Source: Parachryseolinea silvisoli (GTDB lineage: Bacteria > Bacteroidota > Bacteroidia > Cytophagales > Cyclobacteriaceae). Taken from it: 64,000 nt of DNA. The first letter of the stretch is position 1, and each line of letters begins with the position of its first letter. Shown piece after piece: positions 1 through 64,000 of the stretch. The stretch is taken from the NCBI RefSeq assembly GCF_021190955.1, contig NZ_JAIOAO010000003.1:186001-250000 (forward strand), written 5' to 3'. The translations under genes were made by a program, and so were the position numbers. A model generated the notes under the pieces. That model was not told where the DNA came from. It saw only the letters and a list, made by a program, of their open reading frames with translations, and did not search any database.

Positions 1-235
1 CACCAAAGACCCCGTGCAAACATTGCGGCACGAATAAGCATTTTAGGGTATAATCGGGTTACCGGCCAGCACATGACAGTTTGCAGCACCGCGATTGTTT
101 ATCTTTATTCGTAAGAAATAAAGGTCACTTTCTCTGCGTGTTATAGAATCCTGGCCGATCATTTTATTTAACACTGAATCCGCTAACTTTAAGTGTTGAT
201 AAAATGACACGCACAGACGTGCCGACAGACAAACT

Positions 236-970
236 ATGAAGGTGGCGTTATTTGTGCCCTGTTACGTGGACCAGTTCTATCCCCAGGTAGCGATAGCAAC
301 CCTGGAAGTATTGGAAAAACAGGGCGTTACAGTAGTATATCCCACGCGGCAAACCTGCTGCGGGCAACCCATGGCCAACTCAGGCTTTGAGCACCTGGCT
401 ACCGGTTGTAACGAGAACTTCGTGGAGAGCTTTGCTGACTGCGATTACATCGTCTCACCGTCAGGAAGTTGTGTGCTGCATATTAAAGATCATTTACACG
501 TAGACGGCGCCGAGGAAAAGACGGCATCGATTCGTCAACGTACCTACGAGCTGGTGGAGTTCCTCACCGACGTATTACAAGTCAAGACACTCACCAGCCG
601 CTTTCCGCACCGTGTCGGCCTGCACCAAAGTTGTCATGGACAACGTGGGTTGAAGCTGTCGCAGATGTCGGAGCTGGTAGCGCCTCCGTTCTCCAAGACC
701 GGCCAACTGCTCGGCTTGGTAGAAGGACTCGAGCTGGTGCAGCTCAACCGCGCGGATGAATGCTGCGGATTCGGAGGCACCTTCTGCGTGGCGGAGGAAG
801 CGGTGTCGGTAAAGATGGGCAAGGACCGCGTGGCCGATCACCAGGCACACGGAGCGGCCTTCATCACCGGTAACGATATGTCGTGCCTCATGCACCTGGA
901 TGGCATTCTGCGCCGTCAGAACAGCCCCACGAAAATTGTACACGTCGCCGAAATCCTCAACGCATGGTAA
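236..970 (+). CDS. lutA: LutA, Fe-S subunit of the L-lactate oxidation complex
   Basis: Cytoplasmic (Fe-S)-binding protein of the CCG (DUF224) family. With LutB and LutC it oxidises L-lactate to pyruvate. The 244-residue length is normal for the family. Two cysteine clusters are visible: CCGQP at 41-45, with Cys9 upstream, and CCGFGG at 176-181, with Cys133 and Cys217 near it. It is the first gene of a tight operon, and the lutB ATG lies inside its last codons. There is no Shine-Dalgarno, as usual in this phylum. A weak promoter candidate lies upstream (TTTG at 80-83, TATCTTTA at 100-107), but its 16-base spacer is shorter than the usual 19. Nothing else was recognised in bases 1-235. Confidence 0.93.
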   Translation: MKVALFVPCYVDQFYPQVAIATLEVLEKQGVTVVYPTRQTCCGQPMANSGFEHLATGCNENFVESFADCDYIVSPSGSCVLHIKDHLHVDGAEEKTASIRQRTYELVEFLTDVLQVKTLTSRFPHRVGLHQSCHGQRGLKLSQMSELVAPPFSKTGQLLGLVEGLELVQLNRADECCGFGGTFCVAEEAVSVKMGKDRVADHQAHGAAFITGNDMSCLMHLDGILRRQNSPTKIVHVAEILNAW

Positions 971-2364
971 GCCCTTCACACCCCCGGCAGGATCACGCCA
1001 CCCTGGCCGAAAAGTTTAACCGCGACGAAGCGCGTGTGGACTGGCACGACAAGACACTGTGGTTCATTCGCGAGAAACGCGACCGCGCTGCCCGCACCTT
1101 GCCGGAGTGGGAAGACCTGCGCGAGGCGGCGTCGCAGATTAAAAACCGCGTACTCGACAATCTGCGCGACTACCTGTTGCAGTTCGAAGCACAGGCGCAA
1201 CGCAACGGTGTCACCGTACACTGGGCTGCCAACGCGGAAGAGCATAATCAGATTGTACACCGCATCATCCAACAGGCCGGCGTGACCAACATTGTCAAGA
1301 GCAAGTCGATGCTGACGGAGGAATGCCACTTGAATGATTACTTACAAGAGAAGGGTATAACCGTCGTCGACACAGACCTTGGCGAGCGCATCGTGCAACT
1401 GGCGGGTGAATCGCCTAGCCACATCGTGTTGCCTTGCATTCACTGGAAGAAAGAAGAGATCGGCGAATTATTTCATAAGCACCTGGGCACACCGGCCGGC
1501 AATGCAGACCCCAAGTTTCTCACGGGTGCTGCCCGCGAGCACCTGCGGCAGCGGTTCATGACCAGCCGCGTCGCCATCACGGGGGTAAACTTTGCCGTGG
1601 CAGAAACCGGCGAAGTTGTGGTATGTACCAACGAAGGTAACGCCGACCTGGGCGTGCAACTGGCCGATGTACACATTGCGTGCATGGGCATTGAAAAGAT
1701 CATTCCCGAACGCAAAGACCTGGGCATCTTCTTACGGCTGCTGGCGCGAAGCGCTACCGGCCAGCCGGTCACCACGTACTCCAGTCACTTCCGTCGGCCG
1801 CGTGTCGGGCAGACCATGCATATCGTGTTGGTTGACAACGGTCGCAGTGCACGTTTGCAGGAGGAAAGCTTCCGCAATGCGCTGAAGTGTATTCGCTGCG
1901 GCGCGTGTATGAACACCTGCCCGGTATATCGGCGCAGCGGTGGGCATAGCTATCACTACGCCATCGCCGGACCCATCGGCGCGATCCTGGCGCCGGCACT
2001 CGACATGAAACAACATGCCGACTTGCCCTTTGCCTCGACGTTGTGCGGGTCGTGTACCCACGTGTGCCCGGTAAAGATCAACATCCATGAACAACTCTAT
2101 GACTGGCGGCAAGTGCTTGCGCGCCAGGGGTATGTAGGAGGCGTGAAGAAGTTGGGCTTGATGGGTATGGCCGCCGTGTTGGCGCGTCCGCGAATCTATC
2201 GGTGGAGCGGTGCCCTGGGGCGATGGTTTATGAAACATATGCCGGCCCTTGTGAACAACAGACTAAATCCGTGGTACAAACAACGCGAAATGCCGGCAGT
2301 GCCCCGGCAATCGTTCCAGGAGTGGTACCGCCAAAACCGACAACAACATGGACAGCAGAGATAA
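964..2364 (+). CDS. lutB: LutB, ferredoxin-type iron-sulfur lactate oxidation subunit
   Basis: Iron-sulfur subunit of LutABC (LutB/LldF family), 466 residues from the ATG at 964. A longer frame opens at 883 inside lutA, but the ATG at 964 overlaps the lutA stop by 7 bases and gives the family N-terminus (MVSPSHPRQDHATLAEKF). An LUD domain fills roughly residues 60-290. It is followed by two ferredoxin-like clusters, C309-x2-C312-x2-C315-x3-C319 and C361-x2-C364-x3-C368, each ending in CP. The C-terminal tail is basic and aromatic, as in relatives. The gene is translationally coupled to lutA before it and overlaps lutC by 17 bases. The role is electron transfer during L-lactate to pyruvate oxidation. 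Confidence 0.93.
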   Translation: MVSPSHPRQDHATLAEKFNRDEARVDWHDKTLWFIREKRDRAARTLPEWEDLREAASQIKNRVLDNLRDYLLQFEAQAQRNGVTVHWAANAEEHNQIVHRIIQQAGVTNIVKSKSMLTEECHLNDYLQEKGITVVDTDLGERIVQLAGESPSHIVLPCIHWKKEEIGELFHKHLGTPAGNADPKFLTGAAREHLRQRFMTSRVAITGVNFAVAETGEVVVCTNEGNADLGVQLADVHIACMGIEKIIPERKDLGIFLRLLARSATGQPVTTYSSHFRRPRVGQTMHIVLVDNGRSARLQEESFRNALKCIRCGACMNTCPVYRRSGGHSYHYAIAGPIGAILAPALDMKQHADLPFASTLCGSCTHVCPVKINIHEQLYDWRQVLARQGYVGGVKKLGLMGMAAVLARPRIYRWSGALGRWFMKHMPALVNNRLNPWYKQREMPAVPRQSFQEWYRQNRQQHGQQR

Positions 2365-2938
2365 AATACTGCAAACATTAAAGGCTGGCATGAGGTCAAC
2401 CCCCACGTCGCAGGCGCTGCCGTCGACGCCGCATACCGCTACCGTCGACGAACTCACCACACGTTTTGAGACAACGCTCACCGGCATCGGTGGCAACGTG
2501 GTGCGGGTGTTCTCCTGGCACGAGATTATGGAGTATATCCGCGGCACCTTCACGTCGGCACAGCGTATCATTTCCGCGGTACCGGCACTTGACCTTCCTG
2601 CCGCGGTGACACCGGCTGACCCGCACAGCTTTGAAGATGTAGACCTGGTTGTATTGGAGCCGTACTTCGGTGTTGCCGAAAATGGTGCAGCCTGGTTGAC
2701 TGACAGCCGCATGCCCGATCGGGCGCTGCCGTTCATTGCGCAACATATTGCCCTGGTATTGCGGGTGCAAGACCTCGTGCCGACCATGCAAGAGGCCTAT
2801 GCCCGCATTGGCTCGGAACAGTATGAACTGGGAACGTTCATCGCCGGTCCTTCCAAGACCGCCGACATCGAGCAGTCGCTGGTGTTGGGCGCGCATGGCC
2901 CTAAAAGCATGACTGTCTTTCTGTTGCAGCTGTCGTAG
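2348..2938 (+). CDS. lutC: LutC, LUD-domain lactate utilisation protein
   Basis: Third subunit of LutABC, 196 residues, made almost entirely of one LUD (DUF162) domain. The conserved LUD features are visible: the D-x-V-L-E-P strand near residues 98-104, then GVAENGAAWLTDS around 105-118, and the closing IAGPSKTADIEQ at 165-176 followed by the G-A-H-G-P motif. The gene starts inside the end of lutB (17-base overlap), so the three subunits are probably made in fixed ratio from one message. With LutAB it converts L-lactate to pyruvate in the cytoplasm. No paralogue or broken copy is seen nearby. Confidence 0.92.
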   Translation: MDSRDKILQTLKAGMRSTPTSQALPSTPHTATVDELTTRFETTLTGIGGNVVRVFSWHEIMEYIRGTFTSAQRIISAVPALDLPAAVTPADPHSFEDVDLVVLEPYFGVAENGAAWLTDSRMPDRALPFIAQHIALVLRVQDLVPTMQEAYARIGSEQYELGTFIAGPSKTADIEQSLVLGAHGPKSMTVFLLQLS

Positions 2939-3021
2939 TCCGTTGCCGGGATGGTACAGGATGCATCCCCTCGTCTGTCGTGCCTAGCTTAAAGAACGTT
3001 TACTGTTACCCCCGTATACCG

Positions 3022-3336
3022 ATGAAGCGCATTGCTTTTAAAATGAAGCTTAACCCCGGCTGCCGCGAGGAATATACCCGCCGCCACGCCGCCTTGTGGC
3101 CCGAAGTAAAAACCCTGTTACAGGAAGCGGGCGTACACGATTACGCTATATTCTTTGATGAAGATACCGACACACTGTTTGCCGTGCAGAAGGTCGGTGG
3201 TGCTGCCGACTCACAAGCCCTGGGCAACCAGGAAGCTATTCGTCGCTGGTGGACCTACATGGCCGATATCATGGAGACCAACCCGGATCATTCGCCGGTA
3301 AGTAAACCACTGCCCGAGGTTTTTTACCTGCCCTAA
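3022..3336 (+). CDS. rhaM: L-rhamnose mutarotase
   Basis: Interconverts the alpha and beta anomers of L-rhamnose (or a related deoxysugar). The ATG at 3022 gives 104 residues, the typical RhaM length; a GTG at 2980 would add 14 residues with no family match. Characteristic stretches are RRHAALWPEV, carrying the His of the active-site region, then DYAIFFDEDTDTLFA, RRWWTYMADIM and the C-terminal SPVSKPLPEVFYLP. It lies 83 bases after lutC in the same direction, so it is probably co-transcribed. Together with lutABC this looks like the 3' end of an L-rhamnose or L-fucose pathway that yields L-lactate. That pathway context is inference, because its other genes would lie left of the window. Confidence 0.88.
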   Translation: MKRIAFKMKLNPGCREEYTRRHAALWPEVKTLLQEAGVHDYAIFFDEDTDTLFAVQKVGGAADSQALGNQEAIRRWWTYMADIMETNPDHSPVSKPLPEVFYLP

Positions 3337-3546
3337 TACCGTACTGATTACCATGATGAGTAAACGCGTTGGCTCAAGTATAGTAGAAAGTGCCGTTGTC
3401 ACCTTAAACGGTCAGGTGCTCGACACCTTGCTGGGACCGGAGTGGCGCTGGAACGCTTTGATCCTGTGCCCTAAAATAGGCGGCATCTATCGATCACTAG
3501 TTCGCCGTAGAAGGAACTATACTTTTGATATGGGTTAATTGATTGG

Positions 3547-3572
3547 GCCGGCTTGATACGCCGGCTTTTTTT
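3547..3572 (+). terminator. Intrinsic terminator after lutABC-rhaM
   Basis: A 6-bp GCCGGC stem (3547-3552 with 3560-3565) with a 7-base loop is followed directly by seven T residues. It stands about 210 bases after the rhaM stop. The 60-codon open frame between them (3353-3538) has no recognisable content, so this is probably the end of the lut-rhaM message. Confidence 0.75.
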
Positions 3573-3580
3573 ATGCCTGC

Positions 3581-3620
3581 AAAAAAAAACAGAAGCCACT
3601 TCAACGTGAAGTGGCTTCTG
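3581..3620 (-). terminator. Intrinsic terminator of ppsA
   Basis: A perfect 13-bp inverted repeat (3590-3602 with 3608-3620, 5-base loop) is followed on the minus strand by nine T residues (the A run at 3581-3589). It lies 26 bases downstream of the ppsA stop, the right place and orientation. With the plus-strand terminator just left of it, it insulates two converging operons. Confidence 0.88.
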
Positions 3621-3645
3621 TCATGCTAACCGATCAGTAACTAAA

Positions 3646-6090
<2,445 letters not shown>

Positions 6091-6183
6091 GCTTTGGGTT
6101 ATTAATTGAACAGCAAAAAAATGTCAATTTATAACCTTATGCAAACGTTTGTAATAGACTATTTTCGGGGTTTTGGTCTCAGA

Positions 6184-7515
6184 TTAGGAAGTGTGCTGCT
6201 GACCCTTAACGACCACATTATCTTCTATGTGATCTGCTACAGTTGCCGGTATAAAATTGGGCAAATCCAGTACAAACCGTGTACCTATACCGAGTTCCGA
6301 TTCGATCGTCATGGTGCCATGAAGTTTCTCCACGGCCTCTTTTACAATATATAGACCCAGGCCTGACCCCTCGTTCTCGTCGGTCGCACGAAAGAACATC
6401 TCCGTCACCTTCGCAATATAGTCGGAATTGATACCGATGCCATTGTCTTTGATCTCGATGTGTGCCGAGGCCTTCGAAACCGTAGCCTGAATTTCGATAA
6501 ACGAGTTTTTCTTCTGTAAATCGCTATACTTAATAGCGTTAGAGATCAGGTTATTAAAAACTACCGACAAACGATACTGGTCCGAGTAAAACGGTACTGG
6601 TTCTTGAATCGTAACGGTCTGGGTTATGTTTTCCGAACCGGCCATAAACCGCATGCGCTCCAGGTTGTCATGGATGATGCGGTTCAGGTCCACACGCTCG
6701 ATGCGAATGTCTTTTCGCGCGTTGCGGGAATAATCTAAAATGTCTTTCAGGGTTTCGTCCAGCTTCAGAATACTTTCTTCAATCATCGCATGATACGTGG
6801 ACAACGAACCGTTGTTGTTGTGCCGGTCTTCCAACTTCACGAGATTGATAATGCCCAACACAGACATCAGCGGCGCCCGCAGATTATGCGAAACACTATA
6901 GACGAAGGTGTCAAGCTCTTTGTTGATCTTGCTAAGCTCTTCAATGGTACGCAACAACTGATTGTTCTTAAACTTGAGTTCTGCATCCGCATTGAGCTTG
7001 GCCCGGTGCAAAGCATGTTGTTTTAATGCTTTGTTTATCGCCGCGGGCAAACGTGTTAAGCTTGTTTTGAGGATGTAGTCATCGACTCCCTCTTTGATCG
7101 TATCGTTGGCAAAGTTTTCAGATACCGCTCCAGACACTAATATAAAGGGGATGTCTACTTTGTTGGCATAACATAATTGTAACGCTTCTGATGAATCGAA
7201 TTGCGGTAAGTAGTGATCCGATAGGATCACGTCGGCATTATACTCCTTTAGTGCGGCGACAAAGGACTCTCTGGTGCTGACGTGTTTCAATTGGAAATTC
7301 ACGCCGCCTTTTTGCAATTCCCAGGCGATTAGCTCAACGTCTTCCACGTCATCATCCAGTACTAGGATTTTTAATTCCGGTTTTAGTTTCAAAGTGCAAT
7401 GAAGTTTGAGTTTGCAACGACAACATCCTGCTAAAACCCCGTACCCCCCTGAATTGTTTGGTTTTAGAACCATCAGTCCGATGAATAACAAGGAAATGGG
7501 GAAAAGAAAACACAT
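6184..7515 (-). CDS. Response-regulator/histidine-kinase fusion
   Basis: Soluble two-component protein with a receiver domain at the front and a kinase core behind. The receiver (residues about 47-165) has the acidic pocket D54-D56, the phospho-acceptor Asp100 in VILSDHYLP and the conserved Lys150. A coiled coil (170-203) leads to a HisKA domain with FVYSVSHNLRAPL around His210. The HATPase domain follows, with N-box NLISNAIKYS, G1 box DNGIGI and G2 box GSGLGLYIV. No membrane segment belongs to the folded part. The first 45 residues do not look like receiver sequence, so the true start is probably later: the ATG at 7473 and a TTG at 7392 are candidates. It lies 93 bases upstream of ppsA on the same strand. 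Its signal is unknown. Confidence 0.85.
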   Translation of the reverse strand: MCFLFPISLLFIGLMVLKPNNSGGYGVLAGCCRCKLKLHCTLKLKPELKILVLDDDVEDVELIAWELQKGGVNFQLKHVSTRESFVAALKEYNADVILSDHYLPQFDSSEALQLCYANKVDIPFILVSGAVSENFANDTIKEGVDDYILKTSLTRLPAAINKALKQHALHRAKLNADAELKFKNNQLLRTIEELSKINKELDTFVYSVSHNLRAPLMSVLGIINLVKLEDRHNNNGSLSTYHAMIEESILKLDETLKDILDYSRNARKDIRIERVDLNRIIHDNLERMRFMAGSENITQTVTIQEPVPFYSDQYRLSVVFNNLISNAIKYSDLQKKNSFIEIQATVSKASAHIEIKDNGIGINSDYIAKVTEMFFRATDENEGSGLGLYIVKEAVEKLHGTMTIESELGIGTRFVLDLPNFIPATVADHIEDNVVVKGQQHTS

Positions 7516-7671
7516 ATTTTGTAATACCCCTGCCGTTGGGAGGAATATTCCACAAACACCTCGAAAAGAGCGTCAAAAAATAGTGCCAATGACACCAGGG
7601 CTATTTTTCAACCGCAATCGCGGCATGGGTGCAAAAATTTAAGCTTATTCAATACTCATCTTAAAAGCCCT

Positions 7672-8625
7672 ATGATTTTACGGAGAAACCTGAAGTGGAG
7701 CCTTATCTTATTTTACACGTGGAAAGGTTTATTGTATTACCTCGTGTTGGCTATATTAGTGTACTGGATACACCATCAGGGTATTCATCTCGCCATACCT
7801 TTTTATGCCATCACCGCTTTTGGTACGGCCCTGGCGATTTTCCTGGGTTTTAAGAACAACAGTGCCTACGACCGTTGGTGGGAAGCACGGCGCTTATGGG
7901 GCACGTTGGTGAACTACAGTCGCGCCTGGACACGCCAGGTCATAACCTTTCTCAACGATCCCGATGCCACCAGCCCCGAGGAGATCACAGCCTTCAAAGA
8001 AAAGCTCCTGCACCGGCACATTGCCTATGTCAATGCATTACGTGTGTTTCTGCGCCGGAAGTTTAAATACAACGAAACAGGACAGGAGGAGCTGTTCCAG
8101 TCAGAAAATGAATACCACGATGCAGAACCCTTCCTGCAACCGTCGGAATATGTCAGCTTTAGCAAGAAGAATAACCCCCCTAATTTCCTGCTCGAGCTGC
8201 AGGCAGAGGATCTACGGTATGCCTTTTCGCAAGGCTGGTTATCCGACTATCGGCTGGTAAAGCTCGAAGAGACATTGGTAGAGTTTAACAACGTGCAGGG
8301 CGGCTGCGAGCGCATCAAAAATACACCCTTGCCCCGACACTATAGCTTCTTCTCCCGCGTGTTTGTGGTGCTGCATGCTACCATGTTGCCCTTTGCATTT
8401 GTGGACGAGATGGGCATGATCATGATCCCGATCTCCGTGTTGATCTCGTTTATCTTTCATTCCCTCGACCTGATTGGAGAGCGTAGCGAAGACCCTTTTG
8501 AGAATCGCCTGGAAGATGTACCGCTGACGAGCCTCTGCCGCACCATCGAGACCAACGTCAAAGAACAATGGGGCGACGAAAACCTCCCGCCGGCGCCAAA
8601 AAATATTGGCGGCATCATATTCTAA
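7672..8625 (+). CDS. Bestrophin-like chloride channel family protein
   Basis: Membrane protein of 317 residues of the bestrophin/UPF0187 (YneE) family, whose characterised members form pentameric anion or cation channels. The N-terminal signature is clear: RRNLKWSLILFYTWKGLLYY, a helix ending WIHHQGI, then the block GTALAIFLGFKNNSAYDRWW (residues about 44-63) and EARRLWGTLVNYSRAW. The C-terminal pair of hydrophobic helices near 235-275 (MLPFAFVDEMGMIMIPISVL, then ISFIFHSLDLIGE) also matches. The gene is divergent from the histidine kinase and 18 bases upstream of the DUF421 gene, so the two are probably one operon. The ion carried cannot be read from the sequence. Confidence 0.85.
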   Translation: MILRRNLKWSLILFYTWKGLLYYLVLAILVYWIHHQGIHLAIPFYAITAFGTALAIFLGFKNNSAYDRWWEARRLWGTLVNYSRAWTRQVITFLNDPDATSPEEITAFKEKLLHRHIAYVNALRVFLRRKFKYNETGQEELFQSENEYHDAEPFLQPSEYVSFSKKNNPPNFLLELQAEDLRYAFSQGWLSDYRLVKLEETLVEFNNVQGGCERIKNTPLPRHYSFFSRVFVVLHATMLPFAFVDEMGMIMIPISVLISFIFHSLDLIGERSEDPFENRLEDVPLTSLCRTIETNVKEQWGDENLPPAPKNIGGIIF

Positions 8626-8643
8626 ATCTATTATATCGCTAGT

Positions 8644-9336
8644 ATGAAAGAGATTTTTGAGTGGAGCCGTGTATTGTGGAACGACTTGCCGGAAGTATTT
8701 CTGTTGGAAGTGTTATTCCGCTCTGTCATAATGTTCATCGTCCTGCTCATTGCCTTGCGATTGGTAGGCAAGCGCGGTGTGCGGCAACTATCGATCTTTG
8801 AAGTCGTCATTATTATATCGTTAGGATCGGCCGCGGGCGACCCAATGTTCTATGAAGACGTCGGCATGATGCATGCGATCATGGTCTTTGTCGCGATCAT
8901 TGGCGTTTATCGCCTGGTGACCTGGTTGATGGCCAAAAGTATATGGTTTGAAAACCTGATAGAAGGAAAAGCGATCTATCTCATACGCGAAGGAAAATTT
9001 GCCTTTGATGATTTTAAGAAAGAGTCGCTTTCACAGGATGAATTTTTTGCTGAGCTGCGCGTGCGTCAAGTAGAGCACCTGGGCCAGGTGAAGTGCGCTA
9101 TTCTGGAAACAAACGGAGATTTTAGCGTACTATTCTACCCGGATGAGGAGGTGCGTCCCGGGCTGCCATTGTTGCCCGATGAGTTTTGCAAAAAAAGCTC
9201 CGAGGTTCAACACCCGGCCGTATATGCCTGCACTTTCTGCGGACATACCGAGATGTTGACCCCCGGCAGGCATCATTGTCCGGTATGTGCGCACGAAGAG
9301 TGGGTGAGAGCACTAAACACGCGCCGCATTGCGTAA
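8644..9336 (+). CDS. DUF421 (YetF-like) membrane protein with a C-terminal zinc ribbon
   Basis: Inner-membrane protein of 230 residues. Residues 20-100 hold about three membrane helices and the DUF421 signature (RLVGKRGVRQLSIFEVVIII, then LGSAAGDPMFYEDVG). A soluble YetF-type domain follows (EGKAIYLIREGKFAFDDFKK, SQDEFFAELRVRQVEHLGQV). The last 40 residues add a rubredoxin-like knuckle, C196-x2-C199 and C212-x2-C215, in YACTFCGHTEMLTPGRHHCP. In Bacillus, YetF-type proteins are linked to spore and stress functions, but their chemistry is unknown. The gene follows the bestrophin gene after 18 bases. The zinc ribbon is not something I associate with the standard family architecture. Confidence 0.83.
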   Translation: MKEIFEWSRVLWNDLPEVFLLEVLFRSVIMFIVLLIALRLVGKRGVRQLSIFEVVIIISLGSAAGDPMFYEDVGMMHAIMVFVAIIGVYRLVTWLMAKSIWFENLIEGKAIYLIREGKFAFDDFKKESLSQDEFFAELRVRQVEHLGQVKCAILETNGDFSVLFYPDEEVRPGLPLLPDEFCKKSSEVQHPAVYACTFCGHTEMLTPGRHHCPVCAHEEWVRALNTRRIA

Positions 9337-9399
9337 CCCGGCAACGTGCTGGTCCGTTTTTTTAAATGTATTCCTTGCCTGCCAGTTGGTTAAAGTATT

Positions 9400-9407
9400 T
9401 ATTTTTG
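9400..9407 (+). promoter_or_regulatory. Candidate -7 box of the outer-membrane barrel gene
   Basis: TATTTTTG fits the Bacteroidota -7 consensus TAnnTTTG and lies 16 bases before the ATG at 9424. The upstream partner is not ideal: TTG triplets stand 22 and 11 bases before it, against about 19 expected. The call rests mainly on the -7 match. Confidence 0.4.
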
Positions 9408-9423
9408 GACCTTCAAATCTTAC

Positions 9424-10302
9424 ATGAAAAGAAATATAGTTTACGTCGTTGCGTTGATCCTGTTCATGCCGTTCCTCAGCCAGGCGCAGGACTTTCGTTC
9501 TGTTCGCTGGAATCGTGACCTGATGGTAAACCTGGGCATTGGCACATCCACTTATTTTGGAGAAATTACCGGCTCGGGCGACATGGGCAAACTTAACCCC
9601 AGTGTTATCCTGGGCGCAGAATATTATTTCACCAAGCGCTTTAGTGCGCGCGGACAGTTTGCCTGGTTCCGCACCTCGGGCGACGATGCCGACGCGCCGG
9701 GAAATGAGGAGGATGGGCGGCGCGTGCGCAACCTGTCTTTTGCTTCCAGCAACTTCGAATTTTCGGCCATTGGTATAATCAACCTGGTGCCGCAAGGTTT
9801 TCGGTTCGAAGATCGTCCCGGCGTGAATCTACATGCGTTTGCCGGTGTGGGCGTGATGCGTTTTAATCCTACCACCGAATACCTGGGCAAACGATACGTA
9901 CTTCAGCCTATAGAAACCGAAGGCGTAAGCTACAGCCGCGTGACGCCGGTCATACCGGTTGGCCTGGGCGCCCGCATTAAGCTCAATCCCTTTTACAACC
10001 TGTTGATCGAAGGCGGATACCGTTTCACCTTTACAGACTATATGGACGATGTGAGTATCCGTCGTTATCCCGACCCGGCTTCCCTGAAGAGTGACCTGGC
10101 CCGTGCGCTGTCCGACCGTCGCGCCGAATACGCGCCGCCCACCACCAGCGGCCGGCGTGGTAATCCCGATGCGAATGATGGCTACTTCCTACTGAACGTG
10201 TCGCTCCAATATTATATTCCCTGGGAAGTGAACAAGAATCCACAGAAGAAACTATACAACCGGGACAAGTACCTGCGCAAGAAGTGCAAGCTCAGGAACT
10301 AG
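9424..10302 (+). CDS. Outer-membrane beta-barrel protein, DUF6089-like
   Basis: Exported protein of 292 residues. The start gives a clean signal peptide (MKRNIVYVVALILFMPFLSQ, cleavage after the A in QAQD). The mature part alternates short amphipathic strands typical of an outer-membrane barrel: LMVNLGIGTSTYFGEITG, NPSVILGAEYYFTKRFSARG, LHAFAGVGVMRFNPTTEY, and a closing YFLLNVSLQYYIPWEV. The YFGEITG/LGAEYYFTKR pattern is like the DUF6089 family of Bacteroidota. A basic tail (NRDKYLRKKCKLRN) follows. Function is unknown. The stop overlaps the stop of the converging MFS gene by 4 bases. Confidence 0.78.
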   Translation: MKRNIVYVVALILFMPFLSQAQDFRSVRWNRDLMVNLGIGTSTYFGEITGSGDMGKLNPSVILGAEYYFTKRFSARGQFAWFRTSGDDADAPGNEEDGRRVRNLSFASSNFEFSAIGIINLVPQGFRFEDRPGVNLHAFAGVGVMRFNPTTEYLGKRYVLQPIETEGVSYSRVTPVIPVGLGARIKLNPFYNLLIEGGYRFTFTDYMDDVSIRRYPDPASLKSDLARALSDRRAEYAPPTTSGRRGNPDANDGYFLLNVSLQYYIPWEVNKNPQKKLYNRDKYLRKKCKLRN

Positions 10303-11573
10303 GTCGTCTCGATCGACCGTTCCTCCAATTGCTCCATCTTCATCCGGTGACGACGGCGCAATACATCACGTCGCAGAAAAGGAAAGAAGATAAAAGCAAT
10401 CAGGAGCGTGGCGACTCCCTGTAATAACACGGTATTGGGCGCGCCGGCGTAATGGGACACGGCGCCGATCAACAAACTGCCGATGGGCTGCATGCCAAAG
10501 AACGCCATCGCATAATAGCTTAGCACCCGGCCACGCATCGCAGGGGTAACCGCTGTCTGAATCAATGTATTACTTAACGTGGTCTGCGACATCATGCCAA
10601 AGCCCGTAATGGCTATAAACGCTAACGCTACAGGGAAATTCGTCAGATGCGAAAAGCAGATAAGCCCTATGCCAAATATGAGCGTATTGAAGAATAATAC
10701 TTTCTTCAGATTGCTGCCGGCTTTGAGTGATGCGAGGAAAATCGCGCCGCTCACGGCACCGAGTCCTACAAAACTATTCAGGTATCCAAAAGTAGACGCC
10801 CGCCCCTGGAAGATTTCCTGCGCATAGACCGGTAGTAAAGTGATATAGGGCAGCGACAATAAACTGACACAGGCGAGCATCAGCATGACCGTGCTGATAC
10901 TGGGTGTCTTACGCAGGTACTGAAATCCTTCACGCAAGTCGGTCAACGCATCGTTGGTGCGGGGCTTCGGTACATACCGCGGGAGGCGCATACAAAATAA
11001 CGACGTCAGCACGGCAATAAAGCTGGCGGCGTTGATCGAAAAGCAAATATTGGCGCCAAACTCTTCCAATACAATACCCGCCATGGCGGGGCCGATCAGA
11101 CGCGCGGTGTTGACCATGGAAGAATTCAGGGCAATGGCATTGGGCAGATGTTCTTTATTGTTCACCATGTCGTAGACCATGGCCTGTCGCGCAGGGACGT
11201 CAAAGGCATTGACAATACCCAGCACAACACTCAGCGAGAGGATATTCCAGACGGAATCCAACCCAAGCAATACCAGTGTCGTCAACAATACCGCCTGTAC
11301 GAGCGACGCCACCTGTGTGAGCAACATCACACGATAGCGGTTATAACGGTCAGAGACCACGCCGCCAATGATGGAGAACAAAAAAGACGGGAACTGCGCA
11401 GCAAAGACCGCAGCACCGAGCATAAACGACGACTGCGTTTTCTCATAGACGAGCCAGTACACGGCAGTGCGCTGCATCCAGGTGCCGATGAGTGACACGG
11501 ACTGTCCTGCAAAGTAGAGCCGGTAGTTGTAGCTCTGAAAAGCTCTTAAGAAAGGGAGTTCAAGGCGCGGCAT
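10299..11573 (-). CDS. MFS exporter, EntS-like (MFS_3) family
   Basis: Major facilitator superfamily transporter of 424 residues with about 12 membrane helices. The N-terminus FLRAFQSYNYRLYFAGQSVS and the following LIGTWMQRTAVYWLVYEKT are typical of the MFS_3/EntS branch of exporters. The loop between helices 2 and 3 carries the MFS motif-A variant GGVVSDRYNRYRVMLLTQ. The next helices contain FDVPARQAMVYDMVNNKEHL and LNSSMVNTARLIGPAMAG, also characteristic of this branch. The long basic C-terminal tail is cytoplasmic. Substrate is unknown; relatives export siderophores or drugs. The gene stands alone, convergent with the barrel gene and 49 bases from the SDR gene on the same strand. Confidence 0.87.
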   Translation of the reverse strand: MPRLELPFLRAFQSYNYRLYFAGQSVSLIGTWMQRTAVYWLVYEKTQSSFMLGAAVFAAQFPSFLFSIIGGVVSDRYNRYRVMLLTQVASLVQAVLLTTLVLLGLDSVWNILSLSVVLGIVNAFDVPARQAMVYDMVNNKEHLPNAIALNSSMVNTARLIGPAMAGIVLEEFGANICFSINAASFIAVLTSLFCMRLPRYVPKPRTNDALTDLREGFQYLRKTPSISTVMLMLACVSLLSLPYITLLPVYAQEIFQGRASTFGYLNSFVGLGAVSGAIFLASLKAGSNLKKVLFFNTLIFGIGLICFSHLTNFPVALAFIAITGFGMMSQTTLSNTLIQTAVTPAMRGRVLSYYAMAFFGMQPIGSLLIGAVSHYAGAPNTVLLQGVATLLIAFIFFPFLRRDVLRRRHRMKMEQLEERSIETT

Positions 11574-11622
11574 CTGTCAGTCGTCCCGATTCTCTCGGGG
11601 CGATGCGGCAAGATTGGAAAAA

Positions 11623-12669
11623 TTATTCATTGTTCTGCAGCGCCGCCGTCTCACTTCTTTTGCCCAGGATGCGCGAAAGCAGGGATTCGCTTTCCGACCC
11701 TTGCCTCGCTACCTCGCCACCCGGCACGTTGTCGGGCAGGAATCGCTCGGCAATGTTGAGCAGACCGGTCATCACGCCGGGGGCCACGGCTTTCAACACC
11801 GTCGCCAGGCGTGTGCTCATGGACACAATCGCCTCGGGCCTTCCATACTCCAGGGCATCGATAATGTTCGCCGCCGCGGTCTCGGCTTTTACCGAAAGCA
11901 GTGCCGACGACGCGGAGACTTTAAACCACCGGTACTCGGCGGCGTGGTCGCCTTTGACGGTGATGTGGCCCGTACTGCCGGTGCGCATGAGCCCGGGTAC
12001 AATGGTTGTTACTTGTATGTTGTGTTTCCTCAGCTCCGTGTGCATACCTTCTGATAAGCCCACCAGCGCAAACTTGCTGGCCGTGTAGGGCAGGAGATGC
12101 GGTACCGCTACTTTGCCGCCAATCGAGGTGATGTTGACAATACGTCCGCCCCCTTGCGCCTGAAAGTAGGGAATGGTGCCGAGCATGGTATATAATGCAG
12201 CCCAGAAGTTGGTCTTCATGGCTTTCTCATAATCTTCGATGTTCAACGCTTCCTGCGGTCCTACCTGGATGGTGCCGGCATTGTTGATGAGCACATCCAA
12301 CCGTCCGTAGTGGTCTACGATCTGGCGGAGCATAGTGTCTACTTGTTGGGTATCTGTCAGGTCCACGGACAGCGTCAGCACGGGGGCGCCCAGCATTTCC
12401 AATTCTTGCCGGGCTTCGTTCAGCGCTTCGGCTGTACGGGCGCAGATCGCCAGGCGTGCGCCCTTCGCGGCCAGCATGCGGGCCAACACCAGGCCCAGAC
12501 CACGCGAGCCGCCGGTGATCAGCACGACCTTGCCGGCGAGTGAAAAACGATTTTGCTCCTGCCGCCAACGGGCATAGGCCATCAGGCCCACGGCGCCGGC
12601 AGCACCGGCCAGCAGCAGGCGGTTGCGAGTGGAAAGCAAAGACAGCGAGGGGATTCCGAGCAGTGCCAT
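11623..12669 (-). CDS. Short-chain dehydrogenase/reductase with N-terminal membrane anchor
   Basis: NAD(P)-dependent oxidoreductase of the classical SDR family. Counted from the ATG at 12669 it has 348 residues: a short hydrophobic anchor (LLLAGAAGAVGLMAYAR, about 17-33), then a Rossmann domain with the TGGSRGLG cofactor motif, NNAG, the catalytic Ser in ITSIGG and YTASK (the Y-x3-K pair). A low-complexity tail follows. The open frame extends upstream to an ATG at 12744 and a GTG at 12780; the 12744 start has a weak AGAGG 11 bases before it and cannot be excluded. It lies directly downstream of the AraC regulator and the ene-reductase on the same strand. The three may form a detoxification unit. 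Substrate is unknown. Confidence 0.87.
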   Translation of the reverse strand: MALLGIPSLSLLSTRNRLLLAGAAGAVGLMAYARWRQEQNRFSLAGKVVLITGGSRGLGLVLARMLAAKGARLAICARTAEALNEARQELEMLGAPVLTLSVDLTDTQQVDTMLRQIVDHYGRLDVLINNAGTIQVGPQEALNIEDYEKAMKTNFWAALYTMLGTIPYFQAQGGGRIVNITSIGGKVAVPHLLPYTASKFALVGLSEGMHTELRKHNIQVTTIVPGLMRTGSTGHITVKGDHAAEYRWFKVSASSALLSVKAETAAANIIDALEYGRPEAIVSMSTRLATVLKAVAPGVMTGLLNIAERFLPDNVPGGEVARQGSESESLLSRILGKRSETAALQNNE

Positions 12670-12782
12670 AGTGAGATCTTTTTTTACTATCGCAGCAAAA
12701 AGCGGGCGCAGCAAATCTGCCGGCAGCAGGGACGTTTGGGGCATTATTGTCCACACCTCTGCGGAAGTGATGCGTCGCACAC

Positions 12783-13778
12783 TTATACCGGCAGCGCGCT
12801 GCGCAACGATTCCTGGTAGCGCTTGGGCTTCAGGCGATGGTGCCGCTCAAACAAACGCGTAAAGTGGCTCAGGTTGGTGAAGCCCACCTCGTATCCGGCT
12901 TCCGACACGGAGAGATGCGAGAGCAGGCGTGCGGCTTCTTCCATGCGGGCTGTCTGGTAATAATTGTAAATACTGTCGCCAAATACCTGGCGAAAGAGCT
13001 GCTTCATTTTTGTAAGGCTTATGCCGGCATCTTCGGCGAGCTGCGCCAGACTTGGTGGTTCACGCAGGTCGGCTAACAAAGCACTGCGCACCGCGTAGAT
13101 CTTTTCGGCATCCTGCTGGTGCACCGGCAGCGACGTACGCGTCGGGCGGCGAAGGATGCGGGCAAACAACAGGTAAATCATCTCCAGCGTACGCGTCTGG
13201 TATAGCAGGGAAGCGAGTGGCGTGTGCTCATCGATCTCTGCCAACTGCTCCAGTACACGCTCAAGCTCAGGCGTCATGGCTTCGTGCAAGACAAAGGAAG
13301 GGCTTTCTGCCAGGATCTGCCGCAAACAGCGATGCGCTTCCTCCGTCGCATGCTGCGGCTCACAGCCACCGGTGATATTTAATAGCGCTAATAAATGCTG
13401 TCGTGGAATGTTGATGACTACCATATCGGTGAGCATGCCGGCCGGGAGGGTAATCGTCGAGAAGAGATTGCACGTTGTAAGCTCAACCGAATAAGCATTG
13501 CTGTCGCGCGGATGCGGGCGACGGCCGCTAAATTTAATGCTTAAGAAATCGGCGGGCTCCGGCGCCTCCAGGCGTCGCAAGGTGAGGGGTTGTACGAGCG
13601 TATGGCGGTGCATACACAAGGCGACACCGTGGTCAAGGTATACTTCGCGGATATACCCGTGCCCGAGCGACTCCGGGAAGTTCAGCTGGTCACCCGACAC
13701 GGTGGCGCCAAAGCGTTGTGCAAAGAGATTCGTGAAGTGAAACTCCTGGCCAACAACAAATTCAAATTCTAGCGCCAT
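12783..13778 (-). CDS. AraC-family transcriptional regulator
   Basis: DNA-binding regulator of 331 residues. The C-terminal 100 residues are a standard AraC double helix-turn-helix: SLAQLAEDAGISLTKMKQLF, then RQVFGDSIYNYYQTARMEEA, and the second HTH around VSEAGYEVGFTNLSHFTRLF, ending KPKRYQESLR. The N-terminal 220 residues are a sensor region without a family I can name; it includes the stretch LRRLEAPEPADFLSIKFSGR. It sits between the flavin ene-reductase gene (21 bases away) and the SDR gene, all on the minus strand. The simplest reading is that it controls these two enzymes. Regulator and targets in one operon would allow auto-regulation, but no operator was identified. Confidence 0.88.
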   Translation of the reverse strand: MALEFEFVVGQEFHFTNLFAQRFGATVSGDQLNFPESLGHGYIREVYLDHGVALCMHRHTLVQPLTLRRLEAPEPADFLSIKFSGRRPHPRDSNAYSVELTTCNLFSTITLPAGMLTDMVVINIPRQHLLALLNITGGCEPQHATEEAHRCLRQILAESPSFVLHEAMTPELERVLEQLAEIDEHTPLASLLYQTRTLEMIYLLFARILRRPTRTSLPVHQQDAEKIYAVRSALLADLREPPSLAQLAEDAGISLTKMKQLFRQVFGDSIYNYYQTARMEEAARLLSHLSVSEAGYEVGFTNLSHFTRLFERHHRLKPKRYQESLRSALPV

Positions 13779-13799
13779 CGTGATGCGGGATTAAAAGGT

Positions 13800-14885
13800 T
13801 CAGGACACCTGGGCAATGGGTTGCAGCAGGGGATAGTCTAGATAGCCCTTTTCGCCCGGCGTAAAGGCCGTGCTGAAATCGGCTTCGTTCAGCGGTGCAC
13901 CGGCGGCGATGCGTTTCTCGAAGTCGGGGTTCGCCAGCAACGGACGTCCGAACGCCACGAGGTCTGCTATGCCGGCGTGCAAGGCTGCTTCCGCCGATTC
14001 TGCCGTAAGCTCGTTACAGAGAATGATGGTATGCCGGAAAGCGTCGCGTATCGCCTGCAGTGTCTGCGGTGTCGTGGCAGCGTTCGTGCTGATGTGAATA
14101 TAGGCAATGCCGATATCGTTCAGCTTCTGGGCCAGGTATTCATACGTACGTTGTACCTCGGCCGCATCGTATAGGCTCAGGTCATTATAAGTATTGTATG
14201 GCGAAATCCGGAGGCCGACCTTCTCTTTACCAATCGCATCGGCAATTCCCTTTACCACCTCCAGGACGAAAGCAGCACGTTTTTCAATGGATCCGCCATA
14301 TGCATCGGTGCGGTCGTTTACAACGGGGTGTAAGAACTGTTCCATGAGGTACCCGTTGGCACCATGCAGCTCCACACCGTCGAAGCCGGCGGTTACGGCG
14401 TTTTTAGCAGCCAAGATATGCTGCTGCACCACTTCCTTTACTTCGGTCGTAGTAAACGGTACGGGGACACCGTAATCTTGCATGCCTTCAGCGTCGGTCC
14501 AGATTTGTCCGGCCGCTTTCAGTGAAGACACACCACGCAACACAACCTCTGCCGGCAGGTTGGCCGGGTGGCCGACGCGCCCCGTGTGCATCAACTGCAT
14601 AAAGACCTTGGTGCCGTTGGCATGAATCGCAGCGGCTACCTTCTTCCAGGCTTCCGTTTGTGCGGACGAGAAGATGCCCGGAATGCGGGGATAGCCCAGG
14701 CCTTCCGGCGCGGGCGCGGTGCCTTCGGTAATGATCAAACCCACCCCGGCCCGCTGCCCGTAATAGGTAGCCATAAGGTCGTTGGGGATATTGCCGAGGG
14801 CGCGGCTGCGGGTCATAGGGGCCATTACCATATGGTTTTTTAACGAAAGGCCGTGCTTATTGTACGGCGCAAAAAGCGTTTTCAT
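13800..14885 (-). CDS. Old Yellow Enzyme family alkene reductase
   Basis: FMN-dependent NAD(P)H oxidoreductase (OYE/NemA family) that reduces activated C=C bonds and often nitro compounds. The ATG at 14885 gives 361 residues and the family N-terminus MKTLFAPYNKHGLSLKNHMV followed by MAPMTRSRA. The longer frame to 14990 adds 35 unrelated residues. Visible motifs are TEGTAPAPEGLGYPRIPGIF, LMHTGRVGHPANLPA, GFDGVELHGANGYLMEQFLH (the substrate-binding His/Asn region), RTDAYGGSIEKRAAFVLEV and the phosphate-binding end AFGRPLLANPDFEKR. The enzyme is cytoplasmic. It is followed by the AraC and SDR genes in the same direction, which suggests a stress or detoxification unit. Confidence 0.92.
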   Translation of the reverse strand: MKTLFAPYNKHGLSLKNHMVMAPMTRSRALGNIPNDLMATYYGQRAGVGLIITEGTAPAPEGLGYPRIPGIFSSAQTEAWKKVAAAIHANGTKVFMQLMHTGRVGHPANLPAEVVLRGVSSLKAAGQIWTDAEGMQDYGVPVPFTTTEVKEVVQQHILAAKNAVTAGFDGVELHGANGYLMEQFLHPVVNDRTDAYGGSIEKRAAFVLEVVKGIADAIGKEKVGLRISPYNTYNDLSLYDAAEVQRTYEYLAQKLNDIGIAYIHISTNAATTPQTLQAIRDAFRHTIILCNELTAESAEAALHAGIADLVAFGRPLLANPDFEKRIAAGAPLNEADFSTAFTPGEKGYLDYPLLQPIAQVS

Positions 14886-15008
14886 GCTGTAGGAATTAAA
14901 TGTTTCACCAAAGATGATCCATTCAATAGACCTAAAATAGTCATAAAAGGCGGGAAAATAGTCGCATCGGACTGAAGTCTGGCGCGACAAACCGGATGTT
15001 TCTTTAAA

Positions 15009-16289
15009 TCAATGTAGCCGCTGTAACGCCTGTTGCACAGCGGCTTCGGTGGTCGGACCGGTGTAGCCTGCAATCACTTCGCGAACAATGCCCCCGGCGT
15101 CCACCAGGAGGAAGGTCGGCACCTGCACACCAGGATATGTTTTCTTCAACGTACGATTGGTCATCACGATGGGGTAACCGATCGCCTGTGTCTCCCGATG
15201 TTTTTTTAATGCATCCCGATTGGTGACAAAGGGTTCGATACTCACTACCGTTACACCTGGTGTGGCGGCCAGTCGCGTCAGAAATGGGAGCACTTGCATA
15301 CAGGGCTTCCAACCGACGGAGTTAAAAACGATCACACTCTTTTTACCTTTTAATGTCATGAAGCATACTGTATCTCCATCGACTTGTGCCAGTCTCCATT
15401 CATAGGCTGACTTCCCGATCAGGTCGCTTATACCGGCTTGTCGTTTTGCAGCCGGAAGACTGTCGGGTAAGGCAAAGGTTGTAGTAACACTGCCCGCCGG
15501 CGTTTTTAATGCGTCGATTGCGAGCGTATCTATAAAATTAATGCGTTGAAAGAGAATAGTCTCCACTGAAGTTTGGTGCGGCATGTCCCGCAGGAGCTTG
15601 ATAGGAAGAAACGTATGTTTGTCCAGATATATAACATAACGTGAAACAAAACCTGCAGTGTCCTTCGCTATGACGACATGATTGGCCTCTAATTCTATAT
15701 AAAGATCGGGAAATAGTACTTCCAGTTTTAGAGAATCGTTTTCTTCGGTGGTGTTGAGCGTAGCGTTTCTTTTTAGCGCCTGCTCCATGATGTTTCGGAT
15801 GGACAGGTGCAGGGAGCCCATGATTCTGCGGGCGTCATCCGGATGTTTTCGGAGGTCCGTTACATATACCCTTTCCGGCTCTTCGTCATTGATCTCCACC
15901 AGGTGGTTCCCGTCGTAGGCTTTCCGTAAGCGAAAAGTATCCTCTAGGATATATAGCTGGAAGCTGCCGCCCTGGATGGTATCTGCGCGGTTCACAGACA
16001 TGAACGTTTGCGCGATCCACGGTTCTCGGAACACGTTGCGCATATAAGGTAGACCCGCCTTTTCCTGGGTAATAATCATCACATTCCGAATGCAGTTGAT
16101 TTCGGCGATCGCACGTTGTGTCACAGCTTTCGGAGACAAAGGCACAGAGAGGGTGCCCGGGTGTGAGATCGTACGTTTCTCCTGGCATGACACCTTTTCG
16201 TGGACAAGCAATAAAAAAAACGTTAGTGTAAGCGTAGCCCATACGATAAACCGGACAGGGGAGGCGTTGACGACAGGATATACAGGCAT
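15009..16289 (-). CDS. Exported thioredoxin-fold (TlpA-like) protein lacking a full CxxC
   Basis: From the ATG at 16289 it has 426 residues with an N-terminal hydrophobic export segment (VRFIVWATLTLTFFLLLVHE) and then a Cys that is not in a convincing lipobox. The longer frame to 16415 adds 42 unlikely residues. Residues 60-290 form a domain of unknown function. The last 130 residues resemble a TlpA/AlkHP thioredoxin domain (KSVIVFNSVGWKPCMQVLPF, then IGYPIVMTNRTLKKTYPGVQ, VPTFLLVDAGGIVREVIAGY). The usual W-C-x-x-C reads G-W-K-P-C, so only the second cysteine remains and ordinary disulfide exchange is unlikely. It may be a binding or scaffold protein of the periplasm. No partner gene is evident. 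Confidence 0.72.
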   Translation of the reverse strand: MPVYPVVNASPVRFIVWATLTLTFFLLLVHEKVSCQEKRTISHPGTLSVPLSPKAVTQRAIAEINCIRNVMIITQEKAGLPYMRNVFREPWIAQTFMSVNRADTIQGGSFQLYILEDTFRLRKAYDGNHLVEINDEEPERVYVTDLRKHPDDARRIMGSLHLSIRNIMEQALKRNATLNTTEENDSLKLEVLFPDLYIELEANHVVIAKDTAGFVSRYVIYLDKHTFLPIKLLRDMPHQTSVETILFQRINFIDTLAIDALKTPAGSVTTTFALPDSLPAAKRQAGISDLIGKSAYEWRLAQVDGDTVCFMTLKGKKSVIVFNSVGWKPCMQVLPFLTRLAATPGVTVVSIEPFVTNRDALKKHRETQAIGYPIVMTNRTLKKTYPGVQVPTFLLVDAGGIVREVIAGYTGPTTEAAVQQALQRLH

Positions 16290-16796
16290 AGAACAGTATA
16301 AAAGGCGTGGAGCAAAGTATAAACTTTCGTGTACCCGAATGTTTACTCCGGTATTACTTTTAACGGTATTTTTAAGGTGTATAGTATACAAAAAGCCTTT
16401 TTTAAACAGCATCACAGTACGGGGTTGAAGTCCCTAAAAAAGATGGTGTTTCTTCTTATACCAACGCAAATTTTACCGCTCTTTTAGGTAGACAAAAGAT
16501 GATATAAAAATTTGTAATTGTGTGGTATTTCGAAAGAAAATTCACGTAACAACTGGTTCGCCAAAGTAAATTCTGTTTTATGCTGGAAGATCTTCAACTC
16601 CCTCCGTCGCTGAAACCGTTCCGGAATCTGACCGGTTTGGGCGAAAACGACCCCCCGATGGACGCGAAAGAACGGCAGTTGCAGTACCTGGACAATGCCG
16701 AGCTTTTTGAAATTCTGAACGCCGAGTATAGAGCGTATAAAGTATTTCATGAAAGCGTCGTCGGCCGCGTGCAATCATCTTTGCATTCATAACAGC

Positions 16797-17834
16797 ATGA
16801 GTACTGCGATTCACGACCTGATAGATCGGTTTCTGAATAATACGGCAACCGCCCGGGAGCGTGAACAGGTTATGCACCTGCTGGCGGACGGCCAGCTGAG
16901 CAAGGCCTTGGGGGAGCAGATATACCAGCATCAGCTGTTTTACATAAACAATCCGCGTCGGCTGGCCATTCGCGACGAAGACCGCCAACGGTCTGCCCAT
17001 ATCAAGCGCCGATCGCTGGAAACGATCTTAGGAGTTACCGCGCGCCCTATACACCTGGGGCTGCCGTCATCGTGGATGGCTGTTGCGGCGGTGTTGGTGG
17101 TACTGGTCCTGGCGGTGGTCTGGTTGGTGCAGCAGTCGCACGCGGAAGTGCAGCAGGTCGCCCGGCGTCCGGCTGTCGAGCGTGAAGCCGTCTATCAGGG
17201 CCGTCAGTTCTTTCACCTGGCCGACAATACGGCCGTCACATTAAACCACGGTAGCGAGCTGCGGTATAGCAGTGCGCCGGATGCGCGGGTACGCGAGGTG
17301 ACGCTGAAAGGGGAGGCATATTTTGATGTAGTACATGACCCGGCGCGTCCGTTTATCATACACGCCAATGGTATAACGATAAAAGTGCTGGGCACCGCCT
17401 TTAACGTCAAGGCCTACACGGGCCAGGCCGAGGTGAGGGTAACAGTGGCCCGCGGCCTGGTGGACGTCCGTAAGCCGGGCAACTTCCAAACGTTGCTGCA
17501 TCGTGACCAGGAACTGGCCGTCGACGTAGCGTCGGGCCACGTAGCCCGGCAGTCGGTCGATGCGGCCGAAGCGATTGGCTGGAACCGCGACTTTATAATA
17601 CTCGATCGTGTGGACCTGGTGACGGCGGCTGCCATCCTGGGGAAACGCTTCGGGCGAACGATTACCGTAGAGGGTAGCGACATCGGCACATGCCACATTG
17701 CGGCAGTGTTTGTGGAGGACGACAACGTAACACTCACGCGTGTGCTGGACGCCATCACCCAGTCATTACCGGACACCCAGTATGAGCTATTGCCCGGTGG
17801 CGACGTGGTGTTACACGCGAAGGCCTGTCGTTGA
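16797..17834 (+). CDS. Orphan FecR-family anti-sigma factor
   Basis: Inner-membrane sigma regulator of 345 residues, taken from the ATG at 16797; the open frame from 16749 has no matching N-terminus. A cytoplasmic sigma-binding part (1-95, MSTAIHDLIDRFLNNTATAR) precedes one membrane helix (SSWMAVAAVLVVLVLAVVWL, about 97-116). The periplasmic FecR domain (FHLADNTAVTLNHGSELRYS, VTLKGEAYFDVVHDPARPFI, ITIKVLGTAFNVKAY) is followed by a DUF4974-type tail (LVTAAAILGKRFGRTITVEG). FecR genes normally sit between an ECF sigma factor and a TonB receptor; neither is next to it here. CATCTTTG 23 bases before the start is close to a -7 box. Confidence 0.88.
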   Translation: MSTAIHDLIDRFLNNTATAREREQVMHLLADGQLSKALGEQIYQHQLFYINNPRRLAIRDEDRQRSAHIKRRSLETILGVTARPIHLGLPSSWMAVAAVLVVLVLAVVWLVQQSHAEVQQVARRPAVEREAVYQGRQFFHLADNTAVTLNHGSELRYSSAPDARVREVTLKGEAYFDVVHDPARPFIIHANGITIKVLGTAFNVKAYTGQAEVRVTVARGLVDVRKPGNFQTLLHRDQELAVDVASGHVARQSVDAAEAIGWNRDFIILDRVDLVTAAAILGKRFGRTITVEGSDIGTCHIAAVFVEDDNVTLTRVLDAITQSLPDTQYELLPGGDVVLHAKACR

Positions 17835-18436
17835 TGCGGCTTGCCGATGGCGCTTGATATTACTTTATACTGCACACTGACTGCGTTCTTTCACCGCCGG
17901 CGCGCCTCATCGCACCGAACGGTCGATTTTCTGGCCCCGGAAAAGTAAGGTGCACGCTGAGAGCCCACAGCCTGCCCGGTATACCGGATCGTTGCTGATT
18001 GCAGTCGGCAACGTTTCGTGTGAACGTGGTAATAGTCTATCCAACCCACCATCTTGACGAGTCCCCCGCAGAGCCTGTGAACGCGCGGGGACTCGTTATC
18101 TAAAGTTTCCCCAATCCGAACGCGCAGCCCGAAGTTGTAAACATTTAGCGCACACGTTGCGCACAAATTTATTCACAAGGGTATAAAAATGTGTTCGGAA
18201 GGAGCGGGGCCTATCTGCCAAAGTATAAGATAACCTACTGATAAAGCATTTTTGGATTACTTATACACTACTCTTGATCCACCATTACATAAAACTAGGT
18301 TTCTCCTGGTTGCAGAATAAATTATCAGGACTATATATCTTCTTTTTAGAGGAACTCGTTATATTGTCCGTAGAAACCGTTACACCTCTCGCGGTCGTTA
18401 AAAAAGTAAACCATTCATTAACCAACGTAAAAAAGT
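17835..18436 (+). other. Intergenic region after fecR
   Basis: About 600 bases with no convincing gene. It contains a 9-bp inverted repeat, CGAGTCCCC at 18058-18066 with its complement at 18087-18095, around a 20-base loop. No T run follows, so it is not a standard terminator. A 65-codon frame at 18274-18471 overlaps the next gene and is not supported. The second half is A+T rich and probably holds the promoter of the gene at 18437, but no good TAnnTTTG box was found. Confidence 0.5.
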
Positions 18437-19804
18437 ATGGCGTTCTTAGAAGAACTAAAAATCACCGGTAGTCTCGGTGACCTCAGCTTTTATCACATGC
18501 AGGGTGTCGATAAGATCGTGGTTCGCCGAAAAGGCGGCGCGTCGAAAGATCACATCCGTCATTCGCCCGCGTTTGCCACGCCTCGTCTATATATGAGTGA
18601 GTTCGGCGGCTGCTCGAAGATGGGCAAGGAAGTGCGTTTTATGCTGCATCCCATGAAGGCCATGGCCGACTATAATTTCAGTGGTTTTATCAATAAAGCC
18701 TTAAAAGCTGTTCAGAAATTAGACGGCACCAGTGACCTGGGACGGCGCGCAATTACGCTGTCGAAGTATCCTTCCTTGCTCACAGGCTTTTCGCTCAATA
18801 AATATACTACATTCGACTCGGCCGTGCGTACGCCCGTAACGTATGCGATCGATCGTGAAAAACGCTCTGCGCAGGTCAATATTCCGCGCCTGCTGCGCGA
18901 TATCAACTTCTTTCCGAACAATAAGCATACGCGGTTCCGCATGGTAGTCTGTTTGGGGATCGTGCCGGATTTTACGTTTAATCCCGTGAAAGGGAAGTAC
19001 GAACCGCCCGCATGGTATGACTCGCGCTATGACGCAGAGATAGTATACTCTCCGTGGTACGCGGCGTTGAAGGGCTCGCCCGAGGCAACCCTCAACATCG
19101 CAGCGGACCAGGTGCCACCGGATGAATCGTATAGCCTGATGCTTACCGTAGGCGTACAATTTGGCTCGCCGATGGAGGATGATGTTATAGCGCCGGTCAA
19201 GCGCGCGGGCGCTGCGAAAATATTGGGCATTGCAGGAATTGACTGGGCAGCCATGGATGCATTCGTATTGCCAGCGGTGGAGGCGACGCACGAGGAACCC
19301 GATACGCCCGGGGAGTCGGCGCCTGAAAAGGAATCAGCTGGGGATAGCAAAGAAGCGTTCGTGGCCAATGGTTATTGCGTGAACTATGTTTCCGCTCCGG
19401 CCAATGCTATTACGCGCGTCTATACGTATGCCATGGCAGTGCCAGCGTCGCAGGCGATGGAATCTTCTGATACGGACGATGTGGGTTGTGAGACCGCAGA
19501 ATCCTCTTCGTTACATGGCCATGACTGCATAGGTGACGAGCGACAAGAAAAAAACAATTATTACAAGATGTCCTACAAAGCCCACCCAGAATTTTTTGGT
19601 TCTGGGACCTTTGAGTTCGTTGAGTCCGGTAAAAATTCCGCCGATACTTATACCAAATGCAATGGTAGTAGACACGGCCAGCAGCACCTCATTACCGCTA
19701 AGCCCGAGGAATTCCCAGAAGGTTGCTGTCAAAATTGTTCCGAACAGGATAAGCCCACTGAATATAAAGAGCTTAAACGTTTTGTATGTCATGTTCATTG
19801 TTGA
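18437..19804 (+). CDS. Conserved hypothetical Bacteroidota protein with an aberrant C-terminus
   Basis: The first 100 residues (FLEELKITGSLGDLSFYHMQ, then GVDKIVVRRKGGASKDHIRH and SPAFATPRL) resemble an uncharacterised soluble protein family I associate with Bacteroidota genomes. No enzymatic motif is visible. Residues about 100-280 look like ordinary folded protein. From about 285 the sequence becomes acidic and low in complexity (EEPDTPGESAPEKESAGDSK). From about residue 359 to the stop the frame runs antisense to a convincing small membrane-protein gene at 19511-19798, and the encoded tail (Cys- and His-rich) looks like shadow translation. The original stop was probably lost by point mutation or frameshift near 19,500. 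The N-terminal three quarters are probably real. Confidence 0.6.
   Translation: MAFLEELKITGSLGDLSFYHMQGVDKIVVRRKGGASKDHIRHSPAFATPRLYMSEFGGCSKMGKEVRFMLHPMKAMADYNFSGFINKALKAVQKLDGTSDLGRRAITLSKYPSLLTGFSLNKYTTFDSAVRTPVTYAIDREKRSAQVNIPRLLRDINFFPNNKHTRFRMVVCLGIVPDFTFNPVKGKYEPPAWYDSRYDAEIVYSPWYAALKGSPEATLNIAADQVPPDESYSLMLTVGVQFGSPMEDDVIAPVKRAGAAKILGIAGIDWAAMDAFVLPAVEATHEEPDTPGESAPEKESAGDSKEAFVANGYCVNYVSAPANAITRVYTYAMAVPASQAMESSDTDDVGCETAESSSLHGHDCIGDERQEKNNYYKMSYKAHPEFFGSGTFEFVESGKNSADTYTKCNGSRHGQQHLITAKPEEFPEGCCQNCSEQDKPTEYKELKRFVCHVHC
19511..19798 (-). CDS. Small three-helix membrane protein
   Basis: A 95-residue protein with three hydrophobic helices: FKLFIFSGLILFGTILTATF, EVLLAVSTTIAFGISIGGIF and VGFVGHLVIIVFFLSLVTYA. 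They are joined by a short loop (GLSGNEV) and a basic loop (KGPRTKKFW). The composition is that of a genuine inner-membrane protein, while the opposite frame here is not protein-like. Translation may begin at the first ATG (19798) or at a second two codons on (19792). It overlaps the 3' part of the plus-strand frame 18437-19804 head to head for its whole length. The family is not recognised. Function unknown. Confidence 0.65.
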   Translation of the reverse strand: MNMTYKTFKLFIFSGLILFGTILTATFWEFLGLSGNEVLLAVSTTIAFGISIGGIFTGLNELKGPRTKKFWVGFVGHLVIIVFFLSLVTYAVMAM

Positions 19805-20004
19805 GGCGTGTGGATAGCCCCAGGGGGTAGCAGGGTAAAAGTACTAAAAATATTGATGGTTCACCGGACGCGGTGAGGCATCAGCGGTGGGCATGCAAAC
19901 CGCTGGTGGTGGGAAGCTTTGTAAAAATAATTTTGTATTGGGGAGAAGCACGGTTTTTAGTTTTTTATACCTTTAGCCATACACTTTTTTCTCCCAGGTA
20001 TTGT

Positions 20005-21177
20005 ATGGTAAGAATCTGTTTCCTGGCGGCGGCGCTGTGCCTGTTGCTGGGATGTTCCGACAACGAGCGCGCGCCTGGCGGTGGCGCCACGCGTGGTTTT
20101 TATTACTGGCATACGAGGTCGGGGCGCTTTGACTGGGAAGACTCTACCTATCTGGCGCTGGACGTCGACCGGTTGTATGTGCGTTTTTTTGATGTCGATT
20201 GGAGCGAAGCAGACCACGCGGCCATACCCGTGGAGCCGTTGGGGTATTGGTCCCATCTGTGGCCCGATACCGTAGACGTTGTGCCGGTGGTGTTTATCAC
20301 CAACGAGACCTTTACGCATCTGGATACGGCCGGGGCGGCCGTGCTGGCGCGGCAAGTCCACCGCAAAGTGATGGCGCAGCTAAATGGGATATCCGACGTG
20401 CAGTCGTACGCGTTGTATCAGGACGGCCCAACCGACGAGGACGGGTACTATCCGGATCCGTATCGGCAACGATCGAAGCGTTTTGACGAGTTGCACCGGC
20501 GGGATTCGCTGTACGACGCCCTGCTGCACCGGTTGCGAGAGGTACAGTTTGATTGTGACTGGACGGCCGGCACCCGGGCACAGTACTTTGCGTTTCTGCG
20601 TGAGACAAAGAAACTCTTTGCCGGCAAGTTGGTGTCGTCTACGGTGCGACTATATCAATATAAGTATCCCGGCAAGGCAGGTGTTCCGCCGGTGGAGCGT
20701 GGTATGTTGATGTGTTACAATGCCGGTAGCGTCAAAGACCCGGAGACGGCCAATTCAATCTTTGACCGGAAAGAAGTTATGTCCTACCTGGAGGGCGAGC
20801 ATCGCTATCCACTGGCATTGGACTATGCATTGCCGGTTTTTGAGTGGGCGGTGCTATACCGGGATGGTACGTTTCAGGCGATTCTGTCGGCGGGAATGTT
20901 GCGGGATGATTATAACCGTTACCTGGAACCACAGGGCGATCGACGCGCCACCGTGTCAGAGGATTTCACATATGGTTATACCAATCAGGGCGTTTACCTG
21001 CGCAAGGGCGACCAGATACGATTTGAGCGTCCTGATATGAAAGACGTGGAGACCGTTGCGGCCTGGCTTCATGAACATAAAAATTCGGCCGATGCGGCCT
21101 TAACGTTCTATCACCTGAACCACTATGACCTTACGAAATATTCCCAGGCACTGGAAGCTATGTATCGCGCTTTCTAG
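20005..21177 (+). CDS. Exported lipoprotein of an uncharacterised Bacteroidota family
   Basis: Start chosen at 20005, where a lipoprotein signal begins (MVRICFLAAALCLLLGCSDN, lipid Cys at residue 17); the open frame extends to 19873 without merit. The 390-residue product has motifs I recall from unnamed lipoproteins of this phylum: FYYWHTRSG near the mature N-terminus, LYVRFFDVDWSEADHAAIPV, VVPVVFITNETFTHLD, FDCDWTAGTRAQYFAFL, RGMLMCYNAGSVKDPETANS and LALDYALPVFEWAVLYRDG. The DCDWT and YNAG motifs and the general plan could fit a glycoside-hydrolase-like barrel, but this is speculation. The downstream gene starts 53 bases before its stop, so the two are translationally coupled. Confidence 0.72.
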   Translation: MVRICFLAAALCLLLGCSDNERAPGGGATRGFYYWHTRSGRFDWEDSTYLALDVDRLYVRFFDVDWSEADHAAIPVEPLGYWSHLWPDTVDVVPVVFITNETFTHLDTAGAAVLARQVHRKVMAQLNGISDVQSYALYQDGPTDEDGYYPDPYRQRSKRFDELHRRDSLYDALLHRLREVQFDCDWTAGTRAQYFAFLRETKKLFAGKLVSSTVRLYQYKYPGKAGVPPVERGMLMCYNAGSVKDPETANSIFDRKEVMSYLEGEHRYPLALDYALPVFEWAVLYRDGTFQAILSAGMLRDDYNRYLEPQGDRRATVSEDFTYGYTNQGVYLRKGDQIRFERPDMKDVETVAAWLHEHKNSADAALTFYHLNHYDLTKYSQALEAMYRAF

Positions 21178-23323
21178 CCTCCTGTCTTTTTGGTCGACCG
21201 GCACCGGTCTGCAGGCATGTTATTATCGGGCGGAAAACGAAGAGCTGCGGTATATGCTCTTCAATCCCGACCTGTTGCAAGACCGGGCATGGTGGAGCTT
21301 TTTTTATTCGGCGCATGCCCAGGCATTTAATGGTCAATATTATTCGACGCGCGATGAGGACCAGCTTATAGCCGATTGGATCGCAGCCGTGGGCGCTTCA
21401 CCGGCCGACACCGCGGCGGCCTGGGCGTGTGTCTTCGGCGCGCCATCCGACTCGACGCTGGCCGTGAATGCATTTTATAAGAAACTGAAACAAAAGCCTG
21501 CTGTGCTGGCGTGTTATCAGGCGTTGAAGCAATATGAAGATCTGGCGGCATTTGAACCGGCCTGGTTTGATGCAGACGAGAAACCGGAGCCGGAAGTATA
21601 TGATGTTGCGCTGCAGCGAGTGTCCACGCTGCTGGCGCGTGAGCAGAATCCATTTCTGCAAAAGAAGTACGCTTTTTTACTGACCAAGCTTGCCTTTTAC
21701 GCGCCGGACCGTGTATTGTTCAATGCGACCTACAACCGGTATTTTAAGAACGTCGCCACGCCGGGGATATTGGATTGGTGGGCCATGCATTACAAAGCGA
21801 TGACATTGGAGGGGAGCTATACAGACTCGGCCAACTATTTCCATGCACGCGTGTTTTCGCATGCCACGGCGAAGATGATGGTGTCGCGACAATTTTTCTC
21901 ACGCCGCAACATGTCGGGTGTATTGGCGTTGGCAAAAGAAAATAGCACCCGGGCCGATGTATACGTGCTTCAGGAAGCCATTAACCCGGGGCGTAGCCTG
22001 GAAGGCATCCGGCAGGTATATACATTAGCACCGGATCATCCCCACCTGCCGATGCTGATCGGGCGCGAGGTGAACAAGTTTGAAGATTGGCTGGGCACGA
22101 CGCGGTATGTCGACGCAACGGTATCGCCGCGCGATTATTGGGGCGAACGGGCGGTGATGGGGAATTGGCAGCGCGACCGTCAGTACCTGGATGAGTTTGT
22201 CAAGGCTCTTCAGGCAATGGATGATCTGGCGAAGCGCTATCCGGCGTACATGAACCTGGTGCTCGCCAACCTTAGCTTGATGCAGGGGAACGGCCAGGCG
22301 GCAGCCCTGCATCTGGATCTTGTTCCGACCACGGATCCAGTCGTGGCGTACCAGGTAACCGCGTTTCGGACTGTGCAAATTACTTTACAAGAGGATGTGC
22401 GCGACCGCGCCGTACAAGAGAAACTCGGGGCATTATACAAAACGTTGCTGGCAGACCGGGTCGGTCAGTTCGAGTCACAGAAGATCCTCTTTTCGCTTAA
22501 CACGTACCTACGGTATACTTTTGCGCGGGCGGGGCTGGTGGGGCTGGCAGGCTTGTTCGACCATTATGCCGTTGATAAGTTTTGTTATAGTTGTGTTACC
22601 TATGGGACGTTCGAGTACACGCTCATCCGGTACCTGGACCGGTATGCGTCGACGGCTGATCTGGAGGCGTTACTGAATGTATATAATCGTGCGGATAAAA
22701 ATACATTGGAGGAAATATTGCTCAAGCCACATGCTCATCCACACTACTTCCAGGATCTGCTGGCGACCAAATACCTGCGCAAGGGCGATGTGGTAAACGC
22801 GCTGGCTACACTGCGCAGGATTCCCGATGGATTCTGGTCGACCTTTGCCAATGCCCAGTACTATTTAGACCGCGATCCGTTCACGGTGAACGAGGAGCTG
22901 CTGGCGGGCCAGACGATGATCACGTATACCAAACGGGAGATTGTGGAAAAACTGTATGCGCTGGACACCGCTGCCGCGCAAGATCCCCATCAGAGAGCCC
23001 GTCACTATTTTATGCTGGGCAATGCCTGGTTCACGTTCACGACGCACGCCTGGTTTATGCTGAGCTATGGCGATGGCTCGGCTACGCCGGATGATGGCGT
23101 GTACGCCATTGGCTACATGAATTCCCGTAAGTATTTCAAAAAGGCGTTGGAGGTGGAACAAGACCGGGATAAGCGGGCGAAGATCATTTATATGTTGGCT
23201 CACTTAAGTGAGAGTAAAAAGGAAAAGGTGGAATATGCCCGTCAGTATGAGCAATATGAGACCACGGCATTTTACGGGCGCCGGAATTGCCTGACCTTAC
23301 ACGACCTGGCGCAGAAGAACTGA
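21125..23323 (+). CDS. Large exported helical-repeat protein, partner of the upstream lipoprotein
   Basis: A 732-residue protein. The ATG at 21125 gives a signal-like N-terminus (KLCIALSSLLSFWSTGTGLQ, then ACYY) and overlaps the upstream lipoprotein gene by 53 bases, so translation is probably coupled. The mature start ACYYRAENEELRYMLFNPDL fits a recurrent Bacteroidota pattern of large proteins with a C-x-Y/F-Y start. The rest is almost all alpha-helical, with irregular TPR-like units (ALAKENSTRADVYVLQEAIN; YMNLVLANLSLMQGNGQAAA; LLATKYLRKGDVVNALATLR; ARHYFMLGNAWFTFTTHAWF). No catalytic motif was seen. It probably acts in the periplasm or outer membrane with the lipoprotein. A 7-bp hairpin (TGACACC) starts at its stop codon. 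Confidence 0.72.
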   Translation: MTLRNIPRHWKLCIALSSLLSFWSTGTGLQACYYRAENEELRYMLFNPDLLQDRAWWSFFYSAHAQAFNGQYYSTRDEDQLIADWIAAVGASPADTAAAWACVFGAPSDSTLAVNAFYKKLKQKPAVLACYQALKQYEDLAAFEPAWFDADEKPEPEVYDVALQRVSTLLAREQNPFLQKKYAFLLTKLAFYAPDRVLFNATYNRYFKNVATPGILDWWAMHYKAMTLEGSYTDSANYFHARVFSHATAKMMVSRQFFSRRNMSGVLALAKENSTRADVYVLQEAINPGRSLEGIRQVYTLAPDHPHLPMLIGREVNKFEDWLGTTRYVDATVSPRDYWGERAVMGNWQRDRQYLDEFVKALQAMDDLAKRYPAYMNLVLANLSLMQGNGQAAALHLDLVPTTDPVVAYQVTAFRTVQITLQEDVRDRAVQEKLGALYKTLLADRVGQFESQKILFSLNTYLRYTFARAGLVGLAGLFDHYAVDKFCYSCVTYGTFEYTLIRYLDRYASTADLEALLNVYNRADKNTLEEILLKPHAHPHYFQDLLATKYLRKGDVVNALATLRRIPDGFWSTFANAQYYLDRDPFTVNEELLAGQTMITYTKREIVEKLYALDTAAAQDPHQRARHYFMLGNAWFTFTTHAWFMLSYGDGSATPDDGVYAIGYMNSRKYFKKALEVEQDRDKRAKIIYMLAHLSESKKEKVEYARQYEQYETTAFYGRRNCLTLHDLAQKN

Positions 23324-23396
23324 CACCAGATGGGTGTCAGGTATTTTATGACCGTGCAAATTCTGTATCTTCGCTGTCTGTTTAAATGGCTGATGT

Positions 23397-23927
23397 ATGG
23401 TTATGGTATGGATCGTTTACTTCTGGACGGTCGTGTTGTCCGGATATATGGGTGAAACGCCCTCTATAGGCGGGCCGGGTGCGGGCGAGCCTTATGCATG
23501 TATTACGGAGGCTGAAGCCTCCCGTATTTTGGGGCAGCCGGCGGAGCGGAAGGAAAGCACGGTTGCTGAACGAGAGGGAGGTGTAGAACGGTTTACGTGT
23601 ATTTTCACGGCGACTTCGGAAGACCCCAGGACACGTAAGAGAGGTAATCTATATTATATGCTCGAGGTGTACCCAGACTCTGCAGCGGCACATAAAACAT
23701 ATGCGGAGATTGTGGCTTCCAATGTACATATGCCTGGGCAAAATACACTGGCCAATCTTGGTCGCGAGGCCTGGGAGCACACTGACCGAGATAATTTTTA
23801 CCTTGTCCTGGTGCGCGAGCGAAATATGTTGTTACGTATTAAGATCAACAAACTCACCAGTCTGACGTCTCAAAAAGATCTGCTGGAAGTCGTGCGCGAG
23901 ATTGCGCGGCGTATGCAGCAGGGATAA
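23397..23927 (+). CDS. Hypothetical exported protein
   Basis: A 176-residue protein with an N-terminal hydrophobic segment (MVMVWIVYFWTVVLSGYMGE) that may be a signal peptide; a second ATG two codons on is equally possible. The mature part (PYACITEAEASRILGQPAER, FTCIFTATSE, LYYMLEVYPDSAAAHKTYAE, ALxNLGREAW-like segment, FYLVLVRERNMLLRIKINKL) has one pair of cysteines. It resembles small secreted proteins of the DUF3558-like type, in which a propeptide-like alpha/beta domain begins with a Cys-containing turn. That likeness is weak. Function unknown. The gene stands alone between the helical-repeat gene and the VOC gene on the same strand. Confidence 0.6.
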   Translation: MVMVWIVYFWTVVLSGYMGETPSIGGPGAGEPYACITEAEASRILGQPAERKESTVAEREGGVERFTCIFTATSEDPRTRKRGNLYYMLEVYPDSAAAHKTYAEIVASNVHMPGQNTLANLGREAWEHTDRDNFYLVLVRERNMLLRIKINKLTSLTSQKDLLEVVREIARRMQQG

Positions 23928-24156
23928 CAAAATCAGGAAGGCTGTTCAACATGAAGCAAGGCAGTGCCGGTAGGGTGGCTCGGTTGCGTTTTTGTCATTT
24001 TATCCCCCTTTCGAAGTCCTTTTCTCCGACGCGGGAATCGACGCCGGGTATACACCTTTGTATCGTCGGGCCGGGCATCGTACACATACGCGATGCGGTA
24101 CAGGTCCGGAAATGAATATTTAAAACGATACAACAACTCCTTAAAACAATTCCAAC

Positions 24157-24642
24157 ATGAGCACGGTAGCAACCAATCAGAAAATTGTTCCTTTCCTGTG
24201 GTTTAACGGCAAGGCAGAAGAAGCCATGAAACTGTACACATCGCTGTTTGCAAACTCGAAGATCGAGGCGTTAAAGAAATGGGACGAAGGCAGTGGCTTT
24301 CATGGCGTGATGGTAGGAACGATCGTCCTTGACGGTCTGCGGGTCAACATGTTCGATGCCGGCCCGGACTTTACATTCAACGAGTCGTTTTCGTTCTTCG
24401 TCACTTGCAAGGATCAGGAGGAGGTAGACAAGTACTGGAATGCCCTGACCCGCGACGGTGGCGCGGAAAGCCAGTGCGGATGGTTAAAGGACAAATTCGG
24501 ATTCTCCTGGCAGATCGTGCCAGCGTTCATGATCGATAAGATCAATAATGGCGAGCCGAAGCGGCTGGGACAGTTGATGCAGACGATGATGAAGATGCGG
24601 AAGTTGATAGTGGCCGACCTGGAAGCCGCGTATAACAAATAG
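24157..24642 (+). CDS. VOC-superfamily (PhnB/YjdN-like) protein
   Basis: A 161-residue cytoplasmic protein of the vicinal-oxygen-chelate fold, PhnB/3-demethylubiquinone-methyltransferase-like group. Recognisable parts are KIVPFLWFNGKAEEAMKLYT near the start, SLFANSKIEALKKWDEGSGF, VGTIVLDGLRVNMFDAGPDF, the SFSFFVTCKDQEEVDKYWNA block and the closing GWLKDKFGFSWQIVPAFM. Members are small dimeric proteins, mostly of unknown substrate; no catalytic function is proven for most. The ATG at 24157 gives the full domain, and an upstream overlapping frame (23964-24206) is a shadow. No operon partner is evident; the cyclase gene begins 119 bases downstream. Confidence 0.87.
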   Translation: MSTVATNQKIVPFLWFNGKAEEAMKLYTSLFANSKIEALKKWDEGSGFHGVMVGTIVLDGLRVNMFDAGPDFTFNESFSFFVTCKDQEEVDKYWNALTRDGGAESQCGWLKDKFGFSWQIVPAFMIDKINNGEPKRLGQLMQTMMKMRKLIVADLEAAYNK

Positions 24643-24761
24643 AAAAAGAGGACCGCTTATACACTTTCCAACGTATCTTTACCCGGTCGGGTCTACTATA
24701 CCACACGTGGTGGCAACACCGCGCGTGGCTTTGTTTTCCGGTAGTTCCTAAAGCATGCGAT

Positions 24762-25850
24762 ATGAAAAGTGATTTGCAATTCAAGCTTCGACAGGTATTG
24801 GTCATTATCGGGTTGTGGATATTCTTTGGCTTTGTGCTGACGGTCTACGACCACCTGGTGCTGTTGTCGTATATCTCGAACGGTCCATCGGCCGAGTATT
24901 CGTTTTGGGTCGCTGCCATGCGCAATATGGGTGGTGGTCTGATCGGTGGCGTGTTGGGTGGTAGCCTGATGACTTTTTACATCAATGTAAAATATCAGGA
25001 CAAGCCGTACGGTTATACCATTGTAGCGGTGAGCGTGTCGTTTGTATTGATCATCGCGCTGGTGACGGTTGTCATGGGCATGACCATTGTGCCGATGCGT
25101 ACGGGGCGGCCCTGGTATGATGCAGCGTCGCGTCGGGCGTTGCTGGAGTTCATACAAGATCCCGCGCCGGTCAAGGCGTTGCTGGTGTGGTCATTTATTG
25201 TGGCCGTTACACAGATGTTGGTGCAGGTGAGCCAGAAGTTTGGGCGCGGCGCTTTCTGGAACCTGGTATCTGGCAAATACCAGATACCCCGCGAGGAGAC
25301 GCGTACCTTTATGTTTCTCGATCTGAACGCCTCTACGGCGATGGCCGAAAAGATGGGGGATAAACAATATCACTTGCTGCTGCGCGAGTTCTTTGCCGAT
25401 ATCACACAACCCATTCTGCACAACAACGGCTCCATCTATCAATATGTAGGCGACGAAGTGGTGATTGCCTGGGGGCATCAGGCAGCAGCCTATAACAACT
25501 GTGTGCAGTGCTTCTTTGACATTCGCCAGGCGATTGCCGACAAGCGCGAACATTACCAGGCACGGTTTGGTGTGGTGCCTTCGTTTAAGGCGGGGATTCA
25601 TTGCGGCAATGTCGTGGCCGGTGAGGTGGGTATCATTAAACGTGACATTACCTACTCGGGCGATGTGTTGAATACCACGTCACGCATTCAAGGTATGTGT
25701 AAGGAGTTTAATACCGACCTGATCGTATCGCACGACGTGGCCCGAAACCTGGATCTTTTTGACAAGTTCGTGCTGAAGCCCCTGGGGCATATCAAGCTGC
25801 GCGGCAAGGAGAACGAGCTTTTACTGAACACGGTAATGCTGGTTGTCTGA
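24762..25850 (+). CDS. Membrane-bound class III adenylate/guanylate cyclase
   Basis: A 362-residue cyclase. The N-terminal half (about 11-160) holds four hydrophobic helices (VLVIIGLWIFFGFVLTVYDH; NMGGGLIGGVLGGSLMTFYI; YTIVAVSVSFVLIIALVTVV; ALLVWSFIVAVTQMLVQVSQ) in a compact membrane anchor. The catalytic domain begins near 180 with metal ligand Asp187 in FMFLDLNAST. The second metal Asp231 is in YQYVGDEVVIAWG, followed by FKAGIHCGNVVAGEVG and the transition-state pair Asn304/Arg308 in GDVLNTTSRIQ. All catalytic residues look intact. It makes a cyclic nucleotide from ATP or GTP; the choice cannot be made safely by eye. No receptor gene is adjacent. A 44-base gap separates it from the MATE gene. 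Confidence 0.9.
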   Translation: MKSDLQFKLRQVLVIIGLWIFFGFVLTVYDHLVLLSYISNGPSAEYSFWVAAMRNMGGGLIGGVLGGSLMTFYINVKYQDKPYGYTIVAVSVSFVLIIALVTVVMGMTIVPMRTGRPWYDAASRRALLEFIQDPAPVKALLVWSFIVAVTQMLVQVSQKFGRGAFWNLVSGKYQIPREETRTFMFLDLNASTAMAEKMGDKQYHLLLREFFADITQPILHNNGSIYQYVGDEVVIAWGHQAAAYNNCVQCFFDIRQAIADKREHYQARFGVVPSFKAGIHCGNVVAGEVGIIKRDITYSGDVLNTTSRIQGMCKEFNTDLIVSHDVARNLDLFDKFVLKPLGHIKLRGKENELLLNTVMLVV

Positions 25851-25894
25851 AAATGTAGTACATTGATTCCCCCTTTTTTCTTAACCACAAGGGG

Positions 25895-27249
25895 ATGTGT
25901 GTCATGGCCGTATCTGCAGATCTTGGGAAAGATCCCATTCCCTCACTTTTCTTTCGCTATTATGTGCCGACGCTGACCAGTATTATGTCGGTTACGGTGC
26001 AGATGGTCGTAAACGGGTTATTGCTGGGCCAGTACGTTGGCAAGGAGGGCGTTGCTGCGGTAGGTATTTACGGGCCGGTCTTAACCGTCTTTATATCCTT
26101 TGTACTGGCGTTGACGATTGGCGGGGGCATTCTGATTGCCCGGAGCATTGGTGCGGGCGACGGTGCACAGGCACGAACTGTATTGCGGTTTGGCACGACG
26201 CTGGCGCTGGTGGCGGGTTCGGTCATAGCCGTCAGTGCGCCGTTTCTGGTTACGCCGCTGGCGCAGTTCCTCGTGGGGGCTGATCATACGTCGTTGGTGC
26301 AGAACACCCGTGATGTTATGCTGTGGGGCTTTGTTGGTATGCCGGCCCTGTTCGTGCGCATTGTCTGGGGGCACTTCGTGGTGAATGACAGTGGACCACG
26401 TGTAGCCCGAAACGGTTCGCTAATAGCCGTGGCGTTGAACGTTGTATTGGATTTTGTCTTTATTGTCTGGCTGGGGTGGGGTACCGCCGGCGCGTCGATC
26501 GCTACGGCGTTGGGTAATACTTTTGCAGCGGGGTATCTGTTTTGGTATATCCGTCAGGGCCGCGGGCATTTGCACTTTGGTAACTTTCGGTTTACGCTAT
26601 ACTTTCCTGCGTGGAAATCGTTGTTTCAAGCGGGGGTACCCTCGCTGTTATCGGAGCTTTCGTTCTCTGCGGGGTTGCTGATTATCAATCGTAGCCTGGT
26701 GTCCTACGGTGCGCTGGCGGTAGCGGCGTTCGGACTGATTAATCACCTCAGCTTTATCTTTCTTCGGTTGTTGACGGCGGCGATGCTGGCGGCGTTGCCC
26801 ATCATGTCATTTAACGTAGGGGCTAAGCAGCCGGAGCGGGTACTGGCCGTGCTGCGATTTGCGATGCTGTTTTCGGTGGCGATTGGCGTGGTGGTCTGTG
26901 GTATAGGATGGCTAGTACCGGGGACGTTAGTGCGTGTCTTTTCGGCAGAGCCGTCCGCGGTGTTTGAGTCGCTGGCAGCGAACGGATTGTCGTTGTATTT
27001 CTTGTTGTTCCTGGCGGCCGGGCCTAATTATATACTGGGGGCGTACTTTCAGAGCACCGGTAAGACGACCATGTCCATTGCCGTTAATTTGTTGAAGGCA
27101 TAGTGCTCGTGATGGCGTTTGTGTGGGCGTTGCCCCTGTTCGGCCTCGGGCTGACGGGCATGTGGCTGTCACGCGTCGGCGCCGAGGCTGGAACGTTGGT
27201 ATTTATTGGTGGGTATTATTTGCTCGCCGGTGCGCACTCGCGATCGTAG
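25895..27249 (+). pseudogene. MATE-family efflux transporter, frameshifted near the 3' end
   Basis: Twelve-helix MATE (NorM/DinF-like) antiporter that would export drugs or metabolites. The frame opened by the ATG at 25895 encodes 402 residues (DPIPSLFFRYYVPTLTSIMS, WGTAGASIATALGNTFAAGY, VPSLLSELSFSAGLLIINRS, YILGAYFQSTGKTTMSIAVN) and stops at 27103 after NLLKA. The missing last helix continues in the -1 frame from 27100 (IVLVMAFVWALPLFGLGLTG, then MWLSRVGAEAGT) to a stop at 27247-27249. Joined, they give about 451 residues, the normal family length. One base appears lost near AAGGCATAG (27095-27103). There is no slippery heptamer for programmed shifting. The restored tail overlaps the converging gene by 34 bases. 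Confidence 0.8.
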
Positions 27250-27878
27250 ATGGCAGCAATGGCGGTAAGGTCGTTCTCGCCAGACCCCAGTGATTTATTT
27301 TTGATGTTTTCTTTCAGGTAGGGGCAATCGGAGAAATACTTCGAGAACTTGCTGGCAAAGTTTATGCTCTTCACCGGTTCAAAGTCCGGTTCGCTCTTTT
27401 TTCGTATATAATACAAAAAACCATCACCTTTTTGACCGTTCACTGTGAACGGCGCATTGGCTGCACTGACTATCCCGTGGCCAGTTATTATCGGTCGCTT
27501 ATAAACGCCGATGGTTTTCAGGTCGTACACTACCTGTACGAAGAAATCGCCCATGGAGACAAATTTATAGAGGTCAAAACCGTAGCCCTTGCTTTTCTGC
27601 GCGTAGTATCTTCTGGTCTCGCCGGAAGGCAAAATGATCTTGACGGAAAGCGCAGCTTTGTCGATAACAATTCCTTCAATCTTATTGCTGTCGGCGTCGA
27701 TCACATAACCTTCGTGGTAGTCCGGCTTGGCTTTCCAGTCATTGTATTTCTCAGATTTTTCCTCGTCCCACGCGACCTCGTGCGACTTCGTTTTTGCTTT
27801 CTGATATTTTTCGGATTCCTGGGCGTAGCCAGTAAAAGCCAGACATGCCAATAGAATGCCAAGCAGGGGAGTTTTCAT
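27216..27878 (-). CDS. Hypothetical secreted protein
   Basis: From the ATG at 27878 it encodes 220 residues with a clear signal peptide (MKTPLLGILLACLAFTGYAQ, cleaved at AQ-ES). The frame open to 27935 adds 19 residues before it and is not preferred. The mature protein starts with a highly charged stretch (ESEKYQKAKTKSHEVAWDEE) and then a beta-rich part (YVIDADSNKIEGIVIDKAAL; VKIILPSGETRRYYAQKSKG; SMGDFFVQVVYDLKTIGVYK), ending with a possible disulfide pair (DCPYLKENIKN, DRECAPAS). The pattern resembles many unnamed secreted Bacteroidota proteins. Function is unknown. It converges with the broken MATE gene and shares 34 bases with its restored end. Confidence 0.65.
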   Translation of the reverse strand: MKTPLLGILLACLAFTGYAQESEKYQKAKTKSHEVAWDEEKSEKYNDWKAKPDYHEGYVIDADSNKIEGIVIDKAALSVKIILPSGETRRYYAQKSKGYGFDLYKFVSMGDFFVQVVYDLKTIGVYKRPIITGHGIVSAANAPFTVNGQKGDGFLYYIRKKSEPDFEPVKSINFASKFSKYFSDCPYLKENIKNKSLGSGENDLTAIAAIYDRECAPASK

Positions 27879-27943
27879 GCAGGTACAATGGTTAGACAGT
27901 GGGTACGAAGGTCGGAAAAAGACGGCGAATGGCAAAGGCGTTG

Positions 27944-28336
27944 TTAGGCCTCATCCAGCCACAATTCGGCGGTGGCGCGGTCGCGGAAGTTCTTTTTTGG
28001 AAATTGCGTGGTTTTGGCCACGGAGTCGAGCTGCATTTCGGTTACGTCGTTCTGCATGATCTCCGCTACTTTTCGCACATGGCCTTTGAGTAGCAGGGTT
28101 TGGGCCTCTTCGTGCAGCTTGCGAAGCTCTTGTGGGTGGGTTTTCATTTCGGAGGCATCGGTCAGCAAGGTGAAATCTTTTTTGAGGCCGTCCAGCGCTT
28201 TTTTCCAGTCGGCGATGTAGTTCGGCACAGCTTCGGCGTTACGCCAGAAGCCGATGATCTTAAGGTACGCGCGGTTCTTTTCGGGCGCGATTTCAATCAC
28301 ATAGTGTTTGTTGCTGCTGATGGTTATCAGGCTCAT
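27944..28336 (-). CDS. Hypothetical cytoplasmic protein, possible STAS/SpoIIAA-like fold
   Basis: A 130-residue protein from the ATG at 28336 (MSLITISSNKHYVIEIAPEK); the longer frame to 28408 adds 24 unlikely residues. The pattern is a beta strand (YVIEIAPEKNRAYLKIIGFW), a helix (AEAVPNYIADWKKALDGLKK), a strand with an acidic end (DFTLLTDASEM) and two more helices (RKVAEIMQNDVTEMQLDSVA), ending TAELWLDEA. That order is compatible with a STAS or SpoIIAA-like domain, but I cannot assign a named family. There is no signal or membrane segment. It precedes the secreted-protein gene on the same strand with a 65-base gap and follows a strong terminator. Confidence 0.6.
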   Translation of the reverse strand: MSLITISSNKHYVIEIAPEKNRAYLKIIGFWRNAEAVPNYIADWKKALDGLKKDFTLLTDASEMKTHPQELRKLHEEAQTLLLKGHVRKVAEIMQNDVTEMQLDSVAKTTQFPKKNFRDRATAELWLDEA

Positions 28337-28406
28337 AAGGAGAGGGGTTGGTTGTGTTAGAGCGGCAATATTACGGCATTGCCGGTACTTTTGATAGTTG
28401 GCTAAC

Positions 28407-28440
28407 ACAAAAACGGGTAGGGGAAAAACACCCTACCCGT
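28407..28440 (-). terminator. Intrinsic terminator of the CsgG/FlgT-like gene
   Basis: A perfect 10-bp stem, ACGGGTAGGG at 28413-28422 with its complement at 28431-28440, and an 8-base loop. On the minus strand it is followed by a T run (the A residues at 28409-28412, then GTG). It lies 25 bases beyond the stop of the gene at 28466-30166. Confidence 0.8.
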
Positions 28441-28465
28441 TCGTATTTGTTTTATTATTTATGTG

Positions 28466-30166
28466 TTACCGGTGGTATAGGTAGCTCAGGCCGACATTAT
28501 AGTATAGACCGCTGAGGTCTACGTTGCTATACGGAAGGATCGTTGCGGGTGCGGTGGCGTTTTTAGTCTCGTCTTCGACGGCAACATCGTATTTCCACTT
28601 TTTGAATTTCATGTAATCGTAGGAAACTGCTGCCGAGAGCACAAAGCGCTTTTGGGTCCAGCTCAGGCCGGCCTGACCGGAAAAGAAGATCGACGAGGCA
28701 TTCGCTTTGTCGGCCTTGCCTTTACTGATTTCGTCGATGATGCTGGCGGGTATTTCTTGCTTCAGGCCGCCATAACCCAGGGAGGGACCCAGGGTGACGT
28801 GAAGCTTTTCGGGGACCAGCGGCAGCTCGTACAGTACTTCCAGGCGACCGATCCAGTTGTTGAGGTGATCCATGCGATAGATGTCGAACAGCAGGCTGGT
28901 GCTCAAATCTTTCACCAGGTTCTTGACGCCAAAACCTACTGTATAAACAGCTATGCTTTCGATATCCTGGAAGGTGCCCAACGGGCTTGTATCAACGGTA
29001 TATTCGCCGTTTTCGTTACGTACGGTAACGATACCGGTTGGCTTGGTCGCTTCGATAGTCGTACTGAGTGCCGACTTGTAGCCAACGTGGACAAAACGCT
29101 TTCGCGCATCGCGGTCTTCATTGGACTCGGTTATTTGAACACCGGTCTCCAGCTGCCCGACGCCGCGGTATAATTTGCCTTCTGCGTAGTCGGGATATAC
29201 GTCGGTGATATAAATCCGACCCAGGATTTCTTCTTTCTGGTTGACGTGGTCGCCGATCTTTTCGTCAACTGTGCGTACGCATTTGTAAGCGTCGCCCTTC
29301 TGGATGTTCAGGTCTCTGCCGGCGTCGATCACGACATGATTGCCGTCGATCCTTTCCACGCGCGCTACGTTTACCGAGGCGTTGCCCGCTTGCGGCTCGC
29401 GCGCCAGCTTGCCGGCCATGTTTTTAACATCGCCTTGCAGTACGCGGGCGGTGGCGCCGTGTTCAGCGGCAAAGGTGATCTTGACCTGGCCAATGACGGT
29501 ATGGCCGTCGTCGGACAGCACCTCGTAAAATTCTTGTTCGTGTAAACCGTCGGCCGTGCCTTTGGTGATGGATACCTGGTTAGAGGATACTTGTTTGTCA
29601 ATGCGTGCTGCCACCGGGAAGTGTTTGTTCACCTGGCCGGCGAGGTTTTGTGACGCCAGCTTGAGTGACGAGCGGATGGCTTCTTCGCGGTCTGTAGCGG
29701 TGGCGTTGACCTCGGCTTGAAAAGACTTTTCGAACTGGCCTGTTTCCAGGTTGAGGATCTTGAGCGTGGCAAAGGCAGTAGCGCTGAAATATCGTTCGGA
29801 CGTGCTGCCCGATGTACGGATTTTCTCTTCGTGGTGTACGCGTGTCAGGTTGCCGACAAGCAGGTATTTAGCACCCGACATCTTGCCCAGGTCGATGGCC
29901 GACCTGGGGTCGACAAAGTCTTTCATGGCCAGCTCGTTCTCGATGGCTTTCCACATCTCGCCACTACGGGTTACGATCGCGACCTTGTTGGCGTTCACCA
30001 GCAGGTCGAGCGTGGCCTCGTGGAGACCCTTTGCACGGTCCCGGGCGGAAGGGTAGTCCTCCGATTGCATATCCTGGAAGATGATGGTAGGCCTTACGGA
30101 CTGGCTAAAGGCACAAAACGAGAAGCTGAGAAGGGATAACAGGAAGAAGTGCCGGAGGCGGTTCAT
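28466..30166 (-). CDS. Exported CsgG/FlgT-like protein with C-terminal barrel-like domain
   Basis: A 566-residue exported protein with signal peptide MNRLRHFFLLSLLSFSFCAF (cleavage near FSQS). The first 200 residues look like the CsgG/FlgT alpha/beta fold (RPTIIFQDMQSEDYPSARDR; KVAIVTRSGEMWKAIENELA; GAKYLLVGNLTRVHHEEKIR; AFATLKILNLETGQFEKSFQ; LAGQVNKHFPVAARI). Two FlgT-like middle and C-terminal beta domains follow (VSITKGTADGLHEQEFYEVL; VVIDAGRDLNIQKGDAYKCV). The end (about 400-566) has alternating strands and a closing aromatic (LSGLYYNVGLSYLYHR), like an outer-membrane barrel. No gliding or curli partner is adjacent. The role is unknown. It ends at a good terminator. Confidence 0.72.
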   Translation of the reverse strand: MNRLRHFFLLSLLSFSFCAFSQSVRPTIIFQDMQSEDYPSARDRAKGLHEATLDLLVNANKVAIVTRSGEMWKAIENELAMKDFVDPRSAIDLGKMSGAKYLLVGNLTRVHHEEKIRTSGSTSERYFSATAFATLKILNLETGQFEKSFQAEVNATATDREEAIRSSLKLASQNLAGQVNKHFPVAARIDKQVSSNQVSITKGTADGLHEQEFYEVLSDDGHTVIGQVKITFAAEHGATARVLQGDVKNMAGKLAREPQAGNASVNVARVERIDGNHVVIDAGRDLNIQKGDAYKCVRTVDEKIGDHVNQKEEILGRIYITDVYPDYAEGKLYRGVGQLETGVQITESNEDRDARKRFVHVGYKSALSTTIEATKPTGIVTVRNENGEYTVDTSPLGTFQDIESIAVYTVGFGVKNLVKDLSTSLLFDIYRMDHLNNWIGRLEVLYELPLVPEKLHVTLGPSLGYGGLKQEIPASIIDEISKGKADKANASSIFFSGQAGLSWTQKRFVLSAAVSYDYMKFKKWKYDVAVEDETKNATAPATILPYSNVDLSGLYYNVGLSYLYHR

Positions 30167-30284
30167 GTAGTGGTTACGTTAGATAGAATTGCACAAGCAA
30201 GGCTAAAGATACGTTACAGAGCCCGTTTGGAACCTTGTAGAATCCGGTGGTTTCTTACATGTGCAATACCTTAGAGGAGGAAGC

Positions 30285-30311
30285 AGCCCCGCTATAAAGC
30301 GGGGCTTTTTT
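30285..30311 (+). terminator. Plus-strand terminator hairpin upstream of the CsgG/FlgT-like gene
   Basis: A perfect 8-bp stem (AGCCCCGC at 30285-30292 with 30299-30306) and a 6-base loop, running into six T residues at 30306-30311. Its orientation is plus, yet no plus-strand gene precedes it. On the minus strand, where rsgA ends 20 bases to the right, it lacks a T run but could still help to stop rsgA transcription. Confidence 0.65.
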
Positions 30312-30330
30312 GATAACCCGCTATAGGCAT

Positions 30331-31392
30331 TTAGAATTTATACTTTTTGCGGTGGTTTTTAGCTTCGCGCGCGATTTTACCAAACTGTTTGTTGATACGT
30401 TTTTTATCCGATACATCGATCTCGAAGCGGCGCATCTCTTTTTTTAGTTTCAGATAGCTGTCGTATACCGCGTCGGATAGCGAACCGTCGTGCAGGGCGG
30501 CCAGCACGGCGCAACCTTGCTCGTCGAGGTGTTGACAATCGGTAAACCGGCAGTGTGCGGCGAGCGTATGGATGACGGGAAATAAGTCTTCGGATGACGT
30601 TTCACTGCTGCCCGTAACACCAAACTCGCGCATGCCCGGGGTATCGATCAACAGGCTGTCGTTGGGTAATCGAAAGAGATCGCGCGTGGTAGTCGTATGC
30701 CGGCCTTTTTGATTGGCGTCGCTGGTAGTGCCCGTAGCCTGTCGGGTATCGGCTAACAGTGCGTTCAGCAACGAGCTTTTACCGACACCGCTCGATCCGA
30801 TCAATACGTATGTGTGGCCCGGCTGCAGGAGCTCGTCTTGCAACGCACGCATACCCATACCGGTATGTGTGCTGCAGCACAAGACGGGTACCTGGCGTCC
30901 GAGGTTTTGTACCGCGTCGATATACGGCTGTGTATCCTCTACCAGGTCGGCCTTGTTTAATACCACAAGGGCGGGGACGTCACACGCGGCCAGTTGTACA
31001 AGGTAGCGCTCCAGGCGCATGATGTTGAAGTCGCGGTCCAGGCCCTGTACGACGAGTGCTGCGTCTACGTTCGCGGCCAGTAGTTGACGCTCTGCCGTGG
31101 TGCCGGGGTTGCGACGGGACAGTACATTGTGGCGCGGTAATACACCGATGATATAGCCGGCGGTATCGTATACCATGAGCGTTACCCAATCACCGACTTT
31201 TGGGTGGTCAGTGGGCGGCAGGTATAGCAGGCGCCCCGACAGGTCGCACTCCAGCTCGCCTTGTTCGGTACGGGTGTAGTACTTGAAACCTTTTATGCTA
31301 ACGATGCGGCCTACGGTAAGGTCCTGGGGTATTTCGAGAGAAGCGTATGTGTGGCTATAGCGTAGCCAGCCATACTGGTCTAGTAGTGTCAT
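30331..31392 (-). CDS. rsgA: Ribosome small-subunit-dependent GTPase A
   Basis: Late assembly factor of the 30S ribosomal subunit (YjeQ/RsgA), 353 residues. The order is N-terminal OB fold (GRIVSIKGFKYYTRTEQGEL; VGDWVTLMVYDTAGYIIGVL), then a circularly permuted GTPase (G4 motif NKAD in PALVVLNKADLVEDTQPYID, G1 motif GSSGVGKSS with Lys205, G3 motif DTPG in LLIDTPGMREFG), then a C-terminal zinc knuckle (HCRFTDCQHLDEQGC). Every family landmark is present. The long basic tail (KRINKQFGKIAREAKNHRKK) is common in relatives. It stands alone, with a 214-base gap to the ABC permease on the same strand. The gap holds nothing recognised. Confidence 0.95.
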   Translation of the reverse strand: MTLLDQYGWLRYSHTYASLEIPQDLTVGRIVSIKGFKYYTRTEQGELECDLSGRLLYLPPTDHPKVGDWVTLMVYDTAGYIIGVLPRHNVLSRRNPGTTAERQLLAANVDAALVVQGLDRDFNIMRLERYLVQLAACDVPALVVLNKADLVEDTQPYIDAVQNLGRQVPVLCCSTHTGMGMRALQDELLQPGHTYVLIGSSGVGKSSLLNALLADTRQATGTTSDANQKGRHTTTTRDLFRLPNDSLLIDTPGMREFGVTGSSETSSEDLFPVIHTLAAHCRFTDCQHLDEQGCAVLAALHDGSLSDAVYDSYLKLKKEMRRFEIDVSDKKRINKQFGKIAREAKNHRKKYKF

Positions 31393-31607
31393 GGGGAATA
31401 AAGATTTTTTAGATCACCTCGCCGAAGGAGAGATGACCTTGCCAGAAAATAAATTCAAAGGATAGTAGAACAGGACGGTAGGAACGTATGACACGTTGAC
31501 CTGCCGTCAGGCTACCCTCATTCCGGCGTAGGAAGGGCGATATGTAGTAGCGGTGATTGCCATACTTCGTAAAGATAGCAAAAAGTTAGATACCGCCATG
31601 ATGCTTG

Positions 31608-34196
31608 CTATTCCGATCGAAGGCTTCTGACGGGGTTGGCAAGCACAACTTTGATCGACTGGTAACAGACAGTACTGAGGGCCAGCAGTAATACCCCCAC
31701 GCCCGTGCAGACGAAGGTCCACCACGACAACGTGATGTGATATTCGTAGTTCTGCAACCAGCGATCGACGAAGTAGTATACGACAGGGGAGACCAGGGCA
31801 AACGAGAGTCCGATCAGCATGATCAATTCCTTCGAGAGCAAGCCCCACAGGCTGGTCATGGAGGCCCCCAGGATCTTGCGGATGCCGATCTCCTTGACGC
31901 GCTGCTCAGCCATGAAAGAGGTAAGTCCCAACAGTCCCAGGCAGCTGATGAAGATTGCCAGGCCGGCGAAAATCGCCGACAACTTGCCTACTTGATTTTC
32001 CAGGTTGAACTTCTTGTTATACTCATCGGCAACAAAGCTATAGACATAGGGCTGTGCGTCGTTGTGCTGCCTGACAACGGGATCGATTCCAGCCATGACG
32101 TCTTGTATGTCGGCACCGTCCTTCATACGGATGAGCATGGCATTGATAGATTGCGCGCTGAAGAGAATTACACCCGGCGCTACACTTTTGAATGGGTCGA
32201 GCATAAGCATATCTTCGACTACGCCGACGATGATCACCTCGCGATTGCCCGATTTCATGGTGCGACCGATAGGATCTTTATACCCGATGACTTTTAATGC
32301 CGTTTCGTTCAGGATGACGGCATTGGAGTCTGTGGCGTGCTCGATGGAAAATGGCCGCCCTTGCTTGAAGGTAAGCTGTGCAACTTTTTCAAAATCCCAT
32401 TCGGTCATAAGGGCCTCAAAGGCGATGTCTGTGCCAGGCTCTTTGCCGTCCCAGGAGAAGTCACTCCATTTATTATAAACCGCAGTCAGAGGGCTTGACG
32501 CCGTGGCTACAGCTTCTACATATCCAGATTGCAGCAGCGACTGCTTTAGTGCCTGGAAATTTTTAGTGAGCGCTGCTGTGGGCGTGATGGATACCAGGTT
32601 TTGTGGATTATAGCCGATCGCCCGGTGCCGGGCGTGGTCTACCTGCTGAAAGACAGCGATGGTGCACACGATTAAGGCGATGGAGATGGCAAATTGCGCG
32701 GTGACTAACACCCTGCGAAATGTCTTCGCGCCCCCACCGGAGTGTGTCAGGCCTTTTAGAATATTGACGGGCCGTAAGGATGAAAGATAGAAGGCTGGGT
32801 AACTCCCAGCCAGTAGCCCCGTTGCCAAGCAGATGATACCGCCGAGTATGAACAGGCTGCTATTGTTCAGGCTGATATGGATATGCTCAAACCCAAATTC
32901 AAGAATAAAGGGAAGTATGATGACGATCAGGAGGAGCGATAAAACAAACGCTACGCATGTTGTCAGGAGGGACTCGCTGAGGAATTGTCCGATGATCTGC
33001 CGGCGATACGAGCCAACGGTTTTGCGGATACCGACTTCTTTGGCGCGTTTCTGCGCGCGCGCCGTAGTGAGGTTCATAAAATTGACGCACGCAATCAATA
33101 ATACAAAGATACCAATCACGCCGAACAACCGGACGTACCTGATACGACCGCCGACATTCTCCCAGCTTTTATATTCACCTTCCAGGTGCCACTTGGGGAG
33201 TGGGTTGAGGAATAAATATTGATTTTTCAGGTTGGCATCTTTTTCCATGTTGAGCTTGCTGATCTTGTTGGAAAAAGCTTCGGGTGATACGCCGTCTTTC
33301 AATTCAACCATCGTCATCAGGAAGTTATTGCTCCAGCTGCTCCGGTTGTTGGCGATAAAAGGTGAATTGCGAACTTGAAATTCGTAGGGTTGAATGCAGT
33401 CGAAAAAGATCGTGGAGTTAGGGGGTACATTTTCAATGACGCCAGTGACCTGTACGGTATGCTCATGGTCGATGCGTATGGCTTTGCCGATCGGGTCGTC
33501 GTCACCAAACATGGCCTTTGCAAAAGACTCCGTCAGGATGATGGCGTTTGGTTCATTCAGGGCCGTATTGATATCACCTTTTAACAGTTTGAATGAAAAC
33601 ATCTTTAGAAAGTCAGGGTCGGCATAGATGCCATATTTACTGAGGGTTTTATTGCCAACGGTATAGTTCAGCTCATTGAGCCAGCTGACTTTGGAAGCAC
33701 GAATCACTTCCGGATAACTATTCTTTAGCTCTTCGGCGAGCGGAAAGGGTGTAGCGTCCTGGGTATTTTTTTCGTTATTGAAGAGCGTATTTTTGAGAAC
33801 AAGAGCAATACGGTCGCCCTTTTTGTGAAAGGTATCATAGCTGAATTCGTATTGTATCCATAGGCCAATGAGCAGTGCGAAGGCCATGCCGATGGCGAGA
33901 CCGCCTACGTTGATCCACGCATAACCAGCGTCACGTCGCAAGTTGCGCCAGCCGATCAGGAGATAGTTTTTATACATGCCAGTGATGTTGGGTTGTCGTT
34001 TCCATCGCTTGATAAACCCAGGCCTGAAATATCGAACCACGCGTGCATAGCTTTTCCACCTCGCCAGGCGTGGACTCTGCTCATGCTCCTTCTGATAGAC
34101 TTCGATCAGGTCGCCTTCGATTTCCTCGAGGTAGTCTTCCCGGCAAAACCAGCGCAAAATGGCAAGTGCTTTTTCAGGAGGAGGTATCGGAGGCAT
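31608..34196 (-). CDS. MacB/FtsX-like ABC transporter permease with N-terminal prefix domain
   Basis: An 862-residue inner-membrane permease. Residues 1-62 are the cytoplasmic prefix domain of this Bacteroidota group (ALAILRWFCREDYLEEIEGD, then LIEVYQKEHEQSPRLARWKS). Next comes helix 1 in INVGGLAIGMAFALLIGLWI, a periplasmic MacB core domain (SYPEVIRASKVSWLNELNYT; IILTESFAKAMFGDDDPIGK), three helices with FtsX motifs (RLFGVIGIFVLLIACVNFMN; KRAKEVGIRKTVGSYRRQII), a second such half (LTSFMAEQRVKEIGIRKILG) and a last helix. No ATPase subunit is next to it, typical for these dispersed permeases. Probable roles are lipoprotein or peptide handling. It is the end of a minus-strand run that starts at the TPR gene. 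Confidence 0.9.
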   Translation of the reverse strand: MPPIPPPEKALAILRWFCREDYLEEIEGDLIEVYQKEHEQSPRLARWKSYARVVRYFRPGFIKRWKRQPNITGMYKNYLLIGWRNLRRDAGYAWINVGGLAIGMAFALLIGLWIQYEFSYDTFHKKGDRIALVLKNTLFNNEKNTQDATPFPLAEELKNSYPEVIRASKVSWLNELNYTVGNKTLSKYGIYADPDFLKMFSFKLLKGDINTALNEPNAIILTESFAKAMFGDDDPIGKAIRIDHEHTVQVTGVIENVPPNSTIFFDCIQPYEFQVRNSPFIANNRSSWSNNFLMTMVELKDGVSPEAFSNKISKLNMEKDANLKNQYLFLNPLPKWHLEGEYKSWENVGGRIRYVRLFGVIGIFVLLIACVNFMNLTTARAQKRAKEVGIRKTVGSYRRQIIGQFLSESLLTTCVAFVLSLLLIVIILPFILEFGFEHIHISLNNSSLFILGGIICLATGLLAGSYPAFYLSSLRPVNILKGLTHSGGGAKTFRRVLVTAQFAISIALIVCTIAVFQQVDHARHRAIGYNPQNLVSITPTAALTKNFQALKQSLLQSGYVEAVATASSPLTAVYNKWSDFSWDGKEPGTDIAFEALMTEWDFEKVAQLTFKQGRPFSIEHATDSNAVILNETALKVIGYKDPIGRTMKSGNREVIIVGVVEDMLMLDPFKSVAPGVILFSAQSINAMLIRMKDGADIQDVMAGIDPVVRQHNDAQPYVYSFVADEYNKKFNLENQVGKLSAIFAGLAIFISCLGLLGLTSFMAEQRVKEIGIRKILGASMTSLWGLLSKELIMLIGLSFALVSPVVYYFVDRWLQNYEYHITLSWWTFVCTGVGVLLLALSTVCYQSIKVVLANPVRSLRSE

Positions 34197-34303
34197 GGAT
34201 TATCTATTTGTTTAACAAACGTGAAAGTAATGAATTAGTTTTATGTTTGTTAAGTAAATTATCGTTGCCTGATTATGAGTACGTTAGAAGATGGGTGGCG
34301 GGG

Positions 34304-36007
34304 TTAGAATACAGACGCGGGAATCGTGAGGTCTGATGATGCAAACGCCTTCTCGTACTTCTCTTTATAGATGGCTGCTTCTGCATGTTGTTGGGCCTGG
34401 AGGCTTTGATATAATCCAAGGAGTGACCAACCGTTGCCGGGATGCAGCATGAGGTCTTCCCGGTAAGTTTTTTCGGCTTCCCGGGGCCTTTGTATGGCGA
34501 GCAATCGGGCTCCCAGAAACTGCCGGGTGGGGATCAGCCAATCTTGCGGTTCCCGGTAGACCATGTTGTCTTCTATTTCGATGGCGGATTGAAAGGATTT
34601 GATGGCCGCGTCGTGCGCGTTTGTGTCAAAATGGATTTCACCTTCCAGTATAAATTTGGCAATGCGGCACGACTGCAACGGACTGTTAAAAGGCAATAAC
34701 CGCTTCGCGAGGTTATCGTCTTGCATAGCTGTTTCGATTTTTTGTAAGTATTGGGTTGCCGCCTCCCTGTTGTTTTTCCTGAGCGAAGCAAGTCCTTTTG
34801 CAAAGTTATCGAGCACTGTGGCGTATTTCCATTTCTCGTCCACGTCTGCGGATTTTAAGATCTCATCCCACTGGCCTAACCTTACGTTGGCCATGACGGG
34901 CATCATGTATACAAATTGTGCATAGAGGTCTTTTGAGAGATTGTCACTTAATGCCACTTGCCGGTCGCGGGCGCGCTGATAAAGTGGCTGGCCGTCGCGA
35001 TGCATGCCGGCGGTCATTGCGCAATATGACTGCACAGCGAAGAAGTGCGGAGAACGATCGCGTCCGAGTCCCAATTCAGGCACGGCTGCATCCACCGTAT
35101 TATTGACAGTGTTCGCTTCTTCGTTTATGAGCACGCCTTTTTCGTACAGACCATTGCGTTGATACATGTGCGATGCCATGTGTACCATGTGGCCGATACC
35201 TGGGATCTGATCTTTGAGCTCTTCTGCTGCCGCCAGTGCTTTGCCGGGCTGCCGCGAGGCTTCCGTCAGGTGTATATAATAATGAAGAATGGCAGGGTGT
35301 TGTGAGTGTTTGAGGACGCGTTCGCATTTCGCGACCAGCTCGGGTGTCCAGGGCCTGGGGTTTCCTTGCGGATCCCAGTAGTCCCATTTATGTTCGAGCA
35401 TTACAGCGTCTATATACAGGGCGGCGATATTGTCGTCCGCCGGGTATTTCTTTTCCAGGTTGGCCAGGGCGAGCGCGTAGGCTCTGTCCAACTGTTGCCG
35501 ATCGGCATTGGTGAGGTCATTGGAGTACCGTTTCTGCAATGTTTTCATCAGGAGCCGTTCCCTTTCCGAGGCGCCGGCCATTCGTTTTGACATCGCGGCG
35601 ACGATTGCCGGTACCTCGCTTTTCATTTTGTAGACATACGTGTTGTAGAATGGGCCCATGGACAGTGCCTGTCCCCAGTAGGTCATCGCACAGTCTGGGT
35701 CCAAGCGACTGGCCTCTTTGAAAGAGGCGAGGGCTTCTGTAAAGTGGTAGCCAAAGTAGAAGCTGAGGCCCTGGTTGAAGTAGTATTGTACGCTGTCCTC
35801 GGTTGTCGAGATCTCGTAATGAACATGGCCCCAACCCTTCAGTGCAGTAATAAACTTGCCGTCGCTTCTTGGCTTGGTTTCCCGGGCGGGCGATGCGCAC
35901 AGCGTGATTTCCTGTGTAGGGATCACATTGTCTTCCTGGGTTTTAAATTGCCAGAACAGGGTTGACAAAATCAAGAGGGAGATTACTATATAGCCGGTGT
36001 TCTTCAT
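34304..36007 (-). CDS. Membrane-anchored or exported tetratricopeptide-repeat protein
   Basis: Counted from the ATG at 36007 it has 567 residues; the frame open to 36064 begins with a GTG and an unlikely basic leader. The N-terminal hydrophobic stretch MKNTGYIVISLLILSTLFWQ is an export signal or anchor. TPR-like repeats follow (VQYYFNQGLSFYFGYHFTEA, LASFKEASRLDPDCAMTYWG), then a middle with HYYIHLTEASRQPGKALAAA and GHMVHMASHMYQRNGLYEKG. The His-rich pattern of this part recurs in a Bacteroidota group of TPR proteins; metal binding is conceivable but not shown. More repeats end the protein (AEKTYREDLMLHPGNGWSLL). Function unknown. It lies upstream of the ABC permease with a 107-base gap. Confidence 0.78.
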   Translation of the reverse strand: MKNTGYIVISLLILSTLFWQFKTQEDNVIPTQEITLCASPARETKPRSDGKFITALKGWGHVHYEISTTEDSVQYYFNQGLSFYFGYHFTEALASFKEASRLDPDCAMTYWGQALSMGPFYNTYVYKMKSEVPAIVAAMSKRMAGASERERLLMKTLQKRYSNDLTNADRQQLDRAYALALANLEKKYPADDNIAALYIDAVMLEHKWDYWDPQGNPRPWTPELVAKCERVLKHSQHPAILHYYIHLTEASRQPGKALAAAEELKDQIPGIGHMVHMASHMYQRNGLYEKGVLINEEANTVNNTVDAAVPELGLGRDRSPHFFAVQSYCAMTAGMHRDGQPLYQRARDRQVALSDNLSKDLYAQFVYMMPVMANVRLGQWDEILKSADVDEKWKYATVLDNFAKGLASLRKNNREAATQYLQKIETAMQDDNLAKRLLPFNSPLQSCRIAKFILEGEIHFDTNAHDAAIKSFQSAIEIEDNMVYREPQDWLIPTRQFLGARLLAIQRPREAEKTYREDLMLHPGNGWSLLGLYQSLQAQQHAEAAIYKEKYEKAFASSDLTIPASVF

Positions 36008-36147
36008 GATGCGAGGACTACACCTTGAAGTTACGCGTTTTTGTTGAAATATCCTCTTCGGCACGGACGACGATCACCGGTCACCTACCTGTAGACGTAT
36101 CAAAAACGATGGCTGAGCGCGATCTGCGTTGGCGGTTTCGCAGGCTT

Positions 36148-36819
36148 TTACTTTTCCTGTACTGTGACTAACTTGTCCGACGCAAAGATGGCCGCTGGCG
36201 AGATCACCGTCTCGTCCAGCGGTACGTTATCGCCGTAGCGTCTTTCGACGATCTCTTTTACCACCGGGTGTGTCAGGTCGAAGTCCCGCAGGGCCTGCAG
36301 CTGACCGACGTCTATGCCGAGCGCTTCATGGTATATTTTCCAAACCAGCTCGGAGCAATACATACGATCGTCTGACCACCCAAAGTGAAGATCATAGTCA
36401 AGGCCGTTGAAGCGTTTGCCGATCGCTTTCATTTCCTGGACTTTTTCTGACGTCAGTACCCGGTCGCGGTTCTTTAATCGCTTGACAATGTAATGCCCGC
36501 CATCGCCGTGATGGATCCAGTTGCTGAGGGGTGTAAGCCGCACGGGCTGAACGGCCTCGTACACCCAGTACGAGCCATCAATGATATAGACCAACCCCAC
36601 GTGGCTGTAGGGAGAATGTGTGGCCAGCTGTACAGCATAACTTTGTCCGGATTTCGAGCTTTGGAAAATGATGTCGCCGTCCAGTAATATGGAGCTTTGC
36701 GATGACCCCATAGTGGTGTTTGGTTTTTGCGCCTTCGCGCTCCTTGCAAAAAAAGCAAAGCCCGCAACACCGATAATTCCCAGGACTACGACCAGTACGA
36801 CAAACGCGGACTTTTTCAT
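36148..36819 (-). CDS. YiiX-like permuted papain-fold hydrolase
   Basis: A 223-residue exported protein of the YiiX/DUF830 group of permuted NlpC/P60 papain-like enzymes, which may cut peptidoglycan peptides or lipid amides. N-terminal anchor: VLVVVLGIIGVAGFAFFARS. The catalytic layout is visible: DGDIIFQSSKSGQSYAVQLA, then His73 in SPYSHVGLVY, an acidic position near Glu88 (WVYEAV), and the nucleophile Cys155 in DRMYCSELVWKIYHEALG. The order His before Cys marks the permuted form. The TPR gene stands 84 bases beyond its stop on the same strand and may be co-transcribed with it. No immunity or lipoprotein gene is adjacent. Confidence 0.85.
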   Translation of the reverse strand: MKKSAFVVLVVVLGIIGVAGFAFFARSAKAQKPNTTMGSSQSSILLDGDIIFQSSKSGQSYAVQLATHSPYSHVGLVYIIDGSYWVYEAVQPVRLTPLSNWIHHGDGGHYIVKRLKNRDRVLTSEKVQEMKAIGKRFNGLDYDLHFGWSDDRMYCSELVWKIYHEALGIDVGQLQALRDFDLTHPVVKEIVERRYGDNVPLDETVISPAAIFASDKLVTVQEK

Positions 36820-37026
36820 GACGATTCAAGGCAGCCAAGAGCGTGCCAGGATAAAGATAGCGTTAATCGGGTATTAAATCTTACGGCCGGCTGGTGTCGT
36901 TATTTGGCCAGGGTTTCTTCCATTTTGACAGGTACTTTATTCGGCAGCAGGATATCGACTGTCAATTTGCCCCAATTTCCAGGTCACCACTAAACCTGGT
37001 AAGATCATTGAAGGTCAATCGTTGTC

Positions 37027-37416
37027 ATGAATATGCAGACACACCCTCAGCCAACTACAGCTCCATTTGCCAGCAGCTTTCTGCTGCTGTTGATGGTTGC
37101 CGGTGTGATGGACATCGACTCAGGCTATCAGGATTACAAGGTCTTCCATCCTATAGAAGTTCTTTTTCGGACAGCGCGACAGGAAGCACAATCGCCTGTT
37201 ATATCTATAACTGAAAGAACACCTGGAAATACTGATGCAAAAGACCGTCCAGTGCATTTTTACGCAGGACGCGGTGGTGCCGTTTTATGTTCTTTGCAAA
37301 ACACCGGTCGGGTTAATACCCGCGGATTTTATTCTTCACATATTGAAACCGCGTCATTTAATACTCCGCATCAAAATTCAGATGAAGAGGACCCGTTTGT
37401 TTATCCCCTGATGTAG
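37027..37416 (+). CDS. Small hypothetical protein upstream of the SecA paralogue
   Basis: A 129-residue frame. Residues 15-30 are hydrophobic (ASSFLLLLMVAGVMD) and could form a signal or anchor. The rest is polar with few charged runs (YKVFHPIEVLFRTARQEAQS; FYAGRGGAVLCSLQNTGRVN) and ends in an acidic turn, DEEDPF. I do not recognise a family. It may be a real secreted protein: it is the only long frame here, begins with an ATG, and stops 115 bases before the SecA-like gene on the same strand. A spurious frame is also possible. Confidence 0.35.
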   Translation: MNMQTHPQPTTAPFASSFLLLLMVAGVMDIDSGYQDYKVFHPIEVLFRTARQEAQSPVISITERTPGNTDAKDRPVHFYAGRGGAVLCSLQNTGRVNTRGFYSSHIETASFNTPHQNSDEEDPFVYPLM

Positions 37417-37531
37417 CGTAAGCTCCTCTCATTTTTCATCTCTTTGCATAGGATCTTTGCCGCTACAGCTGTTGTTGCGCTCATCGCGTGACCCCTATAA
37501 CGGACAATGTTCACTATCAACTGAATGTAAA

Positions 37532-39817
37532 ATGAACGCGACTAAGACGATCAAAACCTTTCTCCATAAATTAAAACAGACCACAGTTACCCAGGATGTT
37601 CAGCCATACGAAAATTTACTCCAGCAAGTTTTCGAGTATGCTGGAGACATGACGAGCAAAACCGATGCAGCACTGCGACAGATGGCAGACGTCATCCGTG
37701 CGAAAGTATATGCGGGCGAATCCCCGGATGCGCACATGGCGCAGCTTTATGCCATTGTCAGAGAAGTATTCCAGCGAACCTTGCACATGACTCCCTACCG
37801 CGTACAGGTAATGGCTGCGATCGCCCTCCATCAACGAAATGTCATTGAGATGCAGACGGGAGAGGGCAAGACCCTTGTGGCCGTATTCACGGCATGCCTG
37901 AACGCACTGGCCGGTAAAGGAGTCCATATCCTCACCTTTAATGACTACCTCGCCAAACGGGATGCAAACTGGATGCGGCCGGTGTATGAATTCCTCGGAT
38001 TGTCGGTTGGATGTATACAGGAGAACATGCCCGCTGCAGAGAAGCGATTGGCATACCGTTGTGATATCACGTATGCCACTGCCAAGGAAGTAGGGTTTGA
38101 CTACCTCCGTTCCTGCATGGCGTATGCGCCGGAAGAGGTTATTTTGCGCGATTTTAACTATGCTATAGTCGATGAGGCCGACGCCATCCTGATAGACGAA
38201 GCCCGTAATCCTCTGGTCTTTGCCGGGAACATCGCGGGGCAGCCAGTCGATCACCACCAAATTGCCCGGTACGTTTCAAGTCTCACGCCCTACCGCGATT
38301 TTATGCTGGATGAATACGCCCGGAACGTCTTCCTGACCGACTATGGTATTGAAAGAACCGAGGATTTTTTTGGTATACAAAATCTCTATGATGACAACCA
38401 TCACGACCGGCTCATTGCCGTTAACCTCGCGCTGCAAGCCCGGACCATGCTTCGGAAAGATGTTGATTATATCATTGATGATGGGCGAATAAAATTAGTC
38501 GATGAATTTACCGGAAGGGTCGTAGAAGATAGAAAATGGCAGAATGGTTTGCAGGCAGCTGTGGAGGCGAAGGAGGGATTGGCAGTGCAGTCGGAGGGAA
38601 GGATCCTGAATTCTATTTCGCTGCAGCATCTTATGAATTGCTATCCCAAGGTTTCTGGCATGACCGGTACGGCGCAGCACGCCGCTGCGGAATTTGCCAG
38701 TTTCTACGGCCTTGGTGTCAGCGTCATTCCATCCCACAAACCCGGCCGGCGCGTCGACCACCCTGACGGGATCTTTACGCATAAAGCTGCTAAAGTAAAG
38801 GCCATCATCGACGAAATACAGAAGATCCATCAAACGGGTCGTCCCATCCTGATCGGCACATTAACCGTAAAGGAATCGGAAGAGCTGCAGGCGGAAATAC
38901 AGCGAAATGGCATCTCCAGCATCGTTCTCAACGCCCGGAACAATGAGTCGGAAGCGGCTATCATCGAACAGGCCGGCATGCCGGGAGCCGTCACGATTTC
39001 CACGAATATGGCGGGGCGTGGTACAGACATTATGTTGGGAGGCAAGGATCAATATTCAAAAGAAGCTGTCGTGGCGTCCGGTGGCTTACACATCATTGGC
39101 ACGAACCGGCATGAAAGCGTTCGCATTGATCAACAGCTGAAAGGGCGTGCCGGGAGACAGGGCGACCCCGGATCTTCACAGTTTATCATCAGCATGGAAG
39201 ATGATCTGATGGTTAAATACGGACTCAAGGGCCTGCTGCCAGCGCATCTCCGGGATCTGCATCAGGAGGGCCCGATACACCATGCTACGATTGCCAGGAG
39301 CATCGCCCAGGCCCAGCGTATCATTGAAGGGCAGCTGTACGAGATACGCCTGAACCTGCATCAATACGCTCACTTTACGGAACGGCAACGCACGATACTT
39401 TTTGACAGGAGGCAGGATATTTTCTTGTCAGCGGAAAGTCCCTGGAAGGAGTATAGTCTATTTCAGCATGACTTCCTGTGGTCGTATTACATGAACGATA
39501 TTGCTGCCCTACGGGAAGGAATTCACTGGCAGCGTATGGCGGGAAAAAATCCGTTACACGAGTTTCATAAAAGCTCAGATGAGATGTTCCGCCAGTTGAT
39601 GGCAGATCTTGAAGACAAGCTCAGTAACGCAAATAATATCGATGTTTCGGAGTTGAAGATAAAGCGTCCTTCCTCCACGTGGACCTACCTGGTGAACGAT
39701 AATCCATTTAAAAATCCACTATTGCAAATGATCGGCAACATCGGTTATCAGGTCGATCTTTTAGCCGGGCCGCTCTTGATGATCATGCGGATTTTTGGAT
39801 GGGGAAAGCGGAAGTAG
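37532..39817 (+). CDS. Short SecA paralogue (accessory SecA-like ATPase)
   Basis: Preprotein-translocase ATPase of 761 residues from the ATG at 37532. The motor is complete: Walker A MQTGEGKTL (GEGKT 110-114), FNDYLAKRDANWMRPVYEFL, DEAD box 214-217 in IVDEADAILIDEARNPLVFA, TGR motif in VDEFTGRVVEDRKW, MTGTA, TISTNMAGRGTDIMLGG and QLKGRAGRQGDPGSSQF. The housekeeping SecA of this phylum is about 1,100 residues, so this is a shortened second copy. The wing and scaffold are reduced, the C-terminal zinc-binding linker (CxCxnCH) is absent, and the end (LLAGPLLMIMRIFGWGKRK) is hydrophobic and basic. It may drive export of a special substrate set, as SecA2 does in Gram-positives. Which substrate is not visible. 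Confidence 0.85.
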   Translation: MNATKTIKTFLHKLKQTTVTQDVQPYENLLQQVFEYAGDMTSKTDAALRQMADVIRAKVYAGESPDAHMAQLYAIVREVFQRTLHMTPYRVQVMAAIALHQRNVIEMQTGEGKTLVAVFTACLNALAGKGVHILTFNDYLAKRDANWMRPVYEFLGLSVGCIQENMPAAEKRLAYRCDITYATAKEVGFDYLRSCMAYAPEEVILRDFNYAIVDEADAILIDEARNPLVFAGNIAGQPVDHHQIARYVSSLTPYRDFMLDEYARNVFLTDYGIERTEDFFGIQNLYDDNHHDRLIAVNLALQARTMLRKDVDYIIDDGRIKLVDEFTGRVVEDRKWQNGLQAAVEAKEGLAVQSEGRILNSISLQHLMNCYPKVSGMTGTAQHAAAEFASFYGLGVSVIPSHKPGRRVDHPDGIFTHKAAKVKAIIDEIQKIHQTGRPILIGTLTVKESEELQAEIQRNGISSIVLNARNNESEAAIIEQAGMPGAVTISTNMAGRGTDIMLGGKDQYSKEAVVASGGLHIIGTNRHESVRIDQQLKGRAGRQGDPGSSQFIISMEDDLMVKYGLKGLLPAHLRDLHQEGPIHHATIARSIAQAQRIIEGQLYEIRLNLHQYAHFTERQRTILFDRRQDIFLSAESPWKEYSLFQHDFLWSYYMNDIAALREGIHWQRMAGKNPLHEFHKSSDEMFRQLMADLEDKLSNANNIDVSELKIKRPSSTWTYLVNDNPFKNPLLQMIGNIGYQVDLLAGPLLMIMRIFGWGKRK

Positions 39818-39820
39818 CGT

Positions 39821-40903
39821 TTACTCAAACGCGTATAGCGCCACCGATGCTGGCGCGTTGCCGGGCAGTACCGTATCCTCGCCCGATGCCAGCTCAAACA
39901 TACCCATGACGGGCCGCCCGTTTTTTTGCTCGGCTGCGTAATATAAGATGCCATCGGCGGTGGAAAACCGGCTGACATTTACTTCGCTAAGGATCGGCCG
40001 AACTTCCGGATTGCCGCGTTTAATAACAGAAATGCCGGTACGCTCGTGGACGATAAAATAATCGCCACTATTCGTGAATGACAAGACGCGGGAGGCGATC
40101 GGGTAGGGTACCTCAAAAGTTGCCTGACCCTTCGTGTTGTACTCGGTAAGCTTGCTGTCCAGCGTGGCGAAGCCGATCGCAGTACGGGCGGAAAAACCGA
40201 ACGGATGTATACCGGGTGTGCTGCGTTCACCGGTGGTAAACGTCAACAAGTTCTCGGCCTGGCAATCGTCCACGAATACCTGGTCGGTGTCCAATGCTGC
40301 GATTAAGGGGCCGTGGCAATTTTGAATGGGGTATTTTTTGCCGGTAACAGTGTTCATCGCGTAGAAATCAGCTCCTGCACGCACGGTGGCAAAGTTGCCG
40401 GAAACGGACGCTACCATAAAAACCTGCAAATCCGTTTTCAGCGTTTCGACCGTTTTGGTTGCCCGGCGAAAAACCCGGCCGTCGGCGAAGATCAGATCGC
40501 CAGCGTCGTTTTCGCCGATCAGGTCGGTCCCATACCCGTCCAGTTGATACGACGAGTTGTTCAGCTCTACGACATGATATACATAGTTTTTGGATGCGTT
40601 GTTGTAGTGGGTCACAAAAAGTCCTTTGCGCAAAGGTCTGATCGCCGCAAAGGATGCACCCCACGATACGGGGCTCCTTTGACCCTCAGCATCCAGTTTA
40701 AAAAGATTGCCGGGGTTATTGCTCTCGCTTGCTCGCCCATTAGCCATGGCGTTAACCTGTCCGAAGTATACCACCGCTTTCGCACCGGTCAGATCGAACG
40801 TGGGAGCATGATATTCGGGGGCGACGGTTTCTGTACCGTCATCGGACGAACACGATAAAAGCAACAAAGAGGCTAACAGGACTAAACTCAGGTTATATTT
40901 CAC
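39821..40903 (-). CDS. Lipoprotein, probable beta-propeller-like
   Basis: A 360-residue lipoprotein with the signal MKYNLSLVLLASLLLLSCSS (lipobox LLLSC, lipid Cys at 18). The mature chain is beta-rich with repeated units that look like propeller blades (VVYFGQVNAMANGRASESNN; SFAAIRPLRKGLFVTHYNNA; LIFADGRVFRRATKTVETLK; RTAIGFATLDSKLTEYNTKG; FTNSGDYFIVHERTGISVIK; ILYYAAEQKNGRPVMGMFEL). Two internal cysteines are near each other (QNCHGP, VDDCQAEN). No enzyme motif is visible. It is probably surface or periplasmic and may bind a ligand. It converges with the SecA-like gene, with 3 bases between the stops, so the two share no terminator room. Confidence 0.75.
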   Translation of the reverse strand: MKYNLSLVLLASLLLLSCSSDDGTETVAPEYHAPTFDLTGAKAVVYFGQVNAMANGRASESNNPGNLFKLDAEGQRSPVSWGASFAAIRPLRKGLFVTHYNNASKNYVYHVVELNNSSYQLDGYGTDLIGENDAGDLIFADGRVFRRATKTVETLKTDLQVFMVASVSGNFATVRAGADFYAMNTVTGKKYPIQNCHGPLIAALDTDQVFVDDCQAENLLTFTTGERSTPGIHPFGFSARTAIGFATLDSKLTEYNTKGQATFEVPYPIASRVLSFTNSGDYFIVHERTGISVIKRGNPEVRPILSEVNVSRFSTADGILYYAAEQKNGRPVMGMFELASGEDTVLPGNAPASVALYAFE

Positions 40904-41133
40904 GTTTCGAGCGTTATGGAATATGCGCTAATGTATGAAACGCGGTTTACCGGAACACGGCCATCGTTCGCTGGCGGACAACGATGCGGGTATATCTTAC
41001 ACGACTGGTATCTGTGCCCGCCCACGACGGAGCGTATTATTACTTGTTCGAAGGGGTATGTGGCGGGCTGAAAGGCCCTTGGAATAAATTCAGCTTAACA
41101 GGTTTGTCAGCCAGAAACTACTTAATCAAGCTG

Positions 41134-42381
41134 TCATGCCAACGGCAACGTAACACTGAATATGCTGCCGACACCGGGTTGTGAGCTGACGGATATGAAC
41201 CCGCCGTGAAGCTTCGCTATTTTACGACAATAGGCGAGACCGATACCATATCCATCGACGGACTCAGTATGAGAGACCTTTGAAAAAATATAGAAGATCT
41301 TTTCCAGTTCAGGTGCTTCTATTCCACGCCCATTATCCTGAACATCGATTTGCAAGTACCGTATAGCAGGATCAACACCAAGCATTTCGTTTAATTCGCT
41401 TCCCAAAATATGATGGGATGATATGATAACCTCTGGCGGTACGTTCGCCCGGTTGAATGTCAGAGCGTTCACGATGAGATTAAAAAATAGCTGCTCAATA
41501 TGAAACCGAACGCCGCGTACTTCATGTAGGCGCTCACTTTTAACCGTTGCATTTTTATGGATAATCAAATCCGTAAGTTGTGTACGAACGCCGGCGATAA
41601 CGCCACTTAAATCAATCCTTTCGTGCGTTAGACCTTTGTCACTTAAGCTGGTATATTTTGACATGTCCTTCATCATCATGCTGAATTGCTCAGCCGATGA
41701 GTTTATTTTTTGGGCTAAATGGCGGATCTTCGGGGTGCCTTCTTTTTCTGTGGCGTCAATAAGCATATTGGAAAATACACAGAGCTTCCGCAGGGGCTCG
41801 GCTAAATTGTGGTCCGATACGAATTGATATTGTCGATTCTCTTCCATCATATCGGTTGCCTGGGTATTCAGTCTATTGATGGTCCGTTTGCTGGCATGCA
41901 ATACCTCAATGGTTTCCAAATGAAAGCTGATTAAGTCAGCAAACATGGTAAACAAGGCAATGGTGTGCGAATTATTCAAACGAGCGGGGGCAGGATCAAT
42001 GGCACACAATGTACCGAAGAATTCACCGTCTTTGAGGACGATTGGTACCGATATGTAACTTTGGAAACCATAGATTCTAGGCGTATGATGGTCGCGATAC
42101 AGTTCATCATTGGCTACATGGTCGATGATGACCACGTTTCCGGATTGACGGATCTCATTACAGATCGTCGTTTCAATCCGAAGCTCGCCACCGGGCTTGA
42201 GTCCAAAGTCGATCTCATCCCGTACGCTGCACGCAATCCAGCGGTCCGTTGTAACTCTGGCGACGGCAGCAAACCCCATACCGGTCGTGCGGCAAACGAC
42301 TTCGAGCAGCGAGGGGATAATCTCTATCTGCTGTACGTTGTTGATGTCATTTAGCAGTGAATCGATTTCAATGTCAGGCAT
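41134..42381 (-). CDS. GAF-domain histidine kinase
   Basis: Soluble sensor kinase of 415 residues. A GAF domain fills about 20-155 (SLLEVVCRTTGMGFAAVARV; ICNEIRQSGNVVIIDHVAND; IYGFQSYISVPIVLKDGEFF; GTLCAIDPAPA). The HisKA helix follows with His191 in YQFVSDHNLAEPLRKLCVFS. The ATPase domain has N-box FNLIVNALTFNRAN, G1 box DNGRGIEAPELEKIFYIF and G2 box GYGIGLAYCRKIAKLHGG. The C-terminus is the usual GSIFSVTLPLA. There is no membrane segment, so the signal is intracellular and probably sensed by the GAF domain. No response regulator is adjacent. It is the last chromosomal gene before the tRNA-Pro and the island. Confidence 0.9.
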   Translation of the reverse strand: MPDIEIDSLLNDINNVQQIEIIPSLLEVVCRTTGMGFAAVARVTTDRWIACSVRDEIDFGLKPGGELRIETTICNEIRQSGNVVIIDHVANDELYRDHHTPRIYGFQSYISVPIVLKDGEFFGTLCAIDPAPARLNNSHTIALFTMFADLISFHLETIEVLHASKRTINRLNTQATDMMEENRQYQFVSDHNLAEPLRKLCVFSNMLIDATEKEGTPKIRHLAQKINSSAEQFSMMMKDMSKYTSLSDKGLTHERIDLSGVIAGVRTQLTDLIIHKNATVKSERLHEVRGVRFHIEQLFFNLIVNALTFNRANVPPEVIISSHHILGSELNEMLGVDPAIRYLQIDVQDNGRGIEAPELEKIFYIFSKVSHTESVDGYGIGLAYCRKIAKLHGGFISVSSQPGVGSIFSVTLPLA

Positions 42382-42457
42382 GGCTCAGCCGGATTTCAAG
42401 TTGTTTGTAATATATCACTATTAATACGAACAAAGAACGCAGGCAAAAAGGCGAGAA

Positions 42458-42488
42458 TTTGGTTTTACATAATAAAAGGTTATATTTG
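42458..42488 (+). promoter_or_regulatory. Promoter of the tRNA-Pro gene
   Basis: TTTG at 42458-42461 and TATATTTG at 42481-42488 are separated by exactly 19 bases. That is the Bacteroidota sigma-factor consensus TTTG-N19-TAnnTTTG with no mismatch. The mature tRNA begins 40 bases downstream; the leader holds a 7-bp inverted repeat (CTTTGGC at 42494-42500 with 42518-42524). Confidence 0.85.
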
Positions 42489-42527
42489 CATCCCTTTGGC
42501 GGACAACACCGGTAAATGCCAAAGTTT

Positions 42528-42601
42528 CGGGGTGTAGCGTAGCCCGGTATCGCGCTTGGTTTGGGACCAAGAGGTCGTCAGTTCGAATCTGGCCACCCCG
42601 A
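42528..42601 (+). tRNA. tRNA-Pro (anticodon TGG)
   Basis: A 74-base tRNA gene. The acceptor stem CGGGGTG (42528-42534) pairs with CACCCCG (42594-42600), with discriminator A at 42601. The anticodon arm is CTTGG-TTTGGGA-CCAAG, giving anticodon TGG for proline, and the T arm contains GTTCGAATC. CCA is not encoded. It has its own promoter and terminator. Its 3' end is the probable attachment site of the island that follows. Confidence 0.97.
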
Positions 42602-42602
42602 C
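42577..42602 (+). other. Probable attachment site (left island boundary) in the tRNA-Pro 3' end
   Basis: The tyrosine recombinase gene starts about 190 bases downstream of this tRNA in the same direction, and everything to the right has island character. Such integrases often use the T-arm and acceptor part of a tRNA gene as the recombination core. No second copy of this segment was found by eye up to base 64,000, so the right boundary is probably outside the window. The core limits are a guess. Confidence 0.4.
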
Positions 42603-42626
42603 GAACAGGAGATCAAACTCCATCGG

Positions 42627-42660
42627 AACCCCTTAAATCGTATGATTTAAGGGGTTTTTC
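42627..42660 (+). terminator. Terminator of the tRNA-Pro transcript
   Basis: A perfect 13-bp stem, AACCCCTTAAATC at 42627-42639 with its complement at 42644-42656, and a GTAT loop. It ends in a run of five T and, after CG, another five. It is well placed 26 bases after the tRNA and separates it from the integrase gene. Confidence 0.88.
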
Positions 42661-42793
42661 GTTTTTATACCCTCAAAGAAGCACTTACAAACTCAAGGTT
42701 TCCGTGCCCTATTCTCGCCCTCCTCCGCTTGCGGTATGTTTGGGGCGAGCTAGGAAAAATGATCAACACGCATCATTTCAAACCCACAAAACC

Positions 42794-44065
42794 ATGAGTG
42801 TCTTAAACATTCTCCGTACCCGTTTCTTCATTAAAAAAGACAAAGCCCGTCAGAACCTCGCCCCCTTGTACGTCCGCATCACCCTCCACGGGCAGTCGCT
42901 AGACGTATCGTTGCGCCGCAGTATCGACATCGAAAAGTGGGACACCGACCTGGGCAGAGCCAAAGGCAAACGCGAAGACGTCCGAATCGTCAATGACTAC
43001 CTCGACAATGTTCGCGCCGAGCTCAACCAATGCTGCACCGAGCTGAAACTCCAAAGGAAGCCGGTCACACTCGAAGCTGTGAAAGACCTCTTTTGCGGTA
43101 TCGTCCCTTTGGGCCACACCCTCCTAGGTCTGATGGAGTACCACAACAACAGCCTGAAGCATACACTGGAATGGGGCACCATGAAAAACTATGTTACCAC
43201 CCAGAGCTACGTCAAGCTATTCCTGGAGAGGAAACTAAAGCGAGCCGACATACCGCTGAATGAGCTTACCTATCCGTTCATTATCGACTTTCAGGTGTTC
43301 ATGCTCAATCACCGGCCTACTGACTATCATATTCCGTGCGGGCATAATACAGTCCTGAAACACATCGAGCGCCTCCGCAAGATGATCGCCGTCGGCATCC
43401 GCAACGAATGGATGGAGAAAGACCCCTTCGCCAAATTCCAGGCCCGCTTCATACGGAAAGAGCGCCAGTGCCTCGACAGTGCCGAGCTCGCTGCCATCGA
43501 ACAGAAAGACTTCCAGGTTCCGCGCCTCAACTGGGCCCGAGATCTTTTCGTCTTTAGCTGCTACACCGGTCTTGCGTACTGCGATCTAATGAACCTAAAA
43601 CCCGAGCATATATCCCTGGGCATGGATCGTGGCCAGTGGATCATGACGGCCCGGAAGAAAACCAATCAGCCCCTACGCATACCATTGTTGCCAAAGGCGC
43701 AGGTCATCATCCAGAAGTACCAGGGCGATCCCCGGGCGGCCTTTACCGGCACTGTGTTTGCCGCGTTGTCAAACCAGAAATTAAACTCCTACCTAAAGGA
43801 GATTGCCGACCTGTGCGGTATAAAAAAGAACCTGACGTTTCACTTAGCCCGGCACACCTTCGCCACTACTGTAACGCTAACCAATGGGGTACCCATCGAG
43901 ACAGTATCGAAAATGCTAGGGCATGCCAGCATCCGCACCACGCAGATTTATGCGAAGGTTGTTGAGAAAAAAGTTAGCCAGGATATGGGCGCTCTACGCG
44001 CAGTGCTGGCTGAGCAGTCGAAGAGAGAAGATACTCCGCTAAGGGCGATTGTCGGAAACAACTAG
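42794..44065 (+). CDS. Tyrosine recombinase/integrase, IntDOT-like
   Basis: Site-specific integrase of 423 residues from the ATG at 42794 (MSVLNILRTRFFIKKDKARQ); a longer frame to 42704 has no matching N-terminus. It has the N-terminal arm-binding domain of Bacteroidota integrases, a SAM-like core (GTMKNYVTTQSYVKLFLERK) and the catalytic domain. Catalytic residues seen are His350 and Arg353 (HLARHTFAT), His377 (MLGHASIRTTQ) and the nucleophile Tyr386 (IYAKV). The usual first arginine is replaced by Ala261 in CYTGLAYCDLMNL, a change also found in the CTnDOT integrase group. It presumably moved the island into the adjacent tRNA-Pro. Confidence 0.93.
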   Translation: MSVLNILRTRFFIKKDKARQNLAPLYVRITLHGQSLDVSLRRSIDIEKWDTDLGRAKGKREDVRIVNDYLDNVRAELNQCCTELKLQRKPVTLEAVKDLFCGIVPLGHTLLGLMEYHNNSLKHTLEWGTMKNYVTTQSYVKLFLERKLKRADIPLNELTYPFIIDFQVFMLNHRPTDYHIPCGHNTVLKHIERLRKMIAVGIRNEWMEKDPFAKFQARFIRKERQCLDSAELAAIEQKDFQVPRLNWARDLFVFSCYTGLAYCDLMNLKPEHISLGMDRGQWIMTARKKTNQPLRIPLLPKAQVIIQKYQGDPRAAFTGTVFAALSNQKLNSYLKEIADLCGIKKNLTFHLARHTFATTVTLTNGVPIETVSKMLGHASIRTTQIYAKVVEKKVSQDMGALRAVLAEQSKREDTPLRAIVGNN

Positions 44066-44068
44066 CGC

Positions 44069-44518
44069 GTGTCCATGAAACATGAAAGCTACGAAGCTTT
44101 TGCGGCAGACGATCGCAAGCGCTTTGACTTTACCAGCGTTGGCCCCAGGGGAACGGTGGCAAAGAGAATATTGATCGGTCCTACGTCTGACGAAACAATC
44201 TTCAACCTCGGATTAGTTGACGTGCTCGAAGACGGGATAACGCTTGATGACTCGAGGGTCACGAACAATGGTGACCGTGATAAAATTCTCGCTACGGTAG
44301 TAAAAGCCGTGTTACTCTTTACGGAGCGTTACCCTTCGCAGTGGCTTTTTTTGGAAGGTAACACGCCGGCACGTACCCGTTTGTATAGAATGGCAATTTC
44401 GCTCCATTTCGCAGATCTTTCTGAGATATTCGTTATTCTAGGGGTATTTGCAAATTGGCGATTCGAGCCGTTCCGGTCTAATGGCTCATACGCTGGTTTT
44501 TTGATTGCGAAAAAATGA
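44069..44518 (+). CDS. DUF6934-family protein
   Basis: A 149-residue soluble protein of a family I recall as DUF6934, sporadic in Bacteroidota islands. Typical parts are FDFTSVGPRGTVAKRILIGP, FNLGLVDVLEDGITLDDSRV, TNNGDRDKILATVVKAVLLF and the best-conserved EGNTPARTRLYRMAISLHFA. No enzymatic motif is proven for the family. It starts with a GTG three codons before the end of the 4-base gap after the integrase (an ATG at 44075 is equally good). A 54-codon gene follows after 13 bases. The compact pair between an integrase and a terminator has the look of a small accessory module, perhaps a toxin-antitoxin pair; this is inference. Confidence 0.72.
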   Translation: MSMKHESYEAFAADDRKRFDFTSVGPRGTVAKRILIGPTSDETIFNLGLVDVLEDGITLDDSRVTNNGDRDKILATVVKAVLLFTERYPSQWLFLEGNTPARTRLYRMAISLHFADLSEIFVILGVFANWRFEPFRSNGSYAGFLIAKK

Positions 44519-44531
44519 ATAACTTTAACCT

Positions 44532-44696
44532 ATGAAAAATCTAATAAAAGAAGCTGAGAAAATCAGGTTCAAAATAGATGAAAGGCTTAACGGCTATAAT
44601 GGTGCGAACATGCCGCCTGAAAAAACTGCACGAGCAAACGAGTTGGTGAAACACATCAAAGGTTCCGATCTTGAGCGCTATAGGTCATCGAAATAA
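44532..44696 (+). CDS. 54-residue partner of the DUF6934 gene
   Basis: Small gene from the ATG at 44532 to a TAA at 44694-44696. The product is charged and mostly helical (MKNLIKEAEKIRFKIDERLN, then GYNGANMPPEKTARANELVK, HIKGSDLERYRSSK) with no signal or membrane segment. It begins 13 bases after the DUF6934 stop in the same direction and is followed by a terminator 42 bases on, so the two share a message. Protein-like codon use and the helix-turn-helix-sized length support a real gene. It could be an antitoxin or adaptor, but no family is recognised. Confidence 0.6.
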   Translation: MKNLIKEAEKIRFKIDERLNGYNGANMPPEKTARANELVKHIKGSDLERYRSSK

Positions 44697-44738
44697 TTCG
44701 CGCTTAGGCTCTCAAGGAGATTAGAATAAAAAATACTA

Positions 44739-44768
44739 GGGGTCGCTACGGCGATCCCTTTTTATTTT
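44739..44768 (+). terminator. Terminator after the DUF6934 pair
   Basis: An 8-bp stem (GGGGTCGC at 44739-44746 with 44751-44758, one G-T pair) and a 4-base loop, followed by TTTTTATTTT. It ends the integrase-DUF6934 message. Confidence 0.75.
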
Positions 44769-44942
44769 GACCGCCGCCGAATACGACCACCTTTTATGAT
44801 CTTTTTCGAGAATAGTTTACCTTATAATTATACAATCATTTTAAGATAGCGCTGGTATAAAATATGCCATAGCGTACACCGTCTGATAGGCAATATTTCA
44901 TAAACTTTGCCGGCGATAGCAACACGACTATAAGTTCAGAAG

Positions 44943-45929
44943 ATGATTGTCGAGTTTAGTGTACAGAATTTCCGTTCCATCAAGGACTTACAAACGCTGA
45001 GCTTTATTGCCACGAACCTCGAAAGCCCGGAAGATTTGAACTACGTCGATGCCAATAACATCGTTTCAATGGGCGATCTGAAGTTGCTGAAGACGTTGGG
45101 CATCTACGGATGCAACAGCAGCGGGAAAAGTAATATCATTCGGGCACTTGATTATTTCATCCGTGCCATAAGAAACGAAGCCAGCACCGAGTCCCGCCTT
45201 GGAGTATTGTGTGATCCATTTCTTTACCAGGAAGCGCCCTATAAACAGGAATCATTTTTCCAGATTGTTGCTGTGATCGAAGACAAGAAATATCGCTACG
45301 GCTTTACAGTTCGAAGGAACGACCAATCCACAGCTCAGCATGGTAGTACGACTAACAGAGAGATAATAGTTGATGAATGGCTTTTCGGTCAAAAGGAAAA
45401 GAACATGGTTGAACTATTCACGCGCCACAACGGTGTAGTGAACAAGGATAAGCTAGGTAACAAAGAGCCAATTCCCGAGATGTCCTCCCAGCACAATCTT
45501 TTCCTAACCTATGCCAGCTCTTTCGACAAAGAAGGCGTTTGCGCCCGTGTTCGGAGATACTTCACCATAGACTCTTACGGCACACAGAATATACTTGGTC
45601 CTGTGGGGGTCGTCTTCCCGGCATTCACGATGCCCGTGACGGGGCTGATTTTAATCGATAACCATCTCCACGGTTCACTGCTCTTAAAAATTGTCAACCT
45701 ACTGAACAATCCGGAAGTCAACAAAGACAGAACGCAGCTCGTTTTTACAAGTCGCGATACAAACATGCTGTCTCCCACCATTATGCGGAGGGATCAGTTT
45801 TATTTCACAGAGAAAGGTAGCAATGAGTCTTCACGTTTATACTCGTTAGCTGATCTGAAGGGCATTCCGAACGATGCAGATTTTGCGAAGCAATATCTGG
45901 CGGGCTACTACGGTGGCGTGGCCATTTAG
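44943..45929 (+). CDS. AAA-type ATPase, internally deleted and probably degenerate
   Basis: A 328-residue protein of the AAA15/AAA21 (OLD/RloC-like) group often found in defence islands. The N-terminal half is normal: MIVEFSVQNFRSIKDLQTLS, Walker A GCNSSGKSN at 56-64, and NREIIVDEWLFGQKEKNMVE. Relatives have about 420 residues, with a signature region before Walker B. Here the region about 205-235 is shortened, and Walker B reads LILIDNHLHG (239-240) where the family has L-x-I-D-E-x-x-x-S-L-H. So the catalytic Glu is replaced by Asn. Hydrolysis is doubtful. No partner nuclease (RloB-like) follows. It may be an inactivated defence gene. Confidence 0.7.
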   Translation: MIVEFSVQNFRSIKDLQTLSFIATNLESPEDLNYVDANNIVSMGDLKLLKTLGIYGCNSSGKSNIIRALDYFIRAIRNEASTESRLGVLCDPFLYQEAPYKQESFFQIVAVIEDKKYRYGFTVRRNDQSTAQHGSTTNREIIVDEWLFGQKEKNMVELFTRHNGVVNKDKLGNKEPIPEMSSQHNLFLTYASSFDKEGVCARVRRYFTIDSYGTQNILGPVGVVFPAFTMPVTGLILIDNHLHGSLLLKIVNLLNNPEVNKDRTQLVFTSRDTNMLSPTIMRRDQFYFTEKGSNESSRLYSLADLKGIPNDADFAKQYLAGYYGGVAI

Positions 45930-45970
45930 AGGATTATGGCCCTAGAAAACAATCCCACAATCTGTAACAC

Positions 45971-45997
45971 CCTGGGCGGCCTCCACTGCCGCCCAGG
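45971..45997. repeat. Inverted repeat after the AAA ATPase gene
   Basis: CCTGGGCGG at 45971-45979 and its exact complement at 45989-45997 enclose a 9-base loop. There is no T run, so it is not a standard intrinsic terminator. It lies between the converging AAA and SymE-like genes and may still halt transcription from both sides. Confidence 0.7.
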
Positions 45998-46017
45998 TGA
46001 TGCCCAACCTTACCCAA

Positions 46018-46251
46018 TCATTCCCTTTTGACCCATGGCGGTTGTTCCTTCGCCAGCGTTATAATCAGTTTTTCGTCAACGTAGTCGATCACCACGCGTT
46101 TGCCGATGCCGAACACCGTCTGTTTCATCCACTGTCCACGAAGCCGGAGCTCAGGCACAACAACCGAGTAGGACGGCGCCCTGCTCTCGTGCTTACTACA
46201 TATCGTAATCTCCCGCGGCCTAAAGTCGGGTGTATTCGTAAGTCCTTTCAT
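46018..46251 (-). CDS. SymE-like toxin (type I addiction module family)
   Basis: A 77-residue protein with the SymE toxin core: YSVVVPELRLRGQWMKQTVF, then GIGKRVVIDYVDEKLIITLA. SymE proteins of enterobacteria are SOS-induced and are controlled by a cis-encoded antisense RNA (SymR). The N-terminal part (PREITICSKHESRAPS) is also usual for Bacteroidota members. Whether this one is toxic, or a DNA-binding protein as proposed for relatives, cannot be said. It lies 80 bases downstream of the MNT-HEPN-like gene on the same strand. An antisense RNA would have to run on the plus strand across 46,200-46,330; no promoter was recognised there. Confidence 0.75.
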   Translation of the reverse strand: MKGLTNTPDFRPREITICSKHESRAPSYSVVVPELRLRGQWMKQTVFGIGKRVVIDYVDEKLIITLAKEQPPWVKRE

Positions 46252-46331
46252 GTTTATCTTTTATAGTAGTTCAAATGGCTCTGGCCGCCGGGGTTAAATT
46301 GCCCGGGACAACCAAGGCCGTATTACAAAAC

Positions 46332-47276
46332 CTATCTACTCGCACCAGGTGCAAATGCTACCCCGCACGTATCGCCACCGGCGTCGCCATGCTCGGCCGA
46401 CACCTCCGCCATCCGTGCCGCGTAAACGTCACGCGCTACGACTTGAAGATTCTCCACCCGGGCAACCAGGATGCCGGCCGTCTCCGCCGACACCGTGTAG
46501 CCCTCCTTGTATCGAGCTCGGGCCTGGGCATTCATCAGCACATCAAACAGCGCATCTTCCTCCCGTGTGCTGCCGGGGAACACCATCGTCGCTTTCGCCG
46601 ACACATTGCCCACCAGGTCAAGCAGCTTCCGCAGGTTTCGCGTTGGCGGGTTATACCCGGTCACCATTCGCAGCATCGCCACGCACGTGTATTCTGCAGC
46701 GTGCTGCAGCAGCCCTACGCCAAACACATACTCACCCCTGGCAATGCTATGCTTCGCCTCGCTGATCGCCCGCTGTGCCATCCCAAACCACGCTTCCCAT
46801 TGGGCTACCAGGCGCAGCTGCGTTTCCGCCACATTCACATCGTTCCATGGCGGCACAAACATCTGCTTTGCCTCGGGGCGTTCGTACAGCAGAATGCCGG
46901 CATTGTGAACGTTAGAAAAGAACAGCCCGCCAGTGGCCAGTGCCTGGCTAACAAAGGCCAGCTTATGCACCAGTGCATTCACGTGCAGCGTGGCGCTATT
47001 GAACACCGAAATCAGTTCCACTGCTTCGTCCGGCTTCCGCCGGTCGTCGCTGCGCAGCACCACCAACAAGTCTACCGTCACATGTACTTGCTCTTCATAT
47101 CGGGTTTTGAATATCGACCAGCCCTCGAACTTGTTTGCCCGGCTGCCCAGGCAGAGCACACGCTCAGGTGCCAACGCGGCCACGATCCTTTCCAGCACCA
47201 CGGCAAACTCGCGCATGTCCGTTACCGTCGATTGTCTAGCAGCGCTCCCCATATCCAGCAGATTTACTTTTCTCAC
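46332..47276 (-). CDS. Nucleotidyltransferase (MNT)-HEPN-like protein
   Basis: A 314-residue protein. The first 110 residues look like a minimal nucleotidyltransferase: VVLERIVAALAPERVLCLGS (GS at 44-45), then Asp69 in HVTVDLLVVLRSDDRRKPDE. The second half is helical and HEPN-like (QRAISEAKHSIARGEYVFGV, then LLQHAAEYTCVAMLRMVTGY and NLRKLLDLVGN). MNT-HEPN pairs act as toxin-antitoxin systems in which the MNT part adenylylates the HEPN part; here both are in one chain. The end is Gly-rich. The ATG at 47276 overlaps the preceding gene by 41 bases; an ATG at 47216 would avoid this. It occurs in Bacteroidota mobile elements. Function here is inferred. Confidence 0.65.
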   Translation of the reverse strand: MRKVNLLDMGSAARQSTVTDMREFAVVLERIVAALAPERVLCLGSRANKFEGWSIFKTRYEEQVHVTVDLLVVLRSDDRRKPDEAVELISVFNSATLHVNALVHKLAFVSQALATGGLFFSNVHNAGILLYERPEAKQMFVPPWNDVNVAETQLRLVAQWEAWFGMAQRAISEAKHSIARGEYVFGVGLLQHAAEYTCVAMLRMVTGYNPPTRNLRKLLDLVGNVSAKATMVFPGSTREEDALFDVLMNAQARARYKEGYTVSAETAGILVARVENLQVVARDVYAARMAEVSAEHGDAGGDTCGVAFAPGASR

Positions 47277-47667
47277 GTGAAGATTTAGATGTACGCAACG
47301 TCGGCCAGTCTTTTCTTACAACTTCAAACGCTTGATAAAACTGCGCGGCCAACCGGCGGCTATTGCTTAAGTCATCGTTCACTTTCTGTCCATACTCGCA
47401 CAGCGTCATGATAAACCAGTCCATTCCCTCGTGGGGTACTTTTAAAATGTCGATAGTTTCGTCGAAAAATTTATTGAAGCGTTTCTGTAGCGCCTCATTG
47501 TTCTCGACAAATACTGCATACTCTTTGGATCGACTCGAGCGCGGTCGGTCCTTTTTAAGCAGCTGCATCCGGCGGCTCGTCTTAAGAACCTCTTCGATTA
47601 GATAAAGCGGGGTCTGCCTGTCGGCGGCTTTGCCGACAGCGGGTGATTTTGCATCTCTTGATGGCAT
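47236..47667 (-). CDS. Hypothetical protein upstream of the MNT-HEPN-like gene
   Basis: A 143-residue soluble protein, rich in Lys, Arg and Glu, without signal or membrane segment. The middle is helical (RRMQLLKKDRPRSSRSKEYA; NNEALQKRFNKFFDETIDIL; MDWFIMTLCEYGQKVNDDLS; RRLAAQFYQAFEVVRKDWPT), with disordered ends (SPAVGKAADRQTP, SKSSREKSKSAGYGERC). I recognise no family. It overlaps the start of the MNT-HEPN-like gene by 41 bases on the same strand and may be its partner. It is the first gene of a three-gene minus-strand operon ending with the SymE-like gene. Confidence 0.6.
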   Translation of the reverse strand: MPSRDAKSPAVGKAADRQTPLYLIEEVLKTSRRMQLLKKDRPRSSRSKEYAVFVENNEALQKRFNKFFDETIDILKVPHEGMDWFIMTLCEYGQKVNDDLSNSRRLAAQFYQAFEVVRKDWPTLRTSKSSREKSKSAGYGERC

Positions 47668-48003
47668 GTTTTTGCGGGTTATTTGTTTACATAAATTCTA
47701 ACATCTGTGTTTCTAACTAGCTCACTAACCACATTTTAGCCCTTCGGTAGACAGCCGGTGGATAGTCGCCGGCAACGGCCCGTCTGCCTGTCAGGGATCA
47801 GATTCTTGAGCAACCAACTTGCAAGGGTATGCGCGCACATGGCCCTAGTTCAAAATTGAAAATTAGGGGGTAAGTACTGTATATCTCAGACGATTGTCGT
47901 GCGCTTTAGTAATGCCACGTTTGCTTTAGCAATAGCTATACATTTCCCAAAAAATCATTATGAAAAACCGCTCAGAAGAACGCGAAAATGATATATTTGT
48001 ATC
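47668..48003. other. Divergent intergenic region before the XRE regulator
   Basis: About 335 bases between the minus-strand hypothetical gene and the XRE gene on the plus strand. No gene or RNA was recognised. It should hold promoters of both directions; only the -7 box of the XRE gene at its right end was found. The left part is A+T rich around 47,670-47,740. Confidence 0.5.
47992..47999 (+). promoter_or_regulatory. Candidate -7 box of the XRE regulator gene
   Basis: TATATTTG matches TAnnTTTG exactly and lies 4 bases before the ATG at 48004. If used, transcription would start at or next to the ATG, giving a leaderless message. No TTTG element stands at the expected 19-base distance. The box sits in GATATATTTGTATC, whose ends GATA/TATC form a small inverted repeat that could be an operator. 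Confidence 0.4.
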
Positions 48004-48486
48004 ATGTCAGATTCGAAAGAAACATACAAATCCAAGACCGTCCATCACGGCAAAAACCTGAAACGGTTCCGTGAAATGTTAGGCCTTAAGCAAGAAGCAT
48101 TCGTTGATAGACTTGGGGGCGATTGGACCCAACGACGAATTTCGTACCTCGAGGGCAAAGAAGTTATTGAGCCTGCTCAGATCGAGGAGTTAGCCAAGGC
48201 ACTCAACCTGCCGGCAGAAGCAATTTTAGAATTTGATGAAGAAAAAGCTGTGTACAATATCCAGAATAACTACGAAGGAGCAAACATCCATTCGCAAAAT
48301 AGCCAAAGTCCATACTATCAGTTTGGCGGTGACAATACTACAAACTCATTAGATAAGATTACCGAGTTAGTCGAAAAGAATGACGTGTTGATTGCAGAGA
48401 CTAAACGGCTATATGAAGAACTTTTGAAAGCCGAGCGAGATAAGATTGCGTTACTCGAGAAGCTTCTCAACGAGAAATCAAAATAA
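48004..48486 (+). CDS. XRE-family transcriptional regulator with C-terminal coiled coil
   Basis: A 160-residue regulator. The HTH_3 domain occupies residues 12-75 (HHGKNLKRFREMLGLKQEAF, then VDRLGGDWTQRRISYLEGKE, EPAQIEELAKALNLPAEAIL). A glutamine- and asparagine-rich linker (NIQNNYEGANIHSQNSQSPY) leads to a coiled coil (DKITELVEKNDVLIAETKRL, YEELLKAERDKIALLEKLLN) that probably makes dimers. Such proteins are common regulators in Bacteroidota mobile elements and may keep the replication module to the right repressed. It has its own terminator, so it is a single-gene message. Confidence 0.87.
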   Translation: MSDSKETYKSKTVHHGKNLKRFREMLGLKQEAFVDRLGGDWTQRRISYLEGKEVIEPAQIEELAKALNLPAEAILEFDEEKAVYNIQNNYEGANIHSQNSQSPYYQFGGDNTTNSLDKITELVEKNDVLIAETKRLYEELLKAERDKIALLEKLLNEKSK

Positions 48487-48492
48487 TCATCC

Positions 48493-48518
48493 GCCACCGA
48501 AAGGTGGCTTTTTTATTT
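48493..48518 (+). terminator. Terminator of the XRE regulator gene
   Basis: A GCCACC/GGTGGC stem (48493-48498 with 48503-48508) capped by a GAAA tetraloop and followed by six T, A and more T. It lies 6 bases after the stop codon. Confidence 0.88.
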
Positions 48519-48784
48519 TCCGATAAGGCCGATTTGCCTGGTATTTCTGAAATTTCCCTCAAATATAGATCATGTCTATAATCGATAGCTGTTAATAGAA
48601 AAAGATCATATTTCAAATACTCACTAATAGTCTCAAATTCATTACCCTGTCACTACACGTTGAACGAGTTTGAGTATATATAGATCTATTTGATAAAGCG
48701 CCACTCAAATGGCATCAAACGGTGCTTGGTATTTAGTTGATTCGTTTGCTTCATTTGCCTCTGTCAAAACCAACAAACAGATTT
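48519..48784. repeat. A+T-rich control region with repeated TCAAAT words and palindromes
   Basis: About 265 bases with no gene. TCAAAT occurs at 48559, 48613, 48633 and 48705, and its complement ATTTGA at 48688. TATAGA-N5-TCTATA forms an inverted repeat at 48564-48580, and ATAGATCTAT at 48680-48689 is a perfect palindrome. The stretch separates the XRE gene from the replication genes. It may hold operators for the XRE or AlpA-like protein and the promoter of the module. Confidence 0.5.
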
Positions 48785-49117
48785 ATGGCAACAGCAAACA
48801 TCGTTACTGTGGAGGATCTTGAAGCTTTCAAAGAAAGACTGCTTCAGGATATTTCCGACATTCTCTCACAACGCAAAGGCGCACCCATGCGCGAATGGCT
48901 AAAGTCCAGCGAAGTCCGTCGCATACTGATGATCTCACCCAACACACTGCAGATGCTTCGCGTAAAAGGCAAACTACCATTCACCAAGATCGGCGGCGTA
49001 TTCTATTATGCCTATAAAGACATCGCCAAGATGCTCGAAGAAAACAAAACCCAACCACCCGACGACCTCGCCACTCTCCTCGACAACGGCCCTGCTAAAG
49101 CGCGTAAGAGATCATGA
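48785..49117 (+). CDS. AlpA/excisionase-like helix-turn-helix protein
   Basis: A 110-residue DNA-binding protein from the ATG at 48785 (MATANIVTVEDLEAFKERLL); the frame open to 48737 has an unrelated leader. The N-terminal helix is followed by a MerR-like winged HTH (MREWLKSSEVRRILMISPNT, then LQMLRVKGKLPFTKIGGVFY, YAYKDIAKMLEENK). This HTH_17 type is common in integrative elements of Bacteroidota, where it acts as excision or transcription factor. Its stop overlaps the ATG of the initiator gene by 4 bases (ATGA), so the two are coupled. It is the first gene of the replication module. The role as AlpA or excisionase is inferred from family and place. Confidence 0.83.
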   Translation: MATANIVTVEDLEAFKERLLQDISDILSQRKGAPMREWLKSSEVRRILMISPNTLQMLRVKGKLPFTKIGGVFYYAYKDIAKMLEENKTQPPDDLATLLDNGPAKARKRS

Positions 49118-50097
49118 ACTACATCCTGCATCTCAACACCTGGATGGGCAACTTTGGCGATGACCAGCGGCTCAGAATGCAACACTACGCCCTATACATG
49201 GCCCTCTTCTTCGAGTGGAACCAAGCCCGCTTTCGCACCCCGATCATGATCAAGCGAGCCGAGGTCATGCGTAACGCCGGCATCGGCTCGGTCAACTTCT
49301 ACATTCGCACCATTAAAGAACTTTCCGAGTGGGGATACATCTGCTACGAACCATCATTCCACCCTGCCAAGGGCAGCAGTGTCCACATGCGCAGATTCGA
49401 TACTGGTGGCGATAAAGCTGACGATAATGGTAACGGCCAGGCTGACGACAATGGTTGCGATAATGACACTAACAACGGCGTCGAAAGCAATAGTGTTCGC
49501 GATAAGGGTGGCGGTAATGGTGCCGGCAATGCCAGCGATTATGGTCACAGCAACGCTACCGATAACGGTATCATAACCGATCAAGGTGGTGACAAAGGTG
49601 GTGGTAATGGTCGCGGTAATGCTGGCGATAACGCCCGAGAGACGTTATATATAAACAATACAAACAGTACAAATAATGCAAACAGTATAAACGGTTTAAA
49701 CGAGTATGGCACAAGCAATGAAAATTCAAATTTTGTTAACGATCGGGTCGCGGACGCGAACCCGCAGGCAACTGGTACCGGTAATCATCATCGACAAAAA
49801 CAAACAGCCGGGGCTGGGGGGCGCGGCGGCCGCGAAACCGCCTCGACCCCGAGCGCGATCCAGGAAGCCCAGGAATACTTCACCGAGCAACTCTCCACTG
49901 CCGCCGAAGCCGAAAAATTCTTCGACCACTACCAGGCCGTCGGCTGGGTAATCGGCCGAGCGCCCATCAAAGACTGGCGGGCCGCAGCCCGCAAATGGAT
50001 CAAAAACGCTAAAAACTTTAACCATGCAAACAACAACACCCAACCAATTCCCGGCCCTCTCAACACTGGCCCAAAAAGCTACTCAAAGCCATTCTAA
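49114..50097 (+). CDS. Phage-type replication initiator with an internal repeat linker
   Basis: A 327-residue protein in three parts. Residues 1-95 form a winged-helix domain (RLRMQHYALYMALFFEWNQA, TPIMIKRAEVMRNAGIGSVN, FYIRTIKELSEWGYICYEPS). Residues 97-240 are a low-complexity linker of Gly, Asp and Asn (DKGGGNGAGNASDYG, DKGGGNGRGNAGDNA). Residues 245-300 resemble the C-terminal domain of phage replisome organisers (AQEYFTEQLSTAAEAEKFFD, HYQAVGWVIGRAPIKDWRAA, ARKWIKN), which recruits the helicase loader. The downstream gene is a DnaC-like loader that overlaps it by 74 bases. The gene probably starts replication of the excised element. The linker codes by repeats in the DNA, treated separately. 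Confidence 0.75.
   Translation: MNYILHLNTWMGNFGDDQRLRMQHYALYMALFFEWNQARFRTPIMIKRAEVMRNAGIGSVNFYIRTIKELSEWGYICYEPSFHPAKGSSVHMRRFDTGGDKADDNGNGQADDNGCDNDTNNGVESNSVRDKGGGNGAGNASDYGHSNATDNGIITDQGGDKGGGNGRGNAGDNARETLYINNTNSTNNANSINGLNEYGTSNENSNFVNDRVADANPQATGTGNHHRQKQTAGAGGRGGRETASTPSAIQEAQEYFTEQLSTAAEAEKFFDHYQAVGWVIGRAPIKDWRAAARKWIKNAKNFNHANNNTQPIPGPLNTGPKSYSKPF
49405..49740. repeat. Imperfect DNA repeats and A+T-rich stretch inside the initiator gene (possible origin)
   Basis: Two 41-base near copies begin at 49501 and 49591, 90 bases apart (core GGTGGnGGTAATGG). Two adjacent 24-base near copies begin at 49418 and 49441 or so (GCTGACGAnAATGGT). Directly after them the otherwise G+C-rich gene turns A+T rich at 49641-49740, with AAACAGTA twice (49662, 49680) and the palindrome GTTTAAAC (49694-49701). 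Iterons followed by an A+T-rich unwinding stretch within an initiator gene is the layout of the phage lambda origin in gene O. Origin function is inferred. Confidence 0.45.
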
Positions 50098-50776
50098 GCC
50101 CTCACCGGTTACCGGCACATCCCCGAATGCGAAACCCACCACCACAAGCGACACGCCTCACATTGCCGGGTACGACTTCACCTGGCTCATCCAGCAAGTC
50201 GAGCGCCTTGGCCAAAAACAGTTCGGTCCCAAATTCACCATACGCCCGGCTGACTACCCGGTAGTCCGCCACCTCCTGGTATACTTCCTCCAAGATACCC
50301 TCCAGGCCGATCTCTTAGGCATCAACCTCGAAAAAGGCATTGCCCTCACTGGCCCCATCGGCTGCGGCAAAACCACCCTCATGAGCCTGATGCGCCGCGT
50401 TCCAGGCCCCGACTACAGCTTCGTCCTCAAGGCCACCCGCGACATCTCCTTCGACTTCCAGCATGAAGGCTACGATATCATCCACCGCTACAGCCGCCAG
50501 TCGTACGACCTCCGCAAAGGTCCTAAAACCTACTGCTTCGACGACCTCGGGTCCGAGCAAGCCCTGAAACACTTCGGCAACCAATGCAACGTCATGGCCG
50601 AAATCATCCTCTCGCGCTATGACCGCTTCGTCTCCGAGGGCATGCTCACCCACATCACTACCAACCTCTCCACCGACGAGATCGAGACCATGTACGGCCC
50701 CCGTGTCCGAAGCCGCATGCGCGAAATGTTCAACCTCATCTCGTTCGATGACTTGCATAAAGATCAACGACAGTAG
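50024..50776 (+). CDS. DnaC-like helicase-loader ATPase
   Basis: A 250-residue AAA+ ATPase. A disordered Thr/Ser/Pro-rich leader (1-45) precedes the ATPase domain: DFTWLIQQVERLGQKQFGPK, Walker A GPIGCGKTT near residues 109-117, Walker B TYCFDDLG near 168-175, sensor THITTNLST near 208-216, and the arginine motif YGPRVRSRMREMFNLISFDD. The last motif is typical of DnaC/IstB-type loaders. Such proteins load the replicative helicase on an origin together with an initiator. It overlaps the initiator gene by 74 bases in another frame; a start inside the overlap (ATG at 50024) is the only good one. The pair acts in replication of the element. Confidence 0.83.
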   Translation: MQTTTPNQFPALSTLAQKATQSHSKPSPVTGTSPNAKPTTTSDTPHIAGYDFTWLIQQVERLGQKQFGPKFTIRPADYPVVRHLLVYFLQDTLQADLLGINLEKGIALTGPIGCGKTTLMSLMRRVPGPDYSFVLKATRDISFDFQHEGYDIIHRYSRQSYDLRKGPKTYCFDDLGSEQALKHFGNQCNVMAEIILSRYDRFVSEGMLTHITTNLSTDEIETMYGPRVRSRMREMFNLISFDDLHKDQRQ

Positions 50777-51100
50777 GCAAACCTTTCTATCCACATGAAT
50801 CCAGCGCTCTCCCGACAGGAGGGCGCTGCCACATGGGTGCCGGCCGGCAACTGGCCCACGAAGGACTATTTTCGCAGTCTTCAACGCGTTACACAGCTCC
50901 GGAGCCGCCGAAACGGCCAGGTTAGAAGGAAAAAGTCGCATTTTCTAAAGATTTTCAATCCTCTAACGCCGGTTGTCAAGTTAACCGACCTAAAAACTTG
51001 TCCATCTTAAACTATGCCATTATCTTTATCGTTAATAGGAGGAGGTGTAGTAGCACAGAGGTTACTGGCAGCACCTGTTTCTAACAAACGTCATAGCAAC
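50777..51100. other. Gap with a strong hairpin before the AbiE pair
   Basis: About 320 bases. An 11-bp stem with one G-T pair lies at 50802-50812 and 50818-50828 around a 5-base loop, 25 bases after the loader gene. It may end the replication message, though no T run follows. A 71-codon frame (50795-51010) across it is not supported. The right part holds the promoter of the AbiEi-like gene. Confidence 0.5.
50998..51028 (+). promoter_or_regulatory. Promoter of the AbiEi/AbiEii operon
   Basis: TTG at 50998-51000 and TATCTTTA at 51021-51028 stand 20 bases apart. The second box differs from TAnnTTTG only in the last base. The start of transcription would be near 51,035, which supports the ATG at 51101 and excludes the upstream frame start at 51014. 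Confidence 0.5.
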
Positions 51101-51829
51101 ATGTCTACCATAGCACAGTTAGTCAGAGATAGAATCGACAAACTCGATCCGGGAGCGGTGTTCGATTACGACACGTTAAAACTAAGTGCGTCCGAAGTCG
51201 GGTCGGTAGCCCAATCTTTGAGCCGGCTAAGAAGCGAAGGCGTGATTGAGCGCCTGGAGAAAGGCAAATACTACAAACCTAAAAAGTCTGCCTATGGCAG
51301 AATCCGGCCGAGCGAAAACGAGATCATCCAGCTCTTTACTCGAAAGAATAATAAATGGATCGGCTACCTAACCGGGCTGCTGGTATACAATAAATTAGGG
51401 CTGACCACTCAAGTATCAAACACGTTGGTTATCGCTACGCCCAATCCCAAGGAGCCTAAAGAACTCGATGGGTATAAGATCCGCTTTGTAAAAAGCAACG
51501 CTGACATTCGTGAGCAGGATATTCCTTTGCTACAACTATTAGATGCTTTTCAAGATATTAGCTCAATCCCCGATTCGTCACCGGATGAATCGTTGAAAGT
51601 TTTACGGCGAAAAATCAATGCACTCAACGATGCTGAAAAGAAACGCCTTCCGCGCTTAGTAAAGGACTACCGGCCAAGAACACGCGCCCTGCTGGGAGCT
51701 TTTCTGGAATGTTTTTTTGATGGTATAGCGACTACTGATCTGAAGAAAAATCTAAATAAGCTTTCTACATTTGAGCTAGGAGTTTCCGAAAAAGCACTTC
51801 CAAACAAAAGCTCCTGGAATATCAAATGA
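51101..51829 (+). CDS. AbiEi-like antitoxin (DUF6088 family)
   Basis: A 242-residue protein from the ATG at 51101 (MSTIAQLVRDRIDKLDPGAV). The N-terminal winged helix-turn-helix (FDYDTLKLSASEVGSVAQSL, SRLRSEGVIERLEKGKYYKP) is the AbiEi-like DNA-binding head of the DUF6088 group. The middle (NNKWIGYLTGLLVYNKLGLT, TQVSNTLVIATPN) and a helical C-terminal part follow. In AbiE systems the antitoxin represses its own operon and the toxin acts on tRNA or nucleotides. The next gene overlaps by ATGA (4 bases), the normal arrangement of such pairs. An earlier ATG at 51014 adds 29 residues and lies upstream of the inferred transcript start. Confidence 0.85.
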   Translation: MSTIAQLVRDRIDKLDPGAVFDYDTLKLSASEVGSVAQSLSRLRSEGVIERLEKGKYYKPKKSAYGRIRPSENEIIQLFTRKNNKWIGYLTGLLVYNKLGLTTQVSNTLVIATPNPKEPKELDGYKIRFVKSNADIREQDIPLLQLLDAFQDISSIPDSSPDESLKVLRRKINALNDAEKKRLPRLVKDYRPRTRALLGAFLECFFDGIATTDLKKNLNKLSTFELGVSEKALPNKSSWNIK

Positions 51830-52782
51830 CCTTCCATACCGCACCTGATTTCAAAGAGGCCGTAGAAGCCGCCGCCACCCATTATAAGCTCAGAGAAATT
51901 TTCATCGAGAAAGACTATTGGGTTACCCGTGTATTAAAAAACCTGGCGGAATCGCAATATGCCGACCACGTTGTATTTAAAGGTGGTACAGCGCTATCAA
52001 AAGCACATGGTTGCATCGAGCGGTTTTCCGAAGACATAGACCTGGCCATACTCAAACAGCCAGGAATCAGCGATGCAAAATTAAAGGCACTCATCAAAGA
52101 GGTGGAAACTTCCGTCACTGCCGGCCTTACATACTTTGCGCATCCGTCAGAACAGAAACGAGGCAGGAATAGAAAGACCTTCTATCAGTATGATAAAAAG
52201 ATTGGCGCCGAAGACTTCGGCGCCGTAAAAGATCACATCCAGTTAGAGATAAATGCCTTCACGCAGCCCGTGCCGCACGAGAAGAAAGAGATTATCTCCA
52301 TGCTCGGCAAGTTTCTTTCTCCGGGCTTTAGCGACCAGGTGAAACAATACGGGCTGGAGCCCTTCACCATCAACGTACTCACCCGCGAACGGACTTTCTT
52401 CGAAAAGTTACTTTCAGTCGTCCGGCTTTCTCACGATAGCCAGGCTCAGGTCTTGGGCAAACTCCGACATTTCTATGACATGTACCAAATTTTGCAACAG
52501 CAAGATTTACGCGGTCTGGTACTTGTAGATGAAAGCTTTGCATTACTTGACATGGTTCGTGACGACGACGAGGGAAATGGCACCTTCGCCGGTCCGTGGC
52601 TCCAGCTGCCCATGGCCGAGTCGCCGCTGTTCGCAGATCATGTAACCTATTGGAGCGGTCTGACTCCCCAATATGTCAGTGAACTTTCCGAACTATCATG
52701 GTCGGAAATTCCTGCGCCCGGCGACGTTGAACGAATGCTTGGTGAAATCAAGGAATTCCTCCAGCGCTATGATCGTCGTTAG
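51826..52782 (+). CDS. AbiEii/AbiGii-like nucleotidyltransferase toxin
   Basis: A 318-residue nucleotidyltransferase toxin. The family core is complete: FIEKDYWVTRVLKNLAESQY, then VVFKGGTALSKAHGCIERFS (GGTALS) and EDIDLAI, the aspartate pair that binds metal. Lys and Asp residues of motifs III and IV (HIQLEINAF) follow, then the helical half (LSVVRLSHDSQAQVLGKLRH, FYDMYQILQQQDLRGLVLVD). AbiEii proteins add nucleotides to tRNA or other acceptors and stop growth upon phage infection. It is coupled to its antitoxin by a 4-base overlap. It ends 46 bases before hsdM. Confidence 0.92.
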   Translation: MTFHTAPDFKEAVEAAATHYKLREIFIEKDYWVTRVLKNLAESQYADHVVFKGGTALSKAHGCIERFSEDIDLAILKQPGISDAKLKALIKEVETSVTAGLTYFAHPSEQKRGRNRKTFYQYDKKIGAEDFGAVKDHIQLEINAFTQPVPHEKKEIISMLGKFLSPGFSDQVKQYGLEPFTINVLTRERTFFEKLLSVVRLSHDSQAQVLGKLRHFYDMYQILQQQDLRGLVLVDESFALLDMVRDDDEGNGTFAGPWLQLPMAESPLFADHVTYWSGLTPQYVSELSELSWSEIPAPGDVERMLGEIKEFLQRYDRR

Positions 52783-52828
52783 TAGTAAAATAAAATATCA
52801 ATACAAATAAAAGTAGATAGACCTAAGA

Positions 52829-55252
52829 ATGGCCATTAAGAAAAGTGAACTTTACAGCAGCCTGTGGGAAAGTTGTAACCAGCTAAGAGGAGGAATGGAC
52901 GCCAGTCAATACAAGGACTATGTATTGGCGATGCTGTTCATTAAGTATGTCAGCGATAAATACGCCAACACTCCGTTCGCGCCCATTACCATACCAAAAG
53001 GCTCCACGTTCCAGGACATGGTAAAGCTGAAGGGCAAACCCGAAATCGGCGACTTCATCAACAAAAAAATCTTTGCGCCCATCCGCGATGCGAACAAGAT
53101 GAGTGATTTCGCCAACTTCAACGACGATGAAAAGCTCGGCACCGGCAAAGACAAGATAGATAAACTCACCAAGCTCATTGCCATCTTCGAAAACCCCGAC
53201 CTTGACTTCTCCAAGAACAGGGCCGACGATGACGACATCCTCGGCGATGCATATGAATTCCTGATGCGCCACTTCGCCACAGACTCCGGTAAGTCCAAGG
53301 GGCAATTCTATACACCAGCGGAAGTAAGTCGTATCTTGGCCAAGATCATCGGCATCAACAAGAGCAACTCCACCGCCAGCACAACGATTTACGATCCAAC
53401 CTGTGGTTCGGGCTCGCTGCTTATTAGGGCAGGCGAAGAGGCTGAGAAGGCGATAACCCTCTACGGCCAGGAAATGGACATTGCCACAGTCGCGTTGGCC
53501 AGCATGAACATGGTGTTACATAACCAGGCACAAAACCTGCACGGCATCCGCCAAGGCAATACCATTGCGGATCCAAAGTTCATTAAAAAAGCGGGCACTG
53601 ACGAGATGCTCGAAACCTTTGACTATGCCGTGGCGAATCCCCCGTTCTCGTTCGCCAGTTGGACCAACGGTCTGATAGATGACAAAACGAAGGCTGTAGT
53701 AGATAGGTACAATCGCTTTGCCGGCTTTGGCATCCCTCCAGAAAAGAATGGTGATTATGCCTTTCTGCTGCACATCATCAAGTCGCTTAAGTCAAAAGGT
53801 AAGGGGGGTATAATCCTTCCCCATGGCGTTTTATTCCGTGGCGGCGCCGAAGGTGAAATACGCAAGAAACTCATCACGAAGGGATACATCAAAGGCATTA
53901 TCGGCCTGCCACCCAACCTGTTCTACGGAACGGGCATTCCCGCCTGTATCATAGTGATCGACAAAGAAAACGTCGAAAAACGTAAAGGCATTTTCATCAT
54001 AGACGCAAGTAAAGAATACATGAAAGACGGGAACAAAAACCGCCTTCGCGAACAAGATATCCACAAAATCGTAGATGTATTCAATAAGCAGCTGGAACTA
54101 GCCAAGTACAGCCGCATGGTTTCGCTCGCGGAAATCGCCGACCCGAAGAATGATTACAACCTGAATATCCCGCGCTACATCGACAACCAGGAAGCGGAGG
54201 ATATTCACGACATCGAAGCACATTTATTGGGTGACATTCCCAATGCCGACATCGATGCTCTGGCTAAATACTGGGAAGTATACCCTACCTTGCGGAAGGA
54301 TCTATTCTCTACCAGCAAGCGCAAGAAGTACAGTAAACTAAAGGTTACTAAAGAAGAAATCAATAACACGATATTTAATCATCCCGAGTTCTTGAATTTT
54401 ATAAAAGAGCTCGATAAACTCTTCAACACCTGGCGAAAGAGGAGTACGAAGCAGCTCAAGGAACTAAAGAAGGGCTTTAAGCCTCGGCAGGTCATCAACG
54501 AAATATCCGAAGACCTGTTGAAAATCTATTCCAGTGAAGGTCTGGTCGATAAATACGACGTCTACCAGCATTTGATGACCTACTGGAATAGCACCATGCA
54601 AGACGACTGCTATCTCATCGCCGCAAATGGATGGAAGGCCGATCTATATAATATCAATAAAGGCAAGAAGGAAGTGATATTGGATAGCGATTTAGTGCCG
54701 AAGACACTGGTAATTGATCGCTTCTTTAAGGCCGACAAGAAGGCCATCGACGCCATGGAAGCAAAAAGGGAGGCACTAACCAGCGAAATTGAGGAACTTA
54801 CAGACGAGTACTCTGGCGAAGAAGGATTCTTTTCTATGATGGATAAAGTCAATAGAATAATCGTATCTAAACGCCTTAAGGAGATCAAGAATGACAAAAA
54901 AAGCATTGACGAAATAAAAGCTTTGGAAGGTTGGCTGAGACTAGCAGATGAGCAAACTGCCGTCAAAAAAGAAATAGAAACGGCCGCTCTTCAGCTAAGC
55001 GATAGAGTAACTGAACGTTATAAAACTCTCGCGGAAGATGATGTGAAAATTCTGGTTGTAGATTACAAATGGATGGCTGAGATTGAAAGGAGGATGAATG
55101 AGGAAATGGATCAGGTAAGTGAAACTATTACGCTACGAATCACACAGCTCGCAGAGCGCTATGAATTGCCGTTACCACAGCAAAACGCGGAAGTTCTTGC
55201 ACTGGAAAGAAAAGTGAATACTCACCTTAAGAAAATGGGATTTGCATGGTGA
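52829..55252 (+). CDS. hsdM: Type I restriction-modification methyltransferase subunit HsdM
   Basis: DNA N6-adenine methyltransferase subunit of 807 residues. The N-terminal domain (SELYSSLWESCNQLRGGMDA, SQYKDYVLAMLFIKYVSDKY) and catalytic core are standard: DAYEFLMRHFATDSGKSKGQ, FYTPAEVSRIL, motif I DPTCGSGSLL near residues 189-198, and motif IV NPPFSFASW near 270. The core normally ends near 500; here about 300 more residues follow, the last part being a charged coiled coil (VNRIIVSKRLKEIKNDKKSI; TAVKKEIETAALQLSDRVTE). Long forms of this kind occur in Bacteroidota. It begins the operon hsdM-hsdS-hsdR-sprT; the hsdS start overlaps its stop by 7 bases. Confidence 0.95.
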   Translation: MAIKKSELYSSLWESCNQLRGGMDASQYKDYVLAMLFIKYVSDKYANTPFAPITIPKGSTFQDMVKLKGKPEIGDFINKKIFAPIRDANKMSDFANFNDDEKLGTGKDKIDKLTKLIAIFENPDLDFSKNRADDDDILGDAYEFLMRHFATDSGKSKGQFYTPAEVSRILAKIIGINKSNSTASTTIYDPTCGSGSLLIRAGEEAEKAITLYGQEMDIATVALASMNMVLHNQAQNLHGIRQGNTIADPKFIKKAGTDEMLETFDYAVANPPFSFASWTNGLIDDKTKAVVDRYNRFAGFGIPPEKNGDYAFLLHIIKSLKSKGKGGIILPHGVLFRGGAEGEIRKKLITKGYIKGIIGLPPNLFYGTGIPACIIVIDKENVEKRKGIFIIDASKEYMKDGNKNRLREQDIHKIVDVFNKQLELAKYSRMVSLAEIADPKNDYNLNIPRYIDNQEAEDIHDIEAHLLGDIPNADIDALAKYWEVYPTLRKDLFSTSKRKKYSKLKVTKEEINNTIFNHPEFLNFIKELDKLFNTWRKRSTKQLKELKKGFKPRQVINEISEDLLKIYSSEGLVDKYDVYQHLMTYWNSTMQDDCYLIAANGWKADLYNINKGKKEVILDSDLVPKTLVIDRFFKADKKAIDAMEAKREALTSEIEELTDEYSGEEGFFSMMDKVNRIIVSKRLKEIKNDKKSIDEIKALEGWLRLADEQTAVKKEIETAALQLSDRVTERYKTLAEDDVKILVVDYKWMAEIERRMNEEMDQVSETITLRITQLAERYELPLPQQNAEVLALERKVNTHLKKMGFAW

Positions 55253-56379
55253 TACAAAACAAAAATAAAGCTACCGATGCAGGTATAATACCCGTCGACT
55301 GGAATGTATTAACGATACGAGAGGCTTTTGATATTTTCAATACTCTGAGATTTCCGATTAGTGAGGATATACGAAAAAAAATGCCGGGTATTTATCCATA
55401 TTATGGACCAACGAAAATTCAGGATTACATTAATGAGTATCGGGTTGAGGGTGAATATGCTCTAATTGGAGAAGATGGCGATCACTTCCTAAAGTGGAGG
55501 GAAATGCCGATGACTCAATTAGCACGAGGTAAATTTAATGTCAATAATCACGCTCATTTAATAAAAGGAAGAGAAGGTATTACGATCACCCAATGGTTTT
55601 ACCATTATTTCAAAAACAAAGACATTTCACAATTTTTGACTCGCCAAGGCGCAAGTCGATACAAGCTATCGAAAGGAACTTTGGTCAACATTCCTTGTGC
55701 AATTCCACCAACCCTCCAAGAACAAGCCGCCATAGCCACCGCCCTCTCCGACACCGATGCCCTCATCAGCAGTTTAGAAAAACTCATCGCCAAAAAACGC
55801 AACATCAAACAAGGCGCCATGCAAGAGTTGCTTACGCCTAAAGGAGGGTGGGAGATGAGAAGATTAGGAGATATCTCAGAAATATACACTGGAAAAAAAA
55901 ATAACCAAGATAAAGTTGATGGTGGTAATTATCCTTTTTTTGTTCGTTCTCAAAACATTGAAAGGATTAACACATACAGCTATGATGGTGAGGCAATACT
56001 AATCCCTGGCGAAGGCGGCATCGGAAATATTTTTCATTATTTTAATGGTAGGTTTGATTTTCATCAGAGAGTTTACAAGATCAGTGACTTTCGAGAGGGT
56101 TATTCAGTCAAATATATCTACAGGTTTATGTGCGAAAACTTTGGACGACACGCGATGCAAAACTCCGTTAAAGCTACAGTGGATTCGCTAAGACTACCAA
56201 CCTTGCAGAACTTCAAAGTTCTAATACCCCCTACGATTGGTGATCAAATAAAGATATCTGCTATCTTAGGAGACTTCGATTCCGAAATAGCATTGTTAGA
56301 ATCGAAGCAGAAGAAATACCAGGAAATCAAATCCGGCATGATGCAGAACCTCCTTACCGGCAAGATAAGACTACTATGA
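55246..56379 (+). CDS. hsdS: Type I restriction-modification specificity subunit HsdS
   Basis: DNA-recognition subunit of 377 residues with two target-recognition domains. TRD1 (about 1-160) and TRD2 (about 200-350) are each followed by a conserved helical spacer: ALSDTDALISSLEKLIAKKR, then NIKQGAMQELL; and ILGDFDSEIALLESKQKKYQ, then EIKSGMMQNLLTGKIRLL. TRD1 contains YPYYGPTKIQDYINEYRVEG and YALIGEDGDHFL; TRD2 contains ISEIYTGKKN and ILIPGEGGIGNIFHYFNGRF. The recognition site cannot be predicted by eye. The TRD regions are more A+T rich than hsdM and hsdR, a usual mark of domain exchange. It overlaps both neighbours by 4 to 7 bases. Confidence 0.94.
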   Translation: MVIQNKNKATDAGIIPVDWNVLTIREAFDIFNTLRFPISEDIRKKMPGIYPYYGPTKIQDYINEYRVEGEYALIGEDGDHFLKWREMPMTQLARGKFNVNNHAHLIKGREGITITQWFYHYFKNKDISQFLTRQGASRYKLSKGTLVNIPCAIPPTLQEQAAIATALSDTDALISSLEKLIAKKRNIKQGAMQELLTPKGGWEMRRLGDISEIYTGKKNNQDKVDGGNYPFFVRSQNIERINTYSYDGEAILIPGEGGIGNIFHYFNGRFDFHQRVYKISDFREGYSVKYIYRFMCENFGRHAMQNSVKATVDSLRLPTLQNFKVLIPPTIGDQIKISAILGDFDSEIALLESKQKKYQEIKSGMMQNLLTGKIRLL

Positions 56380-59300
56380 ACAGCGAGCGCATAACCCAAA
56401 ACCGTATAGTTAAACTATTCCAACAAGAGTTGGGTTATGCGCTCCTCTTCGAGGGAAATCTGCACGATCGCGCAGGCAATAGCAATATTGAAGAAATCCC
56501 ATTAACATTATTTCTCCAAAAACAAGGCTACTCCAAAGAGCACATCTCAAAGGCGGTCGACAAACTCCACAACGAAGCAAACAATCACCAACGCGACCTG
56601 TATTTCAACAACATGTCTGTATACGATTTGCTTCATTACGGTGTATCTGTAAAAATGGGGACAGCCAAGCAGACCGATGCGATTTGGCTGATCGATTGGA
56701 AGAATCCGCTTAACAATGACTTTTATATTGCCGAAGAGGTCACCATAAAAGGTATCCATGACAAAAGACCGGACGTAGTATTATATGTAAACGGCATTGC
56801 CCTCGCCGTCATCGAGCTCAAAAAAAGCAGCAAAGACATTGGCGAAGGCATTCGGCAGAACCTGACCAACCAGCAGACGGAGTTTATCCAGGATTTCTTC
56901 AGCACAATCCAGTTCTGTTTTGCCGGCAGTGACAGCGAAGGCTTGCGCTATGGCACCATCGAGACCAGCGCCAAATACTATCTCACGTGGCGTGAAGATG
57001 AACAGCTATACGAGCCCGAGCTGCTGGACAAATATTTAAAAAAGATCTGTAGCAAAGAGCGCTTTCTCGAAATCATACACGACTTTGTTCTGTTCGACGA
57101 CGGGCGAAAGAAGCTGCCGCGCTACCACCAATATTTCGGTATCAAAGCCGCCCAGCAGCACGTACTCCGGAAAGAAAGCGGTATCATCTGGCACACACAA
57201 GGCTCTGGAAAAAGCATCACCATGGTCCTGTTGGCCAAATGGATTTTGGCCAACAACCCGGATGCCCGTATTGCCATCATTACAGACCGCACCGAACTGG
57301 ACGCTCAGATCAAGAAGGTGTTTTCCAATACCGGCGAGAAGACGATGGAACGCGCCAAAAGTGGTGAAGATCTGATGCACAAGCTCAGTCAGCCCTCCCC
57401 GCGACTGATCTGCAGCCTCGTTCACAAGTTTGGCAAAAGCAAAGACAAGCAATTCGATGAGTTCATTAAGGAGATAGAGAACAATCGACCAAATGTAAAA
57501 GGAGAACTGTTTGTGTTTGTCGATGAGTGCCACCGCACACAAAGCGGAAGGCTTCACAACGTCATGAAAGCCATTTTGCCCAACGCTGTATTCATCGGCT
57601 TCACTGGCACGCCGCTTTTAAAGCAGGATAAACAAACAAGCCTGGAGGTGTTCGGCAAATACATTCACACCTACAAATTCAACGAAGCTGTGGAAGACAA
57701 GGTCGTACTTGATCTTGTCTATGAAGCCCGCGACATTGACCAGAGAATAAGCTCACAAGACCACATCGACCTTTGGTTTGATGCTAAGACGAAGGGGCTA
57801 AACGACTTCCAACGGGCCGAGCTAAAGAAGAAATGGGGCACCATGCAGAAGGTGCTCAGTTCCAAAAGCAGGATGGGCAAGGTCGTGAACGATATCATCC
57901 TCGACTTTAGCGTCAAGCCCCGCCTGAACGACGACAGAGGCACCGCCATCCTGGTTGCCGGCAGCATTTACGAAGCATGTCAATATTATGAGTTGTTTCA
58001 GCTCACGCACTTAAAAAGCAAATGTGGCATCATCACCAGCTACAATCCTAGCACCCGGCATGTCGTAAACGAGGAGCTTGGTGAAAACACTGAAACCGAA
58101 AAGCAGGCCGTTTATAACATCTACACAAAGATCCTCGGCAAAAGAGCCACCGAAGAATACGAAGAGGAAACAAAGGACTTGTTCATCAAGCACCCCGCAA
58201 AGATGAAATTGCTGATCGTTGTCTCAAGGCTACTCACCGGTTTCGATGCGCCAAGTTGCACGTACCTCTACATCGATAAGTCCATGCAGGACCACGGTCT
58301 GTTTCAAGCCATTTGCCGCGTCAATCGCCTGGATACGGACGACAAAGAACTTGGCTATATCGTCGATTACAAAGATTTGTTTAAAAACCTGGTAAACGAT
58401 AAAGGCACCGGAGCCATCCAGGTGTACACCTCCGAGCTCGCCTATGACCAGTTCAAGAAGGAAGATTGCGACATCCTGCTGCAGTCACGGCTGGAAAAAG
58501 CCCGTGAGCGGCTCGACACCGCGCTTGAGCAGTTGGAGTTAATTTGCGAGCCTGTTGCTAATCCCAAAGACGATGCCGCGTACCGCTATTACTTCTGCGG
58601 CAATACCGAGCTTCCGGAAGACCTCAAAGAGCGTGAGTTCTTACGACAGGAATTGTATAAGAAAACCGTCGCCTTCATCCGAGCTTACGCCAACCTGGCC
58701 GACGAAATGGAAGCAGCAGGATACAACGCCCACGAAATCCAGCACATCGACAACCGGCTTAAATTCTACATCGATCTACGCGAAGCCATAAAAAATGCCA
58801 GCGGCGAAAAACTCGACATGAAGGATTACGAGGCCGACATGCGTCACCTCATAGACAACTACCTGCACGCAGACGAACCGAGACAGATTTCCGAGTTTGA
58901 GAGCCTGTCGCTGTTGGAAATCATCACCAAGCTTGGGCTCGAAAAGGCCAAAGAGACCCTTCCGGAAGCGATCACTGCCGACCCGGCGGCGATGGCAGAA
59001 ACAATTGAGAATAATGTACGCACCAAAATTGTAAAGGAACATCTGACAGATCCCGTATTTTTCGAAAAAATGAGTCTCCTGCTCTCGGAGATCATCAAGC
59101 AAAGAAAAGCCAAGGCGATCGACTACGAAGAATACCTCAAGCAGATTGCCGCCCTTGCCAAGCAAGTGCAAGAAGGTAAAACTTCCGACACGCCGAGGGA
59201 ACTTGATAGCCCGGCCAAAGTAGTGTTATACCACTATTTTGACCAGGATGTTGAAAAGGCCCTGATGGTCCACGACGTCGTCGTGGAATATGCGCCGTCG

Positions 59301-59426
59301 GGCTGGAAGGGTGACAGCGCCAAAGAAAACAAGATCAAAGAAGTGATCTACAAAAAGCTAAACGACTTCGACGAAACCGTAAAAGTGTTTGACGTGATTA
59401 AGGAGCAGGGGGAATACTTAAAGTAG
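56376..59426 (+). CDS. hsdR: Type I restriction endonuclease/translocase subunit HsdR
   Basis: Motor and nuclease subunit of 1,016 residues. N-terminal PD-(D/E)xK nuclease: RPDVVLYVNGIALAVIELKK, residues about 131-150. The superfamily-2 helicase follows, with Walker A HTQGSGKSITMVLLAKWIL near 275, DEAD-like VDECHRTQSG near 381, GFTGTPLL, and motif VI-type VVSRLLTGFDAPSCTYLYID and FQAICRVNRL. The C-terminal part is helical. With HsdM and HsdS it cuts unmodified DNA after ATP-driven translocation. It overlaps hsdS by 4 bases and is 2 bases before the SprT-like gene. All landmarks are intact, so the system is probably active. Confidence 0.95.
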   Translation: MNSERITQNRIVKLFQQELGYALLFEGNLHDRAGNSNIEEIPLTLFLQKQGYSKEHISKAVDKLHNEANNHQRDLYFNNMSVYDLLHYGVSVKMGTAKQTDAIWLIDWKNPLNNDFYIAEEVTIKGIHDKRPDVVLYVNGIALAVIELKKSSKDIGEGIRQNLTNQQTEFIQDFFSTIQFCFAGSDSEGLRYGTIETSAKYYLTWREDEQLYEPELLDKYLKKICSKERFLEIIHDFVLFDDGRKKLPRYHQYFGIKAAQQHVLRKESGIIWHTQGSGKSITMVLLAKWILANNPDARIAIITDRTELDAQIKKVFSNTGEKTMERAKSGEDLMHKLSQPSPRLICSLVHKFGKSKDKQFDEFIKEIENNRPNVKGELFVFVDECHRTQSGRLHNVMKAILPNAVFIGFTGTPLLKQDKQTSLEVFGKYIHTYKFNEAVEDKVVLDLVYEARDIDQRISSQDHIDLWFDAKTKGLNDFQRAELKKKWGTMQKVLSSKSRMGKVVNDIILDFSVKPRLNDDRGTAILVAGSIYEACQYYELFQLTHLKSKCGIITSYNPSTRHVVNEELGENTETEKQAVYNIYTKILGKRATEEYEEETKDLFIKHPAKMKLLIVVSRLLTGFDAPSCTYLYIDKSMQDHGLFQAICRVNRLDTDDKELGYIVDYKDLFKNLVNDKGTGAIQVYTSELAYDQFKKEDCDILLQSRLEKARERLDTALEQLELICEPVANPKDDAAYRYYFCGNTELPEDLKEREFLRQELYKKTVAFIRAYANLADEMEAAGYNAHEIQHIDNRLKFYIDLREAIKNASGEKLDMKDYEADMRHLIDNYLHADEPRQISEFESLSLLEIITKLGLEKAKETLPEAITADPAAMAETIENNVRTKIVKEHLTDPVFFEKMSLLLSEIIKQRKAKAIDYEEYLKQIAALAKQVQEGKTSDTPRELDSPAKVVLYHYFDQDVEKALMVHDVVVEYAPSGWKGDSAKENKIKEVIYKKLNDFDETVKVFDVIKEQGEYLK

Positions 59427-59428
59427 AT

Positions 59429-60124
59429 ATGGTTTTAGGCGACATCAAGATAGAACTGGTTCAAAAAAGCATCAAAAACTTGCACCTCAGCGTACTGCCG
59501 CCCCACGGTGACGTACGCATAGCTGCACCCATGCACCTAAGCAAAGAAACCATCCGGCTATACGCCATATCCAAACTCTCCTGGATAAGAAAACAGCGGA
59601 AGAAAATCCAAAGCCAGCGCCGGGAGAGCAAGCGTGAATTCATCAACAAAGAAACCCATTATTTCCAAGGCAGGAAATACCTACTTCGCATCATAGAGGC
59701 AAACGAGCCTGCCCGTATCGTCGTGAACAAAAAACATATTGATCTGCACATTCGGCCAAACACGCCAACCTCCCAACGGCAACGAATCATGAACCAGTGG
59801 TACCGCCGCGAGCTGAAAGAACTAATCCCTGCATACATCAAGAAGTGGGAGAAGAAAATCCCTGTAAAGGTTCGCGACTTCGGCGTAAAACAAATGAAAA
59901 CCAAGTGGGGCACCTGCAACATAGAGGCCCGCCGCATCTGGCTAAACCTAGAGCTCGCAAAAAAACCACTGCACTGCCTGGAATACATCGTAGTACACGA
60001 AATGATCCACCTCCTGGAGCGCAAACACAACGACCGTTTCATCTCCTATCTAAACAAATACATGCCTGGTTGGGAAACCTATAGGGAAGAACTGAATCAG
60101 CTTCCCATAAGCAACCGAAATTGA
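59429..60124 (+). CDS. SprT/YgjP-like zinc metallopeptidase of the restriction operon
   Basis: A 231-residue DUF45/YgjP protein. N-terminal beta domain (VLGDIKIELVQKSIKNLHLS, VLPPHGDVRIAAPMHLSKET) and basic helix precede the metallopeptidase part: RDFGVKQMKTKWGTCNIEAR, RIWLNLELAKKP, and the zinc motif VVHEMIHLLERKHNDRFISY (H-E-x-x-H near residue 189, third ligand His a few residues on). The gene starts 2 bases after hsdR and ends the operon. YgjP-type genes are often found next to type I restriction genes, where their task is unknown; control or turnover of the restriction complex is a plausible guess. Confidence 0.9.
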   Translation: MVLGDIKIELVQKSIKNLHLSVLPPHGDVRIAAPMHLSKETIRLYAISKLSWIRKQRKKIQSQRRESKREFINKETHYFQGRKYLLRIIEANEPARIVVNKKHIDLHIRPNTPTSQRQRIMNQWYRRELKELIPAYIKKWEKKIPVKVRDFGVKQMKTKWGTCNIEARRIWLNLELAKKPLHCLEYIVVHEMIHLLERKHNDRFISYLNKYMPGWETYREELNQLPISNRN

Positions 60125-60199
60125 TGGAAAGGGTTAAAGCCATGATTGTCAACTCGGCATTTTGTTAATGCACAAAAAACTTACCGTTATTGCTTGCGG

Positions 60200-60442
60200 T
60201 CACACAACCAGATACACAAGATCATCCAAAATCTGATTTGGCTCAATTGAAATCGAAATACCCCCCTTGACCCAAGGGGATAAGAAATCGAGGCTGATAG
60301 AACGGAATTTCGATACGACTATTTCTGTCATTTTTAGTACATAACTACGTCGCGATGCCCTATCCGGCACCTCGAAATAGAATTGTATTTCTGAAACAGA
60401 TTCCGACTCATGTTCAGCTTGTCTAACGTAAGTGTTATACAA
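60200..60442 (-). CDS. Possible small protein or gene remnant
   Basis: An 80-codon frame beginning with a TTG. The product (SEIQFYFEVPDRASRRSYVL, then KMTEIVVSKFRSISLDFLSP, WVKGGISISIEPNQILDDLV) is protein-like, with alternating strands, but has no family I recognise. Its start lies in the left arm of a 13-bp inverted repeat, which makes a normal translation start doubtful. It could be the C-terminal remnant of a larger gene lost at the A+T-rich boundary. Nothing else in 60,125-60,573 looks coding. Confidence 0.25.
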   Translation of the reverse strand: MYNTYVRQAEHESESVSEIQFYFEVPDRASRRSYVLKMTEIVVSKFRSISLDFLSPWVKGGISISIEPNQILDDLVYLVV

Positions 60443-60467
60443 GCAACAAGAATGCTTGTTGCTTGTA
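60438..60467. repeat. Perfect 13-bp inverted repeat
   Basis: TACAAGCAACAAG at 60438-60450 and its exact complement at 60455-60467 enclose the loop AATG. There is no T run on either side, so it is not a classic terminator. It lies in the gap between the restriction operon and the A+T-rich block. It may be a processing, recombination or transcription-stop structure. Confidence 0.8.
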
Positions 60468-60573
60468 AATCAATCCGCCACTTGTGACCATTTGTATCGT
60501 TCTCGAAGCGACCGCCTTGAAGTTATATGAATATAACACCGGTTGAATTTAAAATGCCATCCCAAAAGTCGAC

Positions 60574-60951
60574 TTATTGAACTGAGGGGACGGTTACTTG
60601 ATTGATAGTCGTATATCTCAAAAGTGTTACAATATCGCCTCCTCTATTATTATAAACACAAGCGTTTGCCCCCCAGTAAAGATTATAAATAAAGTTACCA
60701 GGGGAGCCATCCGCTTCATTTCTTGAAAAATTTCCTGTCCCAGTAAACAGACGAATCCAGTCGCCTCTCCGAACTGCCAAATTCGGGAATACAAAAATAT
60801 GACGAAATTCATTAGAGACCTGGCCGTCTGCTGTCAAGGTGCGGTCCACAAGAGCATATCCCCTTGTATTGACGTCGACATCAACACGAATCCAAACAAA
60901 TTCCGCTTGAGGCGTTGTGCCGTTGACTACGCTGTGTAAAGTAAGAGACAT
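60574..60951 (-). CDS. Lamin-tail-like (LTD) beta-sandwich protein
   Basis: From the ATG at 60951 it has 125 residues; the frame to 60996 adds 15 unlikely ones. The pattern is that of a bacterial lamin-tail (LTD) domain: SLTLHSVVNGTTPQAEFVWI with a first strand, RVDVDVNTRGYALVDRTLTA, HIFVFPNLAVRRGDWIRLFT, GTGNFSRNEADGSPGNFIYN, LYWGANACVYNNRGGDIVTL. The W-G-x-N-A-x-V-Y-N-N-R-G-D block is the most telling. Most LTD proteins are secreted parts of larger enzymes; here it is single, with no signal peptide. The gene is 75 bases downstream of the HNH gene on the same strand. A pairing with it is likely but the role is unknown. Confidence 0.68.
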   Translation of the reverse strand: MSLTLHSVVNGTTPQAEFVWIRVDVDVNTRGYALVDRTLTADGQVSNEFRHIFVFPNLAVRRGDWIRLFTGTGNFSRNEADGSPGNFIYNLYWGANACVYNNRGGDIVTLLRYTTINQVTVPSVQ

Positions 60952-61025
60952 AGTAAATACTTTTATGAAGGTAAAATTAAAGAGATAACTTATCAAACAT
61001 TTATTAGGGTCATTATAAGAAAAAA

Positions 61026-62105
61026 CTACATTGGGTGATTTTTTGAATAGCTATCATCAGCACGATATTCATACTCATCATCTCCATATACCATGTCCTG
61101 GTATATTTTTAAAGCTCTGGTAACTTTATCCTTCACATACTCTTCAGTCTCTCGATGATGGTCATTAAGTTCATTATTGTATATAAACCAGGCGATAGGA
61201 TCTCGAAATAATTTTAGATTTACTTCTTTGCCAAAAATCTCCTCACCTAAAATGATGTCGTAGCAGTAAGTATTCGTAAAGGCCTCTCCAGTATAGGATC
61301 TATTTAAGATAACCAAAAAATTCGCTGTACTAAACAATTCAATATAACAATACAAAAGTTCCTTCTTAGGATCACCCTTAAGGAAAATAAGATTCGATAT
61401 TTCCTTCTCGCCTAAAGAGTGAATTTCCATAAAAGAATAGTAGAATATGACAAATACATTTCTTTTTCCGGGATGGCTAACGTATTGAATTATATCCTGA
61501 ATTAATTCTCTATTCCCTCCTTGATGGAGATAATAATTAACGGCGATTTTCGCAATCGCACGATGCACTTCGAAACCTCCAAGTGATCTATGACTGAAGT
61601 CAATTTTTTCATTCTGATACTCCTCTACTAACTTTAAATGTTTGATACTCTCCTCGACGTCAATCTCGGGAAAACGCCTTTTGAAGCCCTGAAGTATTGA
61701 GCGGGCCTGCTTTATATCGCGACAGGAAAATCGCACAAGTCTTCCTTCGTCATCAACTTCAATTTTAGGCCTAGGATGTCTCCATTCCAATTTCTTGTTC
61801 ACTTGAATTTCCGTCTTCGATTCCTGCGTATAAGCAGTCAAATATCCATCAGGTTGCTTACCTCGATCGCGGTCAAAAGTAAATAACGTATGAAGCAGCA
61901 ATTGCTTGTCTAATTCTCCTTCCAATTCACTACCCAATTCGCTATTGCACTTCACACATAGAAGGAACCAACTCGTGATCACACCGCCACAAAAATTAGG
62001 TATAATATGCTCTAACGAGGCATAGCGTCCTTTTTCAACATCTGCCAAACTTGCTTCTTCTTTTCTTAAAAGTGGTACATCGCATCTATAACATTTTTCT
62101 ATCAT
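61026..62105 (-). CDS. HNH-endonuclease-like protein
   Basis: A 359-residue protein. The N-terminal 60 residues are an HNH_5-like zinc finger nuclease: C5-x2-C8 in MIEKCYRCDV, the beta-beta-alpha part ASLEHIIPNFCGGVI with Glu32/His33, then C50-x2-C53-N54 in FLLCVKCNSELGSE. The remaining 300 residues are of unknown fold (EWRHPRPKIEVDDEGRLVRF; EVHRAIAKIAVNYYLHQGGN; VFVIFYYSFMEIHSLGEKEI) and are probably for target recognition or sensing. HNH proteins with such long tails are frequent in defence islands. The LTD-like gene follows on the same strand. The catalytic site seems complete, but DNA cutting is inferred. Confidence 0.75.
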   Translation of the reverse strand: MIEKCYRCDVPLLRKEEASLADVEKGRYASLEHIIPNFCGGVITSWFLLCVKCNSELGSELEGELDKQLLLHTLFTFDRDRGKQPDGYLTAYTQESKTEIQVNKKLEWRHPRPKIEVDDEGRLVRFSCRDIKQARSILQGFKRRFPEIDVEESIKHLKLVEEYQNEKIDFSHRSLGGFEVHRAIAKIAVNYYLHQGGNRELIQDIIQYVSHPGKRNVFVIFYYSFMEIHSLGEKEISNLIFLKGDPKKELLYCYIELFSTANFLVILNRSYTGEAFTNTYCYDIILGEEIFGKEVNLKLFRDPIAWFIYNNELNDHHRETEEYVKDKVTRALKIYQDMVYGDDEYEYRADDSYSKNHPM

Positions 62106-62402
62106 AAATTCACTTCCTTGATCTAAATTTGACTCACTACAATTTAAAACAAATAATAAAGCCCATCTAGACTATCGGGATATTCGGCCAGTCGTAGGCG
62201 GACACTCATAGGTGAAGCTAATGAGCCATTGGAATCTACTTTCTGTTCCGTTGATTAATTACTTGGAATAGACTGGAAGACCTTTCCCGATCCAATGAAA
62301 CGCACGGTAAGTGAATTTAGGGATTCGATCAATGATCTTTCTAATTGTCAAAGTATCCATTATATAATGAGTTAATTTCCTGCGTCAAGGAAAGCTTTAT
62401 TC

Positions 62403-64000
62403 CTATAGGTCCAATACCTGAAATCCAACATCCATACCCCGAAGATTTTTTATCAACTCACTAAGGGAGAATTTTGCAATGTTTGATTCGAATGATGTTA
62501 TATCAATAAGATTGCGTTTCTTTTTCGCGGTGTCTCGTACGGCAAGAACAAGTGTAATCTTTCTCGTAGCAAAGATGTCTAGAAATTGATCTTCTGAGAT
62601 GTTATCCAACTGTTTTTTAACATCCAAAAAGTACTTATCTGTGCCGTTGTATTTCTTTGCGGAACTGAAAAGAAGTTTTAAGAAGACGAACCCAGTCTTT
62701 GTGTCTTCATTTATTCTCTTGGCAGATATGAGGATTTGATTAGCTAAATCTCGCATAGAATTATCAAATCCAGATTTAACATGAATTAGATATACATTCT
62801 CGTCATCCCATTGAAGTACATCGCATGCTTCAATATTTTCAGGGGTGCATTTGTGTAATACAATTGTTTTTGCTTTTCCAATATGCTTTTCGTTGAACGT
62901 GTCTTCTATGTCTGTGGCATTGGTCCATTTGTCAATGTCGCCGCGGTAGAGATATTTGGCTATGAAGTCGCCGCATTGTGCATTTAGTTTACTTATAAAT
63001 CCCGGTTTAATTTCAAACCATTCTTTTTCATGAAGAAAATAGCTCTTCTGTTGGTGATAAATTTCTGTATAGTAGTGGTTTTCAAGCTTGTCAGTCGTCA
63101 TGATATTTCCGTCGCTATCGTATGACGTTATTATTGTGGCGCCTAGAACTCGAATAAATTCGTTTAGGTCGAGTCTGAGAAATTTAGATCTTATAAATTT
63201 TACCACTACTGCTATTTTCTTTATCGGATGATCGTGAATTTCGACCTCTTCAGGTCCCTTGTACTTAAATGTGATTGTATACTTTGCGGCGTCTAAGTAT
63301 TTATCGAAATCGCGATGACAAAGCTCAACATCACAAGTAGGCTGCCTTTCGCAGTACTCCTCATAACATGAAGTAATAACCGAGCGTTCGAGGTCGACGA
63401 TTAGTATTTGCTCTGGCTTGCTTAGTTTCTTAACGCCATTTATTTCCACCACAGGGGCTACGGTAGCTAATAGCTCCTCACATCTCTTTATAATGACTAG
63501 TAATTGATCGAACGATATTGTCTTTTTTATCGTGAAGGAATTTTTTGCAATGCAAAGCTTATCAGAGTCGATATCATCTTGAGTAAAACCAAAGAGTTTT
63601 AGGTGATCTGGATTGAGCGCAGATTGTAATTCTTGGTAAAAATTTCCAAAATTTTCGTTTTCATTAAGATTGTAGTCCTTTCGGAAAAATTTTATTTCTC
63701 CTAGAATTCCCCCGGTGAGATTTTTCTCCCTAGACGACCGTATTGTTTTGTCATCAGCCTTTATTATCCTAGATAGTATTTCAAGTCCAAAATCATTCTC
63801 GGTAATACCTTGCAGGGCAGTATGTCCGTATCCACCTGTTATTGCATAGATTTTGTTCGATCGATTATTTTGAAAAAGGATTACATAGCTTTCATTTGAA
63901 TTTTTAGTCCGCGATACAATATCAGTACCTGGTTTAGCCACTACGCCGATAAAATCCTTCCAGAGAATCGGTGTAGTAGTCTTTTTAAAGAAGAGGTGAA
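62403..64000 (-). CDS. DUF6119/TIGR04141-family protein, 5' end beyond the window
   Basis: The frame is open from the stop at 62403 to the last complete codon at the window edge (63998), at least 531 residues. A GTG at 63941 is not the true start: the upstream codons encode FKKTTTPILWKDFIGVV, which fits the family N-terminus. Family marks are NRSNKIYAITGGYGHTALQG, NDFGLEILSRI and, near the C-terminus, CDVLQWDDENVYLIHVKSGF with ISAKRI, which may be a PD-(D/E)xK-like site (acidic residue, then H-V-K). The family is known as sporadically distributed and occurs in defence islands. No function is established. It is A+T rich, like its neighbours, and on the same strand as the HNH and LTD genes. Confidence 0.75.
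   Translation of the reverse strand, partial: HLFFKKTTTPILWKDFIGVVAKPGTDIVSRTKNSNESYVILFQNNRSNKIYAITGGYGHTALQGITENDFGLEILSRIIKADDKTIRSSREKNLTGGILGEIKFFRKDYNLNENENFGNFYQELQSALNPDHLKLFGFTQDDIDSDKLCIAKNSFTIKKTISFDQLLVIIKRCEELLATVAPVVEINGVKKLSKPEQILIVDLERSVITSCYEEYCERQPTCDVELCHRDFDKYLDAAKYTITFKYKGPEEVEIHDHPIKKIAVVVKFIRSKFLRLDLNEFIRVLGATIITSYDSDGNIMTTDKLENHYYTEIYHQQKSYFLHEKEWFEIKPGFISKLNAQCGDFIAKYLYRGDIDKWTNATDIEDTFNEKHIGKAKTIVLHKCTPENIEACDVLQWDDENVYLIHVKSGFDNSMRDLANQILISAKRINEDTKTGFVFLKLLFSSAKKYNGTDKYFLDVKKQLDNISEDQFLDIFATRKITLVLAVRDTAKKKRNLIDITSFESNIAKFSLSELIKNLRGMDVGFQVLDL

Follow-up and report, generated by a model that had tools for sequence, protein, structure and literature searches.

The window, by which we mean the whole 64,000-nt stretch of Parachryseolinea silvisoli contig NZ_JAIOAO010000003.1 that was analysed, carries an HTH_17 protein gene, an initiator gene and a helicase loader gene in succession on the forward strand (Table 1). 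The initiator ORF encodes 327 aa and starts inside the end of the HTH_17 gene, whose own start was placed by choice at an ATG, the listed ORF beginning with the TTG at 48737. The loader ORF overlaps the initiator by 74 nt when its first ATG is assumed as the start, in agreement with an earlier note on this DNA that had described the loader gene as following and overlapping the initiator.

The window's initiator had no match in Pfam; in PHROGs it matched two families without known function and, at a weak E of 0.019, a third named replication initiation protein. AlphaFold2 modelled the head with a confident winged-helix-like order of elements, in which we assigned residues about 60–72 as the probable recognition helix. 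Pfam HTH_36 was detected weakly in 22 of the 76 homologous heads introduced below and not in the window's own head, and the tails of the family gave nothing useful in Pfam. NCBIfam contained no match for the four initiators tried or for the Freya protein (see below), and a search of the PDB revealed no convincing sequence relatives of the head and tail domains, the PDB matches of the loader being generic ATPases. The C-terminal domain, together with its terminal YxxP motif, is presumed to contact the loader or the helicase.

Table 1 Features of the initiator locus and of the island in the window
Feature	Position	Strand	Basis
Putative attL, last 13 bp of tRNA-Pro gene	42590–42602	+	Same 13-mer at L037 5917–5929
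Tyrosine integrase of the island	42704–44065	+	Pfam Phage_integrase, 6.6e-18
HTH repressor-like regulator	48004–48486	+	Pfam HTH_19/HTH_31 below cut-off; PHROG regulators
HTH_17 protein (excisionase-like), first cassette gene	48785–49117	+	Pfam/PHROG; homologue upstream in 69 of 76
Initiator gene	49114–50097	+	ORF and homologue searches
N-terminal winged-helix-like domain	49114–49413	+	AlphaFold2, mean pLDDT 92.1
Putative iterons: array of imperfect direct repeats of ~12 bp (GATAAxGGTxxC-like), translated as Gly/Asp/Asn linker	about 49398–49640	+	Self-comparison, TRF, redraws
Putative DNA unwinding element: A+T-rich tract with an AAAC-type core roughly every 9 nt	49646–49737	+	Composition, redraws, family codons
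Conserved core WTAAACAATAYAAAC	49651–49665	+	Motif across homologues
C-terminal domain (EAEKFFxYY...GW...DWKAAxRxW) and terminal YxxP motif	49864–50094	+	Sequence motifs
AAA+ DnaC-like helicase loader	50024–50776	+	phrog_50, 2.4e-14; homologue downstream in 76 of 76

The 13-mer of the putative attL recurs outside the window (contig C7:255917–255929), and this repeat of the tRNA-Pro 3' end likely bounds an island of ~27.3 kb, which extends beyond the end of the window. The 13-bp repeat suggests that the island may excise. Comparison with six same-genus relatives for an empty site matched only the tRNA or up to ~143 bp around it, and none of the six loci compared revealed the right flank of the island. 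By reading of the ORFs, the cargo includes a type I restriction system (52829–59426); an AbiEii-type toxin gene (51826–52782), a HEPN protein (46332–47276), and HNH and DUF6119 proteins are also carried. The segment at L037 4126–5294 encodes a DUF5675 protein and a second protein (254 aa) that has no match in Pfam, and since homologues of these occur in three paralogous islands and in a Marivirga plasmid, the two look like core genes of this type of element.

Homologous initiators and their gene neighbours

The genome of P. silvisoli itself contains four paralogous initiator loci, and initiator matches were present in 26 of the 118 family genomes searched, this one included. In one paralogue (L004/L006, G000:C8:448365–449234), the head-domain coding sequence is interrupted by an in-frame TAG. 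Scanning of GTDB contigs revealed 325 relatives, the best 80 of which were kept; these and 15 of the first 36 loci made up 95 proteins, and 76 homologues remained for comparison once rows that shared at least 90% identity or were shorter than 200 aa had been dropped. Those left out of the first 36 were re-fetches of genes already in the set (L002, L008, L035), the internal-stop paralogue (L004, L006), short initiators (L009, L016, L017, L034), and twelve head-only or tail-only loci (L022–L033), seven of which were examined separately. Named records account for 66 of the 76, and all 66 are labelled Bacteroidota on the head-domain tree; one of the best 80 relatives, outside the 76, is a Clostridiales MAG (L080).

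The loader homologue found downstream of every initiator starts between −144 and +362 nt from the initiator end in 75 loci and at +1045 in the remaining one. Among the seven loci without a detected HTH_17 homologue upstream, L115 and L118 have almost no upstream sequence. A tyrosine recombinase was located within the fetched stretch at 32 of the 76 loci, and at 27 of the 50 whose stretch is at least 10 kb. Linker length varied widely across the family, from 60 to 173 aa.

Repeats and an A+T-rich tract in the initiator linker

Self-comparison of the linker DNA recovered both repeat pairs that the earlier note had pointed out. The two 41-base near copies 90 bases apart, at 49499 and 49589, are identical at 32 of 41 positions, compared with 22 of 41 for the best 41-base pair at this spacing elsewhere in the window, and the two adjacent 24-base near copies, at 49398 and 49422, are identical at 17 of 24, with TRF reporting 2.8 copies of 24 at 49398–49463. 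Units of about 12 bp describe the array better than units of 41 and 24 bases. When the protein was held fixed and the codons were redrawn, the in-frame self-match score of the window linker (46) greatly exceeded the null mean (26.9) and was reached in none of 60 redraws; its out-of-frame repeats showed no excess (5 vs 6.3 in the null). Every repeat of the window linker lies in frame, so the window alone cannot fully separate an effect on DNA from an effect on protein.

Analysis of the family revealed in-frame self-similarity above the synonymous redraws in 36 of the 76 linkers, but not in the other 40, and out-of-frame self-similarity above them in 25, but not in 51 (p 0.05 or less, 60 draws per linker; about four expected by chance). 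Exact repeats of at least 7 nt, counted over the family, peaked at offsets of 11, 12, 22, 23, 24, 33, 34, 36, 45, 46, and 48 bp and were scarce (0 to 15 positions each, all linkers together) at 5–10, 13, 25–30, and 37–40 bp; this spectrum looks like helical phasing, and the peak offsets (11/12, 22–24, and 33–36 bp) occurred across homologues in all three reading frames. The linker of Breznakibacter xylanolyticus (L045) contains five 23-bp copies read in frames 1, 0, 2, 1, and 0, that of L076 has repeats spaced by 12, 23, 11, 23, 11, 23, and 23 bp, and ACAAGCACTG is present in 11 loci, again in all three frames. Helically spaced out-of-frame repeats were detected in 30 of 76 linkers vs 41 of 1131 control stretches. 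Taken across the family, these patterns argue that the repeats act as DNA and not only as protein.

In the 71 of 76 linkers with flanks of at least 60 nt on both sides of the A+T-rich tract, in-frame repeats were located upstream of the tract in 57 and downstream in 20, and out-of-frame repeats upstream in 29 and downstream in 15; the upstream location is a tendency, not a rule. Linkers such as those of L106, L117, and L120 contain GTTCAAAAAATGAAC-like dyad repeats, which may represent a third iteron type. The sequence TTCAAAAAATGA was seen in L106 and L117, and two 10-mers linked to the dyad repeats, GTTCAAAAAA and AAAAATGAAC, occurred in 9 and 19 loci, respectively.

The G+C content of the tract (49648–49737, 90 nt) is 26.7%, against a window mean of 50%, and is equally low in 0.2% of 90-base stretches. 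The direct repeats and the palindrome ascribed to this stretch by the earlier note are both in place, AAACAGTA occurring twice in the window (49662 and 49680) and the palindrome GTTTAAAC once (49694). Synonymous redraws of the window linker gave a mean of 3.0 mismatches to the A+T motif, vs none in the actual sequence, and a lowest 45-nt G+C of 0.42 vs 0.20; neither actual value was reached in 200 redraws.

The conserved core WTAAACAATAYAAAC was present within 3 mismatches in 73 of the 76 linkers, with a mean of 1.09 mismatches vs 3.33 in synonymous redraws (p 0.05 or less in 61 of 76). At no more than one mismatch, it was found in 55 of 76 linkers vs 0 of 377 stretches taken as controls from ORFs at these loci. 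The best match was in another reading frame in 7 of 76, only L074 and L076 being within 2 mismatches, and the minimum G+C fell below the synonymous null (p 0.05 or less) in only 35 of 76.

Because the DNA consensus had come from the same data, the motif was placed a second time from an amino-acid pattern alone ([ILTV]N[NST][TIS]N within the linker), which located it in 48 of 76 linkers overall and in 39 of 66 hold-out loci. The consensus was derived from the first loci and the codons were counted in the later-fetched 66 of the 76 only; the protein pattern was written after the hold-out proteins were known. The hold-out motifs revealed a nearly invariant codon choice, with AAC at Asn1 in 39 of 39 and at Asn5 in 38 of 39, and, at the third position, AAT in all 27 cases of Asn and AGT or ACT in all 12 cases of Ser or Thr. 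The first position was ATA in 33, TTA in 3, and ACA in 3, and the fourth was ACA in 22, ATA in 15, and TCA in 2. Outside the linkers, the same genes contain 623 AAC vs 619 AAT codons for Asn. This codon usage argues that the A+T-rich tract is conserved as DNA. The expectation that the repeats and the A+T-rich block would be kept at the DNA level while the protein sequence of the linker drifts was thus borne out in most of the 76 homologues.

Association of repeat type and tract with the head domain

We found ACAAG-type repeats in 35 of 48 linkers with His at the recognition-helix residue after the conserved Tyr and GATAA-type repeats in none of these, whereas with Thr or Ile at this place the GATAA type was present in 11 of 18 and the ACAAG type in 1; 26 of the 76 linkers, which fit neither type or both, are unclassed for repeat type. 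Counted the other way, 35 of the 37 ACAAG-type rows have His, and the other two are at Ile and Leu. Mapping of the repeat class on the head-domain tree required 3 changes vs 10.1 when shuffled. Repeat type is co-inherited with the head domain, and relatedness accounts for part of this. The repeats recur as DNA across the family, as the earlier note had foreseen for the repeat unit, but they do not share one sequence and fall into types that go with the head.

Among partial relatives, the tract followed the head and not the tail. Of 68 viral genes with the C-domain only, none contained the tract at one mismatch or fewer and one did at 2. In the phage pair L136/L137, the head and the tract (2 mismatches) are joined to another tail. 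L138, the third viral gene with the head, had no tract match under 4 mismatches, and the motif was also lacking in nine viral relatives whose match to the head is weak. At the stand-alone head loci L022, L023, L025, L028, and L029, no loader was detected and no tract was found at 2 mismatches or fewer. The proteins of these five loci are ~100 aa long, with an HTH_17 homologue nearby in three of the five, and L032 is a sixth stand-alone head-domain locus.

The layout, in whole or in part, also occurs outside integrated islands. Plasmid p1 of Marivirga sp. BKB1-2 is reported as a separate plasmid contig (PMC11225308). On this circular molecule of 25,320 bp are genes for an HTH protein, an initiator that has both the repeats and the tract, and a homologue of the loader (an ORF of 175 aa in the p1 record vs 250 aa in the window), as well as for an integrase, the DUF5675 protein, and the partner protein known from the far end of the window's island. 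The isolated phage Freya_1 carries the head, GATAATAGTAGT-like repeats, and an A+T-rich TAAAC-type stretch with a different tail.

A search that started from DNA, with CCTTNTATAAACAATAYAAAC as the pattern, yielded two exact matches in 395 class genomes, vs none for the reversed control pattern, and one exact match in viral contigs. Each of the three falls within an initiator of this kind that is followed by a loader; since one may come from the same species as L045, the matches are only partly independent of the family set. The window's own tract starts differently and does not match CCTTNTATAAACAATAYAAAC.

The linker as a candidate replication origin

We interpret the initiator linker as the replication origin of the integrated island, and we put the probability of this reading, with the mechanism proposed for it as a whole, at roughly 0.85. 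The anatomy, the DNA-level selection on repeats and tract, the co-inheritance of repeat type and head, and the occurrence on a natural plasmid and, for head, repeats, and A+T stretch, in a phage were computed here. As judged from the sequences, copies of the N-terminal winged-helix domain would bind the helically phased repeats as iterons, and the initiator–repeat complex would open the adjacent A+T-rich tract. The C-terminal domain and the loader encoded downstream would then load the replicative helicase of the host onto the unwound DNA and the origin would fire, the circle excised through the tyrosine integrase and the tRNA-Pro att site replicating by itself.

In phage lambda, the head of O is the DNA-binding part, and P is the helicase loader. 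The lambda origin, composed of iterons and an A+T tract, sits in the middle of gene O (PMC7466680), and the order of iterons, A+T tract, C-domain, and loader noticed earlier in the window agrees with this and with the lambda annotation. The two systems share a DNA-binding head, mid-gene iterons, an A+T tract, a C-terminal part, and an overlapping next replication gene; by anatomy only, the window thus has what a lambdoid O/P module has, origin-like iterons and an A+T tract inside the initiator gene. The annotated lambda iterons start at spacings of 20, 24, and 23 bp, of which only 24 is a multiple of 3, and in our repeat test lambda O gave 15 out-of-frame repeats vs 6.8 in the null (0 of 200 redraws) and 10 vs 6.7 in frame. 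No homology to lambda O/P was detected: hhalign gave probabilities of 0.4% for the head and 0.2% for the tail against O, with one lambda sequence as template, so that very remote homology is possible, and BLASTP of the loader against P gave an E of 6.0. Unlike lambda, the system has a DnaC-like loader (PHROG), repeats phased at ~11–12 bp and multiples, and a tract of the sequence WTAAACAATAYAAAC. By analogy we predict that it works like orilambda; the comparison by homology does not place it in the same family.

Iteron plasmid origins have an A+T-rich opening region beside direct repeats. The linker likewise has direct repeats with an adjacent A+T-rich tract. It differs from the iteron origins (PMC4980987) in that the origin would lie within the coding sequence of its own initiator and in that the initiator has no Pfam match. 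Phage-inducible chromosomal islands combine an integrase, regulators, a replication module, and defence cargo. In the comparison with these elements (PMC6092414), the integrated island has the same components, its defence cargo being likely. No overlaid origin of this kind in Bacteroidota was among the top open-licence PMC matches listed, and prior publication is still possible.

Another explanation is that the DNA elements are functional without being the origin, serving as an operator in autoregulation, in copy-number control or partition, or as a conserved seam at which initiator domains are swapped, with the origin elsewhere in the element. Heads are found joined through the linker to various tails (in phage Freya, L136/L137, and the short forms), and a further A+T-rich intergenic stretch lies at 48550–48700; both observations fit this explanation, which we nevertheless consider unlikely, because iterons, A+T tract, and loader follow the lambda order and the tract is missing, at the thresholds given above, from the five stand-alone head loci and the 68 viral C-domain-only genes. 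The stretches 47660–48010, 48480–48790, 50770–51130, and 52780–52830 also contain no repeat arrays, a single pair of 12-nt matches at a distance of 188 being all that was seen; elsewhere in the island, arrays were searched by TRF only, and an origin in the four intergenic stretches was rejected on this ground. A low-complexity disordered linker grown by slippage, with no DNA function, would suit the in-frame repeats and Gly/Asp/Asn-rich composition in the window and the wide range of linker lengths, but is highly improbable and, as the sole explanation, rejected on the codon and frame tests, given the near-invariant synonymous codons at the tract, the reading of one DNA unit in three frames with helical, not codon, spacing in relatives, and the control stretches (motif and out-of-frame repeats).

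A broader proposal goes beyond the linker as origin of this island, namely that it belongs to a phylum-wide replicon type of islands, plasmids, and phages in Bacteroidota, with the origin overprinted on the initiator linker, a co-evolving specificity code between iteron and recognition helix and a new, nearly invariant unwinding element with TAAAC-type cores every 9 nt, independent of lambda and arisen again with a different head (L024/L027); to this we give even odds. With the sequence signature, the origin could be narrowed to a few hundred bp in many mobile elements of Bacteroidota, among them islands whose cargo is likely defensive. The linker would also be a second example, apparently unrelated to the lambda one, of an initiator coding sequence that contains an origin. 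Natural variation in iteron and recognition helix makes initiator–origin specificity testable, and minimal replicons for laboratory work in Bacteroidota could follow.

Four short initiators (L009, L016, L017, L034) consist of a head, a short linker, and a terminal YxEPL-like motif, with no full C-domain, and are followed by a loader. Repeats of 12 bp are retained in L009 together with a related A+T stretch, and L017 also has an A+T stretch; neither contains the motif at 2 mismatches. The earlier note had held that initiators with the same partners and a linker devoid of repeats and A+T-rich DNA would speak against an origin; most homologues are not of this kind, but L016 and L034, from one genome, are, keeping the head, the terminal motif, HTH_17, and the loader with neither repeats nor tract. 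The layout is thus usual, not universal. The origin of the short-initiator loci may lie elsewhere, and the genome of L016 and L034 holds a third initiator match.

Two further initiator-like proteins, L024 and L027, have a different head and the same C-domain, and their otherwise different linkers share an identical 42-nt A+T-rich string. A search of 395 class genomes that allowed up to 3 mismatches yielded no match to this string; its conservation between the two loci suggests a second type of overprinted origin. The L024 and L027 proteins are identical at 143 of 296 aligned residues.
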